Origin: Leptolinea sp.
Lineage (GTDB): Bacteria; Chloroflexota; Anaerolineae; Anaerolineales; Anaerolineaceae
Direction: 5' to 3'
Assembly: GCA_012798535.1 (NCBI GenBank)
Contig: JAAZMZ010000031.1
Span: forward strand, 1-49,113
Length of the DNA stretch: 49,113 nt
Of this stretch, positions 1 through 49,113 are shown piece by piece. Position numbers and translations under genes: made by a program. Within the stretch, counting starts at the first letter, position 1, and each line of letters begins with the position of its first letter. The notes below the pieces were generated by a model that ran no database searches, had not been told where the DNA came from, and saw nothing but the letters and a program-made list of their open reading frames with translations.

Positions 1-13
1 AACAATATATGGG

Positions 14-19
14 TATAAT
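14..19 (+). promoter_or_regulatory. -10 box of the lpdA promoter
   Basis: A perfect TATAAT lies 60 bp before the lpdA start codon. Its -35 partner would fall before the window start, so only half of the promoter can be judged. Transcription would start near position 26, which leaves a leader of about 55 nt with an AGAAGAGGA ribosome-binding site just before the start. Confidence 0.55.
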
Positions 20-79
20 CCTCACAGGTATCTATTACTGGTCTTTCATGAAAAAAATATTTAGTAGAAGAGGACACTT

Positions 80-1477
80 ATGACAGAATATGATCTCGTG
101 GTTATTGGCGCCGGTCCCGGCGGATATGTCAGCGCGATCCGAGCATCGCAGCTTGGTCTGAAAACGGCCATCGTGGATAAGCAATGGTTGGGGGGTGTTT
201 GCCTGAATGTGGGCTGCATTCCTTCGAAAGCCCTGTTAAAGAATGCCGAACTGGCGCACACACTGCGCGATCGTGCCAAAGACTTCGGTATCTCTTTCGA
301 GAACCTGAAATTCGATTACAGCGCCGCCGTCAAACGTTCGCGCCAGGTATCCGACCGTCTGACCAAGGGTGTCGGCTTCCTGATGAAGAAGAATAACGTG
401 GATGTCTACATGGGTACGGCGGTCTTGAAGAATAAAACCACCGTTCAGGTGACGGCAGCCGATGGAAAAGCTCAAGATCTGTCTGCGAAGAACATCATCA
501 TTGCCACCGGTTCCTATTCCACCCCCATTCCCGGTGTGGCCATGGACGGCAAGAAGATCGTCTCTTACCAGGAGGCCATCCTGCAGGAGAATCTGCCGGC
601 TTCGATCATTGTGATCGGCGGTGGTGCCATCGGATTGGAATTTTCTACCGTGTGGAATTCCTATGGCAGCCAGGTGACCATCGTTGAAATGCTGCCGCAT
701 ATTGCCCCGCTGGAAGACATCGAGGTCAGCACTGAACTTGAAAAGGCTTTCAAAAAGAACGGCATCTCTGTTCTTACCGGGCACCGCGTGCTTTCAGTCG
801 AAACCACGGCCAAAGGCGTGAAAGTTAAGGTTTCCAGTGCGGATGGAGAAAAAACACTCGAAGCCGAACAAGCACTGGTGGCCATCGGTTTCAAGCCCAA
901 CACGGCCGATCTCGGGTTGGAAGAAGCGGGTGTGAAATTGACCGAGCGCGGCCATATCGCCATTGATGACCACATGGCGACCAACGTTCCGGGAATTTAT
1001 GCCATTGGCGACGTGACCGGCAAATTCTTGCTGGCGCATGTGGCTTCCGCCCAGGGAATTATCGCGGCCGAGACCATCGCCAAACACGAAACCATCACTC
1101 TGGATTACACCATGATGCCGCGGGCTACTTATTGCTACCCGCAGGTCGCTTCCTTCGGCTATACCGAAGCGCAGGCGAAAGAAAAAGGTCTGGATATCAA
1201 GGTCGGCAAATTCCCCTTCATGGCCAACGGTAAAAGCCTTGGACTGGGAGAAACCGTTGGATTTGCCAAAATCATCACCGATGCGAAATATGGTGAAATC
1301 CTCGGCGCCCACCTTATCGGGCCGGAAGTCTCTGAATTGCTGCCGGAATTGACCCTGGCGCAGCGCATGGAACTGACCGCCGAAGACATTGCCCGCAATG
1401 TGCACGCCCATCCCACATTAAGCGAGGTTTTGATGGAGGCCGCGCACGGTGTGAGCGGTTCACCCATCCATATATAA
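80..1477 (+). CDS. lpdA: Dihydrolipoamide dehydrogenase (E3)
   Basis: This 465-residue FAD protein is the length of a normal E3 enzyme, which reoxidises dihydrolipoamide in 2-oxoacid dehydrogenase or glycine cleavage complexes with NAD+. The N-terminal FAD fold (VVIGAGPGGYVSAI) is followed by the redox disulfide motif GGVCLNVGCIPSKALL near residues 38-53, a second nucleotide-binding motif (IVIGGGAIGLEF), the FAD motif YAIGDVTG and the C-terminal interface motif with the catalytic His (NVHAHPTLSE). The ATG is preceded by AGAAGAGGACACTT. No E1, E2 or lipoyl protein gene is nearby, so its partner complex cannot be named. The stop codon is 3 bp from the secA start, which suggests co-transcription. 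Confidence 0.93.
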   Translation: MTEYDLVVIGAGPGGYVSAIRASQLGLKTAIVDKQWLGGVCLNVGCIPSKALLKNAELAHTLRDRAKDFGISFENLKFDYSAAVKRSRQVSDRLTKGVGFLMKKNNVDVYMGTAVLKNKTTVQVTAADGKAQDLSAKNIIIATGSYSTPIPGVAMDGKKIVSYQEAILQENLPASIIVIGGGAIGLEFSTVWNSYGSQVTIVEMLPHIAPLEDIEVSTELEKAFKKNGISVLTGHRVLSVETTAKGVKVKVSSADGEKTLEAEQALVAIGFKPNTADLGLEEAGVKLTERGHIAIDDHMATNVPGIYAIGDVTGKFLLAHVASAQGIIAAETIAKHETITLDYTMMPRATYCYPQVASFGYTEAQAKEKGLDIKVGKFPFMANGKSLGLGETVGFAKIITDAKYGEILGAHLIGPEVSELLPELTLAQRMELTAEDIARNVHAHPTLSEVLMEAAHGVSGSPIHI

Positions 1478-1480
1478 AGC

Positions 1481-4400
1481 ATGTTTCAAAATATCGTAAA
1501 AGCCCTGGGGGGAGACCCTCACAAACGCGAGGTTCAAAATATGGTGCCCATCCTCGAGCGGATCAACCTGCTCGAGGATGAGTTCGAAAAATTGAGCGCC
1601 GATGCTCTGCGCGCCAAAACCGATGAGTTCCGCCGGCGTCAGGCTGCCGGAGAGAGCCTGGACGACCTGCTGCCCGAGGCTTTCGCGGCTGTCCGCGAAG
1701 CCAGCAAACGCACCATCGGGCTGCGGCATTATGACGTTCAAATGATCGGCGGCATCACCCTGCACCGCGGCAATATATCCGAGATGCGCACGGGTGAAGG
1801 GAAGACCCTGGTGGCCACCCTGCCGCTGTATCTAAACGCTCTAACAGGCCGCGGCGTCCATCTGGTCACGGTGAACGATTACCTGGCGCGCCGTGATGCC
1901 CGCTGGATGGCGCCCATCTATCAGACACTCGGCCTGTCGGTCGGTGTGCTGCAAATGGCCGCTCGCACGGAAAACGGCCGGAACGCCTTTCTGGTGGACC
2001 TGAGTAAAACCTCTCCCCATGAGGACCAGCATCAACTCCAGGTGGTATTACGCGCCGAAGCCTATAAAGCCGATATCACCTACGGCACGAACAGCGAATT
2101 TGGTTTTGATTACCTGCGCGACAATTTGACCATGTCACTGCAGGAACGCGTTCAACGCGGCCATTACTATGCCATCGTCGACGAGGTGGATAACATCCTG
2201 ATCGATGAAGCCCGCACGCCGTTGATAATCAGCGGCCCGGCCGCCGACCAGGCCGAATGGTATATCCGCATGTCTCAGGTGGTGCGGCAGCTCCAACCGG
2301 ACGATTACGATATTAATGAAAAAGACCGCACCGTATCATTGACCGAAATCGGCGAATCACACGTGGAAGAGATACTGGGAGAAACCCTGCGCGATCCCGA
2401 CCGGCCGGAAGATATCACCCCGGAACAGGCCCAAAAGCTGGGTTACCTCGAACAGGCTTTGCGCGCCCAATTCCTGTTCAATCGCAACAAAGATTATCTG
2501 GTGCAGGGCGGCAAGGTGGTGATCGTCGATGAATTCACCGGACGTTTGATGCCCGGCCGCCGCTGGTCGGATGGTCTACACCAGGCTGTGGAAGCCAAGG
2601 AAAACGTGAAGGTGGAAGCGGAAAATGTGACCTACGCAACCATCACCCTTCAGAATTACTTCCGCATGTACGAGAAACTGGCCGGCATGACCGGTACCGC
2701 CCTGACCGAAGCGGAAGAGTTCTACAAGATCTACAAATTGGATGTGCTGCCCATACCCACTAATCTAGAATTCCAGGCTTCCAAAGCGAATTCACCACTG
2801 GAAGAAATCACGACAAAGGACGAAGATGGGTATAAGGTGGCCTACTTCGCCCACCGCGGTGATCCCGAGAAAAAGCCGGTGTATTGGCGGCGTAAGGATT
2901 ACCCCGACGTGGTTTACCGCTCGGAAGAAGCCAAGCTTCGCGCCATATCTCTGGAAATCATCGAACGCCATATCAAAGGTCAGCCGATTCTGGTGGGCAC
3001 AACTTCAGTGGAACACAGTGATCTTCTGGGTGACCGCCTGAGGGCGGAACCGGTGCGAACCCTCCTTCAAGCCGTATTGCTCCGCCAGGTCTGGTTGGAA
3101 AAAAGCAACCGGCAGGATGAAGAACGCAACATCCCTGAACTGGAATTTCTCAATGCACCCCTCGATCAGTTGAAACCTCCGGAAATGCGCCAGCTGGCGC
3201 GCTCTCTGGATCTATCCATGAATATGGAAGAACCGGCAAACCTGGATCGTCTGGCAGCTTTCTTCCGGATAGATGAAAACCAGAGGCCGCGACTGCTTAA
3301 TGTGATCCAGGCGGGTATTCCACTGTCGGTTTTGAATGCCCGCAAGCATGACGAAGAATCTCAGATCATCGCCAAAGCCGGAGCTTTTGGGGCGGTAACC
3401 ATTGCTACCAATATGGCCGGACGCGGTGTGGATATCAAACTGGGCGGCGAGCTGCCTGAAGATATCCTGGCGGATGTCAACCATGTTCTTGCCCGGACCG
3501 GGCTTGACCCGTACGGAATGAACAACGAAGAACGCCGCCGCGAACTGGTGAAAGTTCCACCGGCGGATTATGGCATCTATGAAGAATCCATCAAAGCTTT
3601 CCTGCAGTACATGGATGACATGGAACGTGTCCGGGCGCTGGGTGGATTGCACGTCATCGGCTCAGAACGGCATGAAGCACGCCGCATTGACAATCAACTG
3701 CGCGGCCGTGCCGCCCGCCAGGGCGATCCCGGTTCTTCGCGTTTTTATCTTTCACTTAATGACGATCTGATGCGCCTGTTTGGCGGCCCCAATGTAGAGA
3801 ATCTCCTCAAGCGGCTGAATATCGATGAGAGTATTCCCATAGAAAGCGGTATGGTCGGCCGCATGGTCGAACAATCGCAGGAGCGGGTGGAAGGTTCCAA
3901 CTTTGATGTCCGCAAGCATCTGCTGGAATACGATGATGTGTTGAACACGCAGCGAAAGCGTATCTATTCACAGCGCGATATGGTCTTCACCAAAGAAGAC
4001 CTCAGCGAAGATGTCATGGACATGTTGCACAATGAACTGGCCGTGCGTATTCCCGCCGGTCTCAAAGATGAAGAAGGTCCCTGGCGGCTGCTGGCTTATC
4101 TGGAAGAGATCCAACCTCCGCTCAGTTATGGAGATATTCATTACCCGTCATTCAGTTTTCGTCTGCTGGTGAATGAGATACGCAACCAGCTTCCCAAAGG
4201 TGAAGTCTCACTGGAAAAATTGAAGGAAATTCTGGTGAACATAACCGAACGGGCATTGGCCGCCGAAGATGAACACCTGCTGCACAGCCTGGATACCCTC
4301 CTGGAATCCACAGGCGGTTCTCTGCAAACCCAGATCGACGAACGACTGGAAACCCTGGATACCTATTTCGATGGTATCGGCGAGGTGGAAGAAGGCATGC

Positions 4401-5518
4401 CGCAGCGCCGCCCCCAGGAACTGCTGGATGAACTGGTCGGTTTGGTACGCGTTCCATTGCGCCTGCCGGGTGATCAACTGCGGCGGCTTGCAGAAGCGGA
4501 CGACGATGTCAAAAACGGGCTGCGTCAGCAGATCAATTCCACCCTGCTGGCCATCACCGCCACCCGGGTGGTGGGCGGATTACGCCGCCGCCTGCCGGAA
4601 GCCGCGGAGATACGCCTTTCTCTTTCGCCCGATGACGGCTGGAAAGAAATTGCCAATCAGGTCTATGCAAAAACCGCCGATCTTCTGGCGCTGCGCAAAG
4701 ACCGGTTGTTTGGCTCAGGCGCTCAGGTGCCCCACGATGTAGAGAATCTCCTCGGCCGGACGGGTGGTGCGGAACTGAGTGATACCTTCCTGATCAACTC
4801 ACTGATGACGATTGCCACCGGCAGTCGTATGGTCTTTGACAAACGGACTCACCGGCAGGTACGCCAGAGTACAAACCGGTTGAATTATGTTTACTTTGCC
4901 GCACAGTTGCTTGGTTCCGTCCCGGCGGAAAAAATGACCCGGATGGTACTTGAGCATCTGGAAGGCGCCATCGACGCGCTGCGTTCTGCCATGGGCCTCG
5001 CCGAATGGGAAAGACTTCAGCAAAGCAATATCACGCTCATGCAGGTCGATCCGGCCGTGCAGGCCAAATTCATCGAAGCGCTCGGCGAAGACCGCTATAA
5101 GCGATCATCGAACCTGCCACTGGCTGACATCGATGAGGATTTCAAGACAACAGCCTGCGAGGTTATTGGTGCCAGGGTGCAGACGGAAATCTATCGGCAT
5201 ATCCTGCTCAGCGTGATCTCGGATCTCTGGGTGGAATACCTGACGAAGGTCGAAGCCCTCCGCGTTTCCATCGGATTGGAAGCCTACGCGCAGCGTGATC
5301 CCCTGGTGCAATACAAGAGCAAGGCTTCCGAGATGTTCACCCAGTTGCTGGGTGATATCCGCATGGGCGTGATTAGTCGAATGTTCGCCTACCAGCCGCG
5401 CCGCGCAGCCACCCCGACCGGCGAAGCAGCATCAGCCGGTGATCAAACTGCCTTGGACTCGACTGCCTTGACAGCGCAGCAATCTGGCGGACAGAAAAAG
5501 AAACGCCGGCGGCATTGA
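1481..5518 (+). CDS. secA: Protein translocase ATPase SecA, greatly enlarged
   Basis: SecA is the motor ATPase that drives unfolded preproteins through SecYEG. Visible motifs are Walker A (MRTGEGKT, residues 102-109), DEVD (234-237), [12 protein letters not shown], the preprotein-binding region, [17 protein letters not shown], the [15 protein letters not shown] finger and the helical scaffold [18 protein letters not shown] (about 810-830). The protein has 1345 residues, while most SecAs have 800-1000. Extra sequence sits at about residues 161-185, about 90 residues lie inside the second nucleotide-binding domain (near 525-610), and roughly 250-300 residues separate the scaffold helix from the terminal helices (ISDLWVEYL, near 1245). 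The tail ends in KKKRRRH and lacks the Cys/His SEC-C zinc motif. No clear Shine-Dalgarno precedes the ATG, so coupling to lpdA is likely. Confidence 0.93.
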
Positions 5519-5535
5519 TCTTCTGCTCAATTTTC

Positions 5536-5573
5536 AAAAACCTTCAGGAATTTAGGAATTCCTGAAGGTTTTT
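5536..5573 (+). terminator. Rho-independent terminator after secA
   Basis: A 12-bp perfect stem (CCTTCAGGAATT / AATTCCTGAAGG) with a TAGG loop has an A-run before it and TTTTT after it. It ends the lpdA-secA unit. Confidence 0.92.
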
Positions 5574-5628
5574 CACTCTCGATTTTACCCGTAGCTTCTG
5601 GTACTTATCCCTTGACTAAAGCGCAGGG

Positions 5629-5657
5629 TTGCCAATCCACAGATTCACCTTTATAAT
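5629..5657 (+). promoter_or_regulatory. Promoter of rpsA
   Basis: TTGCCA (5629-5634) and a perfect TATAAT (5652-5657) are separated by 17 bp. Transcription would start near 5664. This rules out the in-frame TTG at 5629 as the S1 start, because it lies inside the -35 box. Confidence 0.8.
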
Positions 5658-5691
5658 GTCAACAATCCTCTTGTTTGGAGTTAGATTTCCT

Positions 5692-6918
5692 ATGGAACAA
5701 AACGCTTCCTTTCAGAATCAGGGAGAACAACCCGAAAATAACACGAACGACAGCAACAATATGGCATCCCTGTTGGAAAAGGAAGGTCTTGGGATCGATT
5801 TTCCATCGCAGGGCGAAATCCGAAAAGGAACGATTGCCAGCATCAGTCAGGGACAGATACTGGTCAGCGTCGGAACCAAATCGGAAGGCGTGATCAGCGG
5901 TAAAGAATTTGAAGCGATCCCCTCCACTGAATTGGCCACCCTGTCTGTGGGACAGGAAATTCCGGTTTATGTTGTCAACCCGGAAGACCAGAATGGTACG
6001 CTGGTATTATCGTATGTCCGCGCCCGCGAGGAAGTCGGCTGGCAACAGGCGGAAGACTTGCTGGCCTCCAAAGGCTCCTTCCACAGTAAGATCATCGGCT
6101 TCAACAAGGGCGGCCTCATCGTTCCACTGGGAACATTACGCGGATTCGTCCCCGCATCACAGATCGCGCTTTCACGCCGCGCCAATATTTCAGGCGACAC
6201 CCCTGAACAGAAGTGGAGCAAGATGGTCGGTATGGAAGTGGATGTCTGTGTCATCGAAGTGGACCGCGAACGCCGGCGTCTGATCCTTTCCGAACGCGCC
6301 GCCAGCACTGAAACCCGCGAAACCCTTAAAGAACGGGTCATCGATGAGCTTAAGGAAGGCGAAATCCGCAACGGTCATGTCACCAGTTTGGCCGAATTTG
6401 GCGCTTTCGTGAATATTAACGGTGCTGACGGCCTCGTGCACCTTTCCGAAATCTCCTGGGATCGCATTCAGCACCCCAGCGAAGTCCTTAAAGTCGGGCA
6501 GGAGATCAAAGTCAAAGTCATCTCCATCGACCGTGAAAAGAAACGCATCGGTCTTTCTATCCGCCAGCTTCAGGATGATCCATGGTCGAACCAGGCGGCT
6601 TCATTTACCGTCGGCCAGCTTGTACAGGGTAAGATCACCCGTCTGACAAAATTCGGTGCTTTTGCCCAGCTGGAAGGTGATATCGAAGGCCTGATCCACA
6701 TCTCTGAATTAAGCGAAAAGCGGATCGAACACCCCAAAGAGGTCCTGCATGAAGGTGATGTCGTGACACTGCGGGTCATCAAAATCGATCCGGGCAATCA
6801 CCGCATTGGTTTGAGTCTGCGCCGGGTGGACTCAATGGCCTATGCCGAGATGGACTGGCAGGCTCTGGATGAAGGTGATACAACCTCTGACGAGCAGGAA
6901 GAACCCCCGGCTGCCTGA
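5692..6918 (+). CDS. rpsA: Ribosomal protein S1 (four S1 domains)
   Basis: This 408-residue protein holds four S1 RNA-binding repeats at about residues 41-108, 125-195, 221-291 and 306-377. The last two carry the classic pattern (LAEFGAFVNINGADGLVHLSE and GLIHISELSEKRIEHP). S1 brings mRNA to the 30S subunit; compact four-repeat forms are usual outside Proteobacteria. The chosen ATG at 5692 has GGAG 11 nt upstream and follows the promoter. Upstream in-frame starts overlap the promoter. The N-terminus is rich in Asn, Gln and Glu, and the C-terminus is acidic. It is a single-gene unit bounded by terminators. The Bacillus-type S1-like paralogue YpfD is an alternative label. Confidence 0.88.
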   Translation: MEQNASFQNQGEQPENNTNDSNNMASLLEKEGLGIDFPSQGEIRKGTIASISQGQILVSVGTKSEGVISGKEFEAIPSTELATLSVGQEIPVYVVNPEDQNGTLVLSYVRAREEVGWQQAEDLLASKGSFHSKIIGFNKGGLIVPLGTLRGFVPASQIALSRRANISGDTPEQKWSKMVGMEVDVCVIEVDRERRRLILSERAASTETRETLKERVIDELKEGEIRNGHVTSLAEFGAFVNINGADGLVHLSEISWDRIQHPSEVLKVGQEIKVKVISIDREKKRIGLSIRQLQDDPWSNQAASFTVGQLVQGKITRLTKFGAFAQLEGDIEGLIHISELSEKRIEHPKEVLHEGDVVTLRVIKIDPGNHRIGLSLRRVDSMAYAEMDWQALDEGDTTSDEQEEPPAA

Positions 6919-6933
6919 AATAACAAAACGATG

Positions 6934-6962
6934 GAGCGCACCAGCCGGTGCGCTCTTTTTTT
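6934..6962 (+). terminator. Rho-independent terminator after rpsA
   Basis: The stem GAGCGCACC / GGTGCGCTC with an AGCC loop is followed by seven T residues. It lies only 12 bp before the next start codon. Confidence 0.92.
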
Positions 6963-6974
6963 ACTGGATGATCG

Positions 6975-8069
6975 ATGACCTATCTTATTGACGCCCATGA
7001 AGATCTTGCCTGGAACTGGCTGAGTTTTGGGACAGACTATTCTCTTTCTTTGAACGAACTTCGCGAATCCGAAAAAGGCGAAATTGAAACCCACCGCGGG
7101 GGAAGTACTCTGCTTGCCCATTCGGAATACCGGCGTGGTGAGGTGGCTCTGGTTTTCGGTACATGGTTCCTGGCCCCGAAAAAATATTCCGATGGCAGTT
7201 GGGATCGCGTGGTATTTACGAATAACCGTGAATACGGCAAACTTATCCAGGAATCTGCAGACTACTACCAAATGCTCTGTGAGAAGAATCCCGACAAATT
7301 CCGCCGAATTTGTAACCGCGCGGATCTGGCAGCTCTTCTGCAACTTTATCAAGATGGGATTCAGCAAACGGCACATCTCCCCACTGGAATCATTAACCTG
7401 ATCGAAGGCGCGGAAGGCCTTGGTTCGCTGGATGAACTTGAAAACTGGTGGCATCTGGGAGCACGCATTCTGGGACCTGTCTGGGCAGGAACCCGTTTCT
7501 GCGGGGGAACACACGAAGGAACGTCGTTCGATTCCGAAGGCCGCCAGTTACTGCGCGCCCTGGCTGAGATCGGGTATATCCTGGACGTGGCGCACATGAA
7601 TGATGATTCCATCGCCGCTGCCGTAGATGATTATGAAGGAACGATAATCGCCAGCCATGCCAACTGCCGCTGGTTATTAAAAAATCCGCCCAATCAGCGC
7701 CATCTGTCACGTGAAAATGTCCACCGGCTGGTGGAACGCGGCTGTGTGATCGGTGTGATGCCCTATGCCCACTTCCTGAGAACGGACTGGGATGCCACCG
7801 ATCCGGCCCACCAGGTCAGCCTTGAAGATCTGGCTGACCATGTAGATGCTGTTTGCCAGATTGCCGGTGATTGCGAACATGTCGCCATCGGTTCTGATTT
7901 CGATGGCGGATTTGGTTGGCCGTGTGTTCCCAGAGAAATCAACTCTATAGCCGATTTGCAGAAACTAACTCCCATTCTTCAAAAACGAGGGTATACTTCG
8001 CAGCAGGTCGATTCAATATTTCACGGAAACTGGGAAAGAGTATTATTCCAGGCCTTACCCGAGTCATGA
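6975..8069 (+). CDS. Peptidase M19 family dipeptidase (membrane dipeptidase-like)
   Basis: This 364-residue protein has the amidohydrolase-fold motifs of zinc M19 dipeptidases: DAHED with H8 and D10, LIEGAEGL with the bridging Glu, LDVAHMND, IIASHANCRWL and HVAIGSDFDGGFG near the C-terminus. The family cleaves dipeptides, including those with a C-terminal D-residue. There is no signal peptide, so it is probably cytoplasmic. The start codon comes 12 bp after the rpsA terminator without a strong Shine-Dalgarno, so how the gene is expressed is unclear. Its stop overlaps the start of the next gene by four bases (ATGA), which indicates translational coupling. Confidence 0.88.
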   Translation: MTYLIDAHEDLAWNWLSFGTDYSLSLNELRESEKGEIETHRGGSTLLAHSEYRRGEVALVFGTWFLAPKKYSDGSWDRVVFTNNREYGKLIQESADYYQMLCEKNPDKFRRICNRADLAALLQLYQDGIQQTAHLPTGIINLIEGAEGLGSLDELENWWHLGARILGPVWAGTRFCGGTHEGTSFDSEGRQLLRALAEIGYILDVAHMNDDSIAAAVDDYEGTIIASHANCRWLLKNPPNQRHLSRENVHRLVERGCVIGVMPYAHFLRTDWDATDPAHQVSLEDLADHVDAVCQIAGDCEHVAIGSDFDGGFGWPCVPREINSIADLQKLTPILQKRGYTSQQVDSIFHGNWERVLFQALPES

Positions 8070-8623
8070 CCAGATCAGACGAAGAACAACTATCCCCCAA
8101 TATTCAAAACCATACTGCCGATGAGGCCGTTCCAAGTCAGCCTTTACGACATTCAATACGGAAAGTCCGCCAGGGATTATTTATCACACTGGCGGGATTT
8201 GCGATTTTTCTTCTGGGCGCCCGCCCATCAATTTATGGATTGGATCGCAGTCCGGTAATCGGTTTTGTGCAAATCGCCGTTTTTCTTTTTGGAATGGGAA
8301 TAATCTGTTTCGGTGCCTTTACAACTTTTCAGGGTTTATGGCAGGGAAAACCATCCAGCATTCTTTCACAGATCGGTATGCGCACGATACAGACTGGTTT
8401 TGTTATTGCGTTATTCACCGGTCTGGCCGATGTTTTTGGTCTGGGCAGTCATCAACTACCCAGAACTTTTTTTGGGCCTTTGCAGGCAATTGGAGTTCAA
8501 ATCGGGGAAATCGTGATTGGAATTGGAATAATCCTGATGTTTCCATTTCACCGGTTCATTACGACGAAAAAATTATTCCCTCCAAAAAACGATCAGAACC
8601 TTGAAAATTCCGAATATCAATAA
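8066..8623 (+). CDS. Hypothetical membrane protein
   Basis: This 185-residue protein is not recognised. It has a polar N-terminal stretch of about 35 residues and then about four hydrophobic segments (GLFITLAGFAIFLLGA, VIGFVQIAVFLFGMGIICFGAF, TGFVIALFTGLADVFG, IGEIVIGIGIILMFPF), with a charged, Asn/Lys-rich tail. The ATG was chosen because it forms an ATGA overlap with the M19 stop. A longer in-frame reading would run deep into that gene. It may help a membrane-linked function of the dipeptidase, but nothing in the sequence shows this. Confidence 0.65.
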   Translation: MTRSDEEQLSPNIQNHTADEAVPSQPLRHSIRKVRQGLFITLAGFAIFLLGARPSIYGLDRSPVIGFVQIAVFLFGMGIICFGAFTTFQGLWQGKPSSILSQIGMRTIQTGFVIALFTGLADVFGLGSHQLPRTFFGPLQAIGVQIGEIVIGIGIILMFPFHRFITTKKLFPPKNDQNLENSEYQ

Positions 8624-8926
8624 TTCGGTTTATGATTGACTGCCAGATTGAATATATCGAATCAGATCAATTATTCAGGATGTTGGTGTAATATATTTTC
8701 TGTAAATTAATGGACCTTAAAAAAAAGCGATTCGGAAATAGCCTAATTGGTACTCAAGCCAGCAAAGGAAAATTCGATGACTCACCAAAATCTTTGAAAC
8801 CTTTCAGAGAGCACAACTAATGCAAGTTGGTTTTCATGAATTCCTCCATCTCCTCTTCAAAATTCAGGGGATATAAGCTAGAATTCAACTACTTAATATC
8901 ACGAGAGTTTAACAACACCTTACTTC
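8624..8926 (+). other. Intergenic region with a weak promoter for the redox operon
   Basis: About 300 bp of AT-rich DNA without a convincing reading frame. The best promoter match is TTCAAA (8856-8861) with TAGAAT (8879-8884) at 17 bp spacing; an overlapping TATAAG sits at 8872. No strong terminator for the upstream pair and no clear operator was seen. The Shine-Dalgarno before the first redox gene is poor. Confidence 0.35.
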
Positions 8927-9379
8927 ATGACCAAACAAAATCAAAGTGAATCTGGTTTACAGGTATATGTCGATCATGGGGATTTAATTCCCATGCTGCA
9001 GCAGATACAGGAACAAAACGGCTACATTTCCAGTGATAGTATTCAAGAAGTAGCCCAGACACTGCGAATCTCTGAAAATGAGGTCTACGGAGTAGCCTCA
9101 TTTTACGCGCAATTCCGGTTTCAAGCTCCCGGCCGACATTCGATTAAGATTTGCCTGGGAACAGCGTGTCATGTTAAGGGGGGAGAGAAATTGCTTGAAT
9201 CCCTCCAAAGGGAATTGAATATCAATCCGGGCGAAACAACCGCAGATGGATTATTCGATCTTCAACGGGTAGCCTGCCTGGGTTGTTGCGCGCTGGCACC
9301 TGTCATGCAAATCGACGATCAAATCTATGGGCGGGTGACCAATACCCGTCTGAAACGCATTCTGGAGAGCTATGCTTGA
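8927..9379 (+). CDS. NuoE/HydC-like [2Fe-2S] subunit
   Basis: This 150-residue protein is the thioredoxin-like ferredoxin subunit found in complex I, NAD-dependent formate dehydrogenases and bifurcating hydrogenases. The four cluster ligands are C76 and C81 (CLGTAC) and C117 and C121 (CLGCC). It has the helical N-terminal region (NGYISSDSIQEVAQTLRI) and the VYGVASFYAQF motif of the family. It would relay electrons to or from the adjacent NuoF-like flavoprotein. It is the first gene of a five-gene operon and overlaps the next gene by 8 bp. No membrane complex I genes are nearby, so the complex should be soluble. Confidence 0.9.
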   Translation: MTKQNQSESGLQVYVDHGDLIPMLQQIQEQNGYISSDSIQEVAQTLRISENEVYGVASFYAQFRFQAPGRHSIKICLGTACHVKGGEKLLESLQRELNINPGETTADGLFDLQRVACLGCCALAPVMQIDDQIYGRVTNTRLKRILESYA

Positions 9380-11237
9380 TCTCACTGGACGCCGGAAAGC
9401 GGCTATGGAAGTCTGGCAGGATCTGGAATCCAGCTCCCTGCCGGTTATTTATTTTGGTATGGCATCCTGCGGAAGGGCAGCGGGAGCGGTGGAAGTCCGC
9501 AAAGCAGTAGAAGAAGCACTGCAGGAGAATGATCTATCCGCCCGGCTGGTGGATGTGGGTTGCATCGGTCCCTGCTACCTGGAACCAATAATGGATATTG
9601 CCATGCCCGGTTGGGCGCGTGTCAGCTACGGTCAAATGACCCCTGCCCGCGCGAAGAAACTGGTGGTCGATGCGATCAAATCCGGCGCTCCTCAAACCAT
9701 TGATGCTCTTGGAGTGGTGGAACCGCTGGATGATCGACAGACCGGCGGTATTTCCAACCTCTTCGAACACCCCATGCTCAAACAACAGGTGCGTGTTGTA
9801 TTACGCAATTGCGGCTTGATCGATCCTGAAGAATTTGACCATTATCTCGCCCGGGATGGTTACGCGGGTCTGGAGAAAGCTCTGCAAATGACTCCTGAAG
9901 AAGTCATAGACCAGGTGCGCATTTCAGGATTGCGAGGGCGCGGAGGCAGCGGCTTTCCAACATATAAGAAGTGGGAAATCTGCCGGGCTGTCCCCGGTGA
10001 TGAAAAATATCTGGTATGCAACGCCGATGAGGGTGATCCGGGAGCATTCATGAATCGCTCCTTGATCGAAGGCGATCCACACGCCCTGCTGGAAGGTATT
10101 TTGATCGCAGCATACGCGGTAGGTGCCAACCATGGTGTGATCTACATCCGCGCGGAATATCCGCTGGCAGTCACCCGTTTGCATAACGCGCTTCGACAGA
10201 TGCGCGAGAATGGCTTGCTGGGGCAAAACATTCTGGGGACGAATTTCAACTTTGAGATCAAAATCAAAGAGGGCGCCGGCGCCTTCGTCTGCGGTGAGGA
10301 AACAGCTCTCTTCGCTTCCATTGAAGGTAAGCGCGGTATGCCGCGTTCCCGACCTCCTTTCCCGGCTGTAAAAGGTTTATACGGAAAACCGACCGTCAAC
10401 AACAACGTCGAGACTCTCAGCACCCTGCCCAACATTCTCCGCAATGGAGCAGATTGGTACCAGCAGTTCGGCACAGCGTCCAGCCGTGGAACTAAAACCT
10501 ATTCTCTGGTCGGTAAAGTGCGCCGCACAGGTTTGATCGAAGTTCCCCTGGGCATGACCCTGCGCCAGATCATCTTCGATATCGGGGGGGGAACCGAAAA
10601 GCCGTTCAAAGCCGTTCAAACCGGTGGTCCTTCAGGCGGCTGTCTTTCAGCAGAATATCTGGATACACCGGTGGATTACGAATCCCTGCGCGCAGCCGGA
10701 TCTATCATGGGTTCGGGCGGCCTGATCGTCATGGATACGGATACCTGCGCCGTGGATATCGCCCATTATTTCCTCGAGTTCATCCAAAAAGAATCCTGTG
10801 GAAAATGCGCTCCCTGCCGCATCGGCACGCGCCATCTGGTGGAAATCCTGGAACGGATCACCAGAGGTACGGCGGAAATAAGCGATCTGGATAGACTTGA
10901 AAGCCTGGGCCGGACGATTTCGCAGGGATCTCTCTGCGGTCTCGGCCAATCCGCTCCCAATTCAGTGGTCACATCACTGCGTTCTTTCCGCAGTGAGTAC
11001 GAGACTCATATCCGGGAGGGATACTGCCCAGCCGGTGTTTGCAAAGAATTATTCCAGTACACCATTCTGCCGGATGTCTGCACCGGCTGCCAGGCTTGCT
11101 CCAGAGTTTGTCCCGTGGAAGCCATCAATGGCGAAGTCCGCCAACCGCATACACTGGACAGTCAGAAATGTATCCGCTGCCGGGCATGTTTTGAAGCCTG
11201 CCGGTTCAACGCCATCGTAGTGAGGCCGATCCAATGA
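9372..11237 (+). CDS. NuoF/HydB-like NADH-binding flavoprotein with C-terminal ferredoxin
   Basis: This 621-residue protein has three parts. An N-terminal thioredoxin-like domain keeps three likely [2Fe-2S] ligands (C33, C64, C68) in the CGRAAGA variant. The central NuoF core has the NADH/FMN motifs GLRGRGGSGFP (186-196), NADEGDPGAF and KEGAGAFVCGEETALF, and the [4Fe-4S] ligands C476, C479, C482 and C522. A C-terminal 2[4Fe-4S] ferredoxin has CTGCQACSRVC (570-580) and CIRCRACFEAC (600-610). This layout matches HydB of electron-bifurcating [FeFe] hydrogenases and related enzymes, where the FMN is the NADH site. The ATG has GGAGAG upstream. It overlaps its neighbours on both sides. Confidence 0.92.
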   Translation: MLDLTGRRKAAMEVWQDLESSSLPVIYFGMASCGRAAGAVEVRKAVEEALQENDLSARLVDVGCIGPCYLEPIMDIAMPGWARVSYGQMTPARAKKLVVDAIKSGAPQTIDALGVVEPLDDRQTGGISNLFEHPMLKQQVRVVLRNCGLIDPEEFDHYLARDGYAGLEKALQMTPEEVIDQVRISGLRGRGGSGFPTYKKWEICRAVPGDEKYLVCNADEGDPGAFMNRSLIEGDPHALLEGILIAAYAVGANHGVIYIRAEYPLAVTRLHNALRQMRENGLLGQNILGTNFNFEIKIKEGAGAFVCGEETALFASIEGKRGMPRSRPPFPAVKGLYGKPTVNNNVETLSTLPNILRNGADWYQQFGTASSRGTKTYSLVGKVRRTGLIEVPLGMTLRQIIFDIGGGTEKPFKAVQTGGPSGGCLSAEYLDTPVDYESLRAAGSIMGSGGLIVMDTDTCAVDIAHYFLEFIQKESCGKCAPCRIGTRHLVEILERITRGTAEISDLDRLESLGRTISQGSLCGLGQSAPNSVVTSLRSFRSEYETHIREGYCPAGVCKELFQYTILPDVCTGCQACSRVCPVEAINGEVRQPHTLDSQKCIRCRACFEACRFNAIVVRPIQ

Positions 11238-13303
11238 CCCTTTTATCCCTGACCATCAACGGAAAGACCGTACAGGCTGAGAAAGGACAGACCATCCTGC
11301 AGGCTGCGCAGAGAAATGATATCGATATTCCAACCCTGTGCGCGTATAAGGACCTACCGCCTTTCGGCGGATGCCGTATGTGCGTGGTTGAGGTGGATGG
11401 AATGCGCGGTTTTCCAACCGCCTGTACAACACCGGCAGAAGAAGGAATGATTGTCCGTACCGAAACTACGGCTCTGCAGACTCTTCGCCTCGAGACATTC
11501 AATATGCTACTCAGTGAACATCCGCTGAGCTGTCTGGTATGCCCGGAAAAAGGGAATTGCACGGAATGTATGATGACCATCCGCAAAGGTGGTGTCACCA
11601 CCGGCTGCGGATCCTGTCCAAAAGATCAGCAATGTGAGTTGCAAACTCTTGCGAAACGACTCGGAGTGGATGAAATTCGTTTACCGGTAAAGTACCGTAT
11701 GTACCCGGTGGAAAAATTCGATCCATTCTACGATCGTGATTACAATTTGTGCATTCTATGCGGTCGTTGTGTGCAGGTTTGTGATAAATTGCATATCCTC
11801 AGCACATTGACATTTATAGAACGCGGCTCACATACAAAGGTCGGGACTGCTTTCGAGCGAAGCCATGTGGATGCCGGTTGCAGTTTCTGCGGTGCCTGTG
11901 TCGACCGCTGCCCGGTGGGTGCCTTAACAGAAAAAACTCGCAAATGGGAAGGCGTTGCCGAAAGCGAGGTGGAATCGATCTGCCCATATTGCTCTGCCGG
12001 CTGTTCCATCCGCCTGCAGGTGCGCAAAGGCACGGTCATCGGCTGTCTGCCCGGAGAAGATCCAACTCTTAATGCCGGAAACTTATGTGTTCACGGCCGG
12101 TTTGGCCTGTCTGAGGTTGTGAATTATCCCGGGCGGTTGAAAACCCCGTGGCGGCAGGTGGATGGGCACAAATTCGAATGTGGCTGGGAGGAAGTTATAG
12201 AACTGGCCGCGGCAAAGCTTGCTGCCGCCAATCCCCAGAATATAAGTCTGCAAATTTCAACCAACCTGCCGGATGAGGACCTCTTTGTGGCCCGCAAATT
12301 CGCTGAACAGGTCCTACATTTGCCCGTTCCGGATGCCGGCAAAGCAGTTTCACCTTCAGGATTCGAACGCCTGGTACAACGCGCAGCCACTTTCGAACAG
12401 ATGCGCCAGGCAGATTGTCTGCTGGTTGCCGGCCTGGAAACCCGATACTCTGCTTCCTGGCTGGAATACGAATTCAAACAGTTGAAACAAAACGGGGCAA
12501 CCCTGATCTCTGCCGGCAACGGGAAACGACCATTAGACCGTTTCGCCAATGAATTCATCTATACAAATGATGAAGGTGCGGAAGAAGCCTTCGTTGACGT
12601 GATTGACAGGCTCGGCAGGGAAAACCAGGGCGCAACCACTCTGGATCGCGCCATTTGCGCTCTTCACAACAGCCGCCGCGCATTTCTCCTGATCGGTCCG
12701 GAATATCTGAGTAATCCACGCATGCTTGAGCAACTGGCAATTCTGGCTGAAAGATTGCAGGCAGGTGTGATCTGCCTTCCCATGCAGGGTAATTTCTACG
12801 GGGCGATCCATACCGGGATCATGGGGAAATCCGCCTCACAAAGCTCACAGCCGGAGGTCCTGTATTGTATCGGTGACCAACCCGAACAACCTGCCGACCT
12901 GATCCTTTACCAGAATGCTTTTCCAACAGTCGATGTATTGGCAGATATCGGCCTGCCTACTGCCCTTTTCACCGAACGGGACGGTACATATACCAACGTA
13001 GAGTTCCGCCAGCGGAGATTCATAAAGGCCGTGGAACCAGCGGGATTGGCGCGGCCGGACTGGCAAATCATTGCCGGTATCGCCAGACAAATGGGCGCTT
13101 CTGGTTTTGATTACCATTCCATCGGAGATATTCGGAAGGAAATGACTTCTTCGGATACGGAAAGGATCTGGAAACCAGGGCTTGCCGCGGAGCTACTATC
13201 GATATCCGGAAACGAGCCAGTATTCATGGGTTCTCCACTATCCACCAGAGTCGCCGGTTTACGTACACTCTTCCCATCACCGGAAGCGGAGGCAGGTGAA
13301 TGA
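11234..13303 (+). CDS. NuoG-like iron-sulfur subunit with shortened molybdopterin-type domain
   Basis: This 689-residue protein starts with a [2Fe-2S] ferredoxin (C36, C47, C50, C64). A His-Cys region follows (H96, C100, C103, C109), enlarged by a second Cys group (C112, C125, C128, C134). Next come two [4Fe-4S] motifs (C173/176/179/183 and C216/219/222/226) and a fourth [4Fe-4S] motif typical of the molybdopterin oxidoreductase N-terminus (C250, C253, C257, C285). The remaining 400 residues resemble a truncated molybdopterin-fold region, as in NuoG. The hydrogenase H-cluster motifs are absent, so it is not HydA. It probably bridges the flavin subunits electronically. It overlaps both neighbours by 4 bp. 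Confidence 0.85.
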   Translation: MTLLSLTINGKTVQAEKGQTILQAAQRNDIDIPTLCAYKDLPPFGGCRMCVVEVDGMRGFPTACTTPAEEGMIVRTETTALQTLRLETFNMLLSEHPLSCLVCPEKGNCTECMMTIRKGGVTTGCGSCPKDQQCELQTLAKRLGVDEIRLPVKYRMYPVEKFDPFYDRDYNLCILCGRCVQVCDKLHILSTLTFIERGSHTKVGTAFERSHVDAGCSFCGACVDRCPVGALTEKTRKWEGVAESEVESICPYCSAGCSIRLQVRKGTVIGCLPGEDPTLNAGNLCVHGRFGLSEVVNYPGRLKTPWRQVDGHKFECGWEEVIELAAAKLAAANPQNISLQISTNLPDEDLFVARKFAEQVLHLPVPDAGKAVSPSGFERLVQRAATFEQMRQADCLLVAGLETRYSASWLEYEFKQLKQNGATLISAGNGKRPLDRFANEFIYTNDEGAEEAFVDVIDRLGRENQGATTLDRAICALHNSRRAFLLIGPEYLSNPRMLEQLAILAERLQAGVICLPMQGNFYGAIHTGIMGKSASQSSQPEVLYCIGDQPEQPADLILYQNAFPTVDVLADIGLPTALFTERDGTYTNVEFRQRRFIKAVEPAGLARPDWQIIAGIARQMGASGFDYHSIGDIRKEMTSSDTERIWKPGLAAELLSISGNEPVFMGSPLSTRVAGLRTLFPSPEAEAGE

Positions 13304-14130
13304 TGAACCAGGTACTGGAACGCAGCATGGTCGCACCGAATATTCATCACTTACGCTTGCAAGCACCGGAAATTGCCCGTGCGGCAAAACCCGGACAATT
13401 TGTCATCCTTCAGGCGGAAGATGACGGCGAACGTATTCCCCTGACCTTATCAGACTGGGATCCAGAAAAGGGCGATATTTCGGTTGTTTTCATGCAGGTC
13501 GGTGCTTCCACCGGAAAATTGGCCGCGTTGAAAGCCGGTGATAACATACCCACAGCAGCCGGTCCTCTCGGAAATCCAATGGAAATCGACAAATTTGGCA
13601 CGGTAATCTGCGCCGGCGGCTGCTATGGGATTGCCAGCATTTTTCCGATTGCCAGAGCATTGAAAAGCGCAGGCAACCGGGTGATCTGTGTGATCGAAGC
13701 CCGCAGTTCTTTCCTGTTCTACTGGCAGCAAAAATTACGCCGGGTTTCCGATGAACTGATCTTTATCACACGTGATGGATCGCAGGGGCGCCGCGGACAT
13801 ATCAACAATCTTGGAGCCATTATCGCCTCCATCGAAGGCGGTGTAGATCGGGTGATCATCAATGGCTGCAATTACGTGATGATGCGCGGGTGTGAGGAAA
13901 CCCGTCCTCTGGGGATTAAAACAATTGTCAGCCTGAACACGTTGATGATCGATGGAACTGGAATGTGCGGAGTGTGCCGTGTATCTGTGGGCGCCGCAAC
14001 GAAATTCGCCTGTGTGGACGGACCGCATTTCGACGGGCATGAAGTCAACTGGGACGAGCTCTCTAACCGCAGGCAGGCTTACCTTCGTGAAGAAACCATC
14101 ACCCTGCGCACCAGCGCTCCCGAAAAGTGA
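13300..14130 (+). CDS. nfnA: NfnA-like FAD/[2Fe-2S] NAD(H)-binding subunit
   Basis: This 276-residue protein belongs to the ferredoxin-NADP reductase-like group with PyrK and the small subunit of NfnAB (NADH-dependent reduced ferredoxin:NADP+ oxidoreductase). It shows the FAD-binding region (IPLTLSDWD), the nucleotide-binding motif CAGGCYGIASIFPIARAL (104-121) and the C-terminal [2Fe-2S] motif DGTGMCGVCR, with likely ligands D218, C223, C226 and C238. An Asp ligand is known for NfnA. In Nfn this subunit carries the NAD(H) site. It starts with an ATGA overlap after GGAGGCAGGTGA, and the adjacent nfnB supports this assignment over PyrK. Confidence 0.88.
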   Translation: MMNQVLERSMVAPNIHHLRLQAPEIARAAKPGQFVILQAEDDGERIPLTLSDWDPEKGDISVVFMQVGASTGKLAALKAGDNIPTAAGPLGNPMEIDKFGTVICAGGCYGIASIFPIARALKSAGNRVICVIEARSSFLFYWQQKLRRVSDELIFITRDGSQGRRGHINNLGAIIASIEGGVDRVIINGCNYVMMRGCEETRPLGIKTIVSLNTLMIDGTGMCGVCRVSVGAATKFACVDGPHFDGHEVNWDELSNRRQAYLREETITLRTSAPEK

Positions 14131-14138
14131 GACACTCT

Positions 14139-15563
14139 ATGGAAACCGCTTCAGCGCCAGCGCCTAAGAAAATGAATCTACAACGGGTGGAAATGTCCAA
14201 ACAGCCGCCCGAAATCCGCCGCCAGAACTTCGACGAGGTAGCCTTCGGTTACACTCCTGAAGAGGCTATATCCGAAGCCGGCCGCTGCCTGGATTGTAAG
14301 AAGCCGGGTTGTGTCGGGAATTGTCCGGTGGAAATTGATATCCCGGCTTTTATCCGCCAGATTGCCGCCGGAAATTTTGCTGAAGGCATTCGCATCATCC
14401 GGCAGAAGAATTGTCTGCCGGCAGTCACCGGAAGGGTATGCCCTCAGGAAGAGCAGTGTGAAGGCGGGTGTGTGTTCGCAAAAAAGGGGGGTGCACTTGC
14501 CATCGGCCGGTTGGAACGTTTTCTAGCCGACTGGGAAGCTTCACAAAAAGGAACCGTCGAATCCACTCTCCGCCCACAACCGACCGGGCGGAAAGTCGCC
14601 GTGATCGGCGGCGGCCCGGCCGGATTGACCGTGGCCGGAGATCTCATCCAGCTTGGACATCAGGTCACCGTCTATGAAGCCCTGCATAAAGTGGGTGGGG
14701 TACTGGTTTATGGCATCCCTGAATTCCGTCTGCCCAAACGCATAGTCCGCCATGAAGTGGAAATACTCAAATCACTGGGCGTCGAAATGGTAACCAGCTA
14801 TGTGGTGGGTAAAACCCGTACGGTCGACAGCCTGTTGGAGGAATACGACGCAATATTCATTGGCAGCGGCGCAGGTTTGCCCTGGTTCATGGATATTCCC
14901 GGAAACAATCTCAACGGTGTGTATTCGGCCAACGAATATCTGACCCGTATGAACCTGATGAAAGGCTATACCTTCCCGGATGTGCAGACTCCCATCAAAC
15001 AGCATCATCGGGTGGCCGTGATCGGTGGAGGCAATGTAGCCATGGATTGCGCCCGCACAGCGCTTCGACTGGGCGGGGAATCCCATATCGTTTACCGCCG
15101 TTCGCGCAACGAGCTCCCTGCCCGGCTCGAAGAAGTGGAAAATGCCGAAGAGGAAGGTGTGATCTTTGATTTCCTCACCCTGCCTACCGCCTGCATCGGA
15201 GATGAACACTCCTGGGTTACCGGGCTGGCCTGCCAAAAGATGGAACTCGGCGCTCCGGATGCCTCCGGGCGGCGTTCTCCTGTTCCCATCCCGGGTTCCG
15301 ATTTCGTGATGCCCGTGGACGCGATTATTTATGCCATCGGCAACAGTCCCAATCCTTTGATCTCCGCCACCACACCCGATTTGACCATCGGCCGCAAGGG
15401 CAATATCGAAGCGGAAGAAACCACGGGAAAGACTTCCAAAGCCAGAGTCTGGGCAGGCGGTGATGTGGTCACCGGTGCAGCGACGGTCATTCTGGCCATG
15501 GGCGCCGGACGCAAAGCTGCCCGTGATATTCATGCATATTTGATGACACTTCCGCCCCGGTAA
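14139..15563 (+). CDS. nfnB: NfnB-like NADPH/FAD electron-bifurcating subunit (GltD family)
   Basis: This protein of about 474 residues matches the glutamate synthase small-chain/NfnB family. The N-terminal Fe-S region has CLDCKKPGCVGNCP and CPQEEQCEGGC, followed by the FAD motif VIGGGPAGLTVAGDL, the NADPH motif VIGGGNVAMDCARTAL and the C-terminal flavin motif GAATVILAMGAGRKAARDI. In NfnAB this subunit holds the bifurcating FAD and the NADP(H) site. No glutamate synthase large subunit is nearby, which argues for NfnB over GltD. The ATG at 14139 is preferred over a GTG at 14127 that overlaps the nfnA stop, because the GTG lacks a ribosome-binding site. It is the last gene of the operon. Confidence 0.87.
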   Translation: METASAPAPKKMNLQRVEMSKQPPEIRRQNFDEVAFGYTPEEAISEAGRCLDCKKPGCVGNCPVEIDIPAFIRQIAAGNFAEGIRIIRQKNCLPAVTGRVCPQEEQCEGGCVFAKKGGALAIGRLERFLADWEASQKGTVESTLRPQPTGRKVAVIGGGPAGLTVAGDLIQLGHQVTVYEALHKVGGVLVYGIPEFRLPKRIVRHEVEILKSLGVEMVTSYVVGKTRTVDSLLEEYDAIFIGSGAGLPWFMDIPGNNLNGVYSANEYLTRMNLMKGYTFPDVQTPIKQHHRVAVIGGGNVAMDCARTALRLGGESHIVYRRSRNELPARLEEVENAEEEGVIFDFLTLPTACIGDEHSWVTGLACQKMELGAPDASGRRSPVPIPGSDFVMPVDAIIYAIGNSPNPLISATTPDLTIGRKGNIEAEETTGKTSKARVWAGGDVVTGAATVILAMGAGRKAARDIHAYLMTLPPR

Positions 15564-15582
15564 AAATGAAAATAGTCAAAAG

Positions 15583-15618
15583 AAAAACCACGATGGCTCG
15601 CTGATATCGTGGTTTTTT
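15583..15618 (+). terminator. Rho-independent terminator after the redox operon
   Basis: The stem ACCACGAT / ATCGTGGT is flanked by an A-run and TTTTTT, and lies about 20 bp after the nfnB stop. Confidence 0.9.
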
Positions 15619-15683
15619 GTTATTCAGCAGAATGACTTTCACAAAGCTTTTACAATAACTAAATACACTTTTCAGTCTGGATA

Positions 15684-15692
15684 TGCTATAGT
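15684..15692 (+). promoter_or_regulatory. Extended -10 promoter, nearly leaderless
   Basis: TGCTATAGT is an extended -10 element with no good -35 box. The start codon of the next gene is 12 bp downstream, so the leader would be only about 6 nt and no Shine-Dalgarno is present. Confidence 0.6.
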
Positions 15693-15704
15693 AACCAACA
15701 ACAA

Positions 15705-16997
15705 ATGACTACTATCTTTGAAACTACTCTTGAAAACGGTTTAGCGGTACGGTTGAAGGAAATCCACACGGCGCCTATTATTAGCCACTGGATCTGGTAC
15801 CGCGTAGGTTCGCGCAACGAGATTCCGGGTAAGACCGGCATCAGCCACTGGGTGGAGCATATGCAATTCAAAGGCACACCCAATTTCCCGACCAGCATTC
15901 TGGATAAAGCCATTTCACGCGACGGCGGCTACTGGAATGCCTTTACCTACCTGGATTGGACGACATTCTTCGAAACTCTTCCGGCTGACAAGGTCGAACT
16001 GGCCTTAAAATTGGAAGCGGATCGCATGGTCAACAGCCTGTACGATCCGGAAGAAGTTGAATCCGAGCGTACGGTCATCATTTCCGAGCGGGAAGGCAGT
16101 GAAAATGAACCCCTTTTCCGGTTAAGCGAAGCCGTTCAGGAGGCCGCTTTCACCACACATCCCTATCGAATGGAAATTGTCGGCAGCAAGACAGATTTGA
16201 ATAACATGCAGCGGGATGATCTGTACGCTCATTACCAGACGTATTACCATCCGGGTAACGCGGTGCTGGCCATGGCGGGAGATTTCGATACCGATGAGAT
16301 GATGAAATCCATCTGCAGCGTTTATGGTCCACTTCGCAGCCGCAAGATGGCGGGAGCCAACATTCCACTGGATGATTCAGCAACAACTGAAAAACAGGTG
16401 CATGTATCCGGTCCAGGTGAGACGGAATATATTCAGCTGGCTTACCGGGCTCCCGGTGCGGCAGATGCAGATTTCTTTGCTTTTACCGTTCTGGACAGCC
16501 TGTTGACCGGCCCATCGGGATTGAACATGTTTGGCGGTGGAGGAATCTCCAACAAGACCTCCCGTCTTTACCGTTCCCTGATCGATAATGAACTGGCTGT
16601 ATCTGTCTCCGGTGGACTTCAGGCGACCATTGATCCATTTCTATACGAGATCATATTAACCCTCAGGAATGACCGTCCCGCGGATAGACTGCTCGAAGTC
16701 ATTGACAATGAAATAGACCGCCTGTTTTCCGACAAGGTTTCAGAAGCCGAGATTGCCAGAGCAGTCAAACAGGCCAGGGCGTTGTTTGCGTACGGCAGTG
16801 AAAACATCACCAACCAGGCTTTCTGGCTGGGATATTCCGAAATGTTCGCCACATATTCCTGGTTTGAGAACTATGTGGGACGTCTGGAACAGATAACTCC
16901 TGATGACCTGCGGGAAACAGCCAAAAAATACCTGAAACCGGCGAACCGGGTGGTGGGATATTATCACGCTGAAAACAAGATGGGGGAATCCGCATGA
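15705..16997 (+). CDS. M16 family zinc peptidase, catalytic member
   Basis: This 430-residue protein is a processing-peptidase/insulinase-type protease. The inverted zinc motif HWVEH (residues 48-52) is intact, and the third ligand E128 lies at the expected distance in IISERE. The C-terminal M16 half follows. Bacterial M16B enzymes often work as a pair of a zinc-bearing and a zinc-free subunit that form a closed chamber and degrade peptides. The next gene fits the second role. No signal peptide is seen. A ribosome-binding site is lacking, and the promoter lies almost on the start codon. Confidence 0.92.
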   Translation: MTTIFETTLENGLAVRLKEIHTAPIISHWIWYRVGSRNEIPGKTGISHWVEHMQFKGTPNFPTSILDKAISRDGGYWNAFTYLDWTTFFETLPADKVELALKLEADRMVNSLYDPEEVESERTVIISEREGSENEPLFRLSEAVQEAAFTTHPYRMEIVGSKTDLNNMQRDDLYAHYQTYYHPGNAVLAMAGDFDTDEMMKSICSVYGPLRSRKMAGANIPLDDSATTEKQVHVSGPGETEYIQLAYRAPGAADADFFAFTVLDSLLTGPSGLNMFGGGGISNKTSRLYRSLIDNELAVSVSGGLQATIDPFLYEIILTLRNDRPADRLLEVIDNEIDRLFSDKVSEAEIARAVKQARALFAYGSENITNQAFWLGYSEMFATYSWFENYVGRLEQITPDDLRETAKKYLKPANRVVGYYHAENKMGESA

Positions 16998-18283
16998 CCA
17001 GCGCCGTGTATTCTCATCTGAACAGTCTTCCAGGGCCGGATGATATTCACCGCTACCAGCTTCACAATGGGATTATCCTTCTAACCAGACCCAATTTTAA
17101 TAATCAGTCGGTGGTTGTGAACGGCTACCTGCAATGCGGTAGCATGAATGATCCCCGCGAGAAGCTCGGACTGGCTCACTTCACGGCTCTCTCTTTGATG
17201 CGTGGATCTACACGCCGGGATTTTCAGCAAACCTACGATGCTCTTGAGAGCGTCGGTGCCAGCCTGGGTTTCAGTTCCAGCGTTCACCATACCTCTTTTG
17301 GCGGGCGCTGCCTATCAGAAGATCTGCCGCTGGTATTTGAGATCCTCTCGGATTCTCTGCGAGAACCGACTTTCCCGGTCGATCAAATTGAACGTCTACG
17401 TACTCAACTATTGACTGGTCTGGCCATCCGCGCTCAGGATACGGATGAAATGGCTTCCCTGACATTTGACGAAACCCTGTTCGCCAACCACCCCTACGGT
17501 CTTCCGGAAGATGGATATGTTGAGACCATTTCACAGATCACCCGGGATGATATTCAGCATTTTCAAAACGTCTTTTATCATCCGCGCGGTATGGTGATAG
17601 TTGTGGTGGGCGCTGTAGAGCCGGAAACCTGCTATGACCTCGTCTGCAGGACACTCGGCAATTGGATGACTGAAAAAACGCAGCCAGTCTGTCATTTTCC
17701 CATTGTCCAGCCTCTTTCACAAAATGTCCGCCGGCATATCTCCATTCCGGGAAAAAGCCAGTCGGATGTGATCATCGGCACTCTGGGGCCGAAGCGCAAT
17801 GTCCCCGAATATATGGCAGCCTCTCTGGGTAACAGTGTTTTAGGGCAGTTCGGAATGATGGGACGCATCGGCGATGTAGTGCGCGAGAAATCCGGATTGG
17901 CTTACCACGCCAGCGCCAGTCTGAATTCCTGGATCGAATCCGGTTCCTGGGAAGTATCCGCCGGAGTAAATCCGGCTAATCTGGACCGCACCATCGATCT
18001 GGTGATCCGTGAATTGAAACGCTTTATTGGTGAACCGGTAACGGCAGAAGAACTGGCAGACAGTCAGGCGAATTTTATCGGCCGGCTTCCTCTTTCTCTG
18101 GAATCCAACGGCGGCGTAGCGGGAGCGCTCTTGAACATCGAACGCTTTCAACTCGGATTGGATTACTACCGGCGGTACGCGGATATGATCAGAGCCGTAA
18201 CCCCTGATCTGGTGCTGGAAACAGCCCGCCGGTATATAAACCCTGACAGGCTCGCTATCATCAGCGCCGGCCCGGAGAAATAA
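16994..18283 (+). CDS. M16 family peptidase-like protein, inactive partner
   Basis: This 429-residue M16 protein aligns with its upstream neighbour in order of segments, but the zinc motif is replaced by HFTAL (in GLAHFTALSLMRGST), so the catalytic Glu and second His are missing. Such non-catalytic subunits usually supply substrate-binding residues to the active partner. The ATGA overlap with the upstream stop couples their translation. The gene was probably duplicated from a common M16 ancestor. Confidence 0.9.
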   Translation: MTSAVYSHLNSLPGPDDIHRYQLHNGIILLTRPNFNNQSVVVNGYLQCGSMNDPREKLGLAHFTALSLMRGSTRRDFQQTYDALESVGASLGFSSSVHHTSFGGRCLSEDLPLVFEILSDSLREPTFPVDQIERLRTQLLTGLAIRAQDTDEMASLTFDETLFANHPYGLPEDGYVETISQITRDDIQHFQNVFYHPRGMVIVVVGAVEPETCYDLVCRTLGNWMTEKTQPVCHFPIVQPLSQNVRRHISIPGKSQSDVIIGTLGPKRNVPEYMAASLGNSVLGQFGMMGRIGDVVREKSGLAYHASASLNSWIESGSWEVSAGVNPANLDRTIDLVIRELKRFIGEPVTAEELADSQANFIGRLPLSLESNGGVAGALLNIERFQLGLDYYRRYADMIRAVTPDLVLETARRYINPDRLAIISAGPEK

Positions 18284-18286
18284 ACT

Positions 18287-18673
18287 ATGTCCCGGTTGAT
18301 CCTGCGGACCGGAATCGATATGCTGGATTTCCAACGGTTGGAAGACCTCAACCCTGAAATTCGCCGCCGTTTTCTTCGACGGGTTTTTACCCCTGATGAA
18401 TTGAAAATCTCCAGCGATTCCATCCCCTCTCTGGCAGGCCGCTTTTGTGTCAAAGAAGCTGTTGCCAAAGCCCTGGGCTGCGGGATAGGACGAATAGGCT
18501 GGCAAGAGATCGAAACCCTGAATGATACCGATGGAGCACCGGTGCTTCATCTTTCTGGCAAGGCAGCTGGACTTTCCGCATCGTTGGGTCTCGAAACCTG
18601 GGCCATCAGCATCACCCATACCCGGCAGGTCGCTGCGGCATCTGTGACCGCGATTGGATGGATCTCCGAGTGA
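18287..18673 (+). CDS. acpS: Holo-[acyl-carrier-protein] synthase
   Basis: This 128-residue 4'-phosphopantetheinyl transferase moves phosphopantetheine from CoA to apo-ACP for fatty acid synthesis. It has the family motifs TGIDMLDFQR (Mg-binding D11), RVFTPDEL and AGRFCVKEAVAKALG (catalytic-site E57), and a SITHTRQVAAASV C-terminus. GGAGAAA precedes the ATG. It follows the M16 pair with a 3-bp gap and overlaps the phosphoesterase gene. Confidence 0.9.
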   Translation: MSRLILRTGIDMLDFQRLEDLNPEIRRRFLRRVFTPDELKISSDSIPSLAGRFCVKEAVAKALGCGIGRIGWQEIETLNDTDGAPVLHLSGKAAGLSASLGLETWAISITHTRQVAAASVTAIGWISE

Positions 18674-19326
18674 AGGTCCTTTCTGTCAGTGATATCGAAT
18701 TAAGCCTGATTTACAGCCCGCAGATTGTGGAGCGTTTTTCGCAGGTGGATATGATCATAAGCTGCGGAGATCTGCCGTATTATTACCTGGAATACATGAT
18801 CTCCATGTTGAATATTCCGCTGTATTTTGTACGCGGCAATCATGCTCCAGTGGTGGAATACGGTTCGGAATGGGAAAGGCACTACCCGCTGGGTGGGTGT
18901 AATATTCACCGGAAAACCGTGAGGGGAGTAAATGGAACGTTGATCGCGGGAATTGAAGGCAGTTTACGATACAACAAAGGCCCATTTCAATATACGCAAC
19001 GCCAGATGTGGTTGAACGTTTTTCGCCTTATCCCCGGGATGGTCGTCAATCGACTACGCTTCGGACGCTATCTGGATTTCCTGGTCACACACGCGCCTCC
19101 ATGGAAGATTCACGACGCGGAAGACCGTCCCCATCAGGGGATCAAAGCTTTCAGATGGCTGGATCAAGTCTTCCAGCCTGAATATCATTTGCACGGGCAT
19201 GTGCATTTATACCGCCAGGATGCCATGAAATTGACTTTTCTGGGAAAGACAAAAATCTTGAACACGTACGGCTATCAGGTGACAGAGATTGCTCTCCCTT
19301 CTTCAGAAAAGAGGAGCCACCGATGA
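18658..19326 (+). CDS. Calcineurin-like metallophosphoesterase
   Basis: This protein of about 220 residues has phosphoesterase motifs in order: VSD at the N-terminus (without the usual following His of the DxH motif), SCGDLPYYY, VRGNHAP, VTHAPPW and HGHVH. The substrate is unknown. The ATG at 18658 lies 16 bp inside acpS. A GTG at 18670 overlaps the acpS stop and would start the protein as MKVLSVSD, which fits the domain edge better, so the start is ambiguous. Its stop overlaps the next gene, and the three genes probably form one operon with the M16 pair. Confidence 0.8.
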   Translation: MDLRVKVLSVSDIELSLIYSPQIVERFSQVDMIISCGDLPYYYLEYMISMLNIPLYFVRGNHAPVVEYGSEWERHYPLGGCNIHRKTVRGVNGTLIAGIEGSLRYNKGPFQYTQRQMWLNVFRLIPGMVVNRLRFGRYLDFLVTHAPPWKIHDAEDRPHQGIKAFRWLDQVFQPEYHLHGHVHLYRQDAMKLTFLGKTKILNTYGYQVTEIALPSSEKRSHR

Positions 19327-20243
19327 CTGGTTTTCCAAACAGACCCACTTCCCTGGTTAAGGACCGGGCGCAGGCTGATTTTAATGCGGCCCATCGAAAA
19401 AGCTACTGGCGGGAAATAAGCAGTTTATTGACCCGCCAGTCGAATGAGCTTTTACCCTATGATCAGGTGCTAAAACTGTTGCCCGTCTGCGGGCAGCATT
19501 ACATCGGCATCCGGCAGGTACCGCTGGATGCCATCATCGGAAGCGTTGGCCGTTTCCAGGATTTCGACCGGGCTTTTTTACCCAGAGGGACGGCCACCAG
19601 GGATCGCTGGGAAAGCATAGACCGTGCACATCTTATGGACATAGAATTACCCGCCGTGGAATTGTATAAGGTCGGGGAAGTCTACTTTGTCAAAGACGGC
19701 AACCACCGGGTTTCTGTAGCCCGGGAACGCGGGCAGGCATTTATTGATGCTGTGGTGATCGAGGTGGATACGCCAGTCCCCCTCACACCTGACACAGACC
19801 TGATGGATCTGATCGGTAAACGGGAAAGAACACGCTTTTTCCAGAAAACCAACCTTGAGAAGATCCGCCCGGAATCCAACATTGAATTAAGTATTCCTGA
19901 GTTTTATTACATATTGCTTGAGCACATACAGACACATGGCTGGTATCTGGGTGAAGAACGCAAAGTTTGCATTTCTTTCGAAGAAGCCACATCCTCCTGG
20001 TATGACAACGTGTATATGCCGATGATCGAAGTGATCCGCCGGCAAAAAATTCTATCCGGGTTTCCCGGTAGAACAGAGGCAGATCTGTATGTCTGGATCA
20101 TGGAACACCGCTGGTACCTAATGAAAGACCATCTGCAGGATGTCTCAATTGAAGACGCTGCCAGAGACTACTTTAGCTCGTACTCAGAAAATCCTGTGCG
20201 GCGGATTCTGCACAGGATTTCACAATTCTTTGCGAAAAAATAA
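19323..20243 (+). CDS. ParB-like/DUF4032-type protein
   Basis: This 306-residue protein has a ParB/sulfiredoxin-like region: VPLDAIIGSVGRFQDFDRAF near residues 62-81, then LPAVELYKVGEVYFVKDGNHRVSVARERG near 115-145. The KDGNHRVSVA motif resembles the nucleotide-binding part of ParB-type nucleases and of DUF4032-like proteins. The C-terminal half is unrecognised and rich in aromatic and charged residues. There is no DNA-binding helix-turn-helix of chromosome-partition ParB and no parA nearby, so a partition role is unlikely. It overlaps the phosphoesterase gene by 4 bp. Confidence 0.65.
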   Translation: MTGFPNRPTSLVKDRAQADFNAAHRKSYWREISSLLTRQSNELLPYDQVLKLLPVCGQHYIGIRQVPLDAIIGSVGRFQDFDRAFLPRGTATRDRWESIDRAHLMDIELPAVELYKVGEVYFVKDGNHRVSVARERGQAFIDAVVIEVDTPVPLTPDTDLMDLIGKRERTRFFQKTNLEKIRPESNIELSIPEFYYILLEHIQTHGWYLGEERKVCISFEEATSSWYDNVYMPMIEVIRRQKILSGFPGRTEADLYVWIMEHRWYLMKDHLQDVSIEDAARDYFSSYSENPVRRILHRISQFFAKK

Positions 20244-20254
20244 AAAGGAATGAT

Positions 20255-20500
20255 TTACGCCGCCAGCGGTACCATTCCATCCCGAACTCCCAGCCAGAGA
20301 TGGCCGGGCTGCACCTGTTGATCGGGCAGCACAACGATGTCCTGAGTCATTATTTGAGATTCGCCCAGGGTATCAGGATGAACATAACAGATCTCCGGGT
20401 ACTGGCCGTATTTGTACTGGTAATAGGCTGCCGCCTGGGCGATCTGCGCATATAAATCATTTTTCGGATTGCTGTCATACCAGAGCATTCCGGTGCTCAT
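20255..20500 (-). CDS. Small hypothetical protein (81 aa)
   Basis: A short reverse-strand gene supported by a strong GGAGGAG ribosome-binding site (20503-20510) 2-3 bp before the ATG; an upstream TTG in the same frame would use that site as coding sequence. The protein starts MSTGMLWYDSNPKND and is rich in Tyr and Gln (QIAQAAAYYQYKYGQYPEICYVHP). It has no membrane segment and no recognised domain. It is convergent with the ParB-like gene, 11 bp apart. Confidence 0.65.
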   Translation of the reverse strand: MSTGMLWYDSNPKNDLYAQIAQAAAYYQYKYGQYPEICYVHPDTLGESQIMTQDIVVLPDQQVQPGHLWLGVRDGMVPLAA

Positions 20501-20585
20501 GTGCTCCTCCAAATAACTGACATCAGTTCTTTATTCCACCCACAAGATGCAAGGAATGAGCCAAAACCGAAAGAACGTATTGCTG

Positions 20586-20591
20586 TATAAT
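20586..20591 (+). promoter_or_regulatory. -10 box of the frr operon
   Basis: A perfect TATAAT lies 59 bp before the frr start codon; the -35 region is poor. It would start transcripts near 20598, so an in-frame TTG at 20608 is an unlikely start. Confidence 0.6.
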
Positions 20592-20649
20592 ATTGGCTTG
20601 AGTTTTTTTGCTGGTTGATCCCAACTTTGAACTTCCACCAGGAGGCAAG

Positions 20650-21207
20650 ATGATCAAGGAGTCGATTGCAGAAACTGATCTACATATGAAAGGCACCATT
20701 CAGGCGCTGGAGGAAGACCTCTCGGCCATACGGACCGGCAGAGCTTCACCGGCTCTTGTTGAACACCTGTCTGTCGATTATTACGGCGCCCCAACCCCCC
20801 TCATGCAGCTCGCCTCTATCAGCGTGCCGGAGCCGCGGGTTCTGATGATTCGTCCATTCGATCCATCCACATTGAAATCCATCGAAAAAGCGATCCTGGC
20901 CAGCGAACTCGGCCTCACACCGAACAATGATGGCAAGGTGATTCGTTTGAACCTTCCAGTTTTAACCGAACAACGCCGCAAAGACCTTGTAAAAGTCGTT
21001 CATGCCCGTCTGGAAGAAGCACGTGTTTCGATACGCAACATACGAAGAGATTCATTGAAAGATATGCGCGATTTCGAAAAAGAAAAAATGATCTCCGAAG
21101 ATAATCTAAAGCGCGGCGAAGAAGAACTACAAAAGTTAACCGATAAGATGATCGAGACCATCGATGCCGTCGGTATAAAGAAAGAAAAGGAGATCATGGA
21201 GGTTTAA
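20650..21207 (+). CDS. frr: Ribosome recycling factor
   Basis: This 185-residue protein splits post-termination ribosomes together with EF-G. It has the family's N-terminal helix and LSAIRTGRASPALVEHLSVDYYG, then MIRPFDPSTLKSIEKAI, the LNLPVLTEQRRKDLVK motif and a long terminal helix. The ATG at 20650 has AGGAGG 4 bp upstream and gives the usual family length. It leads frr-uppS-cdsA; in many bacteria these follow pyrH, but here pyrH is about 14 kb away. Confidence 0.95.
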   Translation: MIKESIAETDLHMKGTIQALEEDLSAIRTGRASPALVEHLSVDYYGAPTPLMQLASISVPEPRVLMIRPFDPSTLKSIEKAILASELGLTPNNDGKVIRLNLPVLTEQRRKDLVKVVHARLEEARVSIRNIRRDSLKDMRDFEKEKMISEDNLKRGEEELQKLTDKMIETIDAVGIKKEKEIMEV

Positions 21208-21219
21208 CCTCCCTGAAAT

Positions 21220-21951
21220 ATGTCTGACGATACCAGGTTCACCGGTTTACCCGAACATATTCCCACGCATGTTGCCATCATCATGGACGGCAACGGCCGC
21301 TGGGCAAAAGCCCGCGGCCTTCCCCGCCTGGCCGGCCATAAAGCCGGAACAGAGAATTTACGCAGGGTCATTCGAGCCTGCGTCGAATTCGGCATCAAAT
21401 ACCTGACGATCTATGCCTTTTCCACAGAAAACTGGGGACGGCCGGCCGATGAGGTTGCCGGGTTGATGAATATCATCAAGGAAGTCATCGATAAAGAGCT
21501 GGATGAATTGAACCGGGAAGGTGTCCAATTGCGGCACATCGGCCATCTGGAAAGATTGGAACCCACCCTTCAACAGAAGGTGCGGCATGCTGTTGAACTT
21601 ACTGCTCACAATGACCGCCTGATACTGGACATTGCATTCAATTATGGTGGTCGTGATGAAATCCTCTGCGCGGCGAGTAAGATGCTACAGGATGGAATCC
21701 AGCCTGATCAGGTTACACCGGAACTTTTCGACAGTTATCTTTTCACCAGCGGCATTCCTGACCCCGATCTGATCATTCGGACCAGCGGCGAAATGCGCAC
21801 CAGCAATTTTCTCATCTGGCAGTCGGCTTATTCGGAGTGGTATTTCACCCCGACCTACTGGCCGGATTTTGACCGGGAGGAACTCCGAAAAGCGATTTTC
21901 GCCTACAGTGAGCGGGATAGACGCTTCGGAAAAGTAAGCTCTAAAGATTGA
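21220..21951 (+). CDS. uppS: Isoprenyl (undecaprenyl) diphosphate synthase
   Basis: This 243-residue cis-prenyltransferase makes the C55 lipid carrier for peptidoglycan and glycan export. Motifs are HVAIIMDGNGRWAKARG (catalytic Asp in MDGN), the H.AG pair of residues in LAGHKAGTEN, YAFSTENWGRP, and the C-terminal LIIRTSGEMRTSNFLIWQ and YSEWYFTPTYWPDF. The frr stop region contains a small hairpin (GGAGG / CCTCC, loop TTTAA, 21198-21212) that could hide a Shine-Dalgarno-like GGAGG 17 bp upstream of the start. Confidence 0.95.
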   Translation: MSDDTRFTGLPEHIPTHVAIIMDGNGRWAKARGLPRLAGHKAGTENLRRVIRACVEFGIKYLTIYAFSTENWGRPADEVAGLMNIIKEVIDKELDELNREGVQLRHIGHLERLEPTLQQKVRHAVELTAHNDRLILDIAFNYGGRDEILCAASKMLQDGIQPDQVTPELFDSYLFTSGIPDPDLIIRTSGEMRTSNFLIWQSAYSEWYFTPTYWPDFDREELRKAIFAYSERDRRFGKVSSKD

Positions 21952-21965
21952 TCCTGCGTACAACG

Positions 21966-22772
21966 ATGCTCAAAGAACGGCTGCTCGTCCTCATCCCGCT
22001 TATCCCCGCCGCAGTGGCGCTCATCATGGCAGGCGGCTGGTATTTAACTCTGGTGCTGGCCATCGTGTTGGGTACGGCCGGGTGGGAATACTGGCGCATG
22101 TTCAAGAACGGCGGTTACAGTCCATCTGCCGCCCTGCTCATTGGCGCACCGGTTGTTATGGTACTCATGCGGTTTCTCTTTCAATTTGCCTATTCAGATG
22201 TCGTGCTGGCGATCATTCTATTCATCACCCTGACCGTCCATCTGATCGAATTTGAACAGGGCTGCCGGACTTCCGCCATTGATTTCGGGATCACCCTGGG
22301 CGGCATTTTTTACATCGGCTGGCTGGGAGCCTATTTCATTTCGGTGCGCTCTTTGCCGGACGGACAGTGGTGGTTGATGCTGGTCCTGCCTTCAATTTGG
22401 ATTGCCGACGCCGGCGCCTATTTGATCGGCCGGCATTTTGGTAATCATAAAATCTCACGGTTTGCCAGCCCCAATAAAAGCTGGGAGGGTTTCTTCGGCG
22501 GGATCCTCTTCGCTCTGATCTTTTGCCCGCTTTTCGCCCTGCTCTGGCAGATGAAAGTCCCGGAAATCACCCCGGTCAAAGGACTGATCCTGGGAGTCAT
22601 CCTCAGCATGGTTTGCATTCTGGGTGATCTGGGGGAGAGCATGTTCAAGCGGCATTTCATGATCAAAGATTCATCGAATATCCTCCCCGGACATGGTGGG
22701 GTATTTGACCGTATCGACTCCTGGCTGTGGGCGGTTCCCATCGGGTATTACTTCATTCAATTTTGGAAATAA
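21966..22772 (+). CDS. cdsA: Phosphatidate cytidylyltransferase
   Basis: This 268-residue integral membrane enzyme makes CDP-diacylglycerol from phosphatidate and CTP. It has about eight hydrophobic segments and the complete family signature at the C-terminus (SMFKRHFMIKDSSNILPGHG followed by GVFDRID). The ATG at 21966 is chosen over a TTG that overlaps the uppS stop. It is the last gene of frr-uppS-cdsA; no dxr or rseP gene follows, unlike in many bacteria. Confidence 0.93.
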   Translation: MLKERLLVLIPLIPAAVALIMAGGWYLTLVLAIVLGTAGWEYWRMFKNGGYSPSAALLIGAPVVMVLMRFLFQFAYSDVVLAIILFITLTVHLIEFEQGCRTSAIDFGITLGGIFYIGWLGAYFISVRSLPDGQWWLMLVLPSIWIADAGAYLIGRHFGNHKISRFASPNKSWEGFFGGILFALIFCPLFALLWQMKVPEITPVKGLILGVILSMVCILGDLGESMFKRHFMIKDSSNILPGHGGVFDRIDSWLWAVPIGYYFIQFWK

Positions 22773-22807
22773 AACATCGTCGGTTGAAATCCACCGGCGA
22801 TGTTTTT
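22771..22807. terminator. Bidirectional terminator between cdsA and the SIMPL gene
   Basis: The stem ACATCG..CGGT / ACCG..CGATGT has one bulge, an A-run on its left and a T-run on its right, so it can end transcripts from both strands. Confidence 0.85.
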
Positions 22808-22828
22808 ATCTAATAATTCTACTTTGAT

Positions 22829-23620
22829 CTATTGGATCATATAGACGATGGAAACATCCACTGAAAGCACCAGTTGACCGGCAGAAATCGGTGCCTGCAC
22901 CGATGAAGCCATGCCACCCCCGCCTCCCATACCGTACATCTCTTTGGCCATAGGTGTGGAAACATAGCCGGTCGAAATGGATTGCATTTCACCCAGGGTC
23001 ACACCTGAAGCCTTGGCCAGTTCTTCCGCCTGTTTGCGGGCATTCTCGATGGCCAGGCTGCGGGCTTTCGTCAATGCAGCTTCTTTGTCCACCACATCGA
23101 AATTGATTCCATTGATGCTATTCGCACCTGACCGAACGACGGTATCCAGCAATTCACCCAGGATTTTCAGATCGCGAACAGTGACATAAACCGTGTTATC
23201 CACAGAATAAAATGTACCCGTCACATTTCCCGTTCCCGGTTCGTATTGCTGCTGCGGGTAAATATTGAAACTGGTCGTCTGAATATCCTTCTCTTCGACT
23301 TTCATGGATTTCAGGGCATCTGATACCTGTTTGGCCTGTTCATTATTTTGCTTCAACGCGGTGGATACATTCTCCGACTGACTGTGCACCCCGATATACA
23401 CATAGGCTACATCGGGTACCAGATATACCTGGCCGGATCCCACCACGCTGATAGTGCGGGTGGCAGGCGCGGAGTCTGTGACTTCTGAGGGTTTGACATC
23501 CGCCTGCGATACAACCGGAGAGAGTGTCACGGGTGTCGCCGGGAGAACAGCCGGAGAACAGGCTGAAATCAAACCCGCCAGTGCCAGCAGACTGAAGCCG
23601 ATAGAGTGAACCTTTTTCAT
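22829..23620 (-). CDS. SIMPL (DUF541) domain lipoprotein
   Basis: This 263-residue protein has a lipoprotein signal peptide (lipobox ISAC, Cys near residue 21), a Pro/Thr/Val-rich spacer and a SIMPL/DUF541 domain. That domain shows ISVVGSGQVYLVPDVAYVYIGV, the long helical stretch with QNNEQAKQVSDALKSM, and VRDLKILGELLDTVVRSGANSI. Members are periplasmic or surface proteins of unclear function. A Gly/Met-rich segment (MYGMGGGGGMASS) lies near the end. GGAGGAAAC precedes the ATG. It lies 66 bp downstream of the LiaF/PspC-like genes on the same strand, so it may share their transcript. Confidence 0.85.
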   Translation of the reverse strand: MKKVHSIGFSLLALAGLISACSPAVLPATPVTLSPVVSQADVKPSEVTDSAPATRTISVVGSGQVYLVPDVAYVYIGVHSQSENVSTALKQNNEQAKQVSDALKSMKVEEKDIQTTSFNIYPQQQYEPGTGNVTGTFYSVDNTVYVTVRDLKILGELLDTVVRSGANSINGINFDVVDKEAALTKARSLAIENARKQAEELAKASGVTLGEMQSISTGYVSTPMAKEMYGMGGGGGMASSVQAPISAGQLVLSVDVSIVYMIQ

Positions 23621-23686
23621 GTTTCCTCCAAAGTGTGGTTTTCTATCTAAGTAGACGAATAATCGGATAGTTTTGTTCCATTCTAC

Positions 23687-24772
23687 CTACAGATCGGCGC
23701 CATCTTCAACGATGTGTATAGCACCTACCACCAGATCAGCTCTGACATGTACGGCTGGTTTTCCATCCTGGTATTCCGATGAGAAGATACGACCGTCTAC
23801 ACGGGAATAGCCGTTGGGAATCGAACAATTGCCCAGCACCTTGTCAGTTTCAACAACCACCGGAACACCGGCCGGAACATGAATGATGATCTTACCAGTT
23901 ACACCCGATATTCTATAACTGGCATCCTCTGATTCGGCAAGGTAGATATCAGACTGGCCTGCCACGGTTTCGCAAGTCACAGAGTCAACATCAAGCCCAC
24001 GAAGATCGAGCCGGTTCTCACCGGCTGCCAGATCTGATTTAATAGACAGCACCGGTTTTGAATGCACTCTGATCTCCCAATCCGCGCCATCTGAACGCCG
24101 GGTCATCCCCGGGAATGTATTTTTATCCGAGTTCAATTTGATCGACGTGCGGTCATTTTCCCGGTTCACTACCGGCTCGAGATGTTCATTGCGCATCAAA
24201 CTCAAATCAGCATCAACCAGGGCTGAACTGATTCCACCGGATTTCAAGTCAATTCTGCCAGCCGCCCGGGAGATATCCAGGGAGAGTTCGGTTTCATTTT
24301 GATAATCCTGCCGAAACTCTCTGGTCGTAATCGAATCGGACAATGAGAAATTCGCCAACCAGACCAACCCGGCGATAAGAACGAACGCCATGATCAAACT
24401 GAATATCGAACGAAACACCGTCCTTTTCCCGATGATGATATCCAATCCAATACCGATCAAGATCAACGGCCAGCCTTTGGCCAGTAACTCCCAGGCAGAG
24501 AGTGAGATATACCCCAGATTACCGGCAAGCAGCACGACGCCGATTCCGGCGATCAACAGCGATCCGGTGATCCCATTCCCGCGAATCAGTCCATCTAATC
24601 CGCAGATGATGATCAAAATAGGCCAGTAGACTTCCACAAATCCCCAGAATCCACCGGGAAGATACCCGAGGTTGGAAAGCAGCAACAAAACACCTGCTGT
24701 GAGTAGAATCAGTGGAAAGAAGATCCCGTGCCTTTCTTTTGGCGGCCTGTAATTTGAATTGTTTTCTTCCAT
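23687..24772 (-). CDS. LiaF-like membrane protein (LiaI/LiaF-type TM + C-terminal β-domain)
   Basis: This 361-residue protein has about five to six N-terminal membrane segments with the repeated LLxNLGYLPG / LAGNLGYISL pattern of LiaI/DUF5668-type domains. A soluble C-terminal region follows (from about residue 150), with motifs such as SGVTGKIIIHVPAGVPVVVETDKVLG that resemble the LiaF/DUF2154 β-helix. LiaF restrains the LiaRS cell-envelope stress system in Firmicutes, but no liaRS is present here. It overlaps the PspC-like gene by one base (TAATG). Confidence 0.75.
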   Translation of the reverse strand: MEENNSNYRPPKERHGIFFPLILLTAGVLLLLSNLGYLPGGFWGFVEVYWPILIIICGLDGLIRGNGITGSLLIAGIGVVLLAGNLGYISLSAWELLAKGWPLILIGIGLDIIIGKRTVFRSIFSLIMAFVLIAGLVWLANFSLSDSITTREFRQDYQNETELSLDISRAAGRIDLKSGGISSALVDADLSLMRNEHLEPVVNRENDRTSIKLNSDKNTFPGMTRRSDGADWEIRVHSKPVLSIKSDLAAGENRLDLRGLDVDSVTCETVAGQSDIYLAESEDASYRISGVTGKIIIHVPAGVPVVVETDKVLGNCSIPNGYSRVDGRIFSSEYQDGKPAVHVRADLVVGAIHIVEDGADL

Positions 24773-25212
24773 TATCTATCTCCTCGTATGGAGCGGAAAA
24801 CGAAAACCGCTCCGATGACAATCAAGGCTACAGCCCATAGAACTCCGCGATTAACCCAGTGGAACCATTCCGGTCGTATCTCTTTGATCAGGTAAAAGCT
24901 GCCAAGAGCCACCAGAACACCGCCGAATATTTTCAACGCATCCATATTGGGCTGGCTGGTTGCCTGGATGAAATCATCACGCATTTGTCCGGCTCGCGAC
25001 GACCAGTCTACAGGTGCGCTGGGAGATTCGCTGGAAGATGGAATGACCACCCACAGGATGATATACACCAGCACTCCCATGCCTGTCATGAATCCAAATA
25101 ATAAAAAGATGATACGGATTAAGGTCACATCGATCCCAATCCAATTTGCCAGGCCGGCGCATACCCCGGCCAAAACTCTGCCATTTTCAGGTCTTACCAG
25201 TCGATTCTGCAT
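24772..25212 (-). CDS. PspC-domain membrane protein
   Basis: This 146-residue protein starts with a classic PspC domain: RLVRPENGRVLAGVCAGLANWIG, then DVTLIRIIFLLFGFMTGMGVLVYIILWVVIP. After a polar linker it has two more hydrophobic segments. PspC proteins sense or transmit envelope stress in the phage-shock response. The neighbouring LiaF-like proteins on the same strand suggest a combined envelope-stress module. The start is 20 bp from the upstream gene. Confidence 0.88.
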   Translation of the reverse strand: MQNRLVRPENGRVLAGVCAGLANWIGIDVTLIRIIFLLFGFMTGMGVLVYIILWVVIPSSSESPSAPVDWSSRAGQMRDDFIQATSQPNMDALKIFGGVLVALGSFYLIKEIRPEWFHWVNRGVLWAVALIVIGAVFVFRSIRGDR

Positions 25213-25232
25213 ACTTCAACTCCTCAAGAAGA

Positions 25233-25856
25233 TTATCGATTTCCAAAAGCCCGTAGAATAAGCACCAGTCCACCCACGATCATGGCAGCCGGCAGAACAT
25301 AAGTTGCCAGGTTGTAGGCAGACGAAATGAACAAGAATCCCATGATCAACATAATGGCGGCCGGAATCCACGGCCAGGCCATACGCAACGCACCTCCGGG
25401 TAGCAGCGCTACAAGAGCGAAGGTCAATCCGAGGCCGATAAAGAAAACGCCGGCAACTTCCAAACCATTCTCTGTCTGCAGAAGAGTGACGGAAGCCAGG
25501 GTGAGCATAACCCCCGCCGGAATGATCGCCCACCAGTTGGCTGGCACCCGCAGATACACCAGCCAGAATCCCAGCGAGATGCCAGCCAGAACGAGCGGGC
25601 CGCCCAGGCGATCTTCAAATCCCGGAGCAATCCAGGGAAGTGATGCGGTTACGCCGATGGACAGAAGAACGCACCCCGGAATAGCCGCCCACCAGTTTGA
25701 ACGTGAACTGAGAAAAAAGAACAGGAAAATCAAACCTCCGCCTGCCAGAAAAGCCGGCCAGATCAATCCTTCCAACGGGAAGAAACCCAAGTTGGAGAAC
25801 AGCGATCCAATTCCGATCAATAAAAAGAATAATCCGATCCACAAGTTACGATTCAT
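25233..25856 (-). CDS. Multi-spanning membrane protein (LiaI/DUF5668-like repeats)
   Basis: This 207-residue protein is almost entirely hydrophobic, with about eight segments. LFFLLIGIGSLFSNLGFFPLEGLIWPAF resembles the NLG motifs of the neighbouring LiaF-like proteins, and WWAAIPGCVLLSIGV / WWAIIPAGVMLTLAS appear as internal repeats. It lacks the soluble β-domain of its neighbours. Function is unknown; the context suggests the same envelope module. Confidence 0.72.
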   Translation of the reverse strand: MNRNLWIGLFFLLIGIGSLFSNLGFFPLEGLIWPAFLAGGGLIFLFFFLSSRSNWWAAIPGCVLLSIGVTASLPWIAPGFEDRLGGPLVLAGISLGFWLVYLRVPANWWAIIPAGVMLTLASVTLLQTENGLEVAGVFFIGLGLTFALVALLPGGALRMAWPWIPAAIMLIMGFLFISSAYNLATYVLPAAMIVGGLVLILRAFGNR

Positions 25857-25863
25857 AGGTACC

Positions 25864-26664
25864 TCAATTGATGACTACTTTTCCCACACCGGCCTCGATG
25901 ACAATCTCCACCTTATTTGCCGCCGTGTCGTACTGTGCGCTCTGGTAGACTTCTCCAACCTTAGGGAAACGGGTCAGGTCGATCCCCGTCGTATCCAGCA
26001 ACGCACCATTTATTTTGATACTGGCCGCCACATTTTGCGGGATGTGTACTGCAAGTCGGGCGGATCCAAATTGAAAATCGCAACGGGTGTAACCGGCCTG
26101 CGAGGGTAAAGTGATCTCGGTGTCGTTGCCGCCGGATTCCATTTTGATACTGGTGATGATGAGATCATGCAGATCAAATCGATTTTTACTGGCTCCGGTC
26201 TGCACGTCCAGTGCGAAAGCCGTGGTTTGATTCAGGGTCATATCCCATTTGAAACCATCCACAGGAGAAGAGGATGGAAATCCCCACCATTCCATCTCCG
26301 GTACTCTCAGCTTGATAGTGGTTTTTGCGCCTGACCGATTGATAGTTTCCTCAACGCCGCCTGTAAACGTGCCTTCCAGCAGGTTCGCGTTGCCCGCCAT
26401 TGAGGAGATATTCAATCCTCCGGCTCCATGCCGGATTTTCAATATCGCCTCGGTCACACCATCCATTGGGATCGCCAGGGCGCGATTCTCGACAGCCGTG
26501 CGGAAAACCAACGGTCCCACCAGAAACCACAGGCCGATCAAGATCAACGCGCTGGAAAAGAATAGAGATAATGCGCTGATCGGAAGAAATCCCAGGTTAT
26601 CCAGCAAGAACAGGATACCTGCCAGCAGTAGAAGAAAACCCCATAAAAGACCTCCTTTTCGCAT
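25864..26664 (-). CDS. LiaF-like membrane protein, shorter paralogue
   Basis: This 266-residue protein has two N-terminal membrane segments with the FLLDNLGFLPIS motif and a soluble C-terminal domain (about residues 75-266) with β-rich repeats and VAASIKINGALLDTTGIDLTRFP. It is a paralogue of the protein at 23687-24772 in layout. It is the first gene of the reverse-strand cluster, with AGGAGG upstream of its ATG. The cluster promoter is not clear: TATAGA at 26699-26704 on the reverse strand is the best -10, without a good -35. Confidence 0.72.
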   Translation of the reverse strand: MRKGGLLWGFLLLLAGILFLLDNLGFLPISALSLFFSSALILIGLWFLVGPLVFRTAVENRALAIPMDGVTEAILKIRHGAGGLNISSMAGNANLLEGTFTGGVEETINRSGAKTTIKLRVPEMEWWGFPSSSPVDGFKWDMTLNQTTAFALDVQTGASKNRFDLHDLIITSIKMESGGNDTEITLPSQAGYTRCDFQFGSARLAVHIPQNVAASIKINGALLDTTGIDLTRFPKVGEVYQSAQYDTAANKVEIVIEAGVGKVVIN

Positions 26665-26719
26665 GTGCTGCCTCCTTTTTTCATGAATTCAACGAGTCTC
26701 TATATCTTCCTGAGAAATA

Positions 26720-26747
26720 TTGACTCTTGGATTTCTTTCAGTATAAT
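26720..26747 (+). promoter_or_regulatory. Strong promoter of cysK-cysE
   Basis: TTGACT (26720-26725) and TATAAT (26742-26747) are spaced 16 bp. Transcription near 26754 would make a leader of about 210 nt before cysK. Confidence 0.8.
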
Positions 26748-26753
26748 AGGACA

Positions 26754-26964
26754 AATAATTAAGGTAAATGTGATAAATAATCGACTTTATCAACCACTTA
26801 TTTGCTTGTGTCCCGGGCGGAGATAGTTCAGCCGCCCCGGTTATTTTCAAATTCCTACAAAAAAATTAACTGAATAACCTGGCCTCTGTTGTATCTCCGC
26901 ATATTTCATATACGCAGTGATACGTCTTTCGTTGTATTCATTTCAAAGAAAATAGAGGTCAACT
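26754..26964 (+). promoter_or_regulatory. Structured 5' leader of cysK
   Basis: The leader holds a GC-rich hairpin, CCGGGCGG (26813-26820) with CCGCCCCGG (26832-26840), followed by TTATTTTC, which looks like a weak intrinsic terminator. A second weaker stem pairs GTATC (26891) with GATAC (26919). No known riboswitch consensus was recognised. The length and terminator-like hairpin suggest attenuation of cysteine synthesis genes. Confidence 0.45.
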
Positions 26965-27897
26965 ATGAAAATTGCTTCTGATGTAACTGAATTGATTGGT
27001 AATACTCCGCTGGTGCGGATTAATCGACTCGCGGAGGGAATAAAAGCCACACTGGTGGCAAAACTGGAATTCTTCAACCCGGCTCACAGCGTGAAAGACC
27101 GCATTGGTTTTTCCATGATCGAGGCAGCAGAAAAATCCGGAGCGCTGAAGAAAGATTCTGTCATTATTGAACCTACCAGCGGTAACACTGGGATCGCTCT
27201 TGCCATGGTAGCCGCCGCCCGTGGTTACAGAATCACTCTGGTCATGCCTGAAACCATGAGCAAAGAACGGCGTATGCTGTTGAAAGCCTACGGCGCGGAT
27301 TTGATCCTCACTCCCGGGGCGGAAGGTATGCCCGGTGCCATTGCCCGGGCGGAAGAACTGGCCGCCTCCGATCCGCGGTATTTCATTCCACAACAATTCA
27401 AAAATCCGGCCAATCCGGAAATTCACCGCAAAACCACGGCGGAAGAGATCTGGCGGGATACCGATGGTAAAGTGGATTATCTGGTGGCCGGGGTGGGCAC
27501 CGGCGGAACCATCACGGGTATCGCGGAAGTGATTAAAGCTCGACGGCCATCCTTCAAAGCGATTGCCGTGGAACCGGATGCCTCACCGGTGCTTTCCGGT
27601 GGAGCAAAGGGGCCGCACCCTCTACAGGGTATCGGCGCCGGATTTGTTCCCGAAGTCTTGAATACCGCCATCTATGACGAGATCATCCGTGTCAAAGGGG
27701 AGGACGCCTTTGCCACGGCACGCGCAGCTGCCCGTCAGGAAGGGCTGCTGGTGGGTATTTCCTCAGGTGCAGCGCTGTGGGCCGGTTTGCAGGTCGCCCG
27801 GCGGGAAGAGAATATCGGAAAGCTGATTGTCGTGATCATCCCTTCCTTTGGTGAGCGGTATCTCAGCACGCCATTGTACGCTGACCTGGTCGAATAA
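26965..27897 (+). CDS. cysK: Cysteine synthase A
   Basis: This 310-residue PLP enzyme makes cysteine from O-acetylserine and sulfide. It has the PLP lysine motif HSVKDRIG (K near residue 43), the substrate loop [12 protein letters not shown], the PLP-phosphate loop GTGGTITG and [15 protein letters not shown] precedes the ATG. It is followed after 12 bp by the serine acetyltransferase gene, so substrate supply and use are co-expressed and the two proteins may form the cysteine synthase complex. Confidence 0.95.
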
Positions 27898-27909
27898 TGG
27901 AGGCGTTCC

Positions 27910-28647
27910 ATGTTTAGAACTATTCGTAATGATGTTCAAGTGGTTTTCGATCGTGATCCGGCAGCACACAGTACACTGGAAGTCCTCTTAACTTACCCGG
28001 GGCTGCACGCCCTTTGGGGGTATCGCATGGCGCACTGGTTCTGGAATCACCACATGCTGCTCATCGGCAGGCTTATCTCGCATTTTGTGCGTAACGCCAC
28101 CGGTATAGAAATCCACCCTGCCGCCGTGATCGGTGATGGTTTCTTTATCGATCACGGCATGGGGGTAGTTATCGGCGAGACGGCCGAAATCGGCCGCAAT
28201 GTCACCCTGTATCATGGTGTCACTCTGGGAGGCGTCAGCCTGGAAAAAGGGAAACGGCATCCCACACTGGAGGATGATGTGGTGGTGGGTGCCGGAGCAA
28301 AAATCCTGGGCGCGATCACCGTCGGCAAAGGCAGCCGGATCGGCGCCAATGCCGTGGTGGTCAAACCAGCCCCACCGGATTCGGTGGTTGTCGGGGTGCC
28401 GGGACAGGTTGTGATGCGCAGTCTACCCCATGAAACCGCCCCGGACCTGCACCACGACCGGCTGCCGGATACCATCAGCGCTTCCATCACCTACATCCTG
28501 GAACGTCTGGAAAAAGTGGAGAGTAACCTGCACATCCACGTCAACGAACACACACCCATCTACAGGGATGATAAAGGCCTGGAACTGTTCCTCACTCCGC
28601 ACGGTCCCGACCACGGGGTGTGGCGGGGCGAGGATTTTATGATCTAG
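27910..28647 (+). CDS. cysE: Serine O-acetyltransferase
   Basis: This 245-residue enzyme acetylates serine with acetyl-CoA. It has an N-terminal helical region ([10 protein letters not shown]), the left-handed β-helix of hexapeptide repeats and the motifs [26 protein letters not shown] and LYHGVTLGG. The tail of about 70 residues after GVPGQVV is longer than in the short CysE forms, and it does not end in the usual Ile that docks into CysK (it ends DFMI). GGAGG precedes the ATG. Its stop abuts the stop of the convergent CAP-LysM gene. Confidence 0.94.
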
Positions 28648-29715
28648 TTACAACGAATCGATCGGCGGATTGAGTGGATCGTAATCTTCCGGTTCATCTT
28701 TTTTCTTCTTACGCATCCCACCGACGATCATCAGCCCCAGCCCGAGGACACACACTACCACCAGGCCGATCCCCAGTCCGCGCCGGTCGAGATTCTGCAT
28801 CCCAGCCGCGCCTTCAAACAGGGGTCGCGGAGTGGGTGTACCGGTGCTGGTGGGTGTATTGGTGATCGTGGGAGTTTGCGTTATGGTGGGAGTTTCTGTC
28901 GCCGGTTCGGAGGTTGGCGTTTCAGATAACACCGGTGTGGCCGTATAGGGTCCGTGGATCATCAATTTTTGGCCAATGCTCAGTACGGTGGAGTTGGAGG
29001 GAATACCGTTCAGTTGTTTGATCTCAGCGGCTGTGATGCCGTATGCCGTGCCGATACCCCAGTAGGTTTGTCCCTGTTTGACCTCATGAATCAGCGACCC
29101 ATCCGGTTGCAGCGTGGCGGTAACGATGGGGACCACCCGCTGAGCGGCCGCGGCCGTGCTGGAAGTGGAGCCCGAACTGCCTGTGGTTCCGGCGGTGCTT
29201 CCGCCGCCGCTCGTTGAACCGCTCCCGGCGCTGCCGGAGGTGTAGGCTACATCAATTACAAAATACAATTGGCCGTCAGCTCCCGTGGCAATCCCACCGC
29301 CAATGGAACGGTAAGCGGCTTCTTTGTACGGAAGCAAGTGCCAGTAATCCCCCTGCCACCAGGTGACCACTTCTGATACGGAGCGTCCGCCGCAATAGAT
29401 ATTTTCGGTACCCCACACGGTGGCGCCTCCGCCGTAACCGGCGTTGACCATGCGCTGCTTGGCATTCGTTCCACCGGCTCCGGTGTGTGAACATGAGCCG
29501 GTGCTTGCCATATATTCCGCGTGCGCCTGGGCGGAAGACATGAGCGCGCTGTCTGTTTCCAAAGGAGACAGTCCGTAGGTCGAAGTACGCACGGCGTTGA
29601 CCTGGGCAATCATGTCGGATACGCTGGCAGACTGGGCGCGTACCGAGGTCACCGGGGCAAAAAGCACAGCACAGATGATTACGAAGAATTGAACAGGACG
29701 GATATTCGTTTTCAC
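28648..29715 (-). CDS. Secreted CAP-domain and LysM surface protein with C-terminal anchor
   Basis: This protein of about 355 residues has a signal peptide (PVQFFVIICAVLFAPVTSVRAQ) and a CAP/SCP domain (about 35-160, with AQAHAEYMASTGSCSHTGAGG and WGTENIYCGG). A Gly/Ser/Thr linker and a LysM domain follow (about 208-255, HEVKQGQTYWGIGTAYGITAAEIKQLNG). Next come Thr/Pro repeats (TPTITQTPTITNTPT), a membrane segment (LGIGLVVVCVLGLGLMIVGG) and a basic stop (RKKKK). It is probably exported and held in the membrane by its C-terminus while LysM binds cell-wall glycan. The GTG at 29715 is preferred; another GTG lies two codons upstream. TATAAT sits 6 bp before the start, which suggests a leaderless mRNA. 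Confidence 0.82.
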   Translation of the reverse strand: MKTNIRPVQFFVIICAVLFAPVTSVRAQSASVSDMIAQVNAVRTSTYGLSPLETDSALMSSAQAHAEYMASTGSCSHTGAGGTNAKQRMVNAGYGGGATVWGTENIYCGGRSVSEVVTWWQGDYWHLLPYKEAAYRSIGGGIATGADGQLYFVIDVAYTSGSAGSGSTSGGGSTAGTTGSSGSTSSTAAAAQRVVPIVTATLQPDGSLIHEVKQGQTYWGIGTAYGITAAEIKQLNGIPSNSTVLSIGQKLMIHGPYTATPVLSETPTSEPATETPTITQTPTITNTPTSTGTPTPRPLFEGAAGMQNLDRRGLGIGLVVVCVLGLGLMIVGGMRKKKKDEPEDYDPLNPPIDSL

Positions 29716-29721
29716 ACGCAC

Positions 29722-29727
29722 ATTATA
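29722..29727 (-). promoter_or_regulatory. -10 box for the CAP-LysM gene
   Basis: A perfect TATAAT on the reverse strand ends 6 bp before the GTG at 29715, so the transcript would start on or next to the start codon. The -35 match (GTTATA) is poor. Confidence 0.55.
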
Positions 29728-29897
29728 CCCTTGCCATCCGGTGCTATAACCGGAACCAAATTTGTCAATTCTAAACGTTCAACAGAACAGCCCGGTACTA
29801 AACAGAATAAATTTATCGAGCAGATCATGCACACATGAAAAAACGGTCCAATTGATGTATGCTAGACTTAACTAAATATTTGGACTGGCAGGCAAGT

Positions 29898-30431
29898 ATG
29901 GGCACTTCGCTAAATCGATTACCTTCCGGCAGGGAAGAGCATCACCACAAAGCGGAAAGCATACCGACCCCGAGGATCGCCGTGGTCACAGTCAGCGATA
30001 CTCGAACACCGGAAACAGATCTCAATGGTCAGTACCTGAAGCAGCAAATTCTCGTGGAAGGGCTGATTCTGGCTGCCTACCACGTGGTTCGCGATGATCC
30101 GGAAGGGATTGGCCGTCTGCTTGATTTGCTGGCAGAATCGGATGTGCAGGTCATCCTATTCAACGGCGGAACAGGGCTCTCCAGGCGGGATACCACCTAT
30201 GATGTCCTCTCCGGGCGGTTGGAAAAGACTCTACCGGGTTTCGGTGAACTGTTTCGCATGCTCAGCTTTTCCGAAGTGGGAGCCGCGGCTATGTTTTCGC
30301 GGGCAACAGCCGGTGTGTATCACGGTAAAGTAATTATTGCCACTCCCGGCTCACCGGCTGCCGTTCAACTCGCCTGGGAAAAACTGATCTCCCCCGAAAT
30401 CCGCCACCTGGCCTGGGAGATCACACGCTAA
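29898..30431 (+). CDS. moaB: Molybdenum cofactor biosynthesis protein B (MoaB/Mog-like)
   Basis: This protein of about 177 residues belongs to the MoaB/Mog family, which adenylylates molybdopterin or is related to that step. Motifs are PRIAVVTVSDTRT, the LFNGGTGLSRRDTTYDVL molybdopterin-binding loop and VIIATPGSPAAVQLAWEKLI. The ATG at 29898 has a GGCAGG-like site upstream and fits the family length; an ATG at 29859 is possible and would add 13 residues. Other molybdenum cofactor genes are not nearby. It is convergent with the CBS gene. Confidence 0.85.
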   Translation: MGTSLNRLPSGREEHHHKAESIPTPRIAVVTVSDTRTPETDLNGQYLKQQILVEGLILAAYHVVRDDPEGIGRLLDLLAESDVQVILFNGGTGLSRRDTTYDVLSGRLEKTLPGFGELFRMLSFSEVGAAAMFSRATAGVYHGKVIIATPGSPAAVQLAWEKLISPEIRHLAWEITR

Positions 30432-30511
30432 ACGGCAGGCGAAATATTAAAAGGTCACACTCCGACAAATTGATGGGGCACGACCGGATAAAGATACTTC
30501 TTCAGTATCGA

Positions 30512-30928
30512 CTACGAGATTTTTTCCCCGGGTTCTCTGCCCATGGCTTCTGCCGCCACGAGAAAATCCGTCGCTGAGATCATCCCAACAAGAGCTCCCT
30601 TATTATCCATCACCGGCAGGTGATGGATTTTTTTCTGCCGCATGATCTTCGCACATTCCTGAATGGGATCATCCGTCTTGACCGTGATGAGCGGCGAGGT
30701 CATCAATTCACGCACCTTGATGGTGGATGGATTGCGGTTTTCAGCGATGACTTTATCACTGATATCTGTTGAGGTCAGAATTCCGAAACTTGGGTTGTTG
30801 TTAGTGATTTGCACGATCAGGCTGTGAATATACCGCCTGCGCATCAACGCCAGCGCTTCACTGACTGTACTGTCAGGATCAACAAAGACAATGAGATCGA
30901 CCATCCAATCACGTACTTTGAATTGCAT
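30512..30928 (-). CDS. CBS-domain protein
   Basis: This 138-residue protein is made of two CBS domains and nothing else. The first has VDPDSTVSEALALMRRRYIHSLIV and ILTSTDISDKVI; the second has VKTDDPIQECAKIMRQKKIHHLPVMDNKGALVGMISATDFL. Such stand-alone pairs bind adenine nucleotides and act as energy sensors or regulatory subunits. AAAGGAG precedes the ATG. It follows surE on the same strand after about 70 bp. Confidence 0.9.
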   Translation of the reverse strand: MQFKVRDWMVDLIVFVDPDSTVSEALALMRRRYIHSLIVQITNNNPSFGILTSTDISDKVIAENRNPSTIKVRELMTSPLITVKTDDPIQECAKIMRQKKIHHLPVMDNKGALVGMISATDFLVAAEAMGREPGEKIS

Positions 30929-30997
30929 CGCCGTTTCTCCTTTCCAATTCTTGATCCGTTTAGCTGCATTCAGTATAGCAAAATCGACCCGCTTAAC

Positions 30998-31768
30998 TCA
31001 ATTGCTCCAGTTCCATTTCGTAATCACTTCAATCGCCTGGTGAGCGGTCAGGTCAAGCTTCAACGGGGTGATGGAAACAAATCCGGCAGCCAGTTCGCCA
31101 ATATCCGTCCCCTGCTCTTCCACACCCGAGGGGGCATCACCACCTATCCAGTAATACGGCAGTCCCCGCGGATCTTCCCGTTTCACCAGTTCATCCCGAT
31201 AGATGCGCAGTCCCTGACGGGTTATGGAAAATCCTTTGATCTCTACCAAAGGCAGATAGGGGACATTGACATTAAGCAAGACACCCGGAGAGAGTGGATT
31301 CTTTGAAAACTTATCCACGATCTGGCGTCCAATCTCAGCCGAAACGGAATAGTCCAACGGACCGCGGTGATACTCCGGCGCGTCTAGAGAGATGGCTACA
31401 GATGGGATACTCCAGATGGCGCCTTCCATGGCTGCTGTCACCGTTCCGCTGTAGGTCACATCATGGCCCAGGTTGGCATTGGGATTAATTCCCGCGACCA
31501 CAAAGTCAATTGGCTCCGGAACCAGTCCGAGGGCTGCCAGGGCAATACAATCAGACGGTGCTCCGTCACAGGCTCGCGCCGGAGTGCCATCGTCCAGTTC
31601 GATCTCCTTCACACGCAGTGGCCGGTGCAGGGTTTTAACATGCCCTGATGCAGACCAGTTATGATCTGGTGCGACAATACTGACCTGACCAAGTTTCATC
31701 AAAGCTTTAGCCAGTGCCAGCAATCCCGGGGCGTTTACGCCATCATCATTCGTGACTACGATATGCAT
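30998..31768 (-). CDS. surE: 5'/3'-nucleotidase SurE
   Basis: This 256-residue survival protein is a metal-dependent phosphatase of nucleoside monophosphates. It has the N-terminal metal motif VTNDDGVNAPGL, the substrate loop VAPDHNWSASGH, the VAGINPNANLGHDVTYSGTVTAAMEG motif and FVSITPLKLDLTAH at the C-terminus. AAAGGT precedes the ATG. The HD hydrolase upstream on the same strand may be co-transcribed, though the 70-bp gap leaves room for a promoter. Confidence 0.93.
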   Translation of the reverse strand: MHIVVTNDDGVNAPGLLALAKALMKLGQVSIVAPDHNWSASGHVKTLHRPLRVKEIELDDGTPARACDGAPSDCIALAALGLVPEPIDFVVAGINPNANLGHDVTYSGTVTAAMEGAIWSIPSVAISLDAPEYHRGPLDYSVSAEIGRQIVDKFSKNPLSPGVLLNVNVPYLPLVEIKGFSITRQGLRIYRDELVKREDPRGLPYYWIGGDAPSGVEEQGTDIGELAAGFVSITPLKLDLTAHQAIEVITKWNWSN

Positions 31769-31840
31769 ACAATGTACCTTTCCTGTTTACTTTCACGTGC
31801 GTCTGGATCAACCGTAAGATGTTATTCCCTACTGATACGA

Positions 31841-32416
31841 TCAGTCAGGATCGACAAGGGCGAGGACAGCGTTGACCGTTCTTTCTAATTCATCGAATAC
31901 TGGTTGTGATCCGGTTGCCTTGAAAGCTTTGATCAGAGCTTGATAGTACCAGAGGGTACCATCCTTTTTTCCACCTTTGAACCGCTCCCACAAATCATCA
32001 CCCAGTATCCGGTAATCCGCTAATATAGTTCGTACGTTATACAGCTTATCGCAGGCGGATACTAGCAGCACAGAAGGGGAAGCCGAAGCGATGTGGGCGA
32101 TATAAGCGTCCTTGCGTGTCCGCCAGGGCGGCTTGGGGATGGTATCCGAATCGGTGCATCCATCGACGATCTGCGCCACGTTTTCCCCGTACTTCTTCGC
32201 GATCATCTGTCGGGTTGGCTGCCCTCCCTGATCTTCCACGGCATCGTGCAGCAGGGCGGCAATGGCTTCATCTTCATTCCCACCGTATTCCAGCACCAGG
32301 CTGGCCACGCCCAGCAGGTGGGCGATATACGGTATCCCGGAGCCTTTGCGGCGCTGATCGGCATGCAAATCCACTGCAAATCCCAGCGCATCCTTGAATC
32401 GATCCGTGAGCCTCAT
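31841..32416 (-). CDS. HD-domain hydrolase (RelA/SpoT-HD or MESH1-like)
   Basis: This protein of about 191 residues has the HD phosphohydrolase signature: GIPYIAHLLGVASLVLEYGG, then ALLHDAVEDQGG (HD pair) and ACDKLYNVRTILAD with the distal Asp. The order resembles the (p)ppGpp hydrolase domain of SpoT and the small alarmone hydrolases. There is no synthetase domain. The ATG at 32416 is chosen because a perfect reverse-strand TATAAT overlaps the next ATG at 32425; a TTG at 32455 is upstream of the promoter. Confidence 0.8.
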   Translation of the reverse strand: MRLTDRFKDALGFAVDLHADQRRKGSGIPYIAHLLGVASLVLEYGGNEDEAIAALLHDAVEDQGGQPTRQMIAKKYGENVAQIVDGCTDSDTIPKPPWRTRKDAYIAHIASASPSVLLVSACDKLYNVRTILADYRILGDDLWERFKGGKKDGTLWYYQALIKAFKATGSQPVFDELERTVNAVLALVDPD

Positions 32417-32423
32417 ACGTAGC

Positions 32424-32429
32424 ATTATA
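32424..32429 (-). promoter_or_regulatory. -10 box of the HD hydrolase gene
   Basis: A perfect TATAAT on the reverse strand lies 7 bp before the ATG at 32416, so transcription would start at or next to that codon (leaderless). The -35 region is weak (TCCCGA at 17 bp). Confidence 0.55.
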
Positions 32430-32506
32430 AGGGATGTGCCTGCGTATCGGGACAACCTGAAGCGGTTGTTGATTCAAAACAGGTATGTGAAAAACCAATG
32501 ATTCTA

Positions 32507-32515
32507 TGATATACT
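32507..32515 (+). promoter_or_regulatory. Extended -10 promoter of rpsB-tsf
   Basis: TGATATACT forms an extended -10 element. Transcription would begin near 32522, exactly where the structured leader starts. The -35 region is not conserved. Confidence 0.65.
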
Positions 32516-32522
32516 CGTTGCG

Positions 32523-32631
32523 CTTTGCTTCGGCAAAGACTCTTATCCTCACGTTTCTGGACCGACCCCGCGTGCCGTTATGAACGGTGGTGGGCCGGGT
32601 GGAAGGAAACGATCGAAAACGCAAAAAGGAG
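32523..32631 (+). promoter_or_regulatory. Structured rpsB leader (candidate S2 autoregulation site)
   Basis: The leader starts with a perfect hairpin CTTTGC-TTCG-GCAAAG (32523-32538). A second nested element pairs CCGACCC (32562-32568) with GGGCCGG (32592-32598) around an inner hairpin CCGTT-ATG-AACGG (32575-32587). AGGAG follows at 32627-32631. Ribosomal protein S2 is known to repress its own operon in several bacteria, but this exact motif was not recognised. Confidence 0.5.
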
Positions 32632-32641
32632 CCTGTGTATT

Positions 32642-33505
32642 ATGTCAACTGTCATATCCATGAAAGCCCTGTTGGAAAGCGGTGTACATTTCGGTCATCG
32701 CACCAATAAGTGGAATCCGTCCATGCGCCCGTATATCTTCACCGAGCGCAACGGTATCCATATTATTGACCTGCAGCAAACTGTCAAAGCCATCAACACC
32801 GCCTACAGCCTGGTGCGCGATACTGTAGCCGCCGGTGGTACAGTTCTGTTCATCGGAACTAAACGCCAGGCACAGGAAACCATCAAAGAAGAAGCCATCC
32901 GCTGCGGTATGCCTTATGTTACTGAACGCTGGCTGGGCGGTATGCTGACCAACTGGGTGACCATTTTCCAGCGGATTCTCGAACTGGACCGCCTCGAAAA
33001 GATGCGCGACACCGGTGATATCAACCGCCTTACAAAAAAAGAAGGTCTGCTGATCGAACGTGAGATCAACCGCCTGCTCATCCGCCTGAGCGGTGTGCGC
33101 AGTATGAAACGCCTGCCTGATCTGGTCTTTGTAGTGGATGTTGGCCGCGAAGAAACTGCCGTACACGAAGCCAACATTATGAATATCCCGGTCATCGCTC
33201 TCATGGACACCAACTGTGATCCTCGCGGCGTTGACTATGTCATCCCCTCCAATGATGATGCCATCCGCGCCATCAAACTACTGGTCGGCAAGATCGCCGA
33301 TGCTGCCATCGAAGGCAAATCTTTGCGCAAAGACGAAGAGCCGGAACAGGCTGAAATGGAAACTGAACAGGCTGTCCGCACCGCCGCTGTCAAGCGCAGC
33401 CTGATCGATGAAACCGACATGGAAGACAAAGATCTTCTCGGCGCCGCCACCCTTGCCAAGCTTGGCGGGCACGGGGAAGATGCCGAAGAAGAAGAAGTTC
33501 TATAA
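32642..33505 (+). CDS. rpsB: Ribosomal protein S2
   Basis: This 287-residue S2 protein has the family start [20 protein letters not shown], the region [29 protein letters not shown], and [33 protein letters not shown]-terminal extension of about 55 residues is highly acidic (ending EDAEEEEVL), beyond the usual core. The ATG at 32642 has AGGAG 10 bp upstream; an earlier in-frame ATG-free extension would read through the leader hairpins and is rejected. It is followed by tsf after 35 bp. Confidence 0.96.
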
Positions 33506-33540
33506 TTAATTCAATCTCTGGTTTGTAAAAAGGGTATACG

Positions 33541-34149
33541 ATGGAAATCTCAACTGACATGATCAAACAGTTGCGCCAGGCCACAGCGGCCGGGATCTCT
33601 GATTGTAAGAAAGCGCTGGAAAACGCCAACGGCGATTACAACAAAGCCGTGGAATTCCTGCGCGAGAAAGGCCTGGCCACCGCCGCCAAACGTGCTGACC
33701 GTGCGGCATCCGACGGCATGATCGAACTGTATTCGCATGCACAGGGCCGTATCGGTGTGATGGTTGAAGTGAACAGCGAGACCGATTTCGTCGGCCGCTC
33801 AGAAAAATTCCGCTCCTTCGCACACGAGCTCGCCCTGCAGATCGCCGCAGCCGCTCCTGAGTACATTCGTGAAGAAGACATCCCTGCCGAAGATATCGAA
33901 ACAGAAACCCGCATCGCCACGGCAAAAGCCAAAGAAGATGGCAAACCGGATGCGATCCTCCCAAAAATCGTGGAAGGCGCCCTGTCCAAATTCAAGGACG
34001 AAAAAGTTCTGCTGCGCCAGAAATATATCCGCGATGAGAATATCACCATCCAGCAGCTGCTGAACGATACCATCGTCAGCCTCGGTGAGAATGTGGTGAT
34101 CCGCCGCTTTGCCCGTTGGGAACTGGGCGAATCAACCGCCGAAGAATAG
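33541..34149 (+). CDS. tsf: Elongation factor Ts
   Basis: This 202-residue protein recycles EF-Tu-GDP to EF-Tu-GTP. It has the N-terminal UBA-like region (IKQLRQATAAGISDCKKALENANGD), the TDFV motif in VNSETDFVGRSEKF, and a C-terminal coiled-coil and dimer region. It is a short form (about 200 residues, as in Thermus) with a single core subdomain and not the 283-residue enterobacterial form. AAAGGG precedes the ATG. Confidence 0.95.
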   Translation: MEISTDMIKQLRQATAAGISDCKKALENANGDYNKAVEFLREKGLATAAKRADRAASDGMIELYSHAQGRIGVMVEVNSETDFVGRSEKFRSFAHELALQIAAAAPEYIREEDIPAEDIETETRIATAKAKEDGKPDAILPKIVEGALSKFKDEKVLLRQKYIRDENITIQQLLNDTIVSLGENVVIRRFARWELGESTAEE

Positions 34150-34155
34150 TTATTG

Positions 34156-34921
<766 letters not shown>

Positions 34922-34961
34922 ACTCAATCAGCATCCAAATTAATAATTTTTTCACTCATAT

Positions 34962-34989
34962 AGGGTGCGCTCGAATTCGAGCGCACCCT
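34962..34989. repeat. 28-bp perfect palindrome, copy 1
   Basis: The palindrome has arms AGGGTGCGCTCGAA and TTCGAGCGCACCCT without a loop. It lies 40 bp after pyrH and may act as its terminator. Identical cores occur at 35726 and 36404. Confidence 0.97.
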
Positions 34990-35114
34990 GTAAATTTAAC
35001 TGGTTTCCTTTTGAATTCGGTTAGAGTACATTTATTAGGTGTGATATTTATTGGAAGATATGACAAAATTAGGATAAAAATGATTATTGAGACTAATATT
35101 GTTCTAGCATATGG

Positions 35115-35167
35115 TAGAAAAAGGCAAAGGCATCGGAGTAATTGATCCAATGCCTCTGCCTTTTCTA
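35115..35167. terminator. Long hairpin, bidirectional terminator-like
   Basis: TAGAAAAAGGCAAAGGCAT (35115-35133) pairs with ATGCCTCTGCCTTTTCTA (35150-35167) with one bulge and one mismatch. It has an A-run on the left and a T-run on the right. It overlaps the start of the small reading frame that follows. Confidence 0.6.
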
Positions 35168-35359
35168 TATTTTCCAGCATTATTACATAACTATTTCAAT
35201 CCACATCCGTATTTCGATATTGACTTGTTGTCGGATGACGAGATAAATAAGACATTATATACAATTTCGATAGAGTTACCTTATAAAGAATCATTAATAA
35301 TAATTCAATTATTAATGGATCTTGAAGATATTATTTATTTACACTATTCAATTAAATAG
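35150..35359 (+). CDS. Doubtful small hypothetical protein (69 aa)
   Basis: A short AT-rich frame of 69 residues starts MPLPFLYFPALLHN and ends with an acidic/hydrophobic helix (IIQLLMDLEDIIYLHY). GGAG lies 11 bp upstream of the ATG at 35150; an ATG at 35111 is also in frame. The start lies in the right arm of a long hairpin, so it could be a remnant instead of an active gene. No domain is recognised. Base composition is far more AT-rich than in the neighbours. Confidence 0.3.
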   Translation: MPLPFLYFPALLHNYFNPHPYFDIDLLSDDEINKTLYTISIELPYKESLIIIQLLMDLEDIIYLHYSIK

Positions 35360-35370
35360 AAAAAAACCTA

Positions 35371-35399
35371 TTGACAAAGTGAAATCATATTGCTATTAT
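35371..35399 (+). promoter_or_regulatory. Near-consensus extended promoter for the small zinc-ribbon gene
   Basis: A perfect TTGACA (35371-35376) and TGCTATTAT (extended -10, TATTAT at 35394-35399) are spaced 17 bp. Transcription would start near 35406, and a CATAACT/AGTTATG hairpin lies at 35414-35429. The leader is about 140 nt. Confidence 0.82.
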
Positions 35400-35544
35400 A
35401 TATAGCATAATTACATAACTAAAGTTATGCTGCATTAATAATCAAAATCAGTCTATTAAATATATTCTACTATTATCACCTGCTTTATATTATATGTCTT
35501 CATGATGTAATTTGAATTCAGGTGAAGAAAGGAGGAAAGATAAA

Positions 35545-35706
35545 ATGTCGAAAAAATCCCCTTGGCACTCGATTAAACAACCCGTACATCATAATAACAC
35601 AAACTGCAACACTGGCAATAACATCGAAAAGGAATATTATCGCGAAGGCACCGGTGGCAAACCCCTTTGTCAGGAATGTGCGAAACTAAATTCCCGGGGA
35701 CGTTAA
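35545..35706 (+). CDS. Small putative zinc-ribbon protein (53 aa)
   Basis: The start is fixed by a strong AAAGGAGGAAAG ribosome-binding site 5 bp before the ATG. The 53-residue protein has WHSIKQPVHHNNTNCNTGNN in its first half and GGKPLCQECAKLN in the second, so H/C and CxxC groups could bind one zinc ion. Short proteins with a similar NCTTGNNIE-type motif are, from memory, scattered in bacteria, but I cannot name a function. It lies between palindrome copies 1 and 2 and is driven by a near-consensus promoter, which suggests high expression. Confidence 0.72.
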   Translation: MSKKSPWHSIKQPVHHNNTNCNTGNNIEKEYYREGTGGKPLCQECAKLNSRGR

Positions 35707-35722
35707 CGCGGTAATTCAACCC

Positions 35723-35756
35723 TATAGGGTGCGCTCGAATTCGAGCGCACCCTATA
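35723..35756. repeat. Palindrome, copy 2 (extended to 34 bp)
   Basis: The same 28-bp core (35726-35753) is extended by TAT/ATA on each side to a perfect 34-bp palindrome. It lies 67 bp before the transposase start and 17 bp after the small zinc-ribbon gene. Confidence 0.97.
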
Positions 35757-35822
35757 AATATATTATAAAAAATGGCTAAATTTCAATCCCGGCACCCGGT
35801 AGATTACGATACAATAAAAACC

Positions 35823-36374
35823 ATGCCTGAATACCGCAGAATAAAATTGGCCGGGGGGACAATATTCTTCACAGTGGTAACGTATGATCGCAAACCGATA
35901 CTGGTATTGCCGGAGAGTAGAAGAATTTTGCGAAGAGTCTGGAAGGACGTACAGACTAAACATCCTTTTGAGACTGTCGCGATATGTCTATTACCAGATC
36001 ATTTGCATACTATCTGGAAATTACCTGAAGATGATTCGGATTATGCTATGCGGTGGAATGAGATCAAACGACATTTTACGCATGAATATCTTAAGCTGGC
36101 ACGGGAAGTAAGTGTACGAGATGAATCACGTAAGAAGCGGAGAGAATCAACCATCTGGCAGCGAAGATATTGGGCGCATATTATTTATGATCAGGATGAT
36201 TTACATGCGCACATTGATTACATTCATTTCAACCCGATGAAACATGAATTTGTGAATCAGGTATCTGATTGGCCGTGGTCGAGCTTTCACCGCTATATAC
36301 GAATGGGTGTGTATTCGCTAGATTGGTGTGGTTGCCTGGGTGCCGGTTTGATGGACAAATCTATGGGTGAATAA
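35823..36374 (+). CDS. REP-associated tyrosine transposase (RAYT, IS200-like)
   Basis: This 183-residue Y1 transposase has the HUH motif in CLLPDHLHTIWKLP and the catalytic Tyr region HIDYIHFNPMKHEFV. FTVVTYDRKPIL near the start and WPWSSFHRY near the end are typical of RAYTs. The enzyme nicks single-stranded DNA at palindromic REP sequences. The ATG at 35823 gives the usual MPEYRR start; an ATG at 35772 is possible. No good ribosome-binding site is seen for either. It is flanked at both ends by the same palindrome, so gene and palindromes form a compact unit. Confidence 0.88.
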   Translation: MPEYRRIKLAGGTIFFTVVTYDRKPILVLPESRRILRRVWKDVQTKHPFETVAICLLPDHLHTIWKLPEDDSDYAMRWNEIKRHFTHEYLKLAREVSVRDESRKKRRESTIWQRRYWAHIIYDQDDLHAHIDYIHFNPMKHEFVNQVSDWPWSSFHRYIRMGVYSLDWCGCLGAGLMDKSMGE

Positions 36375-36401
36375 TGTGATGATTAATTGAAAACAATACT
36401 T

Positions 36402-36433
36402 ATAGGGTGCGCTCGAATTCGAGCGCACCCTAT
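36402..36433. repeat. Palindrome, copy 3
   Basis: The same 28-bp core (36404-36431) with two more paired bases on each side, 27 bp after the transposase stop. Together with copy 2 it brackets the transposase gene. Confidence 0.97.
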
Positions 36434-36488
36434 TGATTGAACTAATGATCATCTTTCAGTAACATTTTAGATGAACTAAAACGTACTC

Positions 36489-36516
36489 TTGACATATACT
36501 CCGGTTCGGAGATAAT
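36489..36516 (+). promoter_or_regulatory. Promoter of the T-box-pheST operon
   Basis: A perfect TTGACA (36489-36494) and GATAAT (36511-36516) are spaced 16 bp. Transcription would begin near 36523. Confidence 0.7.
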
Positions 36517-36522
36517 ATCAGG

Positions 36523-36806
36523 GTAATAAACTACAGGCTGTGACAGAGAAGAGTAAGCTGACAGGCACCGTCAGAGAGATGCACCGGATCGTAAGACCGC
36601 TGCGAAGTGCATTCGGAAGACATCAGTTGAAGTTCGCTCTCGAGCCGAGCGGGTGAAAGCAGAGTAACCTGTTCCGTTTTGCCAGCGTTATCCGGCCGCC
36701 AGGTATTCCTGTGAATACAGCCTTCTGGCACCAAGCGGGCAGCTCCGGCTGCCAACAAGGGTGGTACCACGGACCCCATCCCGTCCCTTGGCGGGGTGGA
36801 GTTTTT
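36523..36806 (+). promoter_or_regulatory. T-box riboswitch (tRNA-Phe) with terminator
   Basis: The leader has the conserved T-box AAGGGTGGTACCACGG (36757-36772); its TGGT would pair with a tRNA acceptor end with discriminator A, as in tRNA-Phe. Stem I carries AGAGTA on its 5' side and GAAGTTCG on its 3' side, so TTC (36633-36635) is the likely Phe specifier codon. A terminator stem (CCATCCCG / CGGGGTGG) with TTTTT follows at 36776-36806. Uncharged tRNA-Phe should stabilise the antiterminator and turn on pheST. Confidence 0.93.
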
Positions 36807-36823
36807 ATTTAAGAGGAGAAAAA

Positions 36824-37867
36824 ATGCAGGATCACCCTATCCTAAACGAGCTGGAAGAGCTGCGCCAGAAAGGCATCGACAGCCTTCAAATCGTCCACGA
36901 CGAACTCGAACTACAAGCCTGGAAGGTGGCCAATCTTGGCCGCAGCGCCCCCGTGACGCAGTTGTTCAGCCAGATGAAGACAGTCTCCGCTGAAGTCCGT
37001 CCTCTTGTTGGTGAACGCATCAATCAGGTCAAGAAAGAATTTGAATCCGCCCTGGAAGAACATGCCGCTGCAATAAAACAGGCCGCGCTCAACAAAAATC
37101 TGACCGGCGGAGCGGTGGATATCTCCATGCCTGGAAGGCGCCCTTCCCACGGCCGGCTGCATCCTCAGACCATGACGCTGCGTGAAATCTACCGCGTCTT
37201 CGGTGATCTGGGTTTCCAGGTTTACCGCGCCCGCGATGTGGAGACCGATGAGTACAACTTCGAACTGTTGAATATTCCAGCCTATCACCCCGCCCGCGAT
37301 ATGTGGGATACCTTCTACACCACCAAACCGGGCGTCATCCTGCGCACACATACCTCACCCGGACAGATCCATGTGATGCGACAGTATTATCCTGAACCCA
37401 TCCGCGTCATTTTGCCCGGCATGTGCTATCGCTATGAGCAGATCAGCGCCCGCTCCGAATTACAATTCCATCAGGTGGAAGGCATCATGGTTGGCAAACA
37501 TGTGACCATGGGTGATATGAAAGGTACATTGACCGATTTCGCCCGCCGTCTGTTCGGAGAAAATGCACGCACGCGCCTGCGCCCTTCTTATTTTCCCTTC
37601 ACCGAACCGAGCGGCGAAATGGATGTGGAATGTTTTGTGTGCCACGGCTCCGGCTGTCAGGTCTGCAAAAATTCCGGCTGGCTGGAAATTCTCGGCTGTG
37701 GCATGATCCATCCAACTGTCCTTAAGAACGGCGGGTATGATCCGACCATCTACTCCGGATTCGCTTTTGGCATGGGGCCGGAACGCATCACCATGCTGCG
37801 CAATCAGGTCAATGATATTCGCAATTTCTGGGCCAACGACATCCGCTTCCTGGAGCAGTTCTCATGA
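36824..37867 (+). CDS. pheS: Phenylalanyl-tRNA synthetase α subunit
   Basis: This 347-residue class II synthetase subunit has an N-terminal coiled-coil and GRRPSHGRLHPQTM, then motif 2 (ILRTHTSPGQIHVMRQY, GMCYRYEQISARSELQFHQVEG), the FPFTEPSGEMDVECF region and motif 3 (FAFGMGPERITMLRN). A CFVCHGSGCQVC segment sits in the catalytic region. AGAGGAG lies before the ATG at 36824; earlier in-frame starts read through the T-box terminator. It overlaps pheT by 4 bp. Confidence 0.96.
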   Translation: MQDHPILNELEELRQKGIDSLQIVHDELELQAWKVANLGRSAPVTQLFSQMKTVSAEVRPLVGERINQVKKEFESALEEHAAAIKQAALNKNLTGGAVDISMPGRRPSHGRLHPQTMTLREIYRVFGDLGFQVYRARDVETDEYNFELLNIPAYHPARDMWDTFYTTKPGVILRTHTSPGQIHVMRQYYPEPIRVILPGMCYRYEQISARSELQFHQVEGIMVGKHVTMGDMKGTLTDFARRLFGENARTRLRPSYFPFTEPSGEMDVECFVCHGSGCQVCKNSGWLEILGCGMIHPTVLKNGGYDPTIYSGFAFGMGPERITMLRNQVNDIRNFWANDIRFLEQFS

Positions 37868-40404
37868 AAGTACCTCTTAGCTGGTTAAAAGATTATGTAG
37901 ATATCGACCTTCCGCTCGACCAATTGGCACGACTGCTGACCATGGCCGGTCTGGAAGTGGATGAGATCCGTACGGTGGGTTTACCCATTCCACATACAGA
38001 TCACAACGAATTCAAGTTTACCGGCCTGGAATGGGACCGCGAGAAGATCGTTGTGGCACAGATCGATGAGGTCATGCCGCATCCCAATGCCGACCGGCTG
38101 GTGCTCTGCAAACTGAAAGACGGTCAGGCCGAACACGTTGTGCTGACCGGCGCACCCAACCTGTACCCGTACAAAGGACAGGGGCCATTATCCCAACCCA
38201 TCAAGGTGGCATACGCGAAAGAGGGTGCCGTTTTATATGACGGTCATGCCGCCGGTCTGGAACTTACCACCCTGAAACGGGCCAAAATCCGTGGTGTGGA
38301 ATCTTATTCCATGGTGTGTTCCGAGAAGGAATTGGGCATTTCGGAAGAACACGAAGGCGTGATCTTCCTGGAACCGGACGCGCCCACCGGTATGCCGCTG
38401 GTGGATTACATCGGCGATGCGGTTTTTGATATTTCCATTCTGCCCAATATGATCCGCAACGCCTGCGTACTGGGCGTAGCGCGCGAGGTGGCTGCCATTA
38501 CCGGCAAGCCGTTACGGAAGCCTGTCCCATCACGTAAACCAACGGCAGCTTCCATAAAGGGACGGGTATTCATCAAGATTACTGAGCCGAAACTCAATCC
38601 CCGTTTTGCCGTGGGGATGGTATCCGGCTGCAAACGGGCGGATAGCCCGTACTGGGTGCAGCGGCGTTTGCGTCTGGCCGGCATGCGCCCGATCAGCGCG
38701 CTGGTGGATGCCACCAACTATGTGATGCTCGAACTCGGTGAACCGTTGCATGCCTTCGATTACGATGTACTGGTCAAACGGGTAAACGGCGGTGTGCCAA
38801 CCATAATCACCAGAACAGCCGCGAAAGGTGAGAAACTGACCACCCTTGACAACGTCGAGCGCGAACTCAATGATTACACCATGCTGGTTTGTGACACCAA
38901 AGGTTCGTTGAGCATTGCGGGTGTGATGGGCGGATTGGAATCCGAGATCACCGATTCCACCACCACCGTCCTGCTGGAAGGCGCGGCCTGGAACTTTATC
39001 AATATCCGTAAGACAATGAGCTATCTGAAACTAAAATCAGAAGCCTCCTTCCGAATGAGCCGCGGCGTCCATCCCGGATTATGCGACGAGGCGCTCTGGC
39101 TATGTTTGAGCCGTATGGCCGAATGGTCTGGTGGTGAGATCCACTGCGATCTGGTCGACGAATACCCGTTACCACCGAATGATCCGGTGGTAACTATTAC
39201 TCCCAATGATGTCACCCGCTGGCTGGGTATTGACCTGACCGTCGAACAGATAGCCAGTCTACTGACTCCTTTGGATTTCACCTGCAAGATAAAAGGTAAT
39301 TCGGTTGAAGTAAAGACACCTCCCAGCCGGCTGGATATCGGCACCACTGAGGGGTATGTAGGAGAAGCGGATGTGATGGAGGAGATCGCCCGTATGTACG
39401 GATACGACAACATCCCGGCGACCCGGCTGTGTGATGAGATGCCGCCGCAGCGTAATAATCCAGCTCTGGAAAAGGAAGAGCTGGTGCGCGATCTGCTGGC
39501 CAAATTCGGCCTGCAGGAAATCATGTCATACCGGCTGACCACACCGGAGCGGGAAGCCCGCTGGCTGCAACCAGTGAATGAGGCGGCTCCGGATCTGGAA
39601 TATGTCACCCTGCAAAATCCCATTGCCATTGACCGCCGGGTGATGCGCCGCAGCGTGACAGCTTCCGTGTTGGAAGCACTGGAAAGGAACATACGCCTGT
39701 CTGACCGTTTGTTGCTCTTTGAGATCGGTCAGATTTACTTGCCGCGGCCAAACGAAATTCTCCCGGAAGAACCCCGCCGGTTAGTGATCGGATTGACAGG
39801 CAAGCGCGAAACACCTGCCTGGGATCAGAAGAACACCGCTTCGCTTGATTTCTTTGATCTGAAAGGCATTATTGAAGAGCTGGGAGACAGTTTGCACCTG
39901 GCAAAAACCTCCTTCGCGCCGGCGCAGGCTACCGGTTTTCATCCGGGGAAATGCGCCAGTTGGATGTGTGATAATGAGACTCTCGGTGTATTTGGAGAGA
40001 TCCACCCCCTGGTCAAGGAACGCTTCGATTATCTCCAGTCTCCTGTGCTGGTGGCTGAGATCGACCTGGAAACTCTGTTGAAGGTCATACCGGCACGAAT
40101 CTCCATGGAACCTGTGCCTTCTTATCCGCCGGTTCTCGAAGATCTGGCATTGACGGTGGATGAGGCCGTACCTGCCGGGCAGGTGGAAGCGCTCATCCAA
40201 CAGACCGGAGGCAAACATCTGGTCGATATCCGTCTGTTTGATATCTTCCGCAGCGCGCAGATCGGCTTAGGGAAGAAAAGCCTGGCCTACAGCCTCACCT
40301 ATCAATCTCCGGAACGCACCCTCACGGATGAGGAAGTCGCTCTGATCCGCGGACGAATCGTCAAGCGCCTGGAACAAGAGCTGGGAGCCAGACTCAGAAG
40401 CTGA
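37864..40404 (+). CDS. pheT: Phenylalanyl-tRNA synthetase β subunit
   Basis: This 846-residue subunit starts with the usual MKVPLSWLKDYVDIDLPLDQLA, followed by the EMAP-type tRNA-binding domain (about 45-160, PHPNADRLVLCKL), the B3/B4 editing domain, the B5 domain, a class II-like core and the C-terminal ferredoxin-fold anticodon-binding domain (YPPVLEDLALTVDEAVPAG to the end). It forms an α2β2 enzyme with PheS; editing of Tyr-tRNA-Phe is expected in B3/B4. The ATGA overlap with pheS supports stoichiometric synthesis. Confidence 0.96.
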   Translation: MKVPLSWLKDYVDIDLPLDQLARLLTMAGLEVDEIRTVGLPIPHTDHNEFKFTGLEWDREKIVVAQIDEVMPHPNADRLVLCKLKDGQAEHVVLTGAPNLYPYKGQGPLSQPIKVAYAKEGAVLYDGHAAGLELTTLKRAKIRGVESYSMVCSEKELGISEEHEGVIFLEPDAPTGMPLVDYIGDAVFDISILPNMIRNACVLGVAREVAAITGKPLRKPVPSRKPTAASIKGRVFIKITEPKLNPRFAVGMVSGCKRADSPYWVQRRLRLAGMRPISALVDATNYVMLELGEPLHAFDYDVLVKRVNGGVPTIITRTAAKGEKLTTLDNVERELNDYTMLVCDTKGSLSIAGVMGGLESEITDSTTTVLLEGAAWNFINIRKTMSYLKLKSEASFRMSRGVHPGLCDEALWLCLSRMAEWSGGEIHCDLVDEYPLPPNDPVVTITPNDVTRWLGIDLTVEQIASLLTPLDFTCKIKGNSVEVKTPPSRLDIGTTEGYVGEADVMEEIARMYGYDNIPATRLCDEMPPQRNNPALEKEELVRDLLAKFGLQEIMSYRLTTPEREARWLQPVNEAAPDLEYVTLQNPIAIDRRVMRRSVTASVLEALERNIRLSDRLLLFEIGQIYLPRPNEILPEEPRRLVIGLTGKRETPAWDQKNTASLDFFDLKGIIEELGDSLHLAKTSFAPAQATGFHPGKCASWMCDNETLGVFGEIHPLVKERFDYLQSPVLVAEIDLETLLKVIPARISMEPVPSYPPVLEDLALTVDEAVPAGQVEALIQQTGGKHLVDIRLFDIFRSAQIGLGKKSLAYSLTYQSPERTLTDEEVALIRGRIVKRLEQELGARLRS

Positions 40405-40422
40405 ATGAAAGCAAATACTGTG

Positions 40423-40456
40423 AAACAGGCGGAGCCGTGAAGCTCCGCCTGTTTTT
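40423..40456. terminator. Terminator after pheT, shared with the convergent gene
   Basis: The 13-bp stem AAACAGGCGGAGC / GCTCCGCCTGTTT is followed by TTTTT on the forward strand. The stop codon of the convergent glycosyltransferase-like gene overlaps its right edge. Confidence 0.92.
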
Positions 40457-42059
40457 ATTTATATTCTGTCTTTATAAAACCCATCCCAAAGGGATCTTCG
40501 TAGAATTCCTTGTACCCTGTAATTTCATCCTTCTCGGCAGCCAGGTAAAACTCGTGAACCGGCCGGGTATTGCCGGGATTGACCGAGTTGGTCACCGATT
40601 CGGGCTTAGAAAACAGTGCGATGTTTTCTCTGTCCAGTAGAATCACATCCGGATTAATCGAATCGATGTATGCCATGGTTGGCATATCCCAGGTCATTTC
40701 GGTCAGATAATTGCCCCCCGGTGGGAAATATACTTTCCAATCACGGTAGACCACGCGTTTGACAGAATCAAATCCGGCCGGTAAAGCATTGGTCGCATCT
40801 TTGTAGAATTTAATCGAAGCGGATTGTTCTTCCTTCTTCAAGGCATCCGTGAAAATCTTTTGGTCCCGCGGGAAGAACTGCAGGGCTTGATAGGCCATTA
40901 AAAAGACAATCATATATTGCACGACATTGGAAGAAGCCACCTGGGGCTCATCTTCGGTCTTATTCTTGCCGGGGAAGAACAGACTCAGGCAGGAGACCAG
41001 CGGCAGAATGGCCGGCAGGAAATAATGTGTGCGCCGCGTGGCGGCAAAGTTGATCGTCAGGAACAGCGGAACAACGAAAGCCAGTAAAACCGCGTAATAC
41101 CAGCGTTTCTTTGAGAAACTCAATCCCACCAGAATACCGGCCAGGGTCATAAATATGAATTCCGGTTCGCCATAATGAATACGGAAGTCCTCTGGATACT
41201 CGTTGGCAAAATACGGCTGCGTATTGGCCTGCAGAATACCCATGGATGTCTGCTCGAATTGCAGCTTCTGATTCTCGATCAGAGCGGCGCGCTCCTGCGG
41301 GAAAAGCAGCAGCGGATTGCTGATCACCACAGCCAGCAACATGATTCCCAAAAACCCGCCGGCAGCAGTGATCACTTTGCGGAATGTGTATTTTTGCGTA
41401 ATCCACGCCCAAACAATGTAGACCGCGATGGAAAGGGCAAAGAACACACCAATGTATTTAATCCCCACTCCCACCCCGCAGATCGCCGCAGCGATAAAGA
41501 AAGACTTTCCCAGTTTTAGCGCGTCCCGGTCCAGGAAGAAGAGGATAAGCACAGCTGCCAGAACCGCCAGTCCATCCGGGTGCCACCACAGATTGTTTAC
41601 CATCACCGCCGGGATGATCAATAGAAAGACAAATAATCCGAGGGAACGGTTGATATCCCGGAAACGTGTCTGAATGTAAGTCAGCAAGATACAGGCTACG
41701 ATGATCGGGCCGACATTGATCACCTGACGCAGGACAGCAACAATGACATCCGTGTGGCGCAGCCAATCAGCGCCGTAAATCAGTTTGACCGGCAACACGG
41801 CCAGCGCCGACAGGAAATAAAACGGGTAGCCGTAGAAATAATGCAGGTAGATCAGAAAGTGGCGGATAGTCTCATAGAGATTCGAACCGGGCGTCAACAT
41901 TCCGATGAGATTCGGGTACTGGGCGAACTCATCGATCTCGAAAGCTGAGAGCATGGCGGCATTTTGCGCGCCTTTCAGATTGGGGGTGATGAAAAGCAGA
42001 AAAATGCCCACCCCGACGGCGGCTATGATCTGGAAATTGCGGTTTTGGGTTTTATCCAT
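40455..42059 (-). CDS. Glycosyltransferase family 39-like (GT-C) membrane protein
   Basis: This 534-residue protein has about ten membrane segments and the layout of lipid-linked-sugar GT-C enzymes (PMT/ArnT-like). An acidic pair (FEIDEFAQYPNLIG) lies in the first extracytoplasmic loop, with NLWWHPDGLAVLAAVLILFF and a C-terminal soluble region with WKVYFPPGGNYLTEM. Donor and acceptor cannot be deduced. No ribosome-binding site is seen, and a stem-loop ends one base before the ATG. It lies downstream of the cupin gene on the same strand. Confidence 0.75.
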   Translation of the reverse strand: MDKTQNRNFQIIAAVGVGIFLLFITPNLKGAQNAAMLSAFEIDEFAQYPNLIGMLTPGSNLYETIRHFLIYLHYFYGYPFYFLSALAVLPVKLIYGADWLRHTDVIVAVLRQVINVGPIIVACILLTYIQTRFRDINRSLGLFVFLLIIPAVMVNNLWWHPDGLAVLAAVLILFFLDRDALKLGKSFFIAAAICGVGVGIKYIGVFFALSIAVYIVWAWITQKYTFRKVITAAGGFLGIMLLAVVISNPLLLFPQERAALIENQKLQFEQTSMGILQANTQPYFANEYPEDFRIHYGEPEFIFMTLAGILVGLSFSKKRWYYAVLLAFVVPLFLTINFAATRRTHYFLPAILPLVSCLSLFFPGKNKTEDEPQVASSNVVQYMIVFLMAYQALQFFPRDQKIFTDALKKEEQSASIKFYKDATNALPAGFDSVKRVVYRDWKVYFPPGGNYLTEMTWDMPTMAYIDSINPDVILLDRENIALFSKPESVTNSVNPGNTRPVHEFYLAAEKDEITGYKEFYEDPFGMGFIKTEYK

Positions 42060-42085
42060 AATGCGGCAAGTTTACCGCATTTTTT
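42060..42085. other. Hairpin abutting the glycosyltransferase start codon
   Basis: AATGCGG (42060-42066) pairs with CCGCATT (42075-42081), loop CAAGTTTA. On the reverse strand it ends just before the ATG and covers the Shine-Dalgarno position. On the forward strand it is followed by TTTT and could stop antisense transcription. Confidence 0.55.
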
Positions 42086-42447
42086 CACAACCAGTCTGTT
42101 TTGACCGTGCGTTCGTTTTCCACATTGCCCGTGTTACGTGTGGATTTCGGCTCCATCAGCAGCACATGAACTTCTTCCGCCGCCACAGGCATGTGTTCCA
42201 CTCCGTGCGGGATGATGACAAATTCCCCTTCGCCGATGTGCAATTCTTGATCGTGCAGCTTGATCACCAGGCTGCCTTTGAGTACCAGAAACAATTCATC
42301 TTCGGTGTCATGGTGGTGCCAGATAAATTCACCCTTCAATTTCGCCAGTTTCAGGTGCGCATCGTTCAACTCCCCGATGATCCCCGGGTGCCAGTATTCT
42401 GTGATTTTATTCAATTTATCTTTAAGATTGACAGTCTGTATCATCAT
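42085..42447 (-). CDS. Cupin-domain protein
   Basis: This 120-residue protein is a single cupin with the metal motif WHHHDTEDELFLVLKGSLVI (first cupin motif) and GEFVIIPHGVEHMPVAAEE (second motif). All expected His/Glu ligands are present. The substrate is unknown; similar small cupins often bind a sugar or organic acid or act as isomerases. It starts with two Met codons. It lies between the DeoR-type regulator and the glycosyltransferase on the same strand. Confidence 0.85.
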   Translation of the reverse strand: MMIQTVNLKDKLNKITEYWHPGIIGELNDAHLKLAKLKGEFIWHHHDTEDELFLVLKGSLVIKLHDQELHIGEGEFVIIPHGVEHMPVAAEEVHVLLMEPKSTRNTGNVENERTVKTDWL

Positions 42448-42522
42448 GGGCTCCCAATATACTTTTTTGTACTATCCTAACACTAGATTAACAGTAGAAT
42501 TATCAATCATTAGTTGCCAATC

Positions 42523-43284
42523 TCACATCTTTCCTTTCAATATAGTGATGCCCATCTCCTCGTATGGCTTCAATATCTCATCCGGCGCATCCGGTTCGGT
42601 AATGATGTAGGTCAGATCAGAGATCGGCGCCACGGTGTACGGTGCGCCGGTATTCAGCTTGTCCACCGTGGCCAGTGCAGCCACTTCCGCTGAATTGGCC
42701 ACCATGATGCGCTTGACCAGCGATTCTTCATAATTCGGGGTGCTGATTCCCATTTCGGGATGCAGGCTGCACACCCCCAGCATGCACAGATCGGCGTGAA
42801 TGGCTGCGAATGCTTCTACAGCCGCGGCACCGATGGTCACCAGAGACGGCGAAAGCATATGTCCCCCTATCATTACGATCTGGATATCCGGGTAATCGGC
42901 CAGCGCCACGGCGATCGGCGGGCTGTTGGTCACCACCGTGGCATGCAATCCCAGGGGCAGCCGGCGGGCAATCTCAAGCGTGGTGGTACCGCCATCCAAC
43001 AGGATCACCTGGCGATTCTGGACCAGCGAAACGGCAGTACGGGCAATGGCGATCTTGGCATCGCTACTCATATACTGGCGTTCTTTATAACTTGCCCCGG
43101 CCGGCGAACGCAATAAAGCACCACCGTGAACCCGCTGGATCAATCCCGCATCTGCCAGGTCCCGCAGATCACGCCGGATGGTATCTTCTGAGACATTTAT
43201 GGCAGACGATAGGTCCACAGCCACGATCTTGCCTTCCCGGCGCAGGGTTTCCATGATTATTTGCTGTCGTTCTTCTTTTAGCAT
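42523..43284 (-). CDS. DeoR/GlpR-family transcriptional regulator
   Basis: This 253-residue repressor has the DeoR-type helix-turn-helix at its N-terminus (LKEERQQIIMETLRREGKIV, INVSEDTIRRDLRDLADAGLIQRVHGGA) and a sugar-phosphate-binding domain (VILLDGGTTTLEIARRL, IGGHMLSPSLVTIGAAAVEA, DLCMLGVCSLHPEMGIS). Members usually respond to sugar phosphates and often repress their own gene. AGAGGT precedes the ATG. It is divergent from an MFS transporter, and the shared spacer holds phased repeats. Confidence 0.92.
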   Translation of the reverse strand: MLKEERQQIIMETLRREGKIVAVDLSSAINVSEDTIRRDLRDLADAGLIQRVHGGALLRSPAGASYKERQYMSSDAKIAIARTAVSLVQNRQVILLDGGTTTLEIARRLPLGLHATVVTNSPPIAVALADYPDIQIVMIGGHMLSPSLVTIGAAAVEAFAAIHADLCMLGVCSLHPEMGISTPNYEESLVKRIMVANSAEVAALATVDKLNTGAPYTVAPISDLTYIITEPDAPDEILKPYEEMGITILKGKM

Positions 43285-43298
43285 GCGTACCTCTTGAT

Positions 43299-43350
43299 TG
43301 CGTTATTATGCGTTTTTATGCTTGACATTGCGTTTATTTGCATGTATTAT
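43299..43350 (+). promoter_or_regulatory. MFS promoter with five 10-bp-phased TGC repeats (candidate DeoR operator)
   Basis: TGCGTTATTA, TGCGTTTTTA, TGCTTGACAT, TGCGTTTATT and TGCATGTATT start at 43299, 43309, 43319, 43329 and 43339, exactly 10 bp apart. TTGACA (43322-43327) and TATTAT (43345-43350), spaced 17 bp, form the promoter of the MFS gene within the repeats. Binding of the divergent DeoR regulator here would block the promoter. Confidence 0.75.
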
Positions 43351-43413
43351 GAGTGTAATTCACGCGAAAGTCAAGTGCCTTTTCTACACAAATCAATATT
43401 CGAAAGAGATAAA

Positions 43414-44610
43414 ATGCGAACACCGCTTGGTACTATTATCCTGTCTTGCCTGGTTTTTATCGCTCTGGGAATATTAACGGCCGGAGTCGGGCCGATCCTC
43501 CCTGACCTGGCCGGGAACACTGCATCTACGCTGGAAGCCGTAGGTTCAATATTCACCGCAATATACCTTGGCGCATTCTTAACGCAGATCGCTTCCGGAC
43601 CTCTTACAGATCGTCTGGGACCGCGTCCGGTGTTGATCGCAGGATTATTGATGATGAGCGCTGGCATGACCGGGATCACCTTCAGTCGCAATCTGGCGGT
43701 TATGCTGGCCTGTGGGTTGCTGGCCGGCCTGGGTCACGGCGCTGTGGATATCAGCGTCAACATACTTTCGGCAAGGGTTTTCAAAGACCGCAGTGTGGCG
43801 GCTGTGAATCTGGTCAACTTCTTCTTCGGTGTCGGCGCGGTGTTAGGGCCGGCGATGGCCAGCTATACCATCAACCGCTGGCAAACGGCCATTCCGGTGA
43901 TCTGGTTTGGCATCGGCATGGTAATGATCATCGTTCCTTTTGTGGCTCTTTTCCTGCTCTCCCCGCAGGAAAAACCCATAGCCACAATCCAGGCCTCCGG
44001 AACGCCTTTTTTCCTTTCGCCTTTGCTGCTGTTGGCCGGATTGATCCTTTTCCTGTATGTCGGCGCGGAAAGTAGTATGGGTGGCTGGACTGCCACCTAC
44101 ATGCAAGAGACAACCTCTATTCCCGCCGATAAGGCAGCTCTGGTGGTATCCGGGTTTTGGATGGCGTTGACGCTCGGCCGCCTGGTAGGTTCTTATCTGG
44201 GCACCCGCTGGATGCCTCTGCGTTTGTTGAATTTCTGCCTTATTGGTGCCGCTACTGGAGGACTGCTTTTAGCCCTCACCACCGGTGCCATGCTACCCAC
44301 CATTCTTGCCGTATTGTTGATCGGTTTCTTCTTCGGGCCAATCTTCCCCACCACCTTCACCATCAGCGCGTCACTATTCAGTCAGGCTTCCGGCAAAGCA
44401 GCCGGAATGATCGTAGCGTTGGCCAGCCTGGGCGGAATGGCACTCCCACCCGTTCAGGGTGTAGTGTTGACACGTTTTGGCCCCAATCCTGCCGTATGGT
44501 TGATCGCCGTCTTTACGTTACTGATGGTTCTCATCAACTTCGGCCGAAATCGTGTAATCCAGAGACAACCACCTCAGGGAATGGCTGCTTCTCAGAGTAC
44601 GGCAAAATAA
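43414..44610 (+). CDS. Major facilitator superfamily transporter
   Basis: This 398-residue protein has about twelve membrane segments in two halves. LTDRLGPRPVLIAG is the MFS motif A loop between segments 2 and 3, and GRLVGSYLGTRWMPLRLLN is its counterpart in the second half. FGVGAVLGPA resembles a motif of sugar/H+ transporters of the FucP-like group, so a sugar substrate is possible, in line with the divergent DeoR regulator. The ATG at 43414 lies after the promoter; upstream in-frame starts overlap the repeats. AAAGAGAT is a modest ribosome-binding site. Confidence 0.9.
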   Translation: MRTPLGTIILSCLVFIALGILTAGVGPILPDLAGNTASTLEAVGSIFTAIYLGAFLTQIASGPLTDRLGPRPVLIAGLLMMSAGMTGITFSRNLAVMLACGLLAGLGHGAVDISVNILSARVFKDRSVAAVNLVNFFFGVGAVLGPAMASYTINRWQTAIPVIWFGIGMVMIIVPFVALFLLSPQEKPIATIQASGTPFFLSPLLLLAGLILFLYVGAESSMGGWTATYMQETTSIPADKAALVVSGFWMALTLGRLVGSYLGTRWMPLRLLNFCLIGAATGGLLLALTTGAMLPTILAVLLIGFFFGPIFPTTFTISASLFSQASGKAAGMIVALASLGGMALPPVQGVVLTRFGPNPAVWLIAVFTLLMVLINFGRNRVIQRQPPQGMAASQSTAK

Positions 44611-44683
44611 TACTCAATATCATCTTTTCCACCCTGAAAGGGAGGATTTCTATACCCACCATTTTGGAACAGGGCAAACATTT

Positions 44684-44715
44684 AAAACCATCCAGCATAA
44701 TGGATGGCTTTTTTC
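44684..44715. terminator. Bidirectional terminator between MFS and aldo/keto reductase genes
   Basis: The stem CCATCCA / TGGATGG, loop GCATAA, has an A-run on its left and CTTTTTT on its right, and serves both convergent genes. Confidence 0.9.
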
Positions 44716-44742
44716 ATTTAAAGAAATCATTGCATATGGAAA

Positions 44743-45702
44743 TTACTCGGATGAGGTACCCAGAATCTTCTCGATCTTTTCCAGCACATCATCCGTCATT
44801 TTATCGATCATGTCTCCTGCGTCCAGGTTCTCATCCAGTTGTTCGAGATGTGTCGCGCCGGTGATCACTGAACTGACATCCTTGCGGCGTAATATCCAGG
44901 CTATGGATAACTGCGCCGTGGTCATTCCTATCTGGTCGGCAAGATTCGTCAATTGGCGCACTTTGTTGATATTCTCGGGGGTAATATTGTCGCGAATCCA
45001 GGCCATATCCTCCAAACTTGCACGCGAGCCTGCCGGGATGCCTTCGTTGTATTTCCCGGTGAGGATGCCGAAGAACAACGGGCTGTAGGTCGTAAGGCCC
45101 AGCCCGAAATCTTTGCAAAGCGGTGCCAGTTCCCACTCCACACGGCGTCGGCGAAACATGTTGTATTGAGGTTGTTCCATGGATGGCGGAATCAGCCAGT
45201 ACTGTCGGGCGATGCCATACGCCTGGGCGGCCTGGCCGGCTTCCCACTCCGACGTTCCCCAGTAGAGGACTTTTCCCCGATGCACCAGATCATCCATGGT
45301 GCGTACCACCTCTTCGATCGAGGTATCCGGATCATATCGGTGGCAGAAATACAGATCCACATATTCGGTGCCAAGTCGTTTGAGAGAAGCATCCAGTGAT
45401 TCGGTGATGTGCTTCCGGGAAAGTCCGCGGCCGTTTGGACCGTTGGATGTCGGGTAAAACACCTTGGAAGAAAGAATCAAATCCTCGCGCGGTAAATTCT
45501 TAATTGCTTTTCCCAGCACCACTTCCGCTTTTCCACCGGCATACATATCCGCGCAATCGAAGAAATTGACTCCCTGGTCATAGGCCGCCCTCACCAGGTC
45601 GATGGCCATCTCTTCTTTAATTTGTGATCCAAAGGTTATCCATGAACCCAACGATATTTCACTGATCTTAATTCCGGTATGTCCAAGCCTGCGATAGTGC
45701 AT
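44743..45702 (-). CDS. Aldo/keto reductase
   Basis: This 319-residue NADPH-dependent oxidoreductase has the (βα)8-barrel motifs of the Kvβ/YghZ-like branch: FFDCADMYAGGKAE (catalytic Asp and Tyr), LSSKVFYP (Lys), LYFCHRYDPDT (His), YWGTSEWEAGQAA and VSSVITGATHLEQLDENL near the cofactor-binding end. The substrate is unknown. AGGAG precedes the ATG. It starts 17 bp after the KamA-family gene on the same strand, so the two are probably one operon. Confidence 0.92.
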   Translation of the reverse strand: MHYRRLGHTGIKISEISLGSWITFGSQIKEEMAIDLVRAAYDQGVNFFDCADMYAGGKAEVVLGKAIKNLPREDLILSSKVFYPTSNGPNGRGLSRKHITESLDASLKRLGTEYVDLYFCHRYDPDTSIEEVVRTMDDLVHRGKVLYWGTSEWEAGQAAQAYGIARQYWLIPPSMEQPQYNMFRRRRVEWELAPLCKDFGLGLTTYSPLFFGILTGKYNEGIPAGSRASLEDMAWIRDNITPENINKVRQLTNLADQIGMTTAQLSIAWILRRKDVSSVITGATHLEQLDENLDAGDMIDKMTDDVLEKIEKILGTSSE

Positions 45703-45719
45703 AACCGCTCCTGAATGGA

Positions 45720-47060
45720 TTATGGTTCTTCATTTCCTGAACCGATGCCAAGGGGTTTCCATTTGTCACTGTCAGCTCTCAGCCGGTGTTGACCGCCGCC
45801 CCGATTATGCAGCAGATCAAAACCCTCCGGTTTGATGAACATCTCGTCGCTATCCAGCAAGCCGCTTACCCCCTGCTGTCCGGGTTCCAGCCGCTTTGAC
45901 TGGCAGAATTTGCAGGTTTTGGGATCATGCGGTGTGTAATTCACCGGTTCCTCGTAGGTGGTGATATAGCCTTCATAGTTACGCAGCACGATCTTGTGGT
46001 CAGACATGCTGACCATGTAATTCGGCCCAACCGGGATTTTACCGCCACCCCCGGGTGCATCGACCACAAAGGTAGGCACGGCAAATCCTGATGTGTGCCC
46101 GCGCAGGGCTTCCAGAATCTCAAAACCTTTGGCGACCGGAGTGCGGAAATGCCCGGCACCTTCCACCAGGTCGCATTGATAGAGATAGTACGGACGCACC
46201 CGCATGCGCACCAGATCCTGCACCAGCTTCTTCTGGATATGCGGGCAGTCGTTCACCCCGGCCAGTAGCACCGACTGGTTACCCAGCGGGATACCTGCCC
46301 GCAAGAGCCGGTCGCAGGCTTCTGCCAGTTCGGCGGTGATTTCATTCGGGTGATTGACATGAATATTCATCCATAAGGGGTGGTATTTCTGTAGCATGTC
46401 TGTCAATTCTGTGGTCACCCGCTGCGGCATAAAAACGGGTACACGGCTGCCGATGCGCACAATTTCAATATGTGGAATTTCACGCAGCTTTGCCAGCAAT
46501 TCTTCCAGTATCTTCGGCGCCATGGTCAGCGGATCGCCTCCCGAAAGCAGGACATCGCGGATCTGCGGTGTGTTACGTAAGTAATCCAATTGCAGTTCAA
46601 ATTCTGCCCGCGAGAAGGTGGCGTTTGGATCACCCACGATGCGTGAGCGGGTACAATACCGGCAATATGAGGCACACTGGGTGGTCACCAGCATAAGAGC
46701 CCGATCCGGGTAGCGGTGCACCAGTCCCGGCACGGGGGAATGCCGGTCTTCTGCCAGTGAATCTTCCATCATCCCGGTGAACGGCAGTATCTCACCTGCT
46801 GTGGGGATTACCTGTCTGCGGATCGGATCTTCCGGATCATCCGGATTGATCAATGATGCAAAATACGGGGTGATATCTACGCGAAACAGGTTGGACGTGG
46901 AGAGTGCTTTCCTTTCACTGTCGGTAAGAGGAAAGACTCTTTCAAAATCCTCAGCAGAATTCAGACGGTGGCTCAATTGCCAGCGCCAGTCATTCCATTT
47001 TTCAGCAGGAACATCATTAAAAACAGGGGCGCGTCGAGACGGGAAAGAGACTGGAGACAT
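45720..47060 (-). CDS. KamA-family radical SAM protein (lysine 2,3-aminomutase-like)
   Basis: This 446-residue protein has the radical SAM motif CASYCRYC, the KamA-type N-terminal region (WNDWRWQLSHRL), RIGSRVPVFMPQRVT, and the PLP-lysine segment VVDAPGGGGKIPVGPNY. It is of full length for lysine or glutamate 2,3-aminomutases and related enzymes. The C-terminus has a CKFCQS motif. The family makes β-amino acids, for example Nε-acetyl-β-lysine as osmolyte or the EF-P β-lysine, but no acetyltransferase (AblB) or EpmA gene is nearby. The ATG at 47060 has AAGGA upstream and follows a promoter; a TTG at 47096 overlaps the -10 box. Confidence 0.88.
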   Translation of the reverse strand: MSPVSFPSRRAPVFNDVPAEKWNDWRWQLSHRLNSAEDFERVFPLTDSERKALSTSNLFRVDITPYFASLINPDDPEDPIRRQVIPTAGEILPFTGMMEDSLAEDRHSPVPGLVHRYPDRALMLVTTQCASYCRYCTRSRIVGDPNATFSRAEFELQLDYLRNTPQIRDVLLSGGDPLTMAPKILEELLAKLREIPHIEIVRIGSRVPVFMPQRVTTELTDMLQKYHPLWMNIHVNHPNEITAELAEACDRLLRAGIPLGNQSVLLAGVNDCPHIQKKLVQDLVRMRVRPYYLYQCDLVEGAGHFRTPVAKGFEILEALRGHTSGFAVPTFVVDAPGGGGKIPVGPNYMVSMSDHKIVLRNYEGYITTYEEPVNYTPHDPKTCKFCQSKRLEPGQQGVSGLLDSDEMFIKPEGFDLLHNRGGGQHRLRADSDKWKPLGIGSGNEEP

Positions 47061-47095
47061 GCGAATAATCCTTTTTTTCGAGAAGGCTGAATCCA

Positions 47096-47123
47096 ATTAT
47101 ATGGAAAAAGATAGCCCGGTCAA
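47096..47123 (-). promoter_or_regulatory. Promoter of the KamA-AKR operon
   Basis: On the reverse strand TTGACC (47118-47123) and TATAAT (47096-47101) are spaced 16 bp. Transcription would start near 47089, 29 bp before the ATG. Confidence 0.72.
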
Positions 47124-47156
47124 ACCACTTATCAGGATAACAGAGGGCGTCACAGA

Positions 47157-47207
47157 TTAAACATTACTTAACACACTGTTAACCTTTTATTAACATTGTT
47201 ATATAAT
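47157..47207 (+). promoter_or_regulatory. PhoP-box-like promoter of the DUF47-PiT operon
   Basis: Four half-sites TTAAAC (47157), TTAACA (47168), TTAACC (47179) and TTAACA (47190) repeat exactly every 11 bp, followed by TATAAT (47202-47207). The third half-site lies 17 bp upstream of the -10 and doubles as the -35. The pattern matches the TTAACA-N5-TTAACA PhoP box known from Bacillus. The operon transports phosphate, which fits. Confidence 0.7.
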
Positions 47208-47256
47208 CAAAACTTGATGTGCCATCAGACCAGTACCGGTATTCCAGAGGATTCTC

Positions 47257-47883
47257 TTGAATTTCACTTTTCTTCCCGCTGAAGTTAAGTTTTATGAGTA
47301 TCTGCAGCAAGCCAGCGAAATTTTACTTGAAGGCGCTCTGGCATTACAGTATATGCTAGACCATATGGATGAGGCGGAGGACCTGGCATTAAAAATCTCA
47401 GATATTGAGCACAAAGGGGATCAGGTTGTTCATGAAGTCACCAACCTTTTACCGCGTACACTGATCACCCCCATTGATTCCGATGATATACAGCGTCTGG
47501 TGAATACCGTGGATGACGCTCTGGATGCCGTGAATGCCTCGGCACAGCGTTTACTGGTGTATAAGGTAAAGAAACCGTCATCCACGGCCCAAACCCTCAC
47601 CCGGTTGATCGTGGAATGTTCCAAAGAGTTGACCTTTGCCTTCAAAATCATGCCAGATAAAAAGAATTACGCAAAAGTCCGTGAACATATTGTGCGCATC
47701 AATACACTTGAAAACGAGGGCGATATTGCCTGCTACGCGGGTTTAAAAGAACTGGTTGCCGAAAAAGACGAAATTTTTAATCTGATCCGCTGGAAAGAGA
47801 TTTACGAATTATTGGAATCCACCACCGACCGGATCGAAGACACCGGAGATGTCATTCAAAAAGTGATCATCGCCAATGCTTGA
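47257..47883 (+). CDS. DUF47 (PhoU-like) family protein
   Basis: This 208-residue all-helical protein belongs to the DUF47/PhoU-like family (Pit accessory protein). It has EILLEGALALQYMLD and repeated PhoU-type segments ISDIEHKGDQVVHEVTNLL and INTLENEGDIACYAGLKELV, and a conserved TDRIEDTGDVIQ end. Such proteins bind metal and regulate a PiT-type phosphate transporter. The start is TTG, with CAGAGG 6 bp upstream. It overlaps the transporter gene by 8 bp, a standard arrangement. Confidence 0.92.
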   Translation: MNFTFLPAEVKFYEYLQQASEILLEGALALQYMLDHMDEAEDLALKISDIEHKGDQVVHEVTNLLPRTLITPIDSDDIQRLVNTVDDALDAVNASAQRLLVYKVKKPSSTAQTLTRLIVECSKELTFAFKIMPDKKNYAKVREHIVRINTLENEGDIACYAGLKELVAEKDEIFNLIRWKEIYELLESTTDRIEDTGDVIQKVIIANA

Positions 47884-48907
47884 TCCCAATCTGATTCTGA
47901 TCATTATCATCATCGTTCTTGCACTGGGATTCGACTTTGTAAACGGATTCCACGACGCGGCCAACTCGATTGCCACGGTCGTCTCGACCCGGGTATTAAC
48001 CCCGCTTCAAGGAGTTGCCTGGGCGGCAATCTTCAACTTCATTGCCGCCTTCACCTTCGGCACAGCAGTGGCCAAAACTATGGGCAGCGGGATGATCGAT
48101 GTCAATCAGGTGGATAATTATGTGATTTTCGCCGGGCTGATCGGCGCCATCGTCTGGGACCTGATCACCTGGCAAATCGGTTTACCCACCAGTTCATCCC
48201 ACGCACTCATCGGCGGGTATGCCGGCGCAGCCATCCTAAAAGCCGGCTTCGGTGTGCTGGTTCCTTCCGGTTGGATCAAAACCTGCGCTTTCATTTTGAT
48301 AGCTCCCCTGCTCGGATGGACACTTGGTACGATAAATATGACTGCTCTCTACTGGTTATTCCGGAAAAAGAATCCCGCCGATGTGGACCATATTTTTCGG
48401 AAAGGGCAATTATTTTCCGCCGGTGTTTATAGCCTTAGTCACGGAACAAATGACGCTCAAAAAACGATGGGGATCATTGCTGGCGTCCTGTTTACCGTTC
48501 CGACTTATCGCAGCCTGGTATCAGATGCCAGCGGTCACCTGACCATTCCTTTCTGGATTGTGATGATGGCACATGCCGCCATCGCGCTGGGAACATTATC
48601 GGGGGGATGGCGCATCGTTCATACGGTTGGCAGCCGGATCACCAAGTTGAAACCCATCGGGGGTTTCGCGGCCGAGACCGCGGGCGCATTGACCATCATC
48701 ACCTCATCCATTCTGGGTATTCCGGTTTCGACCACGCACACCATCACCGGTGCGATTGTCGGTGTCGGTGCGGTACGCAGTAAACGTGCGGTGCGCTGGT
48801 CTGTGGCCGGGCGGATTGTGTGGGCCTGGATACTGACCATCCCGGCAGCGGGTATTGTAGCCATGCTCGCTTATGAAGTGATCATGTTTTGTATCTGCCT
48901 GTTTTAA
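47876..48907 (+). CDS. PiT-family inorganic phosphate transporter
   Basis: This 343-residue membrane protein has about ten hydrophobic segments and the two PiT signature repeats: FDFVNGFHDAANSIATVVSTRVL near the N-terminus and AETAGALTIITSSILGIPVSTTHTITGAIVGVG in the second half. The motif GTNDAQKTMGII is also present. It imports phosphate, probably as a metal-phosphate complex, with H+ or Na+. It is paired with the DUF47 gene and, from the upstream half-sites, probably controlled by phosphate. Confidence 0.94.
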   Translation: MLDPNLILIIIIIVLALGFDFVNGFHDAANSIATVVSTRVLTPLQGVAWAAIFNFIAAFTFGTAVAKTMGSGMIDVNQVDNYVIFAGLIGAIVWDLITWQIGLPTSSSHALIGGYAGAAILKAGFGVLVPSGWIKTCAFILIAPLLGWTLGTINMTALYWLFRKKNPADVDHIFRKGQLFSAGVYSLSHGTNDAQKTMGIIAGVLFTVPTYRSLVSDASGHLTIPFWIVMMAHAAIALGTLSGGWRIVHTVGSRITKLKPIGGFAAETAGALTIITSSILGIPVSTTHTITGAIVGVGAVRSKRAVRWSVAGRIVWAWILTIPAAGIVAMLAYEVIMFCICLF

Positions 48908-48927
48908 AACGACGATTGGTTTCATGT

Positions 48928-48954
48928 TTGACAACTGTTCATCCCTGTGATAAT
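48928..48954 (+). promoter_or_regulatory. Promoter near the right edge
   Basis: A perfect TTGACA (48928-48933) and TGTGATAAT (extended -10, GATAAT at 48949-48954) with 15 bp spacing, or TAATAT at 17 bp. Transcription would start near 48961, a few bases before the short frame at 48968. Confidence 0.55.
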
Positions 48955-48967
48955 ATTTTGTCCGTTA

Positions 48968-49042
48968 TGCCTACCCAAATTTACGCCCATTTGCATTATC
49001 ATCGAATTCACACCCTCGAATTCCTCCGGCGGGCGTTTTAGC
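48968..49042 (+). CDS. Possible leader peptide (24 aa) with four His codons
   Basis: The frame reads MPTQIYAHLHYHRIHTLEFL and four more residues; four of eight consecutive residues (HLHYHRIH) are His. It starts about 7 nt after the predicted transcription start, lacks a ribosome-binding site and ends 35 bp before a terminator, like an attenuation leader. It may equally be chance. The downstream gene lies outside the window. Confidence 0.3.
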
Positions 49043-49076
49043 GCGTATTTGTACCAAAAAACTCCAATCTCCCAGA

Positions 49077-49100
49077 CCCCCGGAAAACCGGGGGCTTTTC
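49077..49100 (+). terminator. Rho-independent terminator at the right edge
   Basis: The stem CCCCCGG / CCGGGGG with an AAAA loop is followed by CTTTTC. It ends the DUF47-PiT unit or acts as an attenuator for the next gene. CCGGCGGG at 49026-49033 could pair with its left arm as an alternative structure. Confidence 0.85.
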
Positions 49101-49113
49101 TTATGTAATATGG

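Follow-up and report, generated by a model that had tools for sequence, protein, structure and literature searches.

What kind of enzyme is encoded by five overlapping genes of Leptolinea sp., one electron-bifurcating complex or several? The window, that is the whole stretch of DNA analysed, comprises 49,113 nucleotides, and its forward strand carries BfuC (8927..9379), BfuB (9372..11237), BfuA (11234..13303), NfnA (13300..14130) and NfnB (14127..15563, with a GTG start), which overlap as the sequence-only reading described. The overlap of BfuC with BfuB is 8 bp (ATGCTTGA) and the three that follow are 4 bp each (ATGA, ATGA and GTGA). An intrinsic terminator on the same strand (15586..15618), a hairpin with a U run, closes the operon; its folding energy of -16.5 kcal/mol (z -3.98) was equalled by one of 200 shuffles. 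The gap upstream of the operon is 303 bp; a promoter scan returned 6 sites versus 6.6 in shuffles.

By hmmscan the products are NuoE-like, NuoF-like with a C-terminal 4Fe-4S dicluster domain, NuoG-like, NfnA-like (PRK06222, 339.9 bits, cut-off 220) and NfnB-like (gltA, 575.2 bits, cut-off 471.75). A unit devoid of H-cluster and membrane subunits had been postulated, and indeed profile searches find neither a Fe_hyd_lg_C match nor a membrane subunit among the five proteins, nor does the operon contain a further molybdopterin protein. The first genes had also been described as the electron-input half of HydABC or complex I; the matches to PDB sequences uphold a HydBC-like Bfu core and speak against NuoEFG of complex I. 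BfuC (NuoE/HydC-like, 150 aa; PF01257, 172.7 bits) is a thioredoxin-like [2Fe-2S] subunit whose C76, C81, C117 and C121 are present in 54/54 operon homologues. BfuB (NuoF/HydB/StnB-like, 621 aa) combines an FMN and NAD(H) site, a central 4Fe-4S region and a C-terminal 2x[4Fe-4S] ferredoxin domain; the cysteines of the central and C-terminal clusters are found in at least 54 of 55 operon homologues, while the N-terminal C33 varies (42/53) and is absent in 7t2r_B too. The BfuBC core that characterizes the Bfu family is present with its cluster cysteines. Given that BfuB matches Nfn-type Bfu and HydB chains (3e-221 to 3e-180) far better than the top complex I chain (2.4e-113), genes 1 to 3 are, on these alignments, better called BfuCBA/HydCBA-like than NuoEFG. 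Elsewhere the same genome carries a NiFe-Bfu cluster and two [FeFe] hydrogenase genes.

The NuoG-like BfuA (689 aa) is the predicted electron bridge, with a molybdopterin-domain remnant lacking the catalytic residue. Cysteine occupies the formate dehydrogenase (FDH) catalytic column in none of 62 BfuA rows, drawn from 54 named-collection loci and 8 family genomes; of the 57 named-collection loci of NfnAB-type BfuA, L131, L137 and L140 are too short at this column. We therefore reject a hidden FDH for the NfnAB-type BfuA, and the possibility that homologues always travel with a hydrogenase or FDH subunit, which the sequence-only reading had named as fatal to its proposal, is not borne out. Neither the catalytic Cys/Sec followed by His, or an extra FDH subunit, of Fdh-Bfu enzymes, nor the H-cluster domain of FeFe-Bfu enzymes (HydABC; no PF02906 match in BfuA) is found. 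All 62 rows keep the cluster ligands, including the ferredoxin-like C173-C183 and C216-C226, and such clusters together with extra subunits for a third substrate, as NfnA and NfnB presumably are, characterize Bfu Type 3. BfuA also carries a doubled Cys box (11519..11635, forward strand; H96, C100, C103, C109 and C125, C128, C134), all seven residues of which are kept in 62/62 rows. The box may bind an extra [4Fe-4S] cluster, and we propose it as the entry point for NfnB. When BfuA is aligned to 9bov_A the alignment is interrupted from query residue 113 to 124, and it is in this break that 9bov_A has its NfnB-like domain (chain 99-499); as aligned, the box occupies the site of the NfnB-like domain in Stn-type enzymes. 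It was rejected as a specific mark of partnership with NfnAB because 16 of 18 SAR202-type BfuA carry it as well.

NfnB (478 aa), an NADP(H)- and FAD-binding subunit with two [4Fe-4S] clusters, aligns with 4ylf_B at 1.1e-163. Its seven cluster cysteines, E130 and R201 recur in 51/51 operon homologues, so that by alignment NfnB keeps the bifurcating-type Glu130 and Arg201. According to the available text of PMC10482914, StnC has Lys170 where NfnB has Glu. 9n5u_A and 9bov_A likewise have Lys at the position aligned to Glu130, the correspondence of E130 with K170 being read from the LERF/LKRF alignment to these two chains. None of the 51 homologues has the Stn-type exchange, in which Lys (K170 of StnC) takes the place of the Glu that ligates the proximal cluster.

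NfnA (276 aa), the FAD and [2Fe-2S] subunit, aligns with 5jca_S at 9.9e-79. D218 and the FAD motif ERxP are kept in 58/58 operon homologues and C223, C226 and C238 in 57/57; the last position of ERxPxT varies among the 58, with 23 Thr, 31 Ser and 4 Asn. The hallmarks of NfnAB, namely the FAD and [2Fe-2S] motifs of NfnA, the cluster motifs of NfnB and the N5 Arg, are all there; the canonical NAD motifs, GGGVG-like and GP, are not. The first has become GGC[Y/F]G (GGCYG in the window), with Cys108 at 13621..13623, and the second GC, with Cys190 at 13867..13869, both on the forward strand. In FNR-type folds these are the two motifs lining the nicotinamide site. Both cysteines are present in 58/58 operon NfnA versus 0/49 unlinked NfnA, where matches below 150 bits were excluded and linkage was judged within 1.5-kb flanks. 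Two of 51 comparators, L179 and L190, were found behind an FDH-type BfuA (one with and one without the Cys pair), and L205, with a marginal BfuA-like ORF of 27.7 bits, was classed as unlinked. Among the 120 long proteins listed, C108 is found in 76/76 BfuA-NfnA fusions versus 0/44 NfnA-NfnB fusions, and C190 in 75/76 versus 0/44; for the NfnA tree every fourth fusion was taken. Leptolinea tardivitalis, whose type strain is in culture, encodes an NfnA 86% identical to that of the window (among the best 120 of 7999 proteins). The earlier view that the operon holds both NfnAB subunits is right insofar as NfnA and NfnB are complete, yet this NfnA is not an ordinary NAD-linked one. With cysteines in both NAD motifs, it may be an oversimplification to speak of NfnAB with a module added.

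How close, then, is this system to Stn? The Stn or Type 1 Nfn-Bfu enzymes (Sporomusa ovata StnABC, T. sibiricus Nfn-Bfu, C. saccharolyticus Nfn-ABC) share the BfuBC-type core and likewise join an NfnB-like NADP(H) part to a NuoG-like subunit. In them, however, this part is fused inside BfuA, there is no NfnA, and Lys is found, whereas here NfnA and NfnB are separate ORFs, NfnB has Glu130 and NfnA the Cys pair; the defining combination of an NfnB-like domain fused into BfuA and a missing NfnA is not found. The operon could still encode an enzyme that works as Stn does, in which NADP(H) merely enters through NfnB, BfuB is the sole site of bifurcation and NfnA persists as a structural leftover, its nucleotide pocket dead. 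The altered NAD motifs of NfnA fit this reading, as does the precedent of Stn itself, with the same core, where the NfnB-like domain on the NuoG-like subunit is non-bifurcating (PMC10482914, available text). We nevertheless regard it as unlikely, since the bifurcating-type Glu and Arg of NfnB are invariant, NfnA retains its [2Fe-2S] ligands and ERxP throughout, and a leftover would not be expected to retain two new cysteines in 58 of 58 cases.

The gene order is conserved. All eight family genomes with this BfuA have the order BfuC-BfuB-BfuA-NfnA-NfnB (one across a contig break). BfuA (E <1e-140) and NfnA (at least 50% identity) occur in the same 8 of 147 family genomes, and none of these eight has a second NfnA match at E <1e-20. 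Of the 44 assessable loci with this type of BfuA in the named collection (the best 80 of 578 loci), 42 have NfnA and NfnB directly behind BfuA, enough flank being required and 18 SAR202-type and 5 FDH-type loci being set apart; the exceptions are L139, without NfnAB, and L148, with a broken NfnA. With all types pooled, 64 of the 80 loci have room and 46 of these have NfnA and NfnB. The collection, again the best 80 of 578, holds 47 operons, 35 of them from 16 labelled phyla, Asgard archaea included. The five-gene order, which the sequence-only reading had suggested seeking across Chloroflexota and other phyla, recurs in other genera and phyla and so is not chance. Moreover, BfuA and NfnA form a single ORF in an Acidobacteria locus and a Lokiarchaeota locus, and 76 of the 120 long proteins listed (the best 120 of 1490) are BfuA-NfnA fusions; such natural fusions make one complex likely. 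For one of the natural fusions, the AlphaFold2 model (pLDDT 86.5, pTM 0.79) has parts that match NfnA of NfnI and BfuA of Nfn-ABC, the query of the fold searches being the fusion P0146 and not the window proteins. Databases call these proteins sulfide/dihydroorotate dehydrogenase-like protein or NuoG/flavin reductase. PNTB is found in 0/4 genus genomes versus 4/14 of the control ring.

These observations bear on whether the operon encodes two separate enzymes, namely a BfuABC whose partner gene lies at another locus and an independent NfnAB. The NiFe-Bfu cluster and [FeFe] hydrogenase genes mentioned above lend this some credit, and for other Bfu gene clusters the same question is raised in the accessible part of PMC9304861. 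We consider it quite unlikely, given the fusions, the position of NfnA and NfnB directly behind BfuA, and the tie between the signature residues of NfnA and linkage to BfuA.

The outlying loci mark the limits of the association. NfnAB lies beside SAR202-type BfuA in none of 15 loci with room (18 such BfuA, without the catalytic Cys). This type was first separated by neighbourhood; its placement in the BfuA tree came after. In that tree, built on the first ~420 residues only, SAR202-type BfuA groups with the FDH type (support 97), and support for the NfnAB-type group is weak (48). Some FDH-type BfuA also adjoin NfnAB, and the NfnA there lacks the Cys pair at L144, L152, L153, L154 and L190 and has it at one locus, L179/L208; Cys-His is found in such BfuA at L144, L152, L153 and L209 (other Chloroflexota). 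The BfuA of L154 and L157 are likely of the selenocysteine type, because their ORFs end near the catalytic position. Upstream of the Zixibacteria-like L140 operon a gene of ~420 aa gives a weak Fe_hyd_lg_C match (91 bits). The L1 or L3 H-cluster pattern is absent from the four such Zixibacteria-like genes inspected, two of which have an L2-like PCPAK, and they were not counted as hydrogenases.

With moderate confidence, and judging from sequence, we favour one soluble complex in which a Bfu-type NADH/ferredoxin core is joined through the BfuA bridge to NfnAB as the predicted NADP(H) module. The sequence-only reading had foreseen a Stn-like unit without hydrogenase, in which NfnA is separate and a NuoG-like protein forms the bridge; gene order and fusions agree with it, and what has to be revised is the type of the core and of NfnA. 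In this complex NADPH would reduce the FAD of NfnB. The low-potential electron would pass through the two [4Fe-4S] clusters of NfnB to BfuA near the doubled Cys box and on to the FMN centre of BfuB, the predicted site of NAD+ and ferredoxin reduction. NfnA, held against BfuA, would accept the high-potential electron at its [2Fe-2S] cluster and FAD. In the least certain step it would then, given C108 and C190 in its NAD motifs, depart from the usual Nfn route and pass the electron to an acceptor other than NAD+. The cycle may be reversible, making NADPH from NADH and reduced ferredoxin.

What could this acceptor be? C108 and C190 might form a redox pair by the FAD, a flavin-dithiol site from which the high-potential electron would go to a disulfide or another thiol-reactive acceptor. 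That both cysteines are near-invariant and lie in the two motifs of the nicotinamide site argues for it, and P. furiosus NfnII (Xfn), which has an altered NAD domain in NfnA and is reported in the available part of PMC6405883 to lack NAD-dependent activity, is a precedent for another acceptor. However, the substitutions differ (5vj7_B keeps GP and has no GGC), the same part names no Bfu subunits, no partner protein is conserved next to the operon and the thiol chemistry is a guess; we hold this reading to be very unlikely. SfrAB of Geobacter may be a relative. A bolder scheme, tentative and rather improbable, is a two-stage bifurcase in which NfnB would split the electrons of NADPH, the low-potential branch driving a second split at the Bfu FMN and the high-potential branch ending at a C108/C190 flavin-dithiol and a non-pyridine acceptor. 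That the operon encodes an FDH in disguise or an NADH module split off from complex I, to which the homology of genes 1 to 3 with NuoEFG and of BfuA with FdhA could point, is hardly credible. The complex I cluster of this genome (contig C47) has its own NuoE, NuoF and NuoG beside proton-antiporter-type subunits, on which ground the module was rejected; its NuoF lacks the C-terminal ferredoxin domain of BfuB, and the FDH catalytic column is without Cys.

Among other known systems, NfnAB of T. maritima and NfnI of P. furiosus share the FAD and Fe-S motifs of both subunits and the NfnB signature residues, but in known cases stand alone without Bfu subunits and have GGGVG and GP where we find GGCYG and GC. 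The Type 3 NiFe-Bfu HydABCSL of Acetomicrobium mobile shares the core and has a NuoG-like BfuA of similar length (692 versus 689 aa) that takes electrons from extra subunits, but its third substrate is H2 via HydSL, its Cys box is single and NfnAB is absent. In Bam-Bfu, the benzoyl-CoA reductase complex, the accessible part of PMC9304861 proposes a Bfu core with a second bifurcating module; that module, however, is HdrA, the substrate benzoyl-CoA and the subunits eight. Clades 1-17 have no function assigned in the same part of PMC9304861. We found no description of the five-gene set in the literature searched, which covered few subscription papers or preprints and, for PMC9304861, no supplementary tables of clades. 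Our best reading of the sequences is a widespread Bfu variant, undescribed in that literature, which would use NfnAB as its NADP(H) module with an altered acceptor site in NfnA.

For the organisms, the predicted role of the five-gene enzyme is to keep NADPH, NADH and ferredoxin in balance under anoxic conditions, and uncultured anaerobes of at least 16 labelled phyla, Asgard archaea included, appear to link the three pools in this way. Since database names hide the system, NADPH production is probably put in the wrong place in metabolic models. Two chemically different bifurcation sites, the FAD in NfnB and the FMN-FeS centre in BfuB, would sit side by side in one complex, so that the question whether one site drives the other becomes open to experiment. 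In NfnA, the cysteine pair points to an electron acceptor not previously looked for. Should the two-stage scheme be true, two unrelated bifurcation chemistries would operate in series within one enzyme, from Chloroflexota to Asgard archaea.

The five proteins encoded by the BfuC, BfuB, BfuA, NfnA and NfnB genes (8927..15563) most likely represent a single enzyme linking NADP(H), NAD(H) and ferredoxin. The genes occupy the plus strand of the window, an entire 49-kb contig of a 3.5-Mb source genome, and overlap each other by 8, 4, 4 and 4 bp; a 303-bp gap lies on their 5' side and a terminator hairpin (15586-15618, +) closes the operon. The neighbours named by Pfam, SecA, an S1 protein and an M19 dipeptidase upstream and two M16 peptidases downstream, look unrelated. 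The SecA (1481-5518) is 1345 aa long, and its stretched DEAD-like and P-loop matches (404 residues on 284 profile positions) suggest large insertions.

The five genes are conserved as a unit. This BfuA is present in 8 of 147 family genomes (E below 1e-140, the next match being 8.2e-67), and NfnA of at least 50% identity is found in exactly the same 8 of the 147. Seven of them keep the genes together in order; in G058, the eighth, BfuA is cut by a contig end, and a second contig opens with a BfuA C-terminus ahead of NfnA and NfnB. No second NfnA-like match below E 1e-20 was found in these 8 genomes, and PNTB was detected in 0/4 genus genomes, 4/14 controls being positive. Among the NfnA matches listed (best 120 of 7999), the closest named relative is that of Leptolinea tardivitalis (Chloroflexota, Anaerolineaceae), at 86%. 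When the named genome collection was scanned, the best 80 of 578 loci comprised 57 of the window's BfuA type, 18 of SAR202-type and 5 of FDH-type; the SAR202-type was first separated by neighbourhood, and the BfuA tree later grouped it with the FDH type (97*). Of the 57, 44 are assessable, having at least 2.3 kb behind BfuA or being fused, and 42 of these carry NfnA and NfnB behind BfuA, the exceptions being L139, without either gene, and L148, with a broken NfnA. Adding 5 shortened loci that still show both yields at least 47 operons among the best 80 of 578 loci, 35 under 16 phylum labels and 12 without one, where labels are those of the records, mostly MAGs, and may include misbinning. In the BfuA tree all 62 window-type rows form one group with 1 change, at weak support (48).

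BfuA and NfnA are also found joined in a single ORF, in L121 (Acidobacteria) and L147 (Lokiarchaeota). Searching with the NfnA part of the Acidobacteria fusion returned, among the best 120 of 1490 proteins, 76 BfuA-NfnA fusions (53 at 800-849 aa) and 44 NfnA-NfnB fusions. The five-gene set that the sequence-only reading had proposed as a probable hydrogenase-free bifurcating complex is real, conserved as a unit in its gene order, and BfuA-NfnA fusions are abundant.

In a sequence search of PDB chains, BfuB finds Nfn-type Bfu and HydB on top (9n5u_B, 3e-221), followed by 9bov_B, 8oh5_B, 7t2r_B, 7q4v_B and further chains to 2.9e-180, the best complex I chain reaching only 2.4e-113; the core is of the Bfu kind, far from complex I. 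We read 8oh5 as Stn because its 1172-aa chain equals the StnC length stated in PMC10482914. BfuB resembles HydB in having its N-terminal part as well as a C-terminal ferredoxin domain with two clusters. Clusters B2-B5 mark the bifurcating BfuB and are absent from non-bifurcating homologues, as described in PMC9304861; the central and C-terminal cluster cysteines are present in at least 54/55 operon homologues, and the N-terminal C33 is variable (42/53). Elsewhere the same genome has two [FeFe] hydrogenase genes (contigs C82 and C41), a complex I cluster with NuoE, NuoF and NuoG of its own (C47) and a NiFe-Bfu cluster (C45; locus L091, 6100-14512). The latter encodes the large subunit of a nickel hydrogenase, a small subunit of the 20-kDa type and a BfuA, along with two BfuB-like genes and a 122-aa BfuB-like piece, and several family loci carry similar sets.

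The NfnAB pair is complete, but its NfnA is altered. Among PDB chains the nearest to NfnB is its T. maritima counterpart (1.1e-163; 8oh5_C, 8.8e-79), and the seven cluster cysteines of NfnB, E130 and R201 are kept in 51/51 operon homologues. The position aligned with E130 is Lys in 9n5u_A and 9bov_A; StnC likewise has Lys170 where NfnB has Glu, and its flavin was concluded to be non-bifurcating (PMC10482914). Operon homologues of NfnA retain the FAD motif ERxP and the ligands D218/C223/C226/C238, and both NAD motifs have changed: C108 and C190 occur in 58/58 operon NfnA and 0/49 unlinked comparators, D158 is replaced, by R in 50/58, and G133 likewise, by E in 56 and D in 2. Among the best 120 of 1490 proteins, C108 is found in 76/76 and C190 in 75/76 BfuA-NfnA fusions, and both are absent from all 44 NfnA-NfnB fusions. 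An NfnA tree that took every fourth fusion gives 3 changes for the fused state among two-Cys rows and 2 for the two-Cys state, a single two-Cys clade not being rejected (p-AU 0.606). Beside FDH-type BfuA the pair is missing in five NfnA (L144, L152, L153, L154, L190) and present in one (L179/L208, genome G314). P. furiosus NfnII, which has a changed NAD domain and for which PMC6405883 reports no NAD-dependent activity, offers a precedent for a different acceptor. A two-Cys NfnA is also fused to a formate-dehydrogenase-like protein with full molybdopterin domains (P0127, 1229 aa), whose catalytic region, RFCDAP, has the Cys and no His.

At 689 aa, BfuA is similar in length to HydA of NiFe-HydABCSL (692 aa). 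The cysteines of its [2Fe-2S], both ferredoxin-like clusters and the A5-type cluster are present in 62/62 rows and a Cys at the FDH catalytic column in none of the 62; BfuA lacks catalytic residues and would be a bridge. Whereas HydA has one Cys box, the window's BfuA has two, H96-C100-C103-C109 and C125-C128-C134, all seven residues being kept in 62/62 rows. In 9bov_A (C. saccharolyticus Nfn-ABC) the BfuA-like alignment is interrupted from query residue 113 to 124, in the space separating the two boxes, and an NfnB-like domain occupies the interruption; the corresponding gap in 8oh5_C spans query residues 115 to 160. Given the placement of that domain in 9bov_A, NfnB may dock at the doubled Cys box of BfuA. 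The box is not exclusive to the window's type, as 16/18 SAR202-type BfuA match it.

The SAR202-type loci (L159-L161, L163-L170, L172-L178; Chloroflexota, many SAR202/Dehalococcoidia) form a second BfuC-BfuB-BfuA type, with BfuA of 864-975 aa, plus two shorter contig pieces, and no FDH Cys. NfnAB was found in 0/15 such loci with room among the best 80 of 578, and in the two scanned the next gene encodes an FNR-like flavoprotein (PF00175) in its place. In L153 a GltD/NfnB-like domain replaces the C-terminal ferredoxin part of BfuB (4929-7958), which precedes FDH-type BfuA, NfnA and NfnB; a similar GltD-like ORF stands at the start of L152 (55-1902). Both loci would represent a variant of Bfu-FDH-NfnAB type in which two parts are NfnB-like. 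Locus L140 carries a gene pair 5' of BfuC (3511-5603), encoding about 270 aa with an HATPase domain and about 420 aa with a weak Fe_hyd_lg_C match and an FeS domain, and similarly sized pairs precede BfuC in L101, L105, L109, L129 and L133-L135. None of four longer genes of such pairs has an H-cluster L1 or L3 pattern, and a regulator or assembly pair is possible.

In the proposed mechanism, NfnB would handle NADP(H) and BfuB NAD+ and ferredoxin, BfuA would carry electrons between them, and NfnA would lie on the high-potential branch of NfnB with an altered acceptor; we infer complex assembly, the direction of the reaction and what the Cys pair does. The nearest described systems are Stn and Type 3 Bfu enzymes, and Bam-Bfu provides a parallel for two bifurcating modules within one complex (PMC9304861). 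In the ten NfnAB passages of that source and the sections consulted, Nfn-Bfu is described solely as BfuA bearing an NfnB-like domain, and no description of the five-gene system turned up in the papers searched. It is a variant within the Bfu family, not a new principle, and what is most surprising about it is its breadth, the many BfuA-NfnA fusions and the near-invariant cysteine pair of NfnA.
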